64,000 nucleotides of DNA, taken from Antedon mediterranea (lineage: Eukaryota > Echinodermata > Crinoidea > Comatulida > Antedonidae). Made by a program: the position numbers and the translations under genes. This document shows positions 1 through 64,000 of this stretch, in pieces (positions within the stretch are counted from its first letter, which is position 1; each line of letters starts with the position of its first letter). The stretch is from positions 23,028,001-23,092,000 of the forward strand of contig NC_092674.1 in assembly GCF_964355755.1 (NCBI RefSeq), in the 5' to 3' direction. The notes under the pieces are model-generated. The model ran no database searches and was not told the DNA's origin. It saw only the letters and a program-made list of their open reading frames with translations.

Positions 1-2742
1 CTGACACTAATAAAACCCCTATGAGTTTATGAAAATTCCAAAAATATTTTTATTTGCATACTTTTAAATCACCTGTTCACAATTCACAAACTTTTACAAG
101 AAGGAGGTTTGCACTACCTTGATGGAGGTAGACATAAACATCTGAACCACCTATCATGATCTTTCACATAAAACATCAAGAATGGTGACTCTGTTTACCC
201 AAGATATTTTGATATAGTGACCTGTATTCTTAAATACAATAAATTTTAGCCAGCCACTATTAAATATAAAGACATATTTCAGTTCCTTTTCTCATTCAAA
301 GAAATCTGATTGCCAAGGGAGTCTTGAGCTAAGATGCCCAAGGAACCACTTGAACTTATTAGTAAATAGTGTAATACATGTTCAGAGCTATCAATTTCAG
401 TAAACTATATACATGTTCAGGGTTCATCCCTATAATGGTCCAATCACCATCATCCGTCCATTTACATTTACCTGGTCAGAGATATATAAAACATTAAACA
501 AAGTTTATTCAAATGCATACTTAATAATATTATGCAGAAAATGGATTGAGGCATGCTGATTATTCCTAACCCCAGGTCAGTCAGACATTTTGACACCACT
601 CATCCATCCCAGCCACCCTAATCATAAGTATTTTGTGATACCTTAAATGACAGACAGACAACTGATGTCTGATTGGGCCAACCCAAAGAATTTAATTTCA
701 GGCCTGTTGTCTGACACATCACCATGAAAAATATTGTGAGCCAATTTTTTAGGCCTCGATTAAATTTCACATTTGTACATTGCCTTTGCTTACAATATGA
801 AAAGCTAAAGTTAAACTAGTTCATATCAGTTTACGTACAGTGGTACCCTTTAGGACCAATTTTTGCCAATGTACTGTCTAATTGAAACTTCTGTCACTTT
901 GCAAAAAAAACTTGTGAAAATGCAGTAGAACACTTTACAGCTATCTAATTCAATTAGCTGCATAATATCATATCAAAATGTCTAGTCACTGAGTCATTTA
1001 GAAGCCCATCAAAAAGAAATCGTCATGTTCAAAGTACCGGTCTTTTACTTGAGTCATGTATCATCCCGTCCCCCGTCCCAAAAGATGACAGGGTCGGCTT
1101 AGTTTGAACCATTTAAACCGTAAAGCATTCAAGAACAACTTATACAAAGAACAAAATTCTTAAAAAGTAAAATTTAAAAGCATATTTTATTAGTACTGGA
1201 TATGAAGAAAGTTTTCTTAAGCTCATTTCAGATTGATATTTTGTATGCATAGATAAATATTTTAATAAATACCCCATCTCCTATTTACCATCCCAAAAAG
1301 CTATTGTAATACTGTACATATTATGCTGCATATGAACACTTTAAAGCAGCTAGTCATTTACTTCATAACCGATCACTACCTCGGTACCCATTTTATTAAC
1401 CATTAAAAAAACAGATTACAAAAGATTACAGTTTTAAGAGGAAAATAATGTTAGCAAGAATGTCTTATGACTTCCCTTATCGTGACATAAACAAAAGTTG
1501 TGGGGTTTTTTTTTGTTCTGATTTGAATATATCACTTCCCATTTGTGAAGTCATTTCTCGGTTAATCTTTTAGTTATTTTCAAATTTCCTAGGTCCTTTT
1601 GGTTACCGCTACAAATTTCTAAAAATTTGGTCCTTTTATTTGTCTATCCTTGAGTTTGTAAAAATCACACCTTCCATGCCTTAAAGACATATGACTCACT
1701 AAAGTGAAAAAAACATTAATACAATATGCCTGTACCAAGTATAAATTGATATTTCATTCTGATGAAACCATTAAACAAGTAGAATGAAGAATAAACATTG
1801 ATGTTTATAAATCAAAGTTGTCATAAAAAATCATATCAAAATTTAAATTGATATCTGTAATTCCCAAACCAAGCCAACTAGCTGCTTCGCTTTTCATCTG
1901 ACAAAAGGAGATACCGTACTTTAGGGAGAAGAAAGTTGTAAGAACGTATTGAATTGATCACAAGAAAACCAAACTATCGTTCTACACATCAATCTGAATT
2001 TAAACATGACAATATCAATATATTTCTGAGAACTTAAATCTTGATATCAAAACTTGCAAACATTATAGTTTTATTTATTCTACGAAGAACCAGATGAAAA
2101 GAGCTTGGCAAAATTAGAGTCCAGATTTTCTCAGACAGTACAGGGTGCAAGTTTCTATTGAATGCTCTTACAAGATTTTTTTTAAACTAAAAATAAAATG
2201 AAGAAAAATATATATATATATATAAATCCAAAGGCAAATAACTGAAAAAATGACAATGCTGTGGGTATCAGTGGCTGGATCTCAATGGAGATACAAACAA
2301 AAAACCGAAAAGCTAAATCAAAACGATAAAGTAAAACAGCCAGAAAAGTTACCTTCCTATCTTGGACTTCCAAATGTATTTTGTCTACAATGATTGCATC
2401 TTTCCCATGAACATAAATAAATGATACAATCAGAGAATTTTTTACAAATAATCCAATAAAATTAGAACAGCTGGATTTATGAAATGTTAACAAGTATAAC
2501 AATATACCCAATACATTTAATGCAAAATAAATTACATTTAATTCAAATAAAAATCAAATAAAAGTTTTTAAACTTTTAACCTGCTGCAGTAAGAAGTCAT
2601 TGAACTATTTTCACTGTTTTCAAGGTAAATAAATTGATCTCAAAAAAATTGCATTACATTTTTTGTGAGAAGTAACATTATTTTATTTAGTTATCTTAAT
2701 ATCTTCAGTACAGTGACTTTATATATAATATCAATAATAAGT

Positions 2743-2832
2743 GATTGAACCCCTCTTTTGGAACACCTCTATTCAGGAGATACCTCTATTAAGGGGACAC
2801 CTTGTTTGATCCCCTTAATAGGAATTCTACTA
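2743..2832. repeat. Fragment of AACCTC/AAGGGG dispersed element
   Basis: Contains the wording seen in several other places in the window: 'acctctatt', 'aaggggacacctt' and 'ccccttaatagg'. It relates to the complete copy at 29663-29811 and to the units of the minisatellites at 43.5 kb and 46.8-51.3 kb. No intact terminal repeats are visible here. Confidence 0.45.
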
Positions 2833-4984
2833 TATGTAATTTTACTTCATCTCTTAATATCAGAAATTATTACTGTACCACGAAAAGTTTTCTTGTAGAC
2901 TTTTTGTCACTGGTCTTACATTGTTAATTGTCCTATTAATTTAAACTATTGAACTACACAAAGTTTGTGCTAGACTCACATCTCATCTTCAACAATAGCA
3001 TTGTGGACATTTTGTATAAGAATTTTGTTCACTAAACATCTCGAGGGGTTGATATAACCCAGCCCCAGTCGTTGCAACCTACTTTTCAGATAACAATTCA
3101 TTCAAAAATCCTTTAAACAATACAAGCGACTTTTATTTAATCTGAAAATGGTGACTTTCTTTTCGGAGTCTACCTCTCAAACTCTAAATTAAACATATTC
3201 ACTAGACAGCTATGTCATTATAAGGTTTGCACTTGTGCCCACATTCCCTCTAGAGATGACTTCCGATAGCAATGTAAATATACTATTCCTTTAAGCTCTT
3301 CCTCTTAGGCCCAGAGGTCTACACATGCCCCTTTAGCCTTTCCTCAGAAGCCACCGCAGTCTGTACATATTGCCCTAAAATTGTCAATACCTGATCTTAA
3401 TATAAACACCAAATTTATAAAGGAATCTCTTTATTCTCTTCAGGAATCTATAAGTAATCTATTCTTATAATAGGAATTCTTTTAGTATGGCTAAGACTAC
3501 AATTGAATAGAGCATAACAAATATCTGGGCATGATCACAAACAAATTTGTGTTGTGATAGCTTTCACAACCAGTCCAAATTTTTAAAGTTGAGGTTAGAT
3601 GCAGGATCTATCACAACTCTGACTTGTTTGTAGGCATGTGCAAAAATTGGCTTTTCAGCTTTGAAGAAAATTAGTTCAAATACCAGTCAATGAAATCTAC
3701 AATAGTTCACATAATCTTCCAGTCGCGTGTATAAAATCCATTGTATATGTTTCCACCTCAAAAGAACTTAAAAGTACTTCCCTCTTACATAACAATATGT
3801 GGGGCAATTATATAATAAAATTGGGTTATGCTTCCGATTGGAGAACAGTTTCATGTGGAGAAAACATCATAAATAATTATACGACTACAATATGTCTGAG
3901 AAAGGTGAATTGATTGAGGATTATTCGGTATTGATTGAGGAAATACAAGGTCAAAAGCCCACCTTATAGTGTTATATAAAGAAAAACAAAACAATAATTT
4001 TTTTTTTTTTGCTAAGTTATTTTCTTCCCACATATTCTGGTTGTTATTTGTTTAGAATGAAAAGAAATTCATCAATTCATTTTATTTCATTCATTCATTC
4101 AAAATTTGTCATTCACTCCACTTTAAAAACAGAAATGAAATGCAAATCCTATATGCAAAAATATTATGTATGTTATCAATGAAATTGTATACACCATCAT
4201 ATCAAATTAAATTAAATCTTGCTTTTCATTGGAGTCAAGTTAAGGCTACATCCTGAAATAATGTAAGTAATGAGATTCGTTTAGATTACCATACAAAAAA
4301 GGTCAGAGGAGAAAAATAATCTAATATTCTATGTTTCGATGAAAGGAGAAAAATAAAAAATACATTTAATGTCAAATTAGCAGGCCCTTCTTTTATTTTT
4401 TAAACAGATAACTATCATTAACTTATGATATGACAGTATCACTGTAAGAAAGTTACACCTTTAAACAAATATACAAATACTATTTTGTGTCTATCTTACC
4501 TGAATAAACTGACAATGACCCCAGTTTAGTAATATTTTCAAAGAGAACAGTAACAAAACACCCTGCCAATTAATGGTATCATCCACAAATATCTCCTCAC
4601 AATTTGACTGTACTTCTTTCTAACAATCTAAAAAGTTGACATGTTTTAACTGAAAAGATCTTTTCAAGTAAGATAAAAGAAATATCAATAAGGAAAAAAA
4701 ACTGCTAATATGTTATGACATTTTTTTTTAATTAACAAGTTTAAGATGTTAAAATTGTTTGACATACACAATAATAATACTTCACTGAAAATTTCCATCA
4801 CATTGCACAAATAAAAACACATTATATAAATAAAATGTTAAACGTTTGACCCACATTTTAGGACCACACAGAGGGGAGAAAAGGGTACTGGTACAATGAA
4901 AATTGCCAATTTACCTTGCCCTGTCTGTAACCCATTTCCCAGTCTTTTCAATTTACTAGAAAACAATCATTCTGTTAGTACTGT

Positions 4985-5075
4985 TAATTGGGGTGTGTTG
5001 GTTGAAAGTAATAAATCTGCTTGATTCATTATCCTAAGGTTGGGGTTCAAATCCTGGTGATGTCATTAGTGCTGT
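4985..5075 (+). mobile_element. Possible tRNA-derived SINE fragment
   Basis: Has a B-box-like GGTTCAAATCC near 5043-5053, preceded about 50 bp upstream by a weak A-box-like stretch (TTGGTTGAAAGT). It does not fold into an obvious complete tRNA, so a SINE head is more likely than a tRNA gene. The call rests on pol III box spacing only. Confidence 0.3.
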
Positions 5076-6884
5076 TTAATAAATAAAACATACTTTTCCT
5101 GTATGCTAAAGATATGTTTACTGAATTTGGATTTGAATTACTTAAAGCACTTATATAATGCCTGGTGCAGTAGTAGAATTTGTATTAATTTCAATGGTTT
5201 GAACATTTGTTCATATGTTATACTGAATATATTTGACATGCATTTTAGCACATACAGTATACATAATGGATTCATATATTCATTGCACTTTTATAAGATA
5301 ACTGTCTCAAAGTCAACTATCATTCCAACCTAAGATCTCTTCGCGTCGCGTTCTGACACCAAACGGTACTCATGTGTCTATCTACAAAAACCTTTTTTTT
5401 TGTAAGGTGTATATTATTATGAAAAAGAAATCAATGCTATAATATTAGTTCTTTTTCAACAACCTAAAAAACTTAACCTCACTTTTGTCACAGTATCAAA
5501 AATTGAGTCAATTCATGATCTAGGGAGCAAACTATTGCACCTATATGATCCTCATGACCCTTCATAAACTCATCTTATGGCCAACTGCCCATCCTAAACA
5601 CATCATAAAAATCAACAAGGTACGCATTTTGTTAAAAGTAATATATTGAATATGACAAGGCAAATTCAGCAATGGGGGAGGTTTCCTATCATTTTGCACT
5701 GACATATTCTTCAATACAATGTCATGTATTTAAAAAAAAAAGATTGAAATATGCTAAGTGTAGGTTGTGTGAAGGGGGTTATATGACCAGTCATATCCTT
5801 CCTCCATTCCTCATCATGGATGTGTGCATATCCGATAATGTTCAAGTGATCTGCCAAGTTTTAATCCACACGGAACAAGATATGATGCCATTAATAATCA
5901 TAATGTTATATCAAATTTTCCACCTTTACATTCACTTTTCCCATTTCCAGTTTTCTTCCTTTTGGAAGGATGTCTGTGAAATATATGTAAAATAAATTCA
6001 TCAAGAAGGTATGAGTTTGACCACCAGGTTAATTTTTTTTTTTTTTTTAACAAAAGTCAGTTTTTAGAAGAATAAAAGTGTAATCATTGATTGACTTGCT
6101 AGTTTGTTTGATATTGCTCCTGGCATTATTTTTATCACCTTAATATAAAACCTGGTTTGGGGTTATTAGTATAGTAAATAGTTTCTTATACATAGAGATT
6201 GAATTTAATTGACACAGTATATGACTGTTAAAGATAATAGAAGTGTGTCTATTGGGCCCTTTCTCAAGTGTTTTATTTATCCTAAAATACCAAGGTTTTT
6301 CGCAGATATATGAAAGGCCCAATAAGTAAGATATTTAAAAATTGAACTCAATTCTAAGCAGTGAAAACAAATAAAGAACTTTAAACTATTGAAAATGCAA
6401 TAGCCCTAGGTAGGGGCAATGATATCCCAATTCTAGGTGTTAAGTCAAGGATTTTGGTGTAAAGTCAGCCACCCTTTATTTGTACCCATGATATTCAATC
6501 CCTTTCAGCCGACCTTAAATTAGGATTACTAAATTTTATAAGCACTATACTGTAATACCATAAAGGCTTAAACCGAAACCAAAGGACACATTGTCACCCC
6601 TCCAGAGTGTGAAAAGATTGGCCTGTCCTGTCCAACATGATTTGGTAGTCACACAAGAGTCATTACCTTGGGCTGCATATTGGAACATCTTGTACCCTTG
6701 CACCTGTGATTTTGATTCTCCAAATTTATTCTGTTTCCTTTTGCACAAATTACATCAGTTTTGCTGTTGGCTTTCATTTTTAAAAAACAATTTCATGTAA
6801 CTTTAAGTAATTGATCATTTTATGAGGATAAAAGGGACTGGTAAACTGTAAAAGTTAAAATGATTAAACTGACATGGTAATCTG

Positions 6885-6963
6885 TTGACAGCGTGAGTTG
6901 AAAAAGATGAGGTGCTCGCGCTGTCAAAAGCTGATTGCGAGGGCGCCCCGCAATCACGTGATT
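6885..6963. other. Three consecutive palindromes ending in an E-box
   Basis: Inverted repeat 1 pairs 6885-6897 with 6915-6927 (13 bp, one mismatch). Inverted repeat 2 spans 6933-6955 (7-bp arms, one bulged A, then GGGC/GCCC). Palindrome 3 is a perfect 12 bp at 6952-6963 around the E-box CACGTG (6955-6960). The block is GC- and CpG-rich in AT-rich surroundings. Function unknown; a relict fold-back element or a regulatory cluster are both possible. Confidence 0.55.
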
Positions 6964-7373
6964 TCTACACAATGCAAGCATAAAATAAACATTTTTAAAA
7001 ATGTAGATTGAATATTTTTAAATAAAACAAAACTTGTCATATCATTAATCAGTCAACCTATCAATCAAATTATTCATGAGTTATAAATTAATTAAAATTT
7101 AAAGAAAACTACAAAATAAACAGTTTTTAAATAAAAGAGAAATTGTATGATTGACATTTAGATTGTTAGCACTTCCTTATTTGAAATATTTCTGATTGCC
7201 GTCAATCAAAATATTTGAGCTTTGATCATAAATTTATTATAAATTGAAGTTTCCTACCATTAAAAAGTCTATTTTTCTTGGAAATGCGCCAATTAAACAA
7301 AGTGTTAATTGTAATACTTTAGAAGTGTGAAATGTTGGAAAACTCTATATCATTTGATATTGAGTGAAGTTTT

Positions 7374-7535
7374 AAGCTCTGTCTACACTATTAAACTTTA
7401 TGTGACAAAAAAAATGTGATGTGCCCATATGGACACGATGATGTAATATCACTACCATATTTAAGCATATCATTACCATATTTTGAAACATACACCTTTT
7501 TTGTCAAACTAGTTTGATATTGTAGACAGAGTTTT
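7374..7535. mobile_element. MITE, TA-flanked family, copy 1
   Basis: About 162 bp with terminal inverted repeats beginning AAGCTCTGTCTACACTAT and ending in the reverse complement of the same (TGTAGACAGAGTTTT here). The inner part repeats CATATTTAAGCATATCA and TGTGATGTGCCCATA. Three related copies lie at 44738, 53139 and 56753. TA flanks suggest a Tc1/mariner-type MITE (inference). No coding capacity. Confidence 0.75.
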
Positions 7536-9017
7536 ATAATGTGAAGTAGATTGCAGGTCTGTAACCCTACATTTTCATTGTGATCTAAAACTCAATCTTT
7601 TGCAGCTTTCTCTGCTTCCTTGTCAATACAAAGGTTTAGACACCATGTCTTTCCATCTAACTCAATCTTTTGATGCTTTCTTTGCTTCCTTGTAAAATGT
7701 TGTGCATCATCTTTGGTACATTCGTTAATGTAAAATACCCAAATTGTATGGTAACAGAAATAACAACATTTTAAATCTAAGGCAGGAAAAAAAAGATGTA
7801 ATCATAAGATATGAAACTATGCATAAACTAAAAAATACACATTAAAATAGGGCTTTTCCCAGGCTTTTTCAAGAGTAATTTTTCCCTATTTTTCAAATCC
7901 TTAATCAAAACCACAATGCTCTCAACTAGCATAAGTGATACCTACAGGAAATAATAATACTCAAACTTAATCCTGTCTTTAATAATGAGTTTGAAGCACC
8001 TTATATGAACCTATTTCACTACAATTACACCTATAGGACTGTGGTTATAATCATGACATCCTGTTAACTGGAACCAATCCAACATTCAGGTTATTTTTAG
8101 CAATTTCATCAAAATATAATTGGTCTATGATTTTCACGATTTTTTTTTTTAAACTGTAAATGTTTATTTAAATAAATTTAAAATCTTCATGAAACTGTTA
8201 TTTTGCTAAATTGAAAGCAAACTATTTGAATTAGAGCGAGTCAAATGGTTGAGAGGCAGGGGCACCGTTTACCAAACCCAACAATATTGGCAGGGTGGTA
8301 GAGATAAGGTCCAGTCAGGGAGATATATAATTTGTTTTTTACATCCCCCTGGTCCAGCGTACACAGTTTGTCCGTGTGTACTTTAAAGAACCCAGTTCAT
8401 TATTCAAGACGAGTAGGGGGTTATTGTCATCATCATCGTCATCACCATTGTCATTTATAAAAATTAAGAAACTCATAGACATAGAGTTACTTATACATAC
8501 ATACGTCAGAAATAAACATTCCACATCTAAAACATCTGGTTCATCAGAGAACATTGTTGTTATGGTACCCAACAACATAGAAAAAACACATGTTGCTTAA
8601 AATATTTAAAAAATAGATATGTCAGGATTAATATAGTAATACATATTTTATATTGTTATATTTATGATTTCATGTTTCTAAATTAACTATCATAACTACA
8701 TACAAATAGACCCAATAGACATCACCTATATTAGCATAGCAAACTACTACATAATATGTGTCAACAAGGGGCTGCACTGTACCCCTTTGGGTGTACTAAA
8801 TGGTTTTTTTTCCTCATACTAAGTGTTTATGCTTTATGAAATGCTATATCAATGACCCATTTTGAATTATATTGGAAGTCGCTGCATAATTATTACCAAA
8901 GTCGAGTCAATAATAAGCCCACCCTGCGGGATGTGGTGTTGAGCTTGTACTGAATGTGTATATTATATTATTATTATCATAAATTAAATTTGTTTACAAT
9001 TTGTTTTTTATTTGCAG

Positions 9018-12000
9018 AACCATCATTCTACTTCGGTCAACAAGAGTACATGATTGATGAAAGTGGTGGATACGTTGAGGTTGACGTGTGGCGTACAGGT
9101 ACTGACCTGACCAAAATGGCTAGTGTCACTGTACGCTCGCACAAATCAGATCCTGTTTCAGCTGTCGGTAAGTTCTTGGACTTATTTTTCTCTTCTTAGT
9201 ATACAACCTAGATACAATTTTGCTCTTGTTCAAAGACTTTGAGCAGAAAAATATAATAATAAAATAAATTATAATATAATTTTCATAAAGGTTAAATTAT
9301 CTGTACAGATACTGTATACATTTGATTTAACAACATCTGAAAATAGTTGAGATAAAACATGACAAATTGTCATTGTTTATTTAAATAAAATTAATAAATT
9401 ATAACAAAGAATACTAGTATTTATTTGTTACTTTTCTTTCTTATCTTGAACCAGAGGATTAAAGGTAAACGGTTTTTATTTAATTTGATATTAAAAAATG
9501 TGTTTTAGAAATTGTTTTTTTCTCTCAAAAAATGGTGTCAGTTTTCTTTTACTTTTTTAATTTTGCATGATCTGTTTATAAAGCATGTTTTTTTATGTTG
9601 TTGTGTTGCTGGCAGTGTTAGTTGGTAATTGTTTTCCATTTTGCTTTAATACCCGGATAAACCAACAATGGCCTGTGCTCTTCCAAACCATGATACAAAA
9701 TAATAAAAGTTTCCTCAACATCCCCCTATTATAATGGACTAGTCCATAAACGTTTTTTTCCAACAAAATTTATGAGGGTTTTTTTTCTTTAACTCAATTT
9801 TTTTCACAAGAACCATTCTTAGTGGCAAGGGACCACAATAGGATAGTTTATACTATAACTAGCTATAAAAAGACATGCATGAAAATGTGATTGTCACACA
9901 AACGCCAAAAACTGTTTATCCCTTCAGTTTGAAATTGGATACATACCATACCAGTAAAATTTGAAATAATAGTGTTATTGATAATTTTAATGATTTGTTG
10001 TTATAAAGATTTGTTGACAATAAGCACTTGTAAAATGATATTGAACAATAACTGTCTAGATACATTAGATGAGATGAACACAAAATGTCTGTTTTATCTG
10101 TCTACCAAATGTCATGAACTTCCTTAGTTTTAGACGCCAACTTGTTTTGCTCAGTCAGACTTAATAATAAATAAATGAGATGCATTCTGTTAACTTATAG
10201 ACATTTTGGAAGTTTAATGTTTTAATGACATAATTTTTAGATATATGGCCAAGACTGAATTCCAATTAAAAGTGTTTTTTTGAAAAGCAAAAACTTTATG
10301 AAAATTGCTTTTGTTGACAGCCTGTTAAGATCATAATACACATGGAAATTAAATGTTAAATACTTTGTATGTAAAAAAATTAATTGATATGTTTTTTTGA
10401 TAATCTATTTAATATTTTAAAATCAAATGGCAGACAGCTTTTTCATTGAAGTCTTGAGCCAACTTTTTCTAGGCTTCTAGCAGTTCTTATTATGCCTTAT
10501 TACATATTTTACTTGCATCTTTAAAACTGCTAAATGGAAATACCTACCATATCAGTATATGATTGTTAAGCCTAATATGATAAACAAAAAATTTGGCGAT
10601 AATGCACGCAATTCTGTTGAAGATTGAAAACCCAATATCCTTACAAACTTTAAACGAAAAAGTTAAAACCTTTTTCCCAGCAACATAAAACATGTTTTTC
10701 ATTAGCGAATACATTTGTATAACTTGCACATTCTAAGTTCTTATTGACTGAATTTCTTAATGTCACAAAAAAATAAGTGAAAATATTAATACGCATGTGT
10801 GATAGTCAATGCTTCTGATAAACAAACTTGCCTTGGAAAACATGCTAAGTGGTCTTTTAATGTAATAATTAATACATGATATAACTTTCACTCATCAGCA
10901 TTATCCATGTTTAAGGAAGTTTAATGGAAATGCTAAGCAAATTATCATCATTATAATTATTTTAGTGATTCACTTTCCCCTTGTCAATTTTGATAAATCC
11001 AAAACGCTTCTTATTTATTGGCAACTAGCAGCTGGACACACCCTGGTTATCCTCAGGGAGTTCTCATAATGTTGTACTATGTACTTTAAGTATTGTCACG
11101 TAAATTCAAATATATAATTTATTTATATTCCTATGAATAAGTGATCATTGATTGAAAGAAGTAGGCCTTATGATAAAAACATATCTTTTTTTGGATGCAA
11201 TAATCTGAGGGCCCACTTCCTTTCTTTGTAAACCAGTTTGCAATCAGAGTACAGTATATAGAATAAGGTTACAGTAGACTTCTGGACTTAAAGTAGCCTT
11301 AGATGTCTGCTGAATAGGGATGTCCCAAAAAGGAGTTCTTCGTTTCATTGAAGATATATTTAAAGTGTATAGACTCACATTAGGTTTTAAAATAATGCAT
11401 GGCCTCTGTCCATCATCCTTTAATGAGTTTGTGAGATCAAGTGAGAGGTGTGAAGGGCGGTTAATACATTGGAAGGCAAAGACCAATACATTTTTAAATT
11501 CATCGTTTGTTATTTTCCCTAGATTATGGGAGCAACTTCCCAATGAAATTAAACAATGTGCTACAATTTCAGACTTTAAAGCCCAACTCATCAAACATTT
11601 GATCTCAAAATATTAAGTTGTAATTTTTTTATATTGTTTATTCAATGCAGCTTATTCTTAATTGGTGTATCTCATTATAACTTTGTTTTGTTTTGTTTTA
11701 TTTTGACTTAATTTGTGCTACTTAGTTTTGTTATTTTTGTATTTTATAAGTAATGATGGAGTGAGAGCAGTTTTCTGTTTGGGCTCATGCCTATTACTTG
11801 CTCCTGGCAAGATGAATTGTAAAATGTACTTCATGAACTTTTGCCGAATAAATATTATTATTATTATTATTATTATCATAATTATTACAATCAACCACTC
11901 TCAGTTTGATTATAAACTTGGTAAATCATTAATGTATAACTAATTTAATAATAAATTGTAAATCTTAACATTGAAAATCTTTCATAAATTAAATTAATTG

Positions 12001-15000
12001 TCAAATATACTTCATAATGTAACACATTTTAACAAATGTTGTTTTTATTGGAATAAATTTAATATTTATTTACAGTATATAGAAAATTTTTTTTAAACGT
12101 ATCTAATTTCTTATGATGAATTTAAGTTGACTAATAATTAATTATCCAAACAATTTTCAAATATGGAAGTAAGATTAATTAAAGTATCCACATTGGAAGA
12201 TTTGGGAAATTAAAGATAAATTAATTTCTATCCCTTTAAAAGATCAGTAATTAATTTCTGTCCAATGTATTAAAAAAAATAATTAGGTATAAATTAATTA
12301 CCTCTACTAGGATTTTTTCTAGGATATGTAGCATTGCTCCATATATTAAAGTGAAAGTTTTTTTTTCCCCATAACATTTTCAAGCATCATCTGCTGTTAA
12401 AACATTTTTTGATGATATCAGCAATTTTTTATTTCCTATATCTGCATAATATTAGCATATAATTAAAAGTGATATACCAACACAGATGTGCAAAACTCGT
12501 ATTCATACATTCTTGTTGTGTTTTACCGGCCGAATGACGTACTGTATGTTAGTTGAACAATCTGCCACTAACATCAAACTACAGAATGCGAATTGGATTA
12601 GAAGTTAGACTTCCGATTCACTAATGTGTTTCTCATAGTAAATCAGTCGATACGTGTAGGGGGAAGGCCATGAAAAAATCAGATGTTAAGTGAAATAAAC
12701 CTGCTATAAAGGAGGATGTGTTATATTAGCTAATGAAGGATATGTCTGTGAAAAATTTATGAGGATACGGTATAAATGAATCAAAGAATTGCATGAAAAA
12801 AATTTCAGGGGCAAGGGTTTTGTAAATAATGACAAGTTAGCATATATATCAAACACAATGTGATATTTTGGTAAAATAACATAGTTTATTAGAATCTCTA
12901 TGAATACTTTAAAATTTAGGACATTTTCAGTTGAATTACCTTTTTAGTTGCCATGTCTAACCATAATAAAATTTCCATATTCATTCATTCATTGCTTTAC
13001 TTTATTTGTTTTAATTGAATTGAACTTTTTAGCTTTGGTTAGGTTTCTAAAACTGTTTTTTTCTAATAGTTTATAGAACTGATGATTATTAAAACTTCTT
13101 AAGTCATAATTTAAATTATATATTCTTTTTTCTCAGCCGGAGAAGATTACAATGGCATCAGCACCAACCTAGACTTTGCACCAGGCGTCACCAAGCAAAC
13201 CGTGAAAATCAACGTGCTCGACGATATTGGCCAGCCAGTACTTGAAGGTCTTGAGACCTTTAGACTTGTTCTACGTATGCCAATGAACGCAGTTCTTGGA
13301 GGACCAAACCATGTTAATATTATCATCAACGATACAGTTTCAGATCGTAAGTTTTATAGGATTCGTTGTAATACCCATAAGGAAAAATTAAAAGAAAAGA
13401 CAAACGTAATCATTTTGTCGAAATATATTAAAGTAACAACATATTCGGAAATGAGAATTTCAAACGAGTTAAGCTCCTTGTCTGCCTTAGGCTACAGGAA
13501 CATGACTTGAATAATGAAATCATTCATGCGAATCATGACTCAAAGTGTTGTTGAGTGTAGATGCTGATGATAGATAAAATGAAAGTTAAGTTTTCATGAA
13601 CTGTAACAATTATAATATTTTACAAGATATCTGACAATGATTTATTGATACTATTGACAATATATCTAAACTCTACTGAGGATGTCTGTAGTCATACTAC
13701 GGACAATTGTCTTCATTAACACCATTGGCGTCACAATTGTATCACTCTAATGACAATGTACAGTGTATCATTAGTGACAATGTCTAGTGACATTTCTGAC
13801 AATTTACAATGAGAGTTAGTTGTTACTAGCAATACTTGTTAACGTACTCAAATTCCACAATCCTGATGCTTTCCTTCAACAGTTCCAAAGGTTTCATTCA
13901 GAGCCGGTTCCTACACTGTCAATGAAAATGACGGTTCCGCAACTGCTATGGTCGTCAGGACTGGAGACATCACTCAACCAAGCTCTGTACGTTGCTACTC
14001 ACGACAAGGGTCAGCACAGGTCATGATGGACTATGATGAGAGACCAAACACAGATGTATCGGTCATTAATTTTGAAGCCGGTAAGATGCATTGTTTTGTT
14101 TCTAAACCTGGATACATTGAATTAACCGACAGAGGAAAGGTTGAATCCCATGAGATTTCAATTTTGTTTTCTTTTATGGGGTTATCTTTACTTTCTTTTG
14201 TTGTGTGATTGACATTCTCTTCTAGGCTATTCCTTAAGGAATTCACGATCATGATCTTGCATTTTCTTTTCTTTCTTTCACATTTAATTTAGGTTTATTT
14301 CCTCGAGTTATTCACACTTATTATGACCATACTTGTACATAATCTATAAATCGGCATCAACATTTAAATTATCTGTCTTCAAGAGATAGCGTAATAATCT
14401 TGTATAAAGAAAGTTAACTGATATATGAAAATATACTTTGATTTACATTGATAATTCCTTTATCTGAATTCAGATTGTACAGTAATGATCAGTCAAATTA
14501 AATGTATGTACCAAATAGTGTAGCAATTGACAGGGCATTATTGAAAAATAGTGCCCATGATAATACAAATTATAATTCACTAATGCCTGATTAATGAAGT
14601 GTAATCAATCAAGTAGCATTATGGCCGCCCACTCTACAAATGTACTATTGGATTCAAAGTAATAGCACTAATTTTTGAAAAAGTACCAACAAATAGTGTT
14701 ATTATGCTATTTAGGCGAATCTGAGAAGCCATGCACAATTCTGCTGATGAACGATAACTTGTATGAAGAGAAAGAGAAATTCCGTCTGGTGTTGGACCAT
14801 GCCCGTACCAATAATAACCTGCCAGGCCTCGTTGGTGACCAGAGCGAGACTCTTATCTACATCACTGATGATGGAGACAGTAAGTACTGTAGTGTCAAGA
14901 TCACAAATAAATAAAATAAAACTCACATTCTCATAAGAATTTAATATTGAGGCAATAAATGTCATAAGTTATACTCTTAAACATGTACAGTATGTTGTTT

Positions 15001-18000
15001 ACAACATTATAATGTTAATACTGTATACTCATGCGAAATTTAAAGTGCCCCAGTTCAAAACAAGCCCCCTTATTACTTTCACTAAATTAGAGGTTTGTGA
15101 TTCAATTTGTCTGACTTTGTATGATTGTTAAAGATGTCCCATTTAACATTATAACATAAGAGTCAAGTTACAAAATGTAATTATTTTTGCATTAAATCGT
15201 TTTTGCCAAATCACTGTTTTTCTGTTGCCCATTGCATAAACTCATTAAAAAAAAAGAGAGAAAGGGGGACGGGGGTGACGAGGAAGCCTCTCTTCTAAAT
15301 TTGGAAAGAAATAAAAGATAGAACATTGAACAACTTAATTTTACACTCATGGACCTTATTTTAAATTCCCAAGTGGACTTGCCTCTGCATTAATTGTGTG
15401 TTACAGTTTTTAAAATTACAATTTTCTTTTGATTCAGAGCCTGTTATCAAGTTCAAGGAGACCAGATACAACGCAGATGAGCCAACAGATGAAGATGAAG
15501 AAGTGTCTGTTAAGATTACCGTAGTCCGACTCGGCGACACCTCCAAGACATCAATCGTAAGAGTGTACACTAAAGATGGCTCGGCTAAGAGTGGTTACGA
15601 TTATGATGCTTTCTCAAAAAGTAAGTCTGGAAAAAAAGGGACCTCTATAGACTTTCATTATTACAACACTTTGCATTCACCGTCTCATTTACATTTATTG
15701 GCCGACAATTCCACCAAATCCATCTGATAGATATATCAAGTTAAATGTATCAGCATGTAATTTCACTCATGAGAGGTGTGAAATAGAAATGGTTCTATCT
15801 TAAATTCTGAATTTTCACTCAAAAATTATGAAAGATTTCTTCATTAAACCAGTGCAGTATTACCAGTGATTTTCCAATGAAAACTTGATCTTTTACACTG
15901 CACACACTTGCTACCTAAATCCTGTCTTCAGGCAGTTGGATAAAAAAACAATTTGTAATCCCTCAACTTCTATTAGTGCGGGATTTTTGTTAAATGATTT
16001 TGTTTGATTGATGTATTCAATTTAGTTCCTGTAGATTTGATATATTTTTATTCAGATAAATAATCCTGTCTGACCTTGATGTAGAAAGCAACTTTGTTGT
16101 TCTTATTTTTATTATGCTGTACCCTTTTAAACCCATTTATTTATGTTTACATTTGGGGTTTCTTTATACTGTTTATATTAGTATTCCTAAATTATTGAAC
16201 AAATGAGTCTCAGGAGATTGCACATGTCTGTCTCATAGTTCAATTGAGTTCAGTTCACATTGATCATGATCATCTCATAATTTATTACGTGAAACCTGTC
16301 GGCAGTCTGCTTGAGCATGTCTATTGCACACTTCCGAAACAGGTGGTGCAACAGTATAGGGAATGCAACCGACCGTAAAATTCATGTTGCACATGCAGGT
16401 GAGGGTAGGCCTACTCTGTAGGTCTACTAGTGGATTTTCACAAACTGTTAACAGGCAGATTTGGTGTACTATACCTGAAAGAGGTAACATAGTTCTGGTA
16501 AAAATATGTGCCACTGCCTGTGATTCCTTGTTTTGAACGCTTCCTATTCCATATTTTAGTTGACATGGATGAATTAATTCATAAATAAATATTCAACCAA
16601 TCATCTTTCTAGTACTGCATCATGCATATCTGCTCATTTACATAAATAGATCACCATGTGTAACTCCCATTCACACTCAAACTTATTAATTAACTTTTAA
16701 AGAAAAATATGAACAGTATAACGTTAACTAAATTTATAGATTCATTTTTGAATGAATGTTATAGAATAATTTAAAAATAATTTTGAATATCTTTTTTTAG
16801 ATTAAAAAGTTGACCCACAAACTTCAAAAGATTATAATTATATTAAGCTGATTAAACTATTTGATTACATCAATAAATTTAAAATCACAAAGTATCAACT
16901 GTGTTATTAATCCAAGAAACACATTAAACAATAAACTAAAATTTAATGGAAAACCATTGAATGTAAATCTTTACGCTACAAACACCTTAAAGCGATATTT
17001 ATTTTGAATAAATAAATTGCTGTATTCAGTTTCCAAGCCCAATTTAATTTGGAATGCCATGCAAAGTTCAGATGTTATCTAATAGAATTGCAATAAGGAA
17101 TAGTTCACACCTCTTAAATATGAAGGTTTAAGCTATAGGCACAATGCGTGTGAGTTAACCAATCACAAGCAACAGATTGGATGCTCCCATCATGTCATGA
17201 TTGGTCAAATTACTTTTGGCGAACTTGCATCCTTGCATTGCATCCAAATGGAAAGCAAGTTTTAGGTGTAAAATAAAATAAATATTTTTAAAGATTCATT
17301 ATTTTTTTTAACCTGATATAATGATATGATATGACTACAAAATGGAAAAACCGTTTTTAAATAAGGTGACAAGAAATACATTTTAAAATGTTTCTCTTAA
17401 AAAAAAATCAATTACATTATTTTTTTTAACCTGATATAATGATATGATATGACTACAAAATGGAAAAACCGTTTTTAAATAAGGTGACAAGAAATACATT
17501 TTAAAATGTTTCTCTTAAAAAAAAATCAATTACCCTAGGTACTGTAAATTATATCTCCATGCTTAAACAAAATATACAAAGCAAAATTCCTTCTACTTTA
17601 TTTTCAAATGGAATGGAACTAATTTATCGCAACTGCATAATGGACGCCAAGCAAATCGTCTTTCATTTCCTGTCTGATTATGATAACAGCCTTTTCCTTT
17701 CTCAATATGCTGGCTGTTATTGCCGGGGAAACATCTCAAACTACATAATTCAAAGTTAAGCTAAATGATAATAATAATGATGTCACAACTTGGGAGGATG
17801 TTTTCAATTGGATTTAATAATAAATTAATACTTATAATATCTTTATGGGAATTTTTAAAATTTAATCAATTTCGTTTAAATTCCATTTGAAGTTACGATA
17901 TAATAATTCCAATTGGATTCCTACTAAAATCGAGCTAACTTAATTATTGTTGAATGACCGAGCCAAGAAGGTTAGGAAACAGATAAGATTATAAACAAGT

Positions 18001-21000
18001 TTATATCCACTTTTAATTATAAATACTATTTCAAATCTCCCTATCTATTAACAGGGCTAAGCAATCAGAATTTTAGAATCAGGTTGCAAAAAGTAATTGG
18101 CAAGAAATATTTGTCTACCAACTCATCAATAGATTCATAAGTTGTGTACTTTCAATTAACATGCAAAAAAAACACATTTATTTTTTTATTCGAATATCAA
18201 AACAGCAAGCCGCAATTGTTAATGAATAAGATCAAATAATTAGAATTTATATATGCAAGATTACAAATTGTACGCGGCTTCCTTTTTCAAAGAACGCTTC
18301 CTTCGTAATTAAATCAACGAGAAATGTTGCTCTTCCGAAGGTCTGCGGTAGATGTACAAGATTGCGAGTTAAACTCATGGATCTTGTTAACCACTAACAA
18401 GAATTTCCACAAAAGGTTGTCGCCCCGCGAGTTGATAAACGCAGATTACAAATTCATAATCAAGTTCAGTAGGTTAGCGATTCATATCACACCTGCGTAT
18501 GTGTGTAACTTCCGAATTGTTCGTCTGTTTCTTTTAAAAAATAAGCAACTCCTGGGATGTTTATATATCAACAAAACATGTTTTTACGCAAAAAAACAAT
18601 AAAAGTTGACCTTTTGTTTCTGTGATATGGAATGCTAGATACATAGTTAAATATCCCTAGTGATGTCATTCATGATAATGATAAAATACAAAAGGGAGTC
18701 GACATTTTTGTTATTTTCAAAAGTTATGTATAAAGGATGTGAGAATCGAAAGTTTCACACGAATATAACGGAACCTTTTGTTTTGAATACGTAGTAAGAA
18801 AGGAAATAAACATTCCAGAAATAAAATCAATAATTATATACTGTAAAACTGTATTTAATTAATAGGATGCCCCCTAAATAGGGATTGGCTGTAGTGTATT
18901 GCCTTGTACAGTGTATTCTTAATAGGAATGTTCCCTGTGTATGAGTCTCTCAAAGTCTGTACTGTAATTGTATATATAAACATTTTTAATACTTACTGTG
19001 TTGTTTTTTTCTTCCAGGACTTGTCTTTGGCTTTAATGTATCTGAAATACCTGTGGATGTTGATATTCTGTACGATTCAGACCGTAATGAGATGCGTGAA
19101 GCCTTCACTGTTCTCCTTACCCCAGATCAAAATAACATTGCTGAACTTGGAGTAAGTACAGTATACCATACAAAGCAACATAACCGCATTACTTTAACAA
19201 TACTTATATCACGATTATGCTTCACCAAATAATGTGGTAACATTTGGGGTACAAATACAAGGGCCGTAGCAACCTTACTAGATTTTCACAGAGGCCTTCG
19301 ATAATCTGTTGTCTTGAACAGAGATTGTTCCCTTTTCTTGTGAAAACCGCACCACTTTATTTCTTGTGAACACATCACTGAATTTTAATTCGATTTTTAT
19401 GTAAGAAAGTTAAAAATAGAAAATAGAAAGGGATAAATGAAAAATAATTTAAATATGTTTGTAATTGTTCTCGTATTTTAGGATAGCAAGGCTATTGTTT
19501 ACATTGATCAGACCGGTGGTAATGTTGCCGGTATCACTTTCCCAGCACCACCTGTTGTCGTTTCACTACTCAATTATGATGACGCCACCAACGGAATCGT
19601 AGAACCTGTACCTGGATATCCAGTCGTCTGTGTTACAGTAAGTTTTATTTTTTGATTAAAAAAACCATAGTGACTTTAAAATGACTTACAGTTATGAATA
19701 AATTAAGTATGATTGACTGCATGCATTCTTTTGAACTCCGACAGTCGTGTTCTACAAAAGTTACTTTCAATTTGTTAATTGGTGAAAAATTAATGGCATT
19801 AATGACTGCTGTTGCATAGCTAACTTCCACATGGAAAGGACTTTTTTTCCAGATATGTACAAATAGATTCATTAATTATTTTAAGCTGTTGTGAAAATCC
19901 ATCAATCGGAACAAAATGTATAATGTTTTAATTAATTAATTATTCTACTTAATTAAACATCACTAGTAACCATATAGTGGTACTAATGATCAAAATACAA
20001 AGGCAAAAAATGATCTGAGTTGAATGATAAAGTTAAAGTTGGTCCTAAAGTTCTTAAAAATAAAGATTAGAGAAAACAGATTTAAATTACAAAGAACTAA
20101 AAAGAAAAGAACCCATGCCTTTTTGACACACTTATGGCAAACCTCTATTCAGGGAACATTTGTATAAGGGGTCGCATTCCTGAGTTCATAAAGTGTTTTT
20201 ACTGTAAATTTTAACACCTAATTCATTGTGGTTTTTCTCTTTTTTCCGTAGCCTTGCAACCCAAAACATCCAGACTTTGCTGTCACTGGTAGTATCTGTA
20301 CCACCGAGGGTGTCAATGATACCATGACTCAGTTCAGATGGATGGTAGCTGCACCCAGTGCTGCCAACGGAGCCACCAGCCCACTCAGGGAAGTCAGCAG
20401 CAACACATTCTTCACAAGCACCAACCAGGTTAGTTTTTAGTTTTGGTTTTTTGACATTTCTAGTCCATTCCGTAATATTATGTTTAGTCCATCTAATCTG
20501 TTTGCTATACCTGTTAAAATACAATATGCTAATATTAATTTTATCTATTCACAGCTTACACTCGACAGCATATACTTTGCCCCAGGATCAAGAGTTCAGT
20601 GCTCTGCCCGTGCTGTAAGCAACCTTGGTGACCCAGGCCGTGAATACATGAGTGATCCAGTAATTATAAGCAAGTCAGAAGGACTCTGTATGCCAAGAAC
20701 CCCTGGAGCTGTTGGTGCAGATCCTTTCACTGCCAAGCTTAGATACACAGGACCTGCAGATCCCGATCATCCTAATATGATTAAACTTACAGTTACTATG
20801 CCTCACACAGGTACAATACTTTATGATATAACATACTTGTGATATTGATATTCCGCAGGCTACATTATTTTTCTCACCTCTCTCTATGTCTGTAAAAGTA
20901 AAATCCAACCTGTAAAATGTTTTACATAAAGTTAGAATCATGATTTAATCTTAGGTACCGATTATTTCATTTTTATAAAACTTTTTTGAATAGATGGTAT

Positions 21001-24000
21001 GCTTCCCGTTATCTCCACCCGCCAACTGTCCAACTTTGAATTGACACTCAGCGAGGACGGTCTCCGTGTCGGAACTCATCAATGCTCTAACTTGCTCGAT
21101 TTTGACGAGGTCCGAACCAACTACGGTTTCATCACCAAGGACACCAAGAACCCTAACGTGGTTGGTGAAACCAAGGACTACCAGTTCAGCAGTGACATGA
21201 GAACAGACCGTACCCTTAGGTTTTACCGCAACCTGGATATGGACTCTTGCCTTTGGGAATTCACAAACTACTACACCATGTCTGAGCTTTTAGATCGATG
21301 CGGTGGACAGATTGGAACCGATGGACAAGTAAGTTTTCTTCCGACAGACAGACTTTCCTTAGGGCATTTGTTTGTTCATTCATGGTTCGCTAATAACCAA
21401 TTTACCATAGTTTCCTTGCAGCAATGTTCCACTTCATGCATGAAGTCAATTACATGGAAATTGATGATGACTCCACCACAAAAACTTACATGTTGATACA
21501 TACAGAAATTCATATTAAAAAAAAATAACAAGCTATTTTTCTTATTTCATAAAGAAACTCAAATTTCTTTCTAAAAAATAGATAAACCAATAGAACAGAA
21601 CAACTATATGAAAAACTAGACAATTATTAGAATCAAGATTAGATTGATTTATTTGTCTCATCATGGCCCTAGACAATATAAGCAAAATTTTTTCATTTAA
21701 AACAAACAAAAAAGTTTAATGGAAAATAATACAAAGAAAACAAGCAAAGTAAAATTAGTGTAAAATACTTAAACACAGACAAAAAAATGGTTTTTATAAA
21801 AAATTTTTAAGATAAAGAACTAAAAAAATTGTGTTAAAAACCAAAATCACTTATTAATTTACTTACTTTCAGGTGCTTGATCTTGTTCAATCATACGTCT
21901 CTTTGGATGTACCTCTGTACGTATCTTACATCTTCCACTCACCAGTAGGAATCGGAGGATGGCAACATTTTGATCTGCAATCTAACCTCCGTCTCACCTT
22001 CGTATACGATACCTCAATTCTTTGGGAGAATGGTATTGGAACCAGTCGGTCAGATTTATCCTCATTGCAAGGTAAGTAAAAATTAATAGAGGGTAAGTAA
22101 GTAAAATTAGTAGAGGGTACTTGTTAGGCACTGTTCTGAATGGTACAATACTGGAGGTTGAAATAAGCAGTGAGGTACATCTTGTGAATTACCTATACCT
22201 CTCTAAAGTTAGTCAAATTACGCCTTAGGCCTATGCTAATAAATAGTGAGTTAAAAGCCTAAGCTGGAACTATGCTCCTTATTTATCAAGTTAAATAATC
22301 CTTGGAGGGAGACATTTTAAAAAATAAAAGTAGTTATTAATTTCTCTGACCATGTATTCATTTTCTTCCAGGATACCTGTACCCAACCAGCATGAGAATT
22401 GAAAAGAATGGACGTCTAGTAGTGGACTTCAGAACAGAAGCACGATTCCGCGGACAGTTTGTGCTTGCACATCCAAGTACGTATCTGCTACTACTTACAC
22501 TAAAATATCTCATACAAATTTATTAAAGGATACAAATTTAGAACGTCCAATTCTTAAGTGTGTGCTAATCACATTTAATATCTTTTTTTTTAGATACAGA
22601 TATTGAATCAAACGTCTTCTCAGCTGATCATCCAGGAGTGACCTATGACCTTGATCTGATCAGATCTGAGCCAACCTTTGCTGAACCTGAACAATTGTGG
22701 CAGTTTACATCAAGTGTTGCAGTAAGTAGAGGTTTTTTTGTATAAAAGAGTATATTTTCATAGAATTGGTAATACTTCAGAAAAATCTGTTTTTTAAGCC
22801 AAGAAAATGTGTGTTGCAGCCTATTATGTTGTTAGACACTTAATTATTCATTTTTAAGATCCGGGTGTATTTACCTAAAGTATGTATTTTTATCTGCAGC
22901 TTTCCGACTACAGTGGTGCATATACTGTGCGTCTTGTTCCTTGCTCAACACCTGTTGGTGCAACATACTCTGAGCCAATCGTCTGCAATCCAAATGACCC
23001 AATTGAGTTCCAGATCCCGATCCGATTCCAGCAAGTCAGCGACCCTGTACCAGCAGAGTTCAGCCTCAATTCCGAGTTTGTTTTGATGAACAAAGAATCA
23101 CTGTGGTTATCAGATGGATCAATGGGCTTCGGCGAGGGTAGCGACACTGCATTTGCTCCAGGTGAGTATTTACAGAAATTGGGCTAAGCAAATACTTAGG
23201 CCAAATAAAAAGAATTCTCTATTAATCAATTTGTATAATTTTTGTTGTATTTTTATGTATTTGTTAATTGAATTGATGGATAGCTAATTATAGAAAAAAA
23301 TCCCTCTCTTAAAAAAGATATGTAAAATCTAGTTATTCTGACAATTTTTTTATTTGGTATCTTATTTATATGTTGAAAAACCTTAATCTGAGAAGTAAAT
23401 TGGATAAAACAATGAGAAAGATATGAGAAACAGAGAAAATGTTTATTGATAAATATAGAAATAGTAAAACAATTAGTATTTATTAAATTTGATCAGGTGA
23501 CACCATCTTCGGTCGTATCCATGTTGATCCTGTCCAAAACCTTGGAGATGGATTCTTCCTAAACATTGAGAAAGTGTTCCTCTGCAGTGGACTCGATGGT
23601 TACATTCCAAAGTACAACCCAACCAATGATGAATACGGCTGTGTTGCTGATACACCAAACCTGCTCTACAGCTACAAGATCCTGGTAAGAAATCTCTGTC
23701 ATTGGCAGAAAAGCTTAAAAATCATTTGCAAATTTTATTAATTGCTTTGTTTGTAACTTATTGCATGATACGTCCAAGTTATCATCCATATTCATTGATT
23801 TCCAGGAAAATCAATGCGTCACAAAAGTTTATTAAAATCTTGAGTTATCTGATTCATCAATATGAGTTGAAATATTAATAGCATGCCCTCTCTTGATCCC
23901 AGGATGTTGCCAAGTATTTCTTTCAGTTTCTGAGCACTTCAATTATTTTACATTACTTTTTAAATTTATATGGCTTACACAACATCAGGTGAGTTTAGTT

Positions 24001-25082
24001 TTCCACCTCGTCCATGCAACCAAATATACTTCTATAACCCTATTAACTTTATTCAAATTTCCAATTTTTCAGGATCGTGCAGCTCCAACTACAGTTGTTT
24101 CCGACATGGGTGGAATCACCTTTAATGCTAGCCTGGCTATTGATGATAGAAACGCCGCTGCCCTTGCTCAGATGCCAAATGCTGATGGGTTCAGTATGGG
24201 TACTAGAGCACTTTTTGAGGTAATTTGATACATTTACGTAATCATTAAGTAAAAACTGTATATTGTTTTCATATGATAAGCTGTTTTTTTATCAATTCAT
24301 TAAATACATTTTAGTGGGGAGTAACATATTAATTAGGTGAAATTGGTCCTATTCCTTCACATTCCTGTTTCATATATTTTAGGCAAATCTTTGTATGCGC
24401 TTAGTTGATAGCTTATGATTGTTTGTCCCATAGTGCTCCACAAATAAAAGAAACTGTAAACTTTCCAACCAATAGTGCTGTAGGTTGAAAATAGTAAAAT
24501 CTTCTGTAATGTAAATGAGGAGATCCAACCACAATCAACGCCCAAGGACATTACCTAACTTATGGTTTTTCATTTTCTCAGGCCTCTGCTGGCAGACAGA
24601 ATTTCTTGCATGCCATATACACCATTCGTTCATCTGAAAACGCTGGACGTGGCATAGGCAAGAGAAGTATTGAGTACCATAGCATCGGTAATGCAAACCA
24701 AAACTCCCTACGAAAACGACGAAAAGTTGAAGCTGCAGATGTTCAAGAACTATCTTCAATCGGCAACGACGGGCTCGGTACAAACATCCACAGGATTGCT
24801 ATGTCACAAAAGGGCGGCAGTAGAATTCTAACATACGACAACAACGATATTGGCTCAAACTACGAGAAAGGGGCCAATAACATTGCCCCAACTAATTCAA
24901 TAATGCCTGTAATCATTGGCGTAGTTGGAGCTGCTATTATTCTATGTCTCGTTCTTATTATAGTTTTGGTTTTACGTAGGAAAAAGGCTTCACCTGTTGC
25001 TGCACCAACGACCGTGTACCAAAACGGTAGTGCTAAGGTAGTTGCGTCATCTGGTAATGACGACGATAACACCGAAGTATAA
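9018..25082 (+). CDS. FREM2: FREM2-like extracellular matrix protein, C-terminal 17 exons (partial)
   Basis: Exons: 9018-9167, 13137-13346, 13883-14080, 14715-14879, 15438-15620, 19018-19151, 19482-19637, 20252-20428, 20555-20810, 20994-21328, 21873-22071, 22372-22476, 22594-22721, 22900-23161, 23497-23684, 24073-24219, 24582-25082 (stop). All introns are GT-AG and all phases agree, giving about 1163 residues. The first exon starts inside a codon, so the protein continues upstream; vertebrate FREM2 is about 3170 residues with CSPG repeats before the Calx-beta domains. Exons 1-2, 3-4 and 5-6 encode three Calx-beta domains (DD...[33 protein letters not shown]), probably the last three of five. 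The later exons match the conserved FREM2 C-terminus ([22 protein letters not shown]-like, [12 protein letters not shown]). Known family role: basement-membrane protein acting with FRAS1 and FREM1 in epithelial-mesenchymal adhesion. I distinguish FREM2 from FRAS1 by the sequence of this tail; orthology is an inference. Confidence 0.93.
9168..13136. other. FREM2-like intron holding LINE remnants
   Basis: A 3.97 kb intron between two phase-1 splice sites. Mostly AT-rich unique sequence. Near 11271-11345 is one unit of the AACCTC/minisatellite family ('ctgaatagggatgtccc'), directly followed by the 3' end of a CR1/L2-like LINE. I see no exon inside. Confidence 0.7.
11330..11880 (+). mobile_element. 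5'-truncated CR1/L2-like LINE, 3' end
   Basis: The + strand frame ending at 11616 has the hallmark C-terminus of CR1/L2-type non-LTR retrotransposon ORF2: [17 protein letters not shown] (compare the family's TFKALHGLAPSYLSDL) and, about 55 residues later, [12 protein letters not shown]...FKAQLIKHL (compare LWNSLP...I...SFK..LK..L). A 3' UTR follows, ending in GAATAAATATTATT and an (ATT)n tail near 11852-11880, typical of this clade. Only the last ~95 codons remain, so it is a dead 5'-truncated insertion in a FREM2-like intron. Confidence 0.75.
15621..19017. other. FREM2-like intron with recent tandem duplication
   Basis: A 3.4 kb intron between Calx-beta exons 5 and 6 of the window. It holds the exact tandem duplication at 17297-17532 and, at about 18862-18896, a short stretch of the minisatellite-like wording ('ccccctaaatagggatt'). 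An open frame at 18324-18602 has no recognisable motif and I do not call it a gene. Confidence 0.65.
17297..17532. repeat. 118-bp tandem duplication
   Basis: Two adjacent copies, 17297-17414 and 17415-17532, read the same from 'cattatttttttta' through 'atcaattac', apart from homopolymer edges. Near identity implies a recent duplication. Intronic and non-coding. Confidence 0.85.
24657..25082 (+). other. FREM2-like tail: furin-type site, membrane span, PDZ ligand
   Basis: All within the last exon. A basic GKR stands at 24657-24665 and a furin-type RKRR at 24711-24722, about 60 residues before the membrane. A span of about 24 hydrophobic residues (24903-24974, MPVIIGVV...VLVL) is followed by the stop-transfer RRKK. 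A cytoplasmic tail of about 35 residues ends in acidic residues and T-E-V, a class I PDZ ligand. Known: vertebrate FRAS1 and FREM2 are shed from the surface by proprotein convertases and bind the PDZ adaptor GRIP1 through their C-termini. Conservation of these uses here is inferred from the motifs. Confidence 0.8.
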
Positions 25083-27559
25083 AAACTAAAAAAATAATGA
25101 CGTCCAAATGGCAAATCCATGCAAATTTGAACTGATTTATTTTATTACCGTATTATTAAATTAAAACGTTGGTGTAAGAAGCTACAATATAGGGTAAACT
25201 TATTGTAATTATTATATTTTTATTAACAATTTTTAGACAAAGAGGAATTTTAACTACATTAGAAAAACCATATTTGATAAAACATAAATTCTATCATCTA
25301 GTTTTGTATCTGTATATTGTCTCTTATATTAAATTTTTGGATTCTATTTTCTAAAATACAGTAGGCTACAGTATGTAGGTTTTTATACTTGCAACGTATA
25401 TAGTGCATATACTGTATCATGGTGCCTGGAAGTTGCTAATCTTTTTTTGTTGTGTTTGTTATTTTAAGCAATATTAAAAATACACTACTTTTTGCTTGTA
25501 AATTTATGCTTTTTGTTAGTGTAAGGAATATGTATAAATTATATATTCCTGTTTTATAGAAAGAGGCTTCGTTTGCTGCATGTACAGTGACATCAATTCT
25601 TGTGTTACGCTGTAAATAAAACAACATCTTATTAATTTTATAAACAGCAAATTAAAACTGATATCTTGTTGAATATTAGTACTTTATTTTATTAAATTAA
25701 CTACCAATAACAATATAATATATATTATTATATATAATATATAGATTTATTAACGTTTCTGGTTAGTTAAGTCTTAACTGAGCTGATTTTGTTTTTTATT
25801 TCATATCTTGGTTGACGAAAAAAATGAAACTAAGTTTATTTTTTTGCCTCTTATTTATGCTTTAAGCTGAAATGCACAAGTCTTGCAGAATAATGTATTA
25901 TTTTATTGATATTTTTGTAGAAAAAAAAACATTATGTATTGTTGTAGAACAGTAATTTGCATAATTCAATTGTTAATTTTACTATTATTTGTTGGTATTT
26001 TATATTAGTGTTAATTTAATAAACTAGCAGGGGTAATTCAGCTGAACACTAACACTATTTAACCTATATTCAACTTGCTATGTGGCTATTAGGCCTAAGA
26101 TATCAATTTTACAATATTTCTATATATTCACTTTGTATTGAAGCACCCACTTGACACAATTTTAAACTTACCTCCAAATTTGGACAAGTGGTCCATGGGC
26201 TAAGGCAGACCAACTATACACAACTTAGTCAAATGTTGTGTTTAAATGTGGTGAGCTTTCTTATAGTACAATAATAGTACAGTAATAATATTAATAATGT
26301 CATACTTTTATGCCATCATATATTTGTTAAAATTAACTGAACATCCACTTTCAGTAGTCTTTCAATAAACTATTATCATACCCTTCGTAATTTTTATAAC
26401 ATTTCATTGTAAATTATTCATTTATTGATATGCAAAAAATGCATAATAATGTTTTATATTATTTTAGTTCAGCTATATGTTATTTATGCACCAAGAACTG
26501 AATTGTTTTAGTATATTGTATAGATGTTTTTTTACATTAACAGGACCAATGCTAAATTACACTTATATTTTTCAAAACGAAGAAAAAAAAACTATTTTCA
26601 TGCATTATTTAAGTTGACCGATTAATTTGGGAGTTCATTTTTAACAGTTTACAGTATAATAATTGAAAAAAGTTTTATTTTTAAAATTTATTTTTACTGA
26701 ATTTGTAGATGTAGCTCAACTTGGTCAGGTCCAGCAAACTAATGCACATTTTCATTGTTTTCATTTTACCATTTTAACGAATATTTTAAACATTTTATAC
26801 CATTTGAAAAACAACAATCTTTTTAAAAGTGTTTTAAAGTAATCTTTTTGGTAATATTCATTGTATATGTGTACACATGTCGGAAATAATTCAAATAAAA
26901 AATTTTGGAATTGGGATTTATTGTTGTGTGTTTATTTTATTTATTACAGACTTGATACTTCTATGTTATTCTTTCAAAACGTTTTATCTCTTTTTTTATC
27001 AAACAAATGATGACATTTTTAGTTTACCACGCCAATCGGAAAATAGCAAAGTTTACAGATCACATTTTATATGCTCTGTAGGCCTACATACATTTTTGTT
27101 TTTTGTTCCTAGAATATGAATATACTGTATATATATGAAAAGCAAACAGAATATTTTACATTTTAACTTACTCTTTCAGAACGTCATTCAGAGCAAGTTA
27201 ACCTATTTAGGGAACATGTATCTCCTGCTTGCCATGGGTGATATTGAAATTTATAAGGACATGTATTGCCTCATAAGATATATTAAGATTTATAAAGCGC
27301 ACATATATGAAAGTGTCCTTCATGCTAACTTTCAAGGTCATTTAACCTAGATATTTCCAAAATATAAGGATGCCAAATTTGCTCAGACCGATAGTACATT
27401 GCTACATCTATTATCTTTTATGCAACATGTACTTAAAAAAGTTAAATTTATTCAATGATTCTTAATCAATGTTTTAAACACGCTGATTGGATGAAGTACA
27501 TACAAGAAAGCACAGGACGAAGGTCAATGTTACGCTTGTTGATGTTCCACCCTCTGATG
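25083..27559. other. FREM2-like 3' UTR and intergenic sequence
   Basis: AT-rich sequence after the FREM2-like stop. The first canonical AATAAA I see is at 25615-25620, about 535 nt after the stop; others occur near 26019 and 26365. (TA)n-like runs lie near 25715-25742. The frames at 26877-27119 and 27135-27350 lack any recognised motif and are very AT-rich; I do not call genes in them. Confidence 0.5.
25615..25620 (+). promoter_or_regulatory. Candidate poly(A) signal for the FREM2-like gene
   Basis: AATAAA in 'gtaaataaaac', the first such hexamer after the stop codon at 25080-25082. The position is reasonable, but in AT-rich DNA such hexamers are common by chance. Confidence 0.35.
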
Positions 27560-27567
27560 TATAAAAG
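27560..27567 (+). promoter_or_regulatory. TATA box of the SDR gene
   Basis: TATAAAAG followed by a locally GC-rich 'ggtacggcggcgg'. An initiator-like TTCAATT about 33 nt downstream (near 27593-27598) sits at the right distance for transcription start. The SDR start codon is at 27668, giving a 5' UTR of about 75 nt. A good consensus, correctly placed, but not proven. Confidence 0.6.
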
Positions 27568-27667
27568 GGTACGGCGGCGGTGTCCAGGGTATTCAATTAT
27601 AAACACACATTAGGCCTAGAGGTAGGTGTTGGGCATAGTATAAAGATTAGTAATAAAAAACGTATGA

Positions 27668-29503
27668 TTGTACATCATGTTCATTGTATTAGAAGTACTG
27701 CTGTTAACACTCAAAATTATTGCAGCCTTGGCAGTAGATTTTTATCATTTATTTGTACCGTATCCGAAGAAAGATGTAAGCGGTAAGGTTGTGCTCATCA
27801 CCGGCGCTGGGCACGGTTTAGGCAGGTCGTTTGCCCTTCATTTTGCCAGGCTAGGTTCTACATTGGTGCTATGGGACGTCAACACGGAAGGCAACGAAGA
27901 GACAGCCAAACAAGTGAGAGAGTTGGGGACTGAAGCATATACATTCACGGTGGATGTTCGGAAAAAAGACGTGGTTTACGAAACTGCAAAATCTGTCCAG
28001 GATAAAGTCGGCACTGTTGATATCCTTTTCAACAATGCAGGGGTGATTTCGGGTGAAGAAATTTGCAACCTGACTGATTCTCAGATTGTTAGGACGTTTG
28101 AAGTGAATGCCATTTCGCATTTTTGGGTAAGTCGTAAGGTAGTTAAGAAACATAGTAACTAAGGACGATGGTACATCTTTCCAGGATCTCACTGACACTG
28201 TGGGTTGCAATATAATGCAATTTTATGATTATGTATGATTTGAACCAATCTAATTATTAATTCATATTTATTTTCCAGATTCTGAAGGCATTCCTCCCCG
28301 ATATGATTAAACGCAACGAAGGCCACATTGTCACAATTGCTTCACAAGCTGGAAAGTTTGGTACTCCACGCATGAGTGATTACTGTGCATCTAAGTATGC
28401 AGCAGTCGGGCTCGGAGAAAGTCTGCATTCAGAGCTCCGAGTACTTGGAAGGGCAGGAGTTAAAACAACGCTTGTTTGCCCATTTTTCATCGATACAGGG
28501 ATGTTCACAAACTTATCTTTTAAGTTAGTAAATAATCAATTAACATTTTTATGTCGTTGTTATGGTCCTTGCCTAGCATTCTCATGATCCTGAGTTAAAA
28601 TCATTTCAGATTCTTCTTTTAGAACATACATGTTTGAATTCATGTATTCTGTATTTTGTTCTTGTTAATAGAAAGTTAAATTTTCTTTTTTTTACAGGAC
28701 TGATTCAATATTAAAACAAGATGATGCTGTATCAACAATTGTTGATGGTGTGCTGAGAAACAAGCGGGAAATTGTCATTCCAAGCAAGCACAACATCAGG
28801 ATAATGTTCAAAGCGTAGGTTTTAGTATACATTTAAAAATTCTCAAGGGTTGGTGTGTAAACGACTTGCCCTTGGCTAGGGGTGTCCCAGAGTAGCTGTT
28901 CTACTGTAGTCACTTTATATTTCCAATAAAATACACAACCTGCTATTCAGTGTATATTTTGGGGATTGAAAAAGTGTGGGAGATAGGGTGTTGATTTAAA
29001 ATATATTTTTTTAGAATTGTTTCAATTGATATTCAAAAAAAAAAAAGTCTTTTGCATACTGTTTAACATCTATTTTTAAATATATTCTTTATCAATGTAG
29101 TAACGAAATATTAATTGTTTTCATGTTTTACAAATAATATACCACTAAACACAGTAAAACATTGCGATGTAATACTTTGTTGAAACTATCACCGCCCTAG
29201 TCGATTGAAATAGTACAGTACATGTAACGATACATCACTACGACGTGTATATGTTTATATAATGTAAAACAATATGTGAAAACCACCTCTATTCGTGGCA
29301 AATCATAAATTCGATTTAATCGTCAATAAATATTAAATTATCTAACATCTCTACTTAACTTCTTAAAATAATAAAACTGATATTTTATATTGTATAATTT
29401 GGTGTTTATTTTTTTTTTCAGATTTGCTCCATTTTCAGTGTATGATCTCATAGAAGATTTTACTGCCATAAATGTTGGGTCACAGTCAGGAAAATATGAC
29501 TAA
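27668..29503 (+). CDS. Short-chain dehydrogenase, SDR16C / 17-beta-HSD11/13-like
   Basis: Exons: 27668-28126, 28279-28523, 28698-28814, 29422-29503 (stop); 903 nt, 300 residues, the usual length for the family. Residues 2-23 are a hydrophobic helix, as in the ER or lipid-droplet anchored SDR16C and HSD17B11/13 enzymes. A Rossmann fold follows with TGAGHGLG (45-52), D70 at the end of strand 2 (favours NAD over NADP), NNAG (122-125), N147, S175, Y188 and K192 (YCASK), a complete N-S-Y-K catalytic set. The CPFFIDTGMF stretch matches the SDR16C pattern CP..I.TGMF. It probably oxidises retinol, steroid or a related lipid alcohol; the substrate cannot be read from sequence. The start was chosen as the first ATG that places the anchor helix before the Rossmann fold. 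It runs in the same direction as the FREM2-like gene, with its own TATA box. Confidence 0.92.
28815..29421. other. Third intron of the SDR gene
   Basis: 607 bp, GTAGGT...TTTTCAG. Near 28860-28910 it contains 'aggggtgtcccagagtagctgttctactgtag', a decayed end of the AACCTC/minisatellite element family. Nothing else seen. Confidence 0.6.
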
Positions 29504-29662
29504 AGATGATGATGATCTTGCAAAGTCTGAAATATAATGTTAACATTCCAAAAAAAAAATCAAATAGTACAGTGTGAAGGATTATAATTTTATATGTATA
29601 ACTAAATTTATTTGTCATTGTTAATCAAATTTATGAATGGCAAACATGTATAAAATGTTCAA

Positions 29663-29811
29663 TACAGTAGAACCTCTCATTCTCTATTGAGGGAACACTT
29701 TCCCATGAAAAAAAGAGCCAATATATGGCCAATCAGTATTCAGGTGACACCACTATTAAGGGGATACTTGGTTGGTCCCAACATTGTCCCCTTAATAGAG
29801 GTTCTGCTGTA
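29663..29811. mobile_element. Complete AACCTC terminal-inverted-repeat element
   Basis: 149 bp from TACAGTAGAACCTCT to its near reverse complement AGAGGTTCTGCTGTA, a 15-bp inverted repeat with one mismatch. The interior holds 'attcaggtgacaccactattaagggga' and 'tccccttaatag' wording, that is, one or two units like those amplified in the minisatellites at 43.5 kb and 46.8-51.3 kb. No coding capacity. This compact copy defines the ends of the family. Confidence 0.7.
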
Positions 29812-30027
29812 ATATTTGTTATATGCAGTTTATAATTTATCTATCGATTTACTATAATACTATAGCAGATTTAATATATACTGTAATAATAAAATACATG
29901 ATATATATATATATATATAATGTGATCACATCTGTGTGTTTAGATTGCTAGATTTGAATAAATGAAATGTCTTTCTTATGCGTACATTCATTTTTCAGTT
30001 GATTGTGTTCAAAATTATAGAACTTTT

Positions 30028-30423
30028 TTAATAAAAGTTTTGGTCAAACGCCTTATTTTTTAAGGAGTCTCTCAGATATACAAAAACAGATAAATAAAAA
30101 TTTAAAAAACAATTACAAAGTGTCACATCACGCTCGTACAGTATACTGACGAGCCGCTTCAGTGCCCGAATGACAGATGGATAAAAGCTGTTACGAAAAC
30201 CTATTTTTACGAGAGATGATAGATTGGTAACGTCTACCTCAAATACATTATACATAGGATGAAAAGAATCTTGCAATATAGAATGTTTTCTTAATTGATT
30301 TTCAAAAACGGATTCAATAGAACTCTGCTCAATTCCAATGGTATGTGATGCATACTTTTGTAGATCTGACTTATCTTTACTTGTGGCCCCTGTGAACCAC
30401 AAAACAGACACAGACACTTTCAA
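30028..30423 (-). mobile_element. Non-LTR retrotransposon ORF remnant
   Basis: The minus-strand frame (131 codons) resembles the extreme C-terminus of marine-invertebrate LINE proteins: a helix with LRKHSILQDSFHPMYN, a spacer, then RNSFYPSVIRALKRL (family pattern K..ILxDPSHPL...RxKNSFxPxAIRLLN). No reverse transcriptase core is left. I judge it a 5'-truncated LINE fragment, less certain than the one at 11.3 kb. Confidence 0.5.
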
Positions 30424-31717
30424 AGACTGACTTGAAACATAACTTAGGTTTTAATATAGGGTTATGCAAAAAGTTAAAGGCGTTGTTGGGCTTTTTGAAT
30501 GCACTTGGTTATGTGATCATGCCATTTAATGTATGCTATTTTTATATTATTAGTTTTTAAACTGATTCAATAGAGTGAAACCTGCGCTTATTATCATGTT
30601 TGAAATTTCATGTGTTTCGGGTCTGGAAATAGAAAAAGAAACACCTGATATGATATATATTTTTGCATTTTATTTGCGGTATAATAATACTGTATAAGGA
30701 AAATGTACACATTAGAACCAAACGTACTGAAAATCCTAGTTTCTATTTTTTTATTCGCAAGCGTACAGGAAATGCGTACCGGAAATGAGTATCGGATGGG
30801 CGTGACGCGTTCACGTGGAAGGTGCGTGTATTACGCGAAGAAAGTCACACCAAAGGTCAGCCAATGCGCTCAATGTTTACAGTGCATTCTTTTGTCGCAT
30901 CGTGAAGGTTTCTTTTCAGTAACTTTTATTTTCAAGAGAATTAATAGCCGGCTATAAAATCTCTATGGAAAATTGATTTGATTTAATAAATAATATGCCG
31001 AAAACTTTTGTTATCGATTGCAAACAAGTTTTATTAATAGCGCCACCAAGAGATATAGTATTTTCGTTGACCTGGTTTTTTTAGTACAAAATTATAAATA
31101 CTGTTGAGTGTTGTAATAATGGAAGAATAAGTGTAGATTTTGTTTTTCTACCCATACCATTCAAAATGTTGGAAAATCTTAAATCTAAGGAAATAAAAAG
31201 TGAAAGAGTTCATATATGAAAAAGACGTATATTTAAATAGGGAATGCTCTTTACCGACCGCCGTGTTTCATTTTATTTTTATAATCGCGAAATCGCAGAA
31301 AGATTTGTCGTCTGCTCTGATTCTTTGAATCTCTAAAACATTTAATTTTTTATGTCGATATTTTATATTATTAAATATACTCCCAATTAACTAGACTATT
31401 TAATTCTCAATTTGCTTATTATTTTTACAAATAGGTATAGAAATATCGTTTTATTTAATATTTTGAAGTTTTAAAAAATTTAATTCCAACATTTCATTGG
31501 ACGAGGGTGGGTGTTTCATTAAAAAAACGAAACTGTAACATCGTGATGGCTAAATTTAGGGTGGAGATTTATATTTGAAACGCAACAGATTGTTGTCTAT
31601 ATTCATTTTACTACCACGGTAAATGATTTAAAATAACCAGGAAAGTATAAACAATATACAGGAGTTATTTATTTGTAAGCGTTTGGCAGTGTCATTTGAA
31701 AAACACTAGGCCAAAGG

Positions 31718-34700
31718 ATGGGTGATAAAAACGGCGACACCACCAGCGGTGAAACGACGTTTGAGAATCCTTATGACGAAACAGATAAACAAAAACGTAT
31801 CTTTAAGATTATAGTGATAGGAGATTCTAATGTTGGCAAAACATGTCTTACTTTTCGCTTTTGTGGTGGAAAATTTCCAGAAAAAACTGAGGCTACTATA
31901 GGAGTTGATTTTAGAGAAAAAACTATTGATGTTGATGGTGAATCTCTTAAGGTAAACATGTTTTTAAAAAAAATTATTTAATATTTTAATATAAACTTTA
32001 AAGTAAAAAGATTTTTGTGTCAATGTTTGTTGTGTTTATTTATGTACTTATATATTAAAATCTGCCTTGTAAAATACCGGCATGGACCAGAGTCCTTTCA
32101 TACACAGTTACTGGTAACGCACGCCATTGACGTACTGCAGTGTAGTATAGGTTTTGAGAGCATCACTAATGCTCTCTATTATCATCAAGACCAGATGATG
32201 ATCGCATCGTCTAACTCTGGTGAAGTATATGAGTGGAATCATCATGACCGTCTGCAGATGTTTTTGCAGGGATTTAAATGTTAATCGGTATTTGATCTTT
32301 TTTGTAGTATTTTATAGCCGAAAAAAATTTAAAATTCAGTCGCCGGGAGAAAATGTGAAAAACACGGAGGCCGGGAGAGAGTTAAGAGTTAATTTCAGAA
32401 ACACCAAATAGTGAAATACAGAGTAAAAAGGAGAAATAACTGAATGTTATAATCAGTAGTTTAAGGAGCTAATTCAAATAAATCGCCATCGTTAAAAAAC
32501 CAAATACTGATGCTCCATGTTGAATGGTAACCTACAGTTCAGTAGGTATTTACACAATGCTGTATTGACAGTGTTTATCTTAAATGTTCTGACAGTGCTG
32601 GACTTATTCTAATTAGTGCCGCCGTTTGTTTAATGCTTGACACAACATGAATAGCAATTTTAGTTAAAGAATTCTTGAAAAAAAATAACAGTGTTGATCA
32701 CAACAAATTCGATGTTGAGGCTGTTATAGCAAATTAATTACAAATTCTAATAAAACAAATTATTTCTCAATAATGGAATGTATGTAATGTTTGTTGTTGT
32801 TGTTAACGTTTTCCGTCTTCCGACATTACGCTTTCCACAATTTGTTTCCATTTTTTTTCTGTTTATGGCAGGATGGTTTGTTATTGTGTTAGTGTCTACC
32901 GTATATTTCGGTGTATAAGTCGCACCTGTGTATAAGACGCACCCCCTAACTGAGAGTAAAATGTCGGTATTTTTTATATCGTCGATGTATAAGACGCACC
33001 TTATATTTCATCAAAAAAATGTTTTTTTTAAATTGTAATCAATATTATTGTAATAATATATTTTGTTATATCTACAACGGCGTCCTTTATTTAGGTTTTT
33101 TCTTACCTACAGTAGGCTCGGCCGCGCCGAGCCTCAACAAGTTGTTTCTAACTTGTTATTCATGAGTTTCGCACCCGCCGCAACATCGAGTGCATGACCG
33201 TGTGCGTAACACGCACGTGTGTGGTGGGCTAGCCTCGCTCGATCATTTCGAGAGGGCGCACGTTTTCACGGACCATCGTATTCGATTAGTATCTATGTAT
33301 CCGAGAAGTGTGTACGCTAGGTCCATGCTATAATCACCTGGTGAATATACTAATCGAATACCGTACAACATGTGGCCGCCAAGAAGGGCTTTCGCTGGGG
33401 GTACGGCGGTCGGCGATCGTGCGTATAACTATAAATAAATACTAGGCCTAGCCTAGGCCTATTCCAATCGTAAACGTTTACAAATGAAATTTTATCGGAG
33501 CGCCTAAAACAGCTCCATAATAAACAAATCTTTTCATCATATTTAGTATAACATCACGCTAAAATGCCTTGAAAACTAGGCAGAAGCAGGTTGCCGTTAC
33601 GTTAGTACATTGTAGCTAGGCCTAGCCTACTCAGGCTAGCCAACGAGGTGACGATATGTACACTCTGTGTGGTGGTGAGGCATTTATGTTCGGTGTATAA
33701 GACGCACCCTTAATTTAGAGGTCAAATTTGCGTGTCAAAAGTGCGACTTATACACCGAAATATACGGTACTTGTCCTTGTAATGTAAGTCTTTCTTTATT
33801 TGATTCATCCAGTTATTTCTTGGTCTTCCTACGGGTCGTTTCACTTTCCTGTTAGTTTCCTTCATTGTTTGTTTGATTGGGGTATCATCCGTAATATCAT
33901 GTTTGCTACAGAAAAAATATATTAATTATAAAATAAATGTTTTTGTTGTATTTTTCCAAATCTGTTATAATTGTATCTACTGTATACTATTAGTACAAGT
34001 GAGGACAATACTCTTATTGTAGGTGTACAGTAAAGTACAGAGTACATTTCTCATTGAAAATATACTGGTAGAAATTGTACTTGAATAGACACTAGATTTA
34101 TATCCTTGTTGTTTTTGTAAATGATGATATAACTCTGTTTCTAAAGAACTGGGTATACTGTACTTTAAATATAGGGAATTTCTCGTAGTGTGCTCATCGT
34201 GGTAGGCAATGCAATGTTGTGGACATTCTTTTTGTTGGGTACCAAAGATGTCTCCAAATGGCTTGGTTCCCACTAGAGACGCAACGCAAGCACGGAATCT
34301 TGCATTGCGTTCACGTCTTTGTGCTGCGTCGTCCAAGCCATAATAGAGATTCTACAGTACTTAACTCATGTGAATTGTACAGTGCTACTGAAATGTTACA
34401 ATACAATGATGATTCCGTCTGTTAAAGATAATGGGTAGACAAGCCTTGATTTGGTTGAATACACACAGTGATCAAAAAGACGTGTGATTGTCTAAAGAAG
34501 TATAATACACGATTATTACGATAAACTGTGGAATGTGAACCTGAACTGTGTACAATAGTTTGTTTTTGGCGCTGCTTTTTCAATTTCAAATACTCGATAG
34601 TCATTAAAACAGAACTGAAGAACCAATTACTGATTTATTTAAACCCAGGGACCCAGAGCTTCAGTGGCCCCGGGACAGCTCGAGCATTGGAAGGCCCCTT

Positions 34701-37700
34701 AAGTGCTCAAGGGTAGGTAGGCCACCGCCCATTATAGGGCGCTGTTTGACAGACTTCCATTATCACATCACATAAAAAATTATTATTTTCATAATACTGT
34801 ATGTTACTGTATATTTGTTGTCTACAATGACGTGATTAAATTTGAATACTGTAGCACTAGATAAAAGATACATGGTCTTTAGAAATTTACAATCTGTCAG
34901 TGTCTATTTTTATTGCCATCATACCACATCATAGATTACAATCTCATACTCTCCTAATCCTACATGTAGATAGTTCCATAGGTTTAATGCGATTACTTTT
35001 TATCTGTTTTCGTAGAAGCAATGGCACCAGTTAAAAATAGTAATGTATTATCAGATTTAATATTTTATGATTCTTTTTTTAGTGTAAAGTTTATTTTTAA
35101 CATCAATGATATACAGCTTTCAATTTGCAATGACCTAGATAGGCATGGAGGCGTTGTTGGTCCCAAAATCCACCAAAAATGTTCAAAAAGTAGCCCACTC
35201 CCTAGCTTGGTCATCGTCGTCGGTCGATGCAAATTGGAATGATGGCCTACAAAGTATTCATGCAATGTATAGATTAGCTGAAGTAACTTGATAATTTAAT
35301 AATAAAAACTAATATTTGACTATTATATTACCTATATTAATATAGAATTTAAATAAACATTTTCAAAAATTATAATAGTACATTTTGGAAATTATACTTT
35401 TTTACACATATTTAATTTTTCGACATCATTTTCATGAAATTCATGCATGTAATTTTATACTTAAGTACGCACTTGAATATTTAATGTTGAGTACTTTTAA
35501 GTTGTCGTCCTTTACTGTTCAAGTCCGCTTGAGAGCGCTTTTGAAACAAAGTATTACTTTTCAATATCTATCATACTGTTGTTACTAAAGTAGGATTACT
35601 ATAATCGTTTCAGTACTATAATACAGTAGTACCATGTGTGCCAAGTAGGTACTGTGGGTAGGACCCTGACTTAGTAGTTCGTAAAGCTTTAACATATTAA
35701 GTAAAACTCTAGTATGCAAAGTTAAAACACTACAGAAAACTACTGAACATCATGGCGAGAATTTTTTTATTCCAATAAATAAATGAAAATCTGTAGGACT
35801 GTAAAAACAATGTGCTTAACTAGGTTGCTCTTTTTTCTAATATGTTTACAAAGATTACTATTGGATTTAAAAATTTCTAGCCCTGATGAGCTATTCAGCA
35901 TTACTATGTGCTAGAAACAGGCCATATACTGTCTGTACTATAATTACTATAAAATTGAACACAAATATTGATAAATAATAAAAATACAGTAGATGTCAAG
36001 CCATGCGGTAACCACTCTGAAACTGTAATAAAAGAGTATCATATAAACACACACACGCAAGGCAACAATAATTAGCAATATTTCACGCTTAATTATTGGC
36101 AAGCTGTAGACGGCAATATTGGCTTGTGATGTCATGTCTCAGCAAAACATAATTTAGATACATTGCCTCTGGATAAAATAACATTAAGATTGAAAATTCA
36201 TGTCACTGAATATTATTCTTAAAAACATTTTAGTTATAAAATATGTTTGTGAATAATTGTAATATTGTGAATATACAGTATAATTATATAGTTTCTTTTA
36301 AGAATTATCAATAATAATTAATATACTGTACTTTACATTCTAACTATAACATGCAGTGTTGTAAATCTTTATTTTATATTTCATAAGCGTAAATACCCTC
36401 CGTAGGGCAGCCTCAACCCTACCCGGAGCGGTTCAGATAATCTTTCTATAAAGTATATCTAGCATTTGGAAATTTTTGAATTGTAGGATGTCTAGAAATT
36501 CATTTCATCTTCTTGTCTCAATGCGCGGCATGTTTTGTGTTAATTGACATACAGCAAATTAATAGCCAATACACAATTGTGACGTCTTTATTATCTGACC
36601 ATCTGAATAACTCTATCTTACCACTTAGTTAATAACTAAATTAAAAGCAAAAATATAGACATCAGCAAAGGTGTACGTTAATGCTGTTTATGAGTGATAA
36701 TAGATAATTTGGCAGGTTTTTAATGCTCTCTCTCAGTTGAAGGACTACAGTACAGTACTAAGCTGTACGTTACTGTTGTATATACTGATCCTTTGCAACA
36801 CCTAGGTTTTCTCTTTGCCATAAAATCGATTTTCAAAAAGCATGCCATGCCAGTGAAGAAAATATTAATTTTATTATTTAATGAGATTTTGGGACTGTAT
36901 TATAAACTGAAGCTAGTTTTTAAATCCAAATCCACATATTTATTTATATATGTCTAGCCTCTATCTTTAAAAAATAGGAAAATGAACATTTTAGGAAAAC
37001 AGGAATAGTAGTACAACAAATAATATACAAACATCATCTATATTAATTTTTATATAGCGTGGATAAACAAATCATTCACACAACGCTTTTCACAATACTG
37101 GGTACATTTGGCCACAAAAAAGACTACAACATTAAATAAAAAATAAAAAAACAACTTATAAATGGATTAATCAATATTATGGATACAGTAAGTCTATACT
37201 GTATGAAAATAAATAATAAAATACAGTAAAAGCATAGTCATATGCACCACCACAAACATTCCGCAATTACAATTTAGCATTCTAGATATTTTTGTTTGAA
37301 GCGCATTTAATGCTTTAGGTCAATCACCAGAGATGAGTATAAATTAAAGCTGCGTTATCAATTATTAGGTGAATGAATGATGTCGTCCATTATATAGGTA
37401 CTTATTGCATTCATGATTCAGTAATTTATTACAGTAGTCTGTTTACATTAAAAAATGGAGCTAAAAAACCTTTTGGTTTTCTTCTTAATTATGAATTATT
37501 TATTACTACAAGTGAATTACCTCAATTATCATAATATTATGAAACTGGGTCATAGTTTACTTAATTATATTTTTGCGCCGCTCCTATAGGCAGTTATATA
37601 TTCAAGCAAACGGAAACATTAAGAAACAGTTACCATGCGGTAAGTTTACTACGGTTGTGAAAAAATGTGTTTCGAAACTCGGACTGGGCAAGACAGTCTA

Positions 37701-40700
37701 TGAAAATATTTGCTGAGATAATACAGTAATAATAAGATAATAAGATGCATGTAGACAGTAGTTATCGTGAGATGAGCGGCGTTTTTTTGTAAGAAATATT
37801 TCTTGTTATATTATAGCTTCAATGTATTATTACACATACAGTAATTAAGTTATATTTTAAAAACTTGCTTGTAGATAATAATAATAATTTATTACGTGAC
37901 CACCAAATTGTTAGTAGTTTTAATCCATACAACACTGCAAACACTGAAAACAAGTGAGGTTAAGCTGACACAAGATAGAGTATAACATGTTCAGTGTTCT
38001 CAATATAGAAATCATGTCCGGGCAAAAATAGCCTTCATTTGCTAGTGGGTTGGTCTATGTTTTTAATGGCTCGGCCTAACCTGCCGCTAGTAGTTTTTTT
38101 GTATAATTTTCTTACACTATTTGTAATACCGGTGGTTGGAACCAATTTAGTCCAGCAAAACCTGCTTCGGGAGAACACTGCATGTCTCAGTAGTGGAGCT
38201 GTAACTTGGTGGTTAACATGCTTGCCTTCCAATCCAAAGGTTTGAGGTTCAATCCTGACCTAGTGACAAGGTTGTAACTCGCGACTCTTTCAACTCCACT
38301 ACCTAAGCCTCAGATGAGACTTAGTTTATAAGCACGGTAAAATATAAAATAGTTTATCCATCCTGTAATTGGCAAGTTTGTGCTCGCTGTCGGATGCGTA
38401 TGAAAGTCTACAGTAATTTTTTTAGAAATTGAGCATAATGGTACCTAGTGGAAAGTAATCATAGTATTGCCGTGGTGCATGACCAGTATATTAATGTTAA
38501 TGATGGCATTTAGGAATATTACCCTATCATGCCGCAATGATCGATGACTTTAACATATCTAATAACGTGTACTGAGCCATTGCTAATATACCCAGAGTAA
38601 CCTTTTCTGGCGACTTAATCCAATCTATTATTCATATTGATTATGGTTTAGCCTGAATTCATCGAGTCATTGTGTTAATTCATCAAATCATAAATTTGTC
38701 TCACTTTGTAGTGTCGATGTTTACTAAAATCAACAATTCTGCCGATAAATACTACAGTATGAACTAGGAATTTTAGAAGAAGGCTACCTGCACTTATAGT
38801 CTTAGGTGTACAGTAATTTTGATTGGTTAGTCTTTAACAGCAGAAGGTCAAGATGCTTGATTTCGTCATCGATGTGTTCAATTTTCACATCATTTTTAAC
38901 TATGAGTGCTCACTGGCTAAAACCAGAGGAAAAAACGGGCATTCAAATATGTCGAAAAAGGCTAAAAACACAGACAGCATACAAATGTTTGTGTCTGAAC
39001 TAGACTGTAGTATCATCAACTATAATGACACTGTAAACCAGCTGCCTCAGACCTCTACATTATGCCACTGGTTCACAGTGTTACTATAATACAGTAGGTC
39101 ATATACTACAGTCTAGTTCAGACACAAACATTTGTATGCTGTGAATGATACAAACACATACAGTAGATTAGTCTGAGCAGGCTCTTAGCTATACAGTGTA
39201 TAACAGTATACTAAACATTGCCGGTGGATCCAATGACCTAATCCTTTCAATTAATGTGATTTAAAGATACTACAATTATTAGACCACAAATACCCTAGTA
39301 TGAAATATAGTCCTTGTTTGAGAGACACACCTATACAAGTGACAACATCGGCATTGTATTCTATACATATTTTCTAGTCTACTGAAAAGAAGAAAATAAA
39401 CTTAAAAAATTGGAAGGAATATTCATTTTTTCAAGCTACAATATAATTTGTATCTTTAATGCTTCTAAAACAATTTTTTGTAAAGAACTTAATTCACCTT
39501 TTACTGCTCATCTACCTGTACACAGAAAATACCATGGTGAATATTTACTCTCCCATTGTATTTAGACGGCACTCCTTCTATAGCACACACATGCACCCCA
39601 CCCACACGGTGCTTTTATATTCTACCTTTTATATTATAACTTTTATAGCCTAGCATACTAAATAGTTAAATTTTAATTGTTTGTAAAAGAAATTTAAGTT
39701 TAAGGTTACAACCTCTGTTAAGGGGAACAGCTTCATGACCCTTACGCCCGTATTCTTAAACTGGACTTTAGTCGTAGTTCGAGCTAAAACTTTAAAAATG
39801 ACGTCATTTTAATTCATAAACCGAACTTCAACTATATCGCCGACTAATTCAGGCCAACCTCGACTAAATCGAGACGGATTTTGATCGATTTTTTTAGTCC
39901 TGGAGGGGGCATGCTAAATGGTCGACTAAATGGTTTTTAAACGATGTTTATGAAAAACTTAACAGTCATTGAGTTGTTATATTGGCCAGTATTGAAGAAT
40001 GAAGTATCTATTTTTATATTAGCTTAATTAAATATACATTGGTATAAGTTATAATAATAAAAATCATCTTTATTTACAACCGTATACAAATTACATTATT
40101 TTCTTCGCGCAAGTCCGACTTGAACTACGTCATGCCATAGCGACAATGGCAGATGCAGAAATTCACCACGCGATGGAATGTTTAGGGGGCCTAGCGCTTT
40201 CTTGTCACGCTATGAAGTGCGTGGTTCTTCGCGATCATACTTTGTTGGGGGCCTAGAAAATATATAAGTTACCGTACCGCCATGGTTCCTAAATATATTT
40301 TGAAGATTTTGTTTGTTGTTAATCAAATATACTTCACTGTTAAATTAATACTACTTGTTCTAATAATTAACGATTAAAATTATTTTTCATGTATATAGTC
40401 CTGATGTGTAAAAAGTGTTGTAAGAAAATGGAAAGTGATATCAATGCGCAAAATTTCGTCTGCTCCTCAAATACTCTCTTGTCATTGGCCAATGTATAGC
40501 CTTTGTTACCCAGACGTGTGCAACTCGACTAAAAGCTCGACTTCATTAAGTCGAACTGCAAACTTCGACTACTTCGTTTTTTAATCGAATTTGAAGTAAT
40601 AGCTCGAACTACGACTTTTTCAAGTCGAACTTCGAACTACGACTAAAGTCCGGTTTAAGAATACGGGCGTTAATAAGGGTGTCTCTCAGAGGTTGGCCAT

Positions 40701-41309
40701 TAGTATAAAAATCTATATACAGTATTATCTCTTTTCATGAAAGTATCCCCATTATAAGTTCCCTCTGATCACTGATGGCTTTGCTAATCAAATACTATAG
40801 CTATACTTATTTTTGTTCTTTTGAATTCACAGTTACAACTATGGGACACAGCTGGGCAGGAGCGGTTTCGTAAAAGTATGGTGCAACATTATTACCGCAA
40901 CGTTCACGCAGTTGTGTTTGTTTACGATATGACTAAATTAAGTACTTTTGAAAGTTTACCCATGTGGATCGACGAATGCGACAGACACTCCCTCGCTCCG
41001 GATATACCACGTGTTCTAGTTGGAAACAAATGCGATATGGTAGATAACGTTTTAATCACAACCGGTATGGCGCAGAAATTTGCGGATGCAAACAATATGC
41101 CGTTGTTTGAAACATCCGCTTTAGATTCAGTGGAATCGGACAATATCAAAGCGATATTTACGACTCTGGCATATAAACTTAAAATGCATAGACCAATGAT
41201 GTCATTATCAACGCCGGCTACAGATGCTCATAAAACTAGGATTGTACGAATGGCGGATAACCCGCATTACGAATTTGAACGAGATTCTGACGGACCCTGT
41301 CCATGTTGA
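31718..41309 (+). CDS. RAB33: RAB33-like small GTPase
   Basis: Two exons, 31718-31951 and 40833-41309 (stop), phase 0 junction, 236 residues. G1 P-loop GDSNVGKT (35-42), switch I T60 in ATIGVDF, WDTAGQE (82-88), NKCD (143-146), TSA (172-174) and a C-terminal C-P-C for double geranylgeranylation. [28 protein letters not shown] and [18 protein letters not shown] are diagnostic for RAB33, as opposed to other Rabs. Known: RAB33A/B act at the Golgi, and RAB33B binds ATG16L1 in autophagosome formation. Invertebrates usually have one RAB33, so A versus B should not be assigned. The intron (8881 bp) splits the gene just before the switch II motif and is packed with mobile elements. It converges with the IK gene on the other strand. 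Confidence 0.95.
32897..33769. mobile_element. ACCGTAT terminal-inverted-repeat DNA element
   Basis: About 873 bp. Ends are long inverted repeats: TACCGTATATTTCGGTGTAT at the left and its reverse complement at the right, continuing with AAGTCGCAC and imperfectly further in (GTGTATAAGACGCACC occurs inside both ends). The core is unusually CpG-rich and holds two further palindromes: GGCTCGGC/GCCGAGCC (33114-33132) and ATTCGATTAGTAT/ATACTAATCGAAT near 33279 and 33345. No transposase frame remains, so it is non-autonomous. The family is not assigned; target duplication is unclear. Confidence 0.7.
34259..34340. mobile_element. Short GGTTCCCA inverted-repeat element
   Basis: Bounded by TGGCTTGG and CCAAGCCA. 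The inside starts TTCCCACTAGAGACGCAACG and shares this wording with the 147-bp element at 44466-44612 (reverse complement of CTAGTGGGAACCAAGC and GCAACGCAAG). Probably a decayed copy of the same MITE. Confidence 0.4.
38185..38380 (+). mobile_element. tRNA-derived SINE
   Basis: A tRNA-like head with A-box-like TAACTTGGTGGTTAACATG (near 38201-38220) and B-box GGTTCAATCC (38246-38255) about 35 bp apart. A tRNA-unrelated body follows, including 'caactccactacctaagcctca'. That body piece recurs at 57526-57550 in an IK intron, which supports a dispersed family. Too diverged and extended to be a functional tRNA. Confidence 0.55.
38974..39142. repeat. Perfect 40-bp inverted repeat with 89-bp spacer
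   Basis: 38974-39013 and 39103-39142 are exact reverse complements over all 40 positions (left arm starts ACAGCATACAAATG, right arm ends CATTTGTATGCTGT). An RNA from either strand would fold into a 40-bp perfect stem. No target duplication is visible at the outer ends, and I know of no family for it. Confidence 0.9.
39711..40704. mobile_element. AACCTC element interrupted by a Harbinger-like insertion
   Basis: Left piece 39711-39744 (ACAACCTCTGTTAAGGGG... to CCCTTA) and right piece from 40670 (TTAATAAGGGTGT...CAGAGGTTG). With the inserted element and one TTA removed, the two pieces read through as one AACCTC element with a central CCCTTAATAAGGG unit and inverted ends. Confidence 0.65.
39745..40669 (+). 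mobile_element. Harbinger-like non-autonomous element, copy 1
   Basis: 925 bp with inverted ends CGCCCGTATTCTTAAACTGG and ...CCGGTTTAAGAATACGGGCG, flanked on both sides by TTA (39742-39744 and 40670-40672), the 3-bp target preference of PIF/Harbinger. Subterminal regions are dense in short motifs of AGTCGAA/TTCGACT and TCGAACTACGACT type. An open frame of 36 codons starts at 40146 ([15 protein letters not shown]) and keeps the same length in copy 2. No full transposase. Family assignment rests on ends and target site only. Confidence 0.65.
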
Positions 41310-43370
41310 GAAAATACAACACGCATTTCACCTACTGTACGAGGATACTGTAGAAATAAGCATGGTCTACCAAAATAGTGTAAAGATATTCGTATCACAC
41401 AATATTTTCTTGTATGTGTGTTGTACTGTAATGATGTAACAATATATTTTGTAACTTATTGATAGTTTGTTAGTGAAATCTATGATGTAGAATAGAGAGA
41501 GACTGCAATACAGTATAATGGCATTCCAATTTTAAAGGCATAATTTAATACAGGTATTTAAACAAGTCTTTGATCCAACGATACAAAATCCTAAATTTTG
41601 TGATAATAGTTTTTTTTTTTTTCATGTCGCATATTAACCTTTAAAAATACCCTATGAAACCATAATGATACAAATAGGCCTACTGTATTTAAAAAGTTTC
41701 AATTCAACTATCCGAAGATGGCAATTACTGGTTGCTGATAACCCATGTGCTGTTGTTTCACTTCTTATAGTAATATAACTGAAGAATTGTAGAAGTCCCA
41801 AGTTTGAAAATTTAAGCATTGAGAGACTTTATAAAAAGGCTTTGCCAAACCATATCATTTTTAAGATACAGTACATCCAACCATCCCACTAAGGATACCA
41901 GGTGCTTTCCAAAACATTTTTCGCTATTAATTAAACGAAAAGAGCCAAGTACTGTAGTGAGCATTAGAAGGGAAGCTCAAAATATCAGGAAACCCCTACC
42001 TGACGGTATGGGGTATGGAAATTGTGGTAGTTACAGGATCTATCACAACTCTCCTTATCCAGTTTGCGTTGTACTTGTAGGCTGTGTAGAGGGCTGCGCA
42101 GCCCCCCATGTTACAATACATGCTCTACTGAAACTTTGTTTTGCAAACTTGCTACGCCACGACCTAAAGTGTGACGTACTAGTATAATACAAATGTTATA
42201 ATCCATAATAAGAGTGAGAGAGATAATCCATCTAAAAAAACAGAATTTCTCTTTTAAAAGTAAAATAAATATTCATTGCAAAATGGTATGGTAAATATTT
42301 AATACCTATATTTCTCCTCTAATATTTTGAATTTTCTCAAAACCTATAAATACTAATTACTATAAATTGTAATAATATATTATACAAATTAAAAATAACT
42401 TGTATGTACTATACATGTTGAGGCAACTAAACAAAATAAATGCGGGCTGTAAAATTCTCTTAAAAATAGAATATTACACATGCATGAGCCTAATAGCTAA
42501 TTATGAATTTATACCACCAGTTTGGACATAATGATATCTATATTATATGACACAATTGTTTGGCCTTCAGTGCTATTTTTATTCTCTTTTAATGACATTA
42601 TTAACAAATAATCCAGGTTTAAGTTCACTTTTGATCTTATATTCAGTGAATTAATTGATATTTTATCATGGGAGGTATTATATAATTATAAATAGATTTA
42701 AATAAATTATAGAATCAAAATTGGAAATCATCATTAGCTCAAAGAAAAGTAAATTTTATTTTGAAAATGATATGGAAACTTGGGGCGGTGGGTCGTTTCA
42801 TTCCGATTTATCATACTTTGTGAAATGCAGGTTTCACATTTCAATGCTTCTAATTTATAATGAAAGATTAATTTACAGTTAATTAAAATTATTTGTTTGC
42901 AAAGATTATTATTATGTATATGTCGGGCAAAATTGGAGCTACTAAAAATAAATAAATCTATGAGTAAGTAAGTCTGTATAATAAATACATAATTATTAAT
43001 TAAATTTGTTTATCACTTGCTCTTTAAAACAGTTATTTTCTTGGCACTAGTGGCCTTTTACCTAATATGGTAATTAAATGACAAATATGTTGTATAATAA
43101 TCTAGTATATTAATTATGAACAATAAATATTTATGAAATGTAATTTAAATATCCAATTATATTTATATAATTTTTAATATTGCTAGTTGTAAATAATTTA
43201 TAATGGAACATTTTTTTTATGAGTAAATAATATTATGTATTGAAAGTTTATATATAATATTTTAATATATTTATTTGTATTTAAATTAAATAATTGTAAT
43301 TGATATAACAGAAAAATTAGATTTGGTACAGTACAGTACTGTAGATAATGCAAATATACTGTACTGTATA
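41310..43370. other. RAB33 3' UTR and intergenic AT-rich DNA
   Basis: Follows the RAB33 stop. A candidate AATAAA is at 42264-42269. The frame 41819-42187 contains no recognised motif and sits where the 3' UTR is expected. It shares 'aggatctatcacaactct' with 3604-3621, so it is probably repeat derived. Nothing else seen. Confidence 0.5.
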
Positions 43371-43697
43371 AGGTAGAACCTCTATAAAAGGGGCCCCAGA
43401 TATATTTGGTGACTTTGTTGCTTTTGGGGTCCCAGGACATTTGTGATGTCGAATAAATAAATGAAATGACTTTCAAGACCAAACAAGGTATCCCCTTAAC
43501 GGTTGTCTTCTGAATAGGGGTGTCCCCTGAATAGGGATGTCCCCTGAATAGGGGTGTCCCCTGAATAGGGATGTCCCCTGAATAGGGGTGTCCCCTGAAT
43601 AGGGATGTCCCCTGAATAGGGGTGTCCCCTGAATAGGGGTGTCCCCTGAATAGGGATGTCCCCTGAATAGGGGTGTCCCAAAGAGGGTCCTACTGTA
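43371..43697. repeat. AACCTC element with internal 17-bp minisatellite
   Basis: Left end GTAGAACCTCTATA (43373) and right end AGAGGGTCCTACTGTA (to 43697) are imperfect inverted repeats matching the ends of the element at 29663-29811. Between 43500 and 43680 lie about ten tandem 17-bp units, GAATAGGGGTGTCCCCT, with variants in the run of G. The array therefore sits inside a defined mobile element. Confidence 0.75.
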
Positions 43698-44465
43698 TTT
43701 ATTCACGCTATATCATTAACCAGTTATTTTCTAGGAACCGACCTAAATATTCAAATGTTAAAGATGTATTTGTTATCCAAAAACATGAAACTGAAGATTA
43801 ATAAGATCAGAATTTGAAATGCCATTTTGCATTTTTAATAAAGTTATTCACTTAAATTTACATTTTTTAAAGTAAACCACTTATTTTAAAAAGCCTTCCA
43901 TTTTTGGAAAGTATTTTAAAACTATATTTACTGGAACCAGTCCACTTTATTTAAAATGATGTGATCAAAAGAAAAGGATAAAAATGTTCATACCAAATTC
44001 ATTCAATCTACAAAATGCTAAAAACACAGAACTTTTATAGTAGATAATAAATAAACTGATTTTTTATCACAAAGGAAAAAAAATTCAGAAATACTTTTTT
44101 TCCAAATTCACGAAAATTGAAGGTGCAAAAATAAACGGGTGTATAGTATTAGTAGTAGAAAAAAATACCAAATTTATTCTGAATGCAATGAAAATATGGT
44201 TATAATATGATTGTTATATTTTATCTATTTTAAGATAACACATGTACTGTAAATTATGTTGTTAAGAATTAACCTTTATAGTTATAGTTGATATATTATA
44301 GTAATCATTATCTTCTGAACTGATAGCATTGTTATAGAGCCTAGAGGATCAGGACCAATAGTATAAGTGCAAATAGACAAACAAGTTACTAATTAATTAA
44401 TTATTTAAATATTTAATGTTTAATACATATTTATTTATTACAAAGAAGGATGTTTACCGGATTCA

Positions 44466-44612
44466 TTAAGCGTGGTTCCCAATTGACCTATCACAAGCGA
44501 TGGCTTATTCGCTTGTGATTGCTAACTGTCTATAAACTTCGCTTGTCATTGGTTAAAATGCTTGCGTTGCGTTTACGTCCTTGCGTTACGTTCTAGTGGG
44601 AACCAAGCTTAA
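44466..44612. mobile_element. GGTTCCCA MITE
   Basis: 147 bp with about 16-bp inverted ends, TTAAGCGTGGTTCCCA and TGGGAACCAAGCTTAA (one mismatch). The interior has paired 'cacaagcgatggcttattcgcttgtg' hairpin wording. Non-coding. A shortened relative lies at 34259-34340. Confidence 0.6.
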
Positions 44613-44737
44613 GGGGTGGATTGTGGGATGGGTAGGCACATTCCCATGCTGGTTGATTCCATTATAACATTATTAGCGGTTAGCTAATTTAGGATTACAT
44701 TTGAAATACATTTCTGGACTATCGTGCCGATAATCTA

Positions 44738-44890
44738 AAGCTCTGTCTACACTACCAAACTTTATATGAAAAAAAATGTGATGTGCCCATATATGGCCAT
44801 GGTGAGTTCATATCACTACCATTTTTGGGCAAATCGCTACCATATTTGGGCACAATACATTTTTTTGTCAACTATTTTGATAGTGTAGGC
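44738..44890. mobile_element. MITE, TA-flanked family, copy 2
   Basis: Starts AAGCTCTGTCTACACTACC after a TA, with the shared interior TGTGATGTGCCCATATA and TTTGGGCACA. The right end is decayed (AGTGTAGGCAAATAAG). Same family as 7374-7535. Confidence 0.7.
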
Positions 44891-45689
44891 AAATAAGAAC
44901 TGTTTGAACGAATCTCCTTCTGACTGACCAGCTTTAATTCAGCATAATCACATGGCATGACAAAAATGCTGGTACAATAATAATAATAATTTATTTGGAA
45001 GCTGAACTTTTTAGCAGTCGCATGGTCCGTAAAAAAGTTGGATAATAATGATTTAACTAATATTTTAACTCAAAATGAATGGGAAAGAAATCATAACGAA
45101 TTTAACAATCATGAAAACTAAATATATGTCTATCTTTGCTATCACTATGTGATCCTATTCATGTAAATTTATGGGACATTACAACATTTGACACCATTTT
45201 GCATAAACAGTATCTAATGAAAATGTAACAATATCAGTTATGAACAATAGTAAATGTGTCATTAAAGAAAAATATAAGAACATTTTAATGGTCTAAGTTG
45301 ATTGCTTAATATTTATTCACTGATAATTAGCCTAAATTCAACTGACAATATTTAAATTAATTTATTTAGAGAAGAGCAGTATCTTGTTACAAAGCATACT
45401 GTGTACATCCTGTAATGTAGATGAGGCTACCATATTGCGACGTGTGATTGTGTATCATTAAACTAAGCCATCATCTGTAGTGTTTGAAACATTTATGGCA
45501 TACTATTTATGATATGATTGCAGAGCACACTGCTAATGGGGTGTTTCAAATGGGACTTATCTTTGAATAGTACTGTATTACTAAAATAATAGTAATATTT
45601 AAATTTGCTTCCAATTTTAACAGAGATAGGAAGGTCTTTAACCAATAAAAAGTAATGCCAGTTTTAATATTAATAATATAAACATCTCT

Positions 45690-45960
45690 CATCCTTTCTC
45701 ACACCCTTTTCACACTCTTGACCCAACCCACCTCCAATGTCTCACACCATTGATCCCTCCCACCACTCCACCTCTCGCACTCCACATCTCACCCTCCCCA
45801 CACACTTGATCCCTCCCACCACCCCTCATCATACCCTTGATAACACCCATCACCACTTCTCCCACCTCTCACTCTTCTCACACCTTAATCCCACCCATCA
45901 CCTTCCTCCCACCACTCCTCCCACCTATCACCCTCCTCCCACTTCTCATCCCTCCGTCGA
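45690..45960. repeat. C-rich, G-poor low-complexity tract
   Basis: About 270 bp in which the + strand is built of CCCACC, TCTCAC, CTCCC words with almost no G. It looks like a degenerate short-period minisatellite. On the minus strand, 45906-45941 gives at least four GGG runs with short loops, so it could form a G-quadruplex. The frame crossing it (45737-46042, His/Pro/Thr-rich) is a by-product of the repeat. Confidence 0.7.
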
Positions 45961-46675
45961 ATATTGGACATATAGTCCAGTAGCAATTACTTTAACATTA
46001 TACGTATATTCTTCATACACAAATATGAAATTTATATGCTAAAAATGACATTTTATAATGTCATGCATTATTTACTATATTTCAACGAGCTGTTACATTG
46101 AGGCATATTATAAAACAGGGGTTTATTTCTATTTTAGAGATACATGCTACAAGATTTATAATATAAAATAAATACATATTTAAGGGATTTAACATTTTAT
46201 TGTTATATTAGCTCTACATACGATTTAACAATATCTGAATAGTGAATCTATCCAGTGATATGCACCACTCTTTGTTCCTCCTTCCTACTAGGTGATCAAT
46301 AAATGTATAATACTTCTAGCTAAAAAAAAGTACAGACAATTGTTTCCATGTAAATCAGAAAAATAAATTATTTATTAAATGTAATGTGTTTATTCTTTTT
46401 AAATGAATTATTATAAGTACATTGAAACTGTTCTAGGCCCACCCACCGTTTCAACCTATCCCCCCATATTCAAATCTGTCTTTGAATAGTAAAGCAAGAG
46501 ATATTTACACAACGACTAATAATAGTAGGCCAAAAATATCTTACTGTAATCTGCAAAGAGAAATTTGAATTTTATTTGAATAATTGGGGAGGGGGTATCC
46601 AGGAGGAAAAATACAGAGGTGGGCAATGTCCAGGGAAAATTAGCCTGTTTGAAACATCACAACTATCTTTTGTGT

Positions 46676-49600
46676 TACAGTAGAACCCTATTAAGAGAAC
46701 AAATTATAGGGTTCAATCAAGTTGGGGTTAAATCGAATGGGGTTAAACATATATTGACCTTTGTTTCACAGGAATGTATCGCCTTATTACGGCCGGGTAT
46801 CCACTGAATAGGGGGTATCCACTGAATAGGGGGTATCCACTGAATAGGGGGTGTCCACTGAATAGGGGGTGTCCACTGAATAGGGGATGTCCACTGAATA
46901 AGGGGTGTTCGCTGAATAAGGGGTGTTCGCTGAATAAGGAGTGTCCACTGAATAGGAGGTGTCCACTGAATAGTTGTCCACTGAATAGGGGGTGTCCACT
47001 GAATAAGGGGTGTCCACTGAATAAGGGGTGTCCACTGAATAGGGGGTGTCCACTGAATAGGGAGTGTCCACTGAATAGGGAGTGTCCACTGAATAGGGGT
47101 GTCCACTGAATAGAGAGTGTCCATTGAATAGAGAGTGTCCACTGAATAAGGGGTATCCACTGAATAGGGGGTGTCCACTGAATAGGGGTATCCACTAAAT
47201 AGGGGATGTCCACTGAATAGAGGGTGTCCACTGAATAGAAAGTGTCCACTGAATAGGGGATGTCCACTGAATAGAGGGTTTCCACTGAATAGGGAGTGTC
47301 CACTGAATAATGGGTGTCCACTGAATAGGGGTGTCCACTGAATAGGGAGTGTCCACTGAATAGGGGGTGTCCACTGAATAGGGAGTGTCCACTGAATAAG
47401 GGATGTCCGCTGAATAAGGGGTGTCCGCTGAATAATGGTTGTCCACTGAATAAGAGGTGTCCACTGAATAGGGGATGTCAACTGAATAGAGGGTGTCCAC
47501 TGAATACGGAGTGTTCACTGAATGAGGGGTTTTCACTGAATGAGGAGTGTCCACTGAATAGGGAGTGTTCACTGAATGAGGGGTGTCCACTGAATAGGGA
47601 GTGTCCACTGAATAGGGGGTGTCCACTGAATAGGGGGTGTCCACTGAATAGGGGGTGTCCACTGAATAAGGGGTGTCCACTGAATAGGGGGTGTCCACTG
47701 AATAGGGAGTGTCCACTGAATAGGGAGTGTCCACTGAATAGGGGTGTCCACAGAATAGAGAGTGTCCAGTGAATAGAGAGTGTCCACTGAATAGGGGGTA
47801 TCCACTGAATTGAGATGTCCACTGAATAGGGGTGTCCACTGAATAGGGAGTGTCCACTGAATAGGGGGTGTCCACTGAATAGAGAGTGTCCATTGAATAG
47901 AGAGTGTCCACTGAATAGGGGGTATCCACTGAATTGGGGTGTCCACTGAATAGGGGGTATCCACTGAATAGGGGGTATCCACTGAATAGGGGGTGTCCAC
48001 TGAATAGGGGGTGTCCACTGAATAGAGGTATCCACTAAATAGGGGATGTCCACTGAATAGAGGGTGTCCACTGAATAGAAAGTGTCCACTGAATAGGAGG
48101 TGTCCACTGAATAGGGGGTGTCCACTGAATAAGGGGTGTCAACTGAATAGGGAGTGTCCACTGAATAGGAGGTGTCCACTGAATAGGGGGTGTCAACTGA
48201 ATAATGGGTGTCCACTGAATAGGGGTGTCCACTGAATAGGGGTGTCCACTGAATAGGGGGTGTCCACTGAATATGGAGTGTTCACTGAATAAGGGGTGTC
48301 CACTGAATAGGGAGTGTCCACTGAATAGGAGGTGTCCACTGAATAAGGGGTGTCCACTGAATAATGGGTGTCCACTGAATAGGGGTGTCCACTGAATAGG
48401 GAGTGTTCACTGAATAGGGGGTGTCCACTGAATAGAGAGTGTCCACTGAATAAGGGATGTCCGCTGAATAAGGGGTGTCCGCTGAATAAGGGGTGTCCAC
48501 TGAATAAGAGGTGTCCACTGAATATGGAGTGTTCACTGAATGAGGGGTGTTCACTGAATGAGGGGTGTTCACTGAATGAGGGGTTTTCACTGAATAAGGG
48601 GTGTTCACTGAATGAGGGGTGTTCACTGAAAAAGGGGTGTCCACTGAATAGGGAGTGTCCACTGAATAAAGGGTGTCCACTGAATTGGGAGTGTCCACTG
48701 AATAAGGGGTGTCCACTGAATAGGGGGTGTTCACTGAATAAGGGGTGTTCATTGAATAAGGGGTGTTCATTGAATAAGGGGTGTTCATTGAATAAGGGGT
48801 GTCCACTGAATAGGGAGTGTCCACTGAATAGGGAGTGTCCACTGAATAGGGGTGTCCACAGAATAGAGAGTGTCCAGTGAATAGAGAGTGTCCACTGAAT
48901 AGGGGGTATCCACTGAATTGAGATGTCCACTGAATAGGGGTGTCCACTGAATAGGGAGTGTCCACTGAATAGGGGGTGTCCACTGAATAGAGAGTGTCCA
49001 TTGAATAGAGAGTGTCCACTGAATAGGGGGTATCCACTGAATTGGGGTGTCCACTGAATAGGGGGTATCCACTGAATAGGGGGTATCCACTGAATAGGGG
49101 GTATCCACTGAATAGGGGGTGTCCACTGAATAGAGGTATCCACTGAATAGAGGTATCCACTAAATAGGGGATGTCCACTGAATAGAGGGTGTCCACTGAA
49201 TAGAAAGTGTCCACTGAATAGGAGGTGTCCACTGAATAAGGGGTGTCAACTGAATAGGGAGTGTCCACTGAATAGGAGGTGTCCACTGAATAGGGGGTGT
49301 CAACTGAATAATGGGTGTCCACTGAATAGGGGTGTCCACTGAATAGGGGTGTCCACTGAATATGGAGTGTTCACTGAATAAGGGGTGTCCACTGAATAGG
49401 GAGTGTCCACTGAATAGGAGGTGTCCACTGAATAGGGGGTGTCCACTGAATAATGGGTGTCCACTGAATAGGGGTGTCCACTGAATAGGGAGTGTTCACT
49501 GAATAGGGGGTGTCCACTGAATAGAGAGTGTCCACTGAATAAGGGATGTCCGCTGAATAAGGGGTGTCCGCTGAATAAGGGGTGTCCACTGAATAAGAGG

Positions 49601-51272
49601 TGTCCACTGAATATGGAGTGTTCACTGAATGAGGGGTGTTCACTGAATGAGGGGTGTTCACTGAATGAGGGGTTTTCACTGAATAAGGGGTGTTCACTGA
49701 ATGAGGGGTGTTCACTGAAAAAGGGGTGTCCACTGAATAGGGAGTGTCCACTGAATAAAGGGTGTCCACTGAATTGGGAGTGTCCACTGAATAAGGGGTG
49801 TCCACTGAATAGGGGGTGTTCACTGAATAAGGGGTGTTCATTGAATAAGGGGTGTTCATTGAATAAGGGGTGTTCATTGAATAAGGGGTGTCCACTGAAT
49901 AGGGAGTGTCCACTGAATAGGGAGTGTCCACTGAATAGGGGTGTCCACAGAATAGAGAGTGTCCAGTGAATAGAGAGTGTCCACTGAATAGGGGGTATCC
50001 ACTGAATTGAGATGTCCACTGAATAGGGGTGTCCACTGAATAGGGAGTGTCCACTGAATAGGGGGTGTCCACTGAATAGAGAGTGTCCATTGAATAGAGA
50101 GTGTCCACTGAATAGGGGGTATCCACTGAATTGGGGTGTCCACTGAATAGGGGGTATCCACTGAATAGGGGGTATCCACTGAATAGGGGGTGTCCACTGA
50201 ATAGGGGGTGTCCACTGAATAGAGGTATCCACTAAATAGGGGATGTCCACTGAATAGAGGGTGTCCACTGAATAGAAAGTGTCCACTGAATAGGAGGTGT
50301 CCACTGAATAGGGGGTGTCCACTGAATAAGGGGTGTCAACTGAATAGGGAGTGTCCACTGAATAGGAGGTGTCCACTGAATAGGGGGTGTCAACTGAATA
50401 ATGGGTGTCCACTGAATAGGGGTGTCCACTGAATAGGGGTGTCCACTGAATAGGGGGTGTCCACTGAATATGGAGTGTTCACTGAATAAGGGGTGTCCAC
50501 TGAATAGGGAGTGTCCACTGAATAGGAGGTGTCCACTGAATAGGGGGTGTCCACTGAATAATGGGTGTCCACTGAATAGGGGTGTCCACTGAATAGGGAG
50601 TGTTCACTGAATAGGGGGTGTCCACTGAATAGAGAGTGTCCACTGAATAAGGGATGTCCGCTGAATAAGGGGTGTCCGCTGAATAAGGGGTGTCCACTGA
50701 ATAAGAGGTGTCCACTGAATATGGAGTGTTCACTGAATGAGGGGTGTTCACTGAATGAGGGGTGTTCACTGAATTAGGGGTTTTCACTGAATAAGGGGTG
50801 TTCACTGAATGAGGGGTGTTCACTGAAAAAGGGGTGTCCACTGAATAGGGAGTGTCCACTGAATAAAGGGTGTCCACTGAATTGGGAGTGTCCACTGAAT
50901 AAGGGGTGTCCACTGAATAGGGGGTGTTCACTGAATAAGGGGTGTTCATTGAATAAGGGGTGTTCATTGAATAAGGGGTGTTCATTGAATAAGGGGTGTT
51001 TACTGAATAAGGGGTGTCCACTGAATAGGAGGTGTCCACTGAATAGGGGGTGTCCATTGAATAAGGGGTGTCCATTGAATAAGGGGTGTCCACTGAATAG
51101 GGGTGTCCACTGAATAAGGGGTGTCCACTGAATAAGGAGTGTCCACTAAAGAGGGTGTGTCCACTAAAGAGGGTGTGTCCACTGAATAAGGGGTGTCCAC
51201 TGAATAAGGGGTGTCCACTGAATAGGGGGTGTCCACTGAATAGGAGGTGTCCACTGAATAGGGGGTGTCCAC
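46676..51272. repeat. 4.5 kb 18-bp minisatellite with ~1.1 kb higher-order repeat
   Basis: From about 46795 to 51272 there are roughly 250 tandem units of CCACTGAATAGGGGGTGT and variants (17-19 bp). The left boundary has TACAGTAGAACCCTATTAAG (46676), the end of the AACCTC element family; the matching right end is not visible. Higher-order structure: the variant CACAGAATAG recurs at 47751, 48859 and 49948, and GGTTTTCAC at about 47530, 48584, 49673 and 50781 (spacings 1054-1108). Blocks of more than 350 bp around 48524 and 49613 encode the same peptides unit for unit. The period is a multiple of three and four of six frames lack stops, so long repeat ORFs appear on both strands; none is a gene. 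Confidence 0.95.
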
Positions 51273-51479
51273 TTTTGAATTAACATTTTACATTACGGTA
51301 AGTTGACATATTGTCGATAGATAATGTTTATTAAAGCATGGTATACTGTATTCAAAGTATATTGGTTATGATCTGTCATTACCGTTTCTCCGTGTTATAG
51401 AAATATTCCATATGTTTGATTTTGTACTTGAAGAAATACAATACTGTACATTTGTTATTTGGTTTTCATGATTTAAAAA

Positions 51480-53000
51480 AAATACAAAAATCCCTGTACA
51501 CGGATTTTTTCAAAAATTTGCCAAATTCGACCCTTTTATTTTTGTATATAAATGGTCACTATGTCTATAAGATGATGATATAACGCAATATAATAGTATT
51601 TTGAAAAATCCCTGAACTATATTACAGGGATTTTTTCGAAAAAATAACCAAATTTCAACCCTTTCATATTTGGATATAAATGGTCACTATACGTCTATAA
51701 GATGATGATAACGCTGTGCAGTATATGCACATATATAGCAATATTATTGCATAATAATAGTTTTTTGAAAAGTGAATATAATTTGGTCATTTTTAGAAAT
51801 TTTCTAAAAAAATGGCCGATTTTCTACCCTTTTTTTTTTTTACATAAATGGTTACTATAGCATAAAAAACATGCGCAGAATCGAATAATGGGTTGCGCAT
51901 GTCAATTGTGACATACATGGTTACTATAGCATAATAAACATGCGCATAGTCGACTAATGGGTTCTGCGCATGTTAATTGTGCTATAGTAACAAGTTTTAT
52001 CAAAAAATAAAAAGGTCGAAAATTGGCCATTTATTGGAAAAAATCCCTGTACTATAGTACAAGAAAATTTCCGAAAAATGGCCGATTTTCGACCCTTTTA
52101 TTTTTCGACATAAATGGTTACTATAGCATAATAAACATGCCCAGAGTCGACTAATGGGTTCTGCGCATGTTAATTGTGCTATAGTAACCAGGAAAATTTC
52201 CGAAAAATGGCTGATTTTCGACCCTTTTATTTTTTGACATAAATGGTTACTATTGCATAATTAACATGCGCAGAGTCGAATAATGGGTTCTGCGCATGTC
52301 AATTGTGTTTGTGCTATAGTAACCACTTTTGACATAAATGGTTACTATAGCATATAAACATGCGCAGAGTCGATTAATGGGTTCTGCGCATGTTAATTGT
52401 GCTATAGTAACCAGTTTTATCGAAAAATAAAAAGGTCGAAAATTGGCCATTTTTTTTTAAAAATCCCTGTACTATAGTACAGAAAAATTTCCGAAAAATG
52501 GCCGATTTTCAACCCTTTTATTTTTTTACATAAATGGTTACTATAGCATAAAAAACATGCGCAGAGTCGTATAATGGGTTCTGCGCATGTTAATTGTGCT
52601 ATAGTAACCAGTTTTATCGAAAAATAAAAAGGTTGAAAATTTGCCATTTTTTCGAAAAAATTCCTGTACTATAGTACAGGAAAATTTCCGAAAAATGGCC
52701 GATTTTCGACCCTTTTATTTTTTTACATAAATGGTTACTATAGCATAAAAAACATGCGCAGAATCGAATAATGGATTCTGCCCATGTTAATTGTGCTATA
52801 GTAACCACTTTTGACATAAATGGTTACTATAGCATAATAAACATGCGCAGAGTCGACTAATGGGTTCTGCGCATGTTAATTGAGCTATAGTAACCAGTTT
52901 TAACGAAAAATAAAAAGGTCGAAAATTTGCCATTTTTTTGAAAAAATCCCTGTAAAATTTCCGAAAAATGGCCGATTTTAATAATGGGTTCTGCGCTTAA
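51480..53000. repeat. Palindromic satellite
   Basis: About 1.5 kb of tandem units near 190-200 bp (plus shorter deleted forms). Each unit is itself an inverted repeat: TGGTTACTATAGCA...CATGCGCAGA, a short centre with TAATGGGT, then TCTGCGCATG...TGCTATAGTAACCA. Outer arms (TGGCCGATTTTCGACC and GGTCGAAAATTGGCCA) and a CCTGTACTATAGTACAGG palindrome separate units. Frames at 52250-52817 are artefacts of the repeat. Confidence 0.88.
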
Positions 53001-53138
53001 TGGATTCCTTTAAAAATAATTTGGTAATTATAAAAAAAAATAATGTACTTGATTTAGTGTTTGATTGTCTGTTAAAAACAAAAATTTTATTAGTTTTATC
53101 ATTATAAGGGCCTTCTTAAAAGAGATGCTATAAATCTA

Positions 53139-53302
53139 AAGCTATTTCTACACAGGCTATCAAACTTTATGTGACAAACAAATGTGATGTGCCCATGGAC
53201 ATGATGATGTCATATCACTAACATATTTAAGCATATCACTACCATATATGGGCACATCACATTTTTTTTTCACATAAAGTTTGATGGTGTAGACAGAGCT
53301 TT
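53139..53302. mobile_element. MITE, TA-flanked family, copy 3
   Basis: 164 bp. Left end AAGCTATTTCTACACAGGC (partly decayed), right end GATGGTGTAGACAGAGCTT, TA on both sides. Interior as in the copy at 7374-7535. It lies downstream of the IK stop codon, near the likely end of the transcript. Confidence 0.75.
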
Positions 53303-53716
53303 ATATAACTTATTTAATAAATTACTTTTACTAGTCACCTTCGAAATAATAATGTTTTAATTTATCTAATTAATATTTAGTGTATTTTTGTGTTGTATGG
53401 TTCTGTTAAATTGTATAAAAATACTAATGGCTTTTTAAAAAACAAAATGAGCAGTGTTGGAAATAAATATACCATGAATAATAATAATTCCCAACCATAA
53501 AAGATGTAATAATCAATTGTAAACATTGATATTAAAACAAAAATGAATAAATCTGTTATTACTGCTAAAAGTGTTTACCAATCTCTTAAATGACAACAAT
53601 ATTATTTTCCAGTAAACAGTGACATTATAAACAGTAATTTTAACCTGCATGCATATTATTAAATTAATTACATAATTGTGAGTTCCAAAATGAATCTTAT
53701 CAAAGATTGCTTCAGT

Positions 53717-56700
53717 TTAGTATCCTTTAGACTTCTTGTAGTTTCCGCCACTCCTTTAAAGAAAAACAAGATTTAATGATTACTTCACAATGTTTGTTAT
53801 GTTTCACCACTTTTAACATGTGAAATCCTTAGATATACCAACAGGATTATTTCACAATGCCTTTTCTGCTTCAACAAACATCTAGAAAAAAGTACCTGCT
53901 ATCTTTTAACGTTATGTAAAAGCCTTATAGCAACAGGATTATTTCACAATGCTTTTTCTTCGCAATAAATATTTCACTTGGTTCTTTATATTGAAGCCAC
54001 TTCAAGCTACTTCTCCACATTTAATCTAGGTATTTGCCATTGCATGCATACATATTGCAGGTTGTTAAAAATATGAAAATACTTACCCATCACCTGTTCC
54101 TGTAGCTTTTCTTTTGGCAATAATCTACAAGAAATGTTAACATTTTTGTTAATCAAATTACACCTTTTAATATTTAATTCAAGCTTAACTGCAAACTACA
54201 GGGAGACTTTCAAATTGTACCAAGTTCTTTAATGTTCAATATATGTACACAGAAGCAATGGCTTTACGTCCCACAAAAGATGAGGAAATTAAGGGCATTC
54301 AATATGACGGACTTGCCAATATTAATTCCGATCCCTTACCATTATAAGACCAGATTTATTTTGTTTATTACCTGTTGAATCTTGTTCCATTCCTTGTCCA
54401 GTTCTGCCTTTTCATTCTTCTGACCCCCAACTCTGCGAGTTTTACGTCCCTCAGACATCTTTAAACCAAATTGGAATGCAGCCCTGCAAAATTATACCGG
54501 TAATTGTTTAAGAGATGACAACAATACGCAGCAATGATCTCATATTAGTTAGTCTTTACAATTTGGTGGACTAGATGCTGCAGATTTAACCTTATGCTCA
54601 TCCTATAAAGATCACATCACCTACAGAAGCAATGCATGCTTGAAAGGATTTTTTCAGAGGCGGATTGCTATAAAACAGTCTTAACTGATGACTTAACTAC
54701 CCGATTAAATCAGCTGGCTTTATCAGATAGACGGCCTTACTAAAGCCACCCCTGTTAGACCTTATAAAACAGTCTTATTTAAGACCGCGTACAGTAACAA
54801 ATTGAGGGCGTACTTTATGCGTAGAATACCAACTTATTTGATTTAACATTTAAAACTCGTTCAATTGGTTGTCTTTTACGATCAATAATACGTATAAGCA
54901 ACAGAAATGTAACTCTAGTAGTAACCAATATCACATCATTTTGAGTGTTATTTTGCAAATGCCTACAAAGTTACACTGCAGCTTACTTTAGACAAGTTTT
55001 TCTGATGGTATCTAAATATGTTCATCAAAAATTTTAAAAGAAATGCTATCTTATAAGAGTCGTAACCAGAATGAAAATGTTTATTGTTTTATATAAAAGA
55101 AAAAGCATTGATACTATAAGTCACGCCCGTATTCTTAAACCGGACTTTAGTTGTAGTTTGAAGTTCGACTTGAAAAAGTCGTAGTTCGAGCTATTACTTC
55201 AAATTCGATTCAAAAACAAAGTAGTCGAAGTTTGCAGTTCGACTTAATGAAGTCGAGCTTTTAGTCGAGTTGCACACGTCTGGGTAACAAAGGCTATACA
55301 TTGGCCAATGACAAGAGAGTATTTGAGGAGCAGACGAAATTTTGCGCATTGATATCACTTTCCATTTTCTTACAACACTTTTTACGCATCAGGACTATAT
55401 ACATGAAAAGTAATTTTAATCGTTAATTATTAGAACAAGATCAGTATCAATTTAACAGTGAAGTACTTTCGATTAACAACAAACAAAATATTCAAAATAT
55501 ATTCAGGAACCATGGCGGTACAGTAACTTTTATATTTTCTAGGCCCCCAACAAAGTATGATCGCGACGAACCACGCACTTCATCGCGTGACAAGAAAGCG
55601 CTAGGCCCCCTAAACATTCCATCGCGTGGTGAATTCCCGCATCTGTCATTGTCGCTATGGCGTGACGTAATTCAAGTCGGACTTGCGCGAAGAAAATAAT
55701 GTAATTTGTATACGGTTGTAAATAAAGATTATTTTCAATATTATAACTTATACCAATGTATACTTAATTAAGCTAATATAAAAATAGATATTTCATTTTT
55801 CAATATCTGGCCAATATAACAACTCAATGACTGTTACATTTTTCATAAACATCGTTTAAAAACCATTTAGTCGACCATTTAGCCTGCCCCCTCCAGGACT
55901 AAAAAAATCAATCAAAATTCGTCTCGATTTAGTCGAGGTTGGCCTGAATTAGTCGGCGATTTAGTTGAAGTTCGGTTTATGAATTAAAACGACGTCATTT
56001 TTAAAGTTTTAGCTCGAACTACGACTAAAGTCCGGTTTAAGAATATGGGCGTAAGTGTTTATTAATATCTTACTTTGGCATAGCTTCTTTGTTGTTCATG
56101 TAGCTACTGTAATCGTCCTGTGTTTCGAAATCCCAGCGACTTAAGGGGCCTTTCTTGTTACCCTGAAATCAACAATATATAAACAGAAATTAGTTTTGGA
56201 GAAACCGGACTGTTCTAAGGTTAATATTTGTATATAATACAATGTGTTAAAAACCACTATCATTCTATACAGTAACTTTTACAAATGTTATGTAAACTCA
56301 ACTTTAATTGAACTACAGCAAAGTTTCAACCAACGAAAATTTAAAAAGAAATAATTCAATGCGAGAAGTTCATCTTTACATGTATAAGTAATGGTAAAAA
56401 CTTCTAATACGTATACAGTATATTACATGTAATACATGTACATTATAATGTACAGTGTTTCAAACATGGCTAAAGAAAAACAAATATATCTTGTATGTTT
56501 GCATTCATAATTATGATAATCTTACCAAATCCATTTTACTGTAGTCTGCTTCATCATCAGAGTCGTCACATGCATCAATGCTTTCCATCAATCTATGAAA
56601 GAAAATGATACATTATTAGCGTAATAGGTTAGCACAACAAGACTAACATCTTTATGAATAATCAATATCTCGTTAAATGTGAAATGAGGTTTGTTTTGTA

Positions 56701-59700
56701 TTTTATTTGTTATGATTGTGTGTGTGTTTGTTTCTTTCTTAATACATTTGTTAAGCTCTGTCTACACTATCAAACTTTATGTGACAAAAAATGTGATGTG
56801 CCCGTATATATGGTTATGATGATATCATTTCACTAACATATTTGAGCATATCACTACCATATTTGGGCACATCACACTTTTTTTGTGAAACAAGTTTGAT
56901 AGTGTAGACAGAGCTATAGTTAGGATTACTCAAAAAGTTATTACCCAATGTTCATATCATTTAAAGGACAGTTCCATAGCTGTATGGGAACACGTCATTA
57001 AATGTTCATATACTTAAAGCGGAAGTTTGTGCCCTTCTATTTTGTCATTAAAACAATTACTGTATTAAAAATAATAATTATTATTTCCACTAAAACGACA
57101 CAGTTTTTGCTTTAAGAAGTGTACTGTATTTTCAGGACACTGAGAACACCTGAGAAACGTTTCCACAAAGCAGAATTCTCGCCGGTATCTTCCACCACTC
57201 AGAATTTTCCAACCACCACATTCATGACTATTTTTCAAATTCAAAATGACAAGATAAAAGGGGCATTCAATTTACGTTTCCATCGTTACGTTTCCCAGCA
57301 CTAGCCTAATAACAATGTTTGCGAATTTCGAAGACCAAATCGTGTATACTTACCCAGGATAGCATTCAGCGTAACTTCCGCCAGGGTCTTCAGATTTACC
57401 CCCTCTATGTTTGCCTCGCCTTAATTAGAGAAAAGAAAATACAATATAACTTTTTTATGAGTATAAAATAAAATTTAAAAAAAAATAAAAAAAAAAAAAA
57501 TTATGCAAAAATTCCAAGTATTTGTGCAACTCCACTCCCTAAGCCTCAAATGGACAGTAACAGTATAGTGTGCCTAGTATAAAATAATAATTATAAATAA
57601 TAGTATTGGAATAAAATACTTACGATCGTTTATCTTCATGTCTATCCGACGTATATAACAAGTTAAAGATTTGGGAAGTGTTTTTTTTGTACAATAAAGT
57701 CTCCTAATACCACCCTGGGACGATCAATATTTTTTAGTTTTCTGTGGGCATTTAAAGTAAATTAATTATTACGGTATTATATATCTGTATGTATTAGTTG
57801 TTATTATATATTGTACTGGATGGCAAAAATTGAAATAAGATTATAAATAACAAAAGGATATTTCTTATCAACTGTTGTGAATGTTCCAGCAAATCTACCA
57901 TCAGGTTCAGAAGATTGCTAACAAAAAAAGAAGAAAAGGATGTCATTTGAAACCAATTTTGTATAATTAATGTACACGGAATAGTATGAAATGTTTCCAT
58001 TCTAAAAATTGTAATCTAATCAAATTGAGAGAAGAGTAAAATCAAGATTTAACTTAGTCATTATGGTGCTGTTTATCTTGATGATGTTAAACGTCTTCTT
58101 CTTGTTTATTTAACCGTTAACTTCAAGCCATCGTTGACTGAAGTTGACATATGCATTACCTTTGCGTGAGAGAGACCGGCAACTTATGTACATTATTATG
58201 TATATCTATTTTTTTATTTTATTTTTTATTTCATTATTACTTAAATAATAAATTTATATTAAATAATAGGCAGTCCTTTAACCTAAGGTCCCTTAGGTGC
58301 TCTCCCCTGGGCCAGGAGGATCCTAAAGTTCATAATGGGCAGGGTCACTCATGTCCCTGATCGGATCACTGCACCTAAACTACAGTAGCAAATACAATTG
58401 TTCTTGTTTAACAACATATAAAAGAAATGAAATATATGTAAATCACATACCTTAGAAGATCCATACTTTTTAATGATATTTTGGACAAGATCTTTTCCTC
58501 CAGTTGATGAGGATGACGATCTTGATTCTTGTATTCCCTAATTAAATGAAAAAATAGATGCATTAGGAAAACATGGAGGGATTAAGAAAACATAGAGACA
58601 TTAGTACATAACTCGTGACTGTTTTCACAAATTCCACTGCTACATAATTAAAATTTTTCTTTCACTTTAATATTCTTTAAACTTACCTCTCCTCTATCTT
58701 GAGGTTTCTCAAAGTAACTTCTATGTTTGTGGTCACGGTCATCGCTACGTCCGCCACGGTCACGCGTCTTGCTGCTTTTTTCTCGCCTCTCTTCTTTAGA
58801 TTTTGGTTTTACAAACGACGGTGGTGCATAATCACCCACATCATTGAAAATACTAAAAGCAATAACAACAAAATTACCTTTACAGTCTTATGAAAATCTG
58901 AATATAATTATAAGGTAATTATTAAATTTAAATTAATTATACAAAGGTGAATTTTTAGTGATGTCACAAATGTTATTCTTATAAAAGTAAATTCTGTGTT
59001 ATTCAATCTACAAATTAATGGCAAATGTGATAGAACATGGTAAAAAATAATAAAATTTTCAAATACAAAAAAAACAAATACCTATAACAAATAGTATATT
59101 CACATGTTTGTTTGGAATTAATTAATCTGAAAATCTATTAAATTTTTGCTTGTGTTGTTTGTTTAATGGTACTAGAATAACAATATGGAGAGAATAATGC
59201 TTACAAACTGAATGTTTTTTTTTACTTACTTATCATCATGGCCAGGTAATTTTTCCTTCATTTCTTCTTTCAGTTTTCCTATTATAAACAATATTAAATG
59301 TTAAAAAATAATACTTAGTTTAGGATATGCGATGATTAGTTCTCCGTAACGTTATAGCAACATATATTTACACTTTTAATCATATACCTAAGGTTTTGGG
59401 CTTCGTCAAGAAAAGAGTCTGTGAAAACATTACACATATTAATTCACATTTTTAAAACATTATTAATTGATATAAACCTTTTTCTTTCTTCTTCAACTTT
59501 CTTCCTCTTTGTCCTTGCCGTAAATATGACAGAATCTGAGTCAGCTTGTTAATTACAATATCATTTGCCGTCAGTGTAGTATGCGACTAAAAATAGGTAT
59601 AAAACAATTGTTAGTGTTTTGTTGTAGTCATTGCCATTTATTCAGTATTTGTGCCAATTACTGTATATGATCAGGGTAGGGGGTTAAAAAGAGAGAAACA

Positions 59701-62700
59701 TTGCACTACCTAAGTACCTTGCGTCGAATGTCCTCTCGACGGTCTTTAGACCTAGCCTAGGTAGGCTTAGTTTTGTAGGCCAAGCTGGTAAACAGCAGTA
59801 ACATATGAATATCGTACGCTAGCTATAGGCCTGACGTTGTCCAATTGCTGCATTAAATTGTCTTTCTGTTTTTGCCAGAATTCGGTAATTCAGATTGGGG
59901 AAAACCAGGAATTTCCGCTAAAAAGGTACGAGTCTTCCATTTGTTTTGGCCTTACGATCGATTGAAAGTGTGGACGAATCACAGAATAAAAACAAAAATA
60001 TCAATCCCCGCTATGTATGTTGGGATTTATAGCGAGCCACTTAATTTATTAGAATTGACTTATTTTTTACATTTCTAACCATTTAAAGATGAAAAAAGTT
60101 ATCACAATAGGACCATATAGTATTTATTTTTACATTAAATGTAGTTTGTGACCTTAAATTAGGTCTAAAGAATGTAGGGAATCGGATTTACCTCCATTGT
60201 AGGACAGTCTGCTTTGCTACGTATCACAGTAGTAGGAATATCACTTTCAGCGTAATCGTCATCTAGTTCTACCTTGTACGCCATACGGCCTGGCAAAAAC
60301 AACTCATTACGCTCTGGTGGACGTTTCTTGAATAATGTACGGTACACATTCTTTCCTGTAAAATATTTTATTAGTAAATATGAAATTCCTACTAGGACTA
60401 GCCTATAATAAATGATCTGTTTGCCTCTCTGTCACTCTAAATGTATAATGTTCTTTTGACACATTCTTGTATGCTTCTTTATCTTTAAATTACTGTACTA
60501 CAGTATACTTATGCCAGTCATTCTTTATGGAAATTCATTGATCACATATGTACTAACAATTAAAAACTGAAAATACATAAATATTAAAGAAATTCAAATA
60601 AGTAATAATAATTAAATAAGAGTGTATAGATGTGGTAAGAGGAGTATGAGGTCCGAGGCAGATCACACTAGTTTGGATCATTATCTCAAAAAGTGGACCT
60701 CTGGTAATAAAACAAAATTTGGGGCTGTGATGTGGAATAAACTTCATTTCGAGATCAAGGAACAAATCATGGTTTTGAAACATCTATTTCCTAAGTAGTA
60801 ACTCGTTTTTGCGTCTTTTTTATGTAAAGCGCTTTGTTTATTTTTTCTTTTGGAAAAGTGCTATATAAATTATAATAAATATTTAAAAAATGAAAGCAAT
60901 GCTAATAATATACTAATAATATAAATGTACAGTAATAACAAAATCGATTACTCACCCACTCTTGTCTTGAAAGAAATATGCTCATCTTCAACTACCGGTT
61001 TCTTAACTTCTTTAACAGGCTCCCTAATAAAAGCAAAATATATCACTATAAACATGTAGTTCAATATATGCATTTTCTGTCAGAATTAGAACATGAATCT
61101 ACCAACTTGAATCTGTATTTTAGTAACGCAAGCAGAGATTGAATAAAAAAAAAAATTCTGTTTGTATTGTTTGAGGGTCCCTAATGATCAGCTTATGCTA
61201 GATGGATCACCCTTATTAAATATTGTTTAAATAAAATGCTACTTTATAATGCATAAATGATTTTTATGCTGACCAATAGGGACATGACTGATGAGTGAGT
61301 GATGATGGAACTCAATAACACCATGAGTCTGAACATACTATTATATTATTTACTTACTTTGTTTCTTCTTTGATTGCGTTCTTGAAACTCTCTTCCATCA
61401 CCTCTTCCTCTTCTTTCTCTTTGTGAGTTATCTCAGCTCGAACCTTAAAAGAAATTGAAAGGACTTCATCTCTCAAAGTATTACTAATTTCTGGAATTCT
61501 CTTCTCGACTATGTGGTAACAGCTCCCTTTACAAGGCCGTAGTAATAGGTTAAAAACAGACAAGGCAAAGATGCTTTAAATATAATTATTAATATAAAAC
61601 ATGACGATCTGTGCTGGGGAATTAGGGTGGGTGGTGAAAATTTCACACAAGGCGAGGTAAAGGCCACATAAGGCATAACTTTTTCACACTACTATCAAGT
61701 AAGTAAATGTATGTTGATTGACCAAATAAATGTCATTCAATGTATAACAGGGTCCATAATATACTGTAGTTCACAATTATGATTCATTAACAAGCCATGT
61801 AAACCTGTCCAAGAAGAAATAGAATTTTGAAAAGTTAACTGTTTCAGAGCATAGATTTCATCTGTCAAAAATTTGACCTCCTATAGTTTATTTTGGTGGT
61901 AAAATGCCCTCCTGTTCCCGTGTGTTAATAGAAGACTAGCCTTGCAAAAATCCAGTGTGTTTAAAAAAAATTTCATACAACAGCGAGAAACTCGCCAATT
62001 AAAGGATAGATAAACTATTTAAAAATGTATTGCTGTTGTTTCCGGCTTTATGTTATTAATTTATTCTCTTTCAGTAAGTAGCATGCCTATACCTTTTGTA
62101 AGAGGGCATAATCAAGACCTTTCACCAAATGAGTATGCTCCATGTCACCTCCAAGATATTTACTCTCTTCAATCAATTGCTTACGACGATTAGCGGCAGT
62201 ATCCCCACTAAAAAAAAAGCAACATCAAACCAATTACCAATGATTAATTACCATTACCATGTGCAATATTGAATAATTATTATAGTAAGTAATTCTTGAT
62301 CTTTCATCAGAGAATTGTGTTGTTATAGTGTTTATTTGTGTTGGTGCAATTTTCTGTGTATTTTTATACATTATATATATTTATATAATTTTATGATGAT
62401 ATGCCAGTTTTTCAAAGCAAATTAAATTCTGTTAATTTCTTTTTAATGGACAAATAAAGATATGACAATAATTTTGGTAGATTTCCATAAACATATTTAT
62501 ACAAAAATAAAAACTCATGAATGTTAACCGTGATAAATAAATGTGGATCGGAACACTACTTTTCCAAAATACCTTATCCTTGTTTTTGGTTATGTTACAG
62601 TGACCTGCCTTAACCGTGAAGCCACTTAACTTATCTAAAGTGTTTCTTTAATGGAAATAGAAACAGATTGCTTACGACTGAACATCGGGGGCGACTGCTC

Positions 62701-64000
62701 GGTAGTTTGCGGTTGTACTAACCATCTCTGTCTCTTCATAATCTGTCTTTCCTTCTCGTCGTTCACGAGCCTACCAAGAAAAATATCAAAGGTCAAACCC
62801 AGTGAAGCACAAGAAAAAATGATGCAACCAACTATCATTATTTACTATTATTCTATATTTATTCAATATATTTGAAAATATGAAAAAAAAAAAAAACAAT
62901 AAAGAAAATTCATATTTACACTAGGAAAAATTATTTTAGGGCACGGCATAAAAAAAAAGAAATTATTTCACAATGCTTGGTTTGCTTTCCTCTGCCGTAA
63001 AAAAGGGCGTTATTAACTATGTGGATGCACTGTAGTTGATTATATTTTAAACCAGGATTTACCCTTCAATATACCATTCAATATAACCTTCAATATACAG
63101 TAAAAATTCAACATAACATTCAATATAACATAACATACCCTATCCCTGTATCTCTTAGCAAGTTCAGCTTCTCTCTCAGCTTCCTGCTTCTTCAACTTAG
63201 CATAGAATCTGAAAAATAAATAAATGAAAATCAAATAATGTCAATAACGTAATGTTATTCTAGTAGTAAAATAAAGAAATGATTTATTATATTTATTTCT
63301 AACATTAGAAAATAAAACAAAAAGCAACAACGAGCAAAATAGAAGGTTAAGATGTTGATACTTACATTTTTCTTTTCCTTCGCTTTGCTCGAGGATCATC
63401 ATCTTCGTTATATTCCCTGGGGACACTATGATTAAAAAAATAAGTTTTAAATTTAACAGTCAAGCCGATTTGTGAATGACTAGATATATCCCTTTTACCT
63501 TGATCTTACTTTTCCTATACTGTATGGGTAATATTTATGTGGTCTTCAAGCTTATAATTTTTTAATCCCTGATAAAAACTAGCATCTTTAGCACTTTGGT
63601 AGATATGTGCGCTTAACAAATCTTATTATATTACAATTTGTAACAGTGGTCCAACCCAATCAACAATTCTAGATACATACGATTGACCATGAGTCTACAG
63701 CTTCATTTTTAATTGAAGTGCTTTGGTTGAATCTCCTTTTATGTTGGTATTCAGACAAGGCAGTGTCAACTATGTGATTACAGTTCACTATAGTCAAAGT
63801 CGACCTTGTGTATGGGCACAGGGGGTGTGCCAACCATGTTGATAAAATACTTGATTAAATGGTGAACTGTGCCGATAGCAAAAAAAACTATATGCACAAA
63901 AGACTGTGCCTTGTATTGAACAGAAAGTAATAGCAAACCTTGTTTTGTGTTCTCGCGATTTTGAAGACGAAGATGACATTGATGATGGTGGTGCTTCACC
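53717..64000 (-). CDS. IK: RED/IK spliceosomal protein (partial, N-terminus outside)
   Basis: Minus-strand exons in transcript order: 64000-63939 (cut by window end), 63425-63366, 63208-63139, 62770-62676, 62207-62093, 61443-61358, 61023-60956, 60355-60192, 59586-59478, 59278-59230, 58852-58687, 58537-58451, 57917-57862, 57650-57624, 57419-57354, 56592-56526, 56162-56074, 54483-54372, 54124-54087, 53753-53717 (stop 53719-53717). The 20 exons give 1623 nt and 540 residues in one unbroken frame; human RED has about 557, so some 45 N-terminal residues are missing. Diagnostic stretches: REYNEDDDP, YRDRAREERREG-like, ERNELFLPGRMAY, DIPTTVIRSKADCPTME, NDIVINKLTQILSYLRQG, SYAECYPG, GNKKGPLSRWDFETQ, MSEGRKTRR. 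The family's long RE/RD repeat is reduced to a short charged region (about 293-348). Known: RED acts with SMU1 in the spliceosomal B complex. One intron is AT-AC. The first poly(A)-like hexamer after the stop is ATTAAA (minus strand of 53356-53361). Confidence 0.95.
53778..53965 (-). repeat. Repeated CATTGTGAAATAATC motif in the last IK intron
   Basis: On the + strand GATTATTTCACAATG occurs near 53845 and 53936 (each preceded by CAACAG; spacing about 92 bp) and as GATTACTTCACAATG near 53778. A fourth relative, TTATTTCACAATGC, lies near 62966 in another IK intron. Degenerate direct repeat of unknown origin. Confidence 0.5.
55124..56051 (-). mobile_element. Harbinger-like non-autonomous element, copy 2
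   Basis: 928 bp, inverted relative to copy 1 (39745-40669) and alike along its whole length. Ends CGCCCGTATTCTTAAACCGG and ...TTTAAGAATATGGGCG; flanks TCA (55121-55123) and TAA (56052-56054), best read as a mutated 3-bp TWA duplication. The 36-codon frame (minus strand, 55649 down to the stop at 55541-55539) is intact, with a few substitutions. It lies in the IK intron and its edge is only 22 nt past the 5' splice site of exon 56162-56074. Confidence 0.65.
56753..56916. mobile_element. MITE, TA-flanked family, copy 4
   Basis: 164 bp, the best-preserved copy: AAGCTCTGTCTACACTATCA at the left and TGATAGTGTAGACAGAGCT at the right form an inverted repeat of about 30 bp that continues into ACTTTATGTGACAAAAA. 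It lies in the IK intron between exons 57419-57354 and 56592-56526. Confidence 0.8.
57624..57650 (-). other. IK: 27-nt IK microexon
   Basis: Encodes K/S-D-R-H-E-D-K-R-S (shared codons at both ends). Entered by the AT-AC intron (or, 9 nt later, by an in-frame AG at 57643-57642) and left by a GTAAG donor. Phase 2 in and phase 2 out, so its use keeps frame with SRGKHRGG in the next exon. Confidence 0.75.
57651..57861 (-). other. IK: U12-type AT-AC intron in IK
   Basis: 211-nt intron. Its 5' end is ATATCCTTTT, an exact match to the minor-spliceosome AT-AC donor consensus. Its 3' end is ...TTATATAC, and TCTTTAAC (57669-57662) fits the U12 branch point, with the branch A 12 nt from the end, inside the short window these introns need. 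No GT donor in this region gives the correct phase. Confidence 0.85.
60622..60890 (+). mobile_element. L2/CR1-like LINE 3' end
   Basis: The + strand frame 60622-60798 (58 codons, stop TAG) ends KFGAVMWNKLHFEIKEQ...LKHLF, the W-N-x-L-x-x-x-I-K pattern of LINE C-termini. It is followed by TAAAGCGCTTTGTTTATT and GTGCTATATAAAT, the characteristic 3' tail of this clade. It lies in an IK intron in antisense orientation. Confidence 0.55.

Follow-up and report, generated by a model that had tools for sequence, protein, structure and literature searches.

A probable U12-type AT-AC intron next to a 27-nt microexon in the IK/RED gene of Antedon mediterranea

Introduction

The excerpts of PMC2831892 used here quote ATATCCTT as the consensus of the U12-type 5' splice site and TCCTTAAC as the consensus of the branch site. 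Table 2 of the same article (section 8) assigns an AT-AC U12-type intron to PHB2 of both fly and human. For splicing factor 3a subunit 1 (SF3A1), the table gives a U12-type intron that is present in fly and absent in human. More generally, the portions of PMC6865273 and PMC9501576 drawn upon here describe genes with minor introns as enriched in information-processing or RNA-processing functions.

Both listed genes served as controls in the genome of Antedon mediterranea. In PHB2, ATATCCTTTC is found after ...AESAIM and CCTTAACATTGATTTGTAC before LGEAIS, and a hand count places the branch A about 13 nt from the intron end. In SF3A1 the sequence GTATCCTTCC follows PPPEVR and TTCTTAAACGTAAATTTTATAG precedes the exon encoding IVDKT, which gives a U12-like GT-AG intron (L008 4739-5929). 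Its branch element agrees with TCCTTAAC at 6/8 positions, so the intron fits the U12-type GT-AG class well, though not perfectly.

An earlier note on this locus had proposed a U12-type AT-AC intron and an adjoining microexon in the gene for IK, also named RED. Like the PHB2 intron, the IK intron starts with ATATCCTT and carries a TTAAC branch element 12-13 nt before its AC end. The host genes differ, however, and PHB2 was matched to fly and human by gene and not by residue-level intron position. With SF3A1, the IK locus shares the occurrence of a minor-class intron inside a gene for a major-spliceosome protein, which in the case of SF3A1 holds for fly and for this genome. In contrast to IK, the SF3A1 intron is of the GT-AG instead of the AT-AC type, its branch element is the 6/8 match mentioned above, and no adjoining microexon was noted.

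Results

The modelled part of the IK/RED gene is located on the minus strand at 54372..63425 of the window, i.e. of the whole 64-kb stretch of DNA that was analysed. It comprises 17 exons running from 63425 to 54372; the upstream exons including the start, as well as the last ~20 codons, lie outside the model. Translation of the joined exons from 63208 to 54372 yields a single open frame, the AT-AC junction included. The exon upstream of 63208 (63425-63366) was read by eye and is followed by a GTAAGT donor after 63366. The predicted IK protein aligns to residues 80-536 of the 557 residues of human Protein Red with 496.0 bits (E 1.6e-147). Both domains of the family are present, with 319.4 bits for RED_N (cut-off 22) and 155.2 bits for RED_C (cut-off 27). 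For the profile scan a version of the protein with small errors at two junctions was used, which were corrected for the human alignment; the first residue of the proteins scored against human RED and the domain profiles derives from an unverified junction. On the basis of the human alignment and of both domain scores, the assignment of the gene to IK/RED in the earlier note holds, and human IK/RED (Protein Red, PDB 5o9z, 6q8i) belongs to the same protein family across the modelled length. A search of the 354-Mb genome (18 contigs) with the RED_N profile returned four matches, all of which (4/4) fall inside this gene.

Of the 16 introns in the model, the first (after 63366) was left out of the count; the other 15 have verified ends, 14 of them GT-AG and one AT-AC. 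A very weak GT donor (AAG/GTTTAT, -0.1 bits) was placed by homology and frame at the intron 59477-59279 on the minus strand.

Several repeats were observed in the surroundings of the gene. Downstream of the IK exons a minisatellite at 46795-51273 contains ~250 copies of an 18-nt unit (GGGTGTCCACTGAATAGG), and a 17-nt relative is present in 10 copies at 43510-43679. A tandem array with a 197-nt unit (~4.5 copies) occupies 51909-52812. A dispersed element resembling CTACACTATCAAACTT...GTGTGATGTGCCCAAATATGG is found in an IK intron (56750-56920) and in a PHB2 intron on another contig (L007 3880-4160); it looks like a short inverted-repeat element.

The exon upstream of the AT-AC intron (57862..57917, minus strand) has a length of 56 nt and ends with GATAAGAA. 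The strong U2 acceptor before it scores 9.3 bits when the matrix is trained without this site. The following intron (57651..57861, minus strand) comprises 211 nt and is of the U12 type by sequence. It starts with ATATCCTTTT at 57861 and ends with TTGTTATATAC at 57651 (also printed as AAATCTTTAACTTGTTATATAC). The 5' splice site ATATCCTTTT (57852..57861, minus strand) matches the consensus ATATCCTT at all 8/8 positions from +1 to +8, and the branch-site element TCTTTAAC (57662..57669, minus strand) matches TCCTTAAC at 7/8 positions, its branch A being 12 nt before the intron end. The features of a U12-type AT-AC intron are found together, namely the 5' splice site, a branch site near the 3' end, the AC end and in-frame joining. 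Within the 442-nt stretch 57861-57420, leaving aside its first 40 nt, no AC or AG other than the one before 57650 has a branch match of at least 6/8 located 8-20 nt upstream. The intron lies in phase 2, consistent with the under-representation of phase 0 among minor introns that is reported in the cited part of PMC10639083.

The intron is followed by an in-frame microexon of 27 nt (57624..57650, minus strand), which together with flanking bases encodes SDRHEDKRS. After the microexon a GTAAGT donor is found (letters GTAAGTATTTT / GTAAGTATT), which scores 5.2 bits and opens a GT-AG intron of 204 nt (57420..57623, minus strand). The acceptor of the latter reaches 8.8 bits against a matrix trained without it. 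The next exon (57354..57419, minus strand) encodes RGKHRGGKSEDPGGSYAECYPG and includes the conserved SYAECYP. The earlier note had given these boundaries for the exon (57917-57862), the intron (57861-57651) and the microexon (57650-57624), and the letters confirm them; they likewise agree with its description of a U12-type AT-AC donor, an AC end at 57651 and a branch A 12 nt from the acceptor. The frame is restored via the microexon into SYAECYPG as it had claimed, the joined exons being open. Its wording on the end of RED homology at the upstream exon is loose, given the poor conservation of this stretch in comparison with human RED.

In the AT-rich window, single motifs occur at chance level. 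ATATCCTTT was seen twice (1.67 expected), and TCTTTAAC followed by AC at N{8,13} three times (1.59 expected). Motif counts alone were consequently rejected as evidence, and it is the combination of signals that carries the weight. When the stretch 57917-57420 was shuffled, 182 of 20,000 shuffles had ATATCCTT at a distance of 10-210 nt from the start, and 47 of 20,000 had the longer ATATCCTTTT there. Shuffling of 57861-57420 produced a correctly spaced branch site matching 7/8 or more positions, together with AC, in 1692 of 20,000 cases; in 301 of 20,000 a U2 donor scoring 5 bits or more came next, and the arrangement was in addition in frame and open in 27 of 20,000. The resulting joint chance of ~1.2e-5 (182/20,000 x 27/20,000) assumes independence and refers to thresholds that were chosen after seeing the site.

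For a comparison with other ways of splicing, all paths from donor 58451 to the SYAECYP exon with zero, one or two internal exons were enumerated at a threshold of 2 bits, which left 7 donors and 13 acceptors. In this enumeration the acceptor matrix was trained on the acceptors of the IK gene itself, including the two tested, and in both enumerations the U2 donor frequencies are assumed values. Five paths are in frame and open. The path with the AT-AC intron described above ranks best, and at 2 bits no other path makes use of the two strong acceptors 57917 and 57419 together. A second AT-AC path runs via 58015 and the weak acceptor 57414. The remaining three paths are GT-AG only; every one depends on 57414 (2.5 bits), and two combine it with donor 57899 (3.1 bits). 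Since the homology-supported donor 59478 scores only -0.1 bits, the enumeration was repeated with looser thresholds, i.e. with donors down to -1 and acceptors down to 0 bits, GC donors allowed and both main acceptors left out of training. Under these settings 43 GT/GC-AG-only paths are in frame and open. AT-AG pairs lay outside both enumerations.

It is very unlikely that splicing here is GT-AG only, with 57917-57899 joined to 57414 or another weak-site path in use and with merely coincidental AT-AC signals. The joining of 57899 to 57414 is in frame and open, gives QSSEPDGKHRGGK... and scores 492.4 bits to human RED, i.e. 3.6 bits below the form with the AT-AC intron; the IK gene also employs the donor of -0.1 bits at 59478, and the loose thresholds admit the 43 paths mentioned above. 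However, the 3.1 bits of 57899 are combined with an acceptor whose 2.5 bits drop to 1.3 when both main acceptors are left out of training, and which sits 5 nt past a much better acceptor. None of the best 12 of the 43 paths does without a site scoring 1.3 bits or lower, and the one path among the 43 that uses both strong acceptors passes through sites of 3.1, 1.5 and -0.5 bits. In addition, a perfect U12 5' splice site, a branch site, an AC end and an in-frame exon with GTAAGT would all be left to chance. As judged from these site scores, the GT-AG alternatives appear possible on paper but poor. The statement in the earlier note that the exon has no usable in-phase GT donor is too strong, because weak GT donors such as 57899 exist and, in combination with weak partner sites, allow in-frame reading.

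A second alternative accepts the U12 5' splice site and lets the microexon be skipped in some or all transcripts, so that 57862 is joined directly to 57419 across an AT-AG intron. The frame would be kept, because 27 nt is a multiple of three. The AG before 57419, however, lacks a branch match of at least 6/8, whereas the site before 57650 has one, and leaving out the microexon lowers the score to human RED from 496.0 to 489.5 bits. We therefore regard skipping as highly improbable. The EDKR of the microexon stands near human EDKK in the alignment. Score differences for or against the microexon are small, and the protein stretch is weakly conserved with human RED.

Removal of the intron by the major spliceosome in spite of its AT-AC ends is extremely unlikely: such U2-type introns are known, e.g. 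from sodium channel genes, but those in the cited sections of PMC2831892 all carry G at +5, whereas the IK intron has C at +5 like the U12 consensus and a U12-type branch site at the right distance.

The genome contains the components that a U12-type intron would use. U12 (125.7 bits), U6atac (136.6 bits), U4atac (97.6 bits) and two U11 genes (88.6 and 82.9 bits) were all detected above the Rfam cut-offs. The Rfam scan of the 64-kb window gave no match. The two U11 snRNA genes are located on different contigs (L004 and L005 1501-1629). A second U6atac match at L003 with 33.7 bits is just above the cut-off of 33 and may be a decayed copy. CENATAC, which promotes AT-AN minor intron splicing according to the part of PMC8280824 cited here, is represented by 5 matched stretches in one place with a best score of 70.3 bits. 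The energies of pairing between the IK signals and the genome's own snRNAs were also calculated. They were equalled by 94 (U11), 263 (U6atac) and 338 (U12) of 2000 shuffles, and were rejected as evidence since shuffles often equal them.

Discussion

From its sequence it is very probable that the intron 57861-57651 of IK/RED is a genuine U12-type AT-AC intron. This reading, put forward in the earlier note, is supported by the three intron signals, the reading frame, the presence of minor-spliceosome snRNAs and CENATAC, and the PHB2 and SF3A1 controls. In the splicing that we propose, AUAUCCUUUU would be recognised by U11 through base pairing and UCUUUAAC by U12, after which U6atac would take the place of U11. 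The ...AA at 57862 would be ligated to the G at 57650 by the minor spliceosome. Splicing of the 27-nt exon to 57419 would fall to the major spliceosome and lead to ...VDKKSDRHEDKRSRGKHRGGK...SYAECYPG. We thus infer that the intron is spliced by the minor spliceosome in cells, and if it is removed in this way, full-length RED mRNA would need the minor spliceosome.

The IK intron is a further example of a known intron class and not a new kind. Because SF3A1 is a precedent, both through its listing in fly and in this genome, surprise at the point of the earlier note, that a component of the major spliceosome appears to depend on the minor one, is only partly deserved. Together with the enrichment of minor-intron genes in RNA-processing functions, this precedent places IK as one more case. 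In the literature covered (IK, RED, SMU1, minor introns, microexons and echinoderms), IK was nowhere seen to be named among minor-intron genes; as a negative result this is weak evidence, with a two-letter symbol that is unsearchable and supplementary gene lists outside the coverage.

AT-AC minor introns are reported to be less efficiently spliced. It is conceivable, though we consider it unlikely, that the IK intron acts as a control point. In that case the supply of RED would follow the activity of the minor spliceosome (U6atac, CENATAC), one intron would couple minor-spliceosome capacity to genome-wide splicing of short introns, and the in-frame 27-nt exon could be a further switch. In human cells RED is required chiefly for short-intron splicing, as described in the sections of PMC6692369 cited here, which makes a possible effect of minor-spliceosome activity on major splicing testable.

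An AT-AC intron beside a tiny exon would be missed or mis-modelled by gene finders that consider GT-AG introns only. With the intron described here, the gene for the B-complex splicing factor IK joins SF3A1 among those with an apparent need for both spliceosomes.
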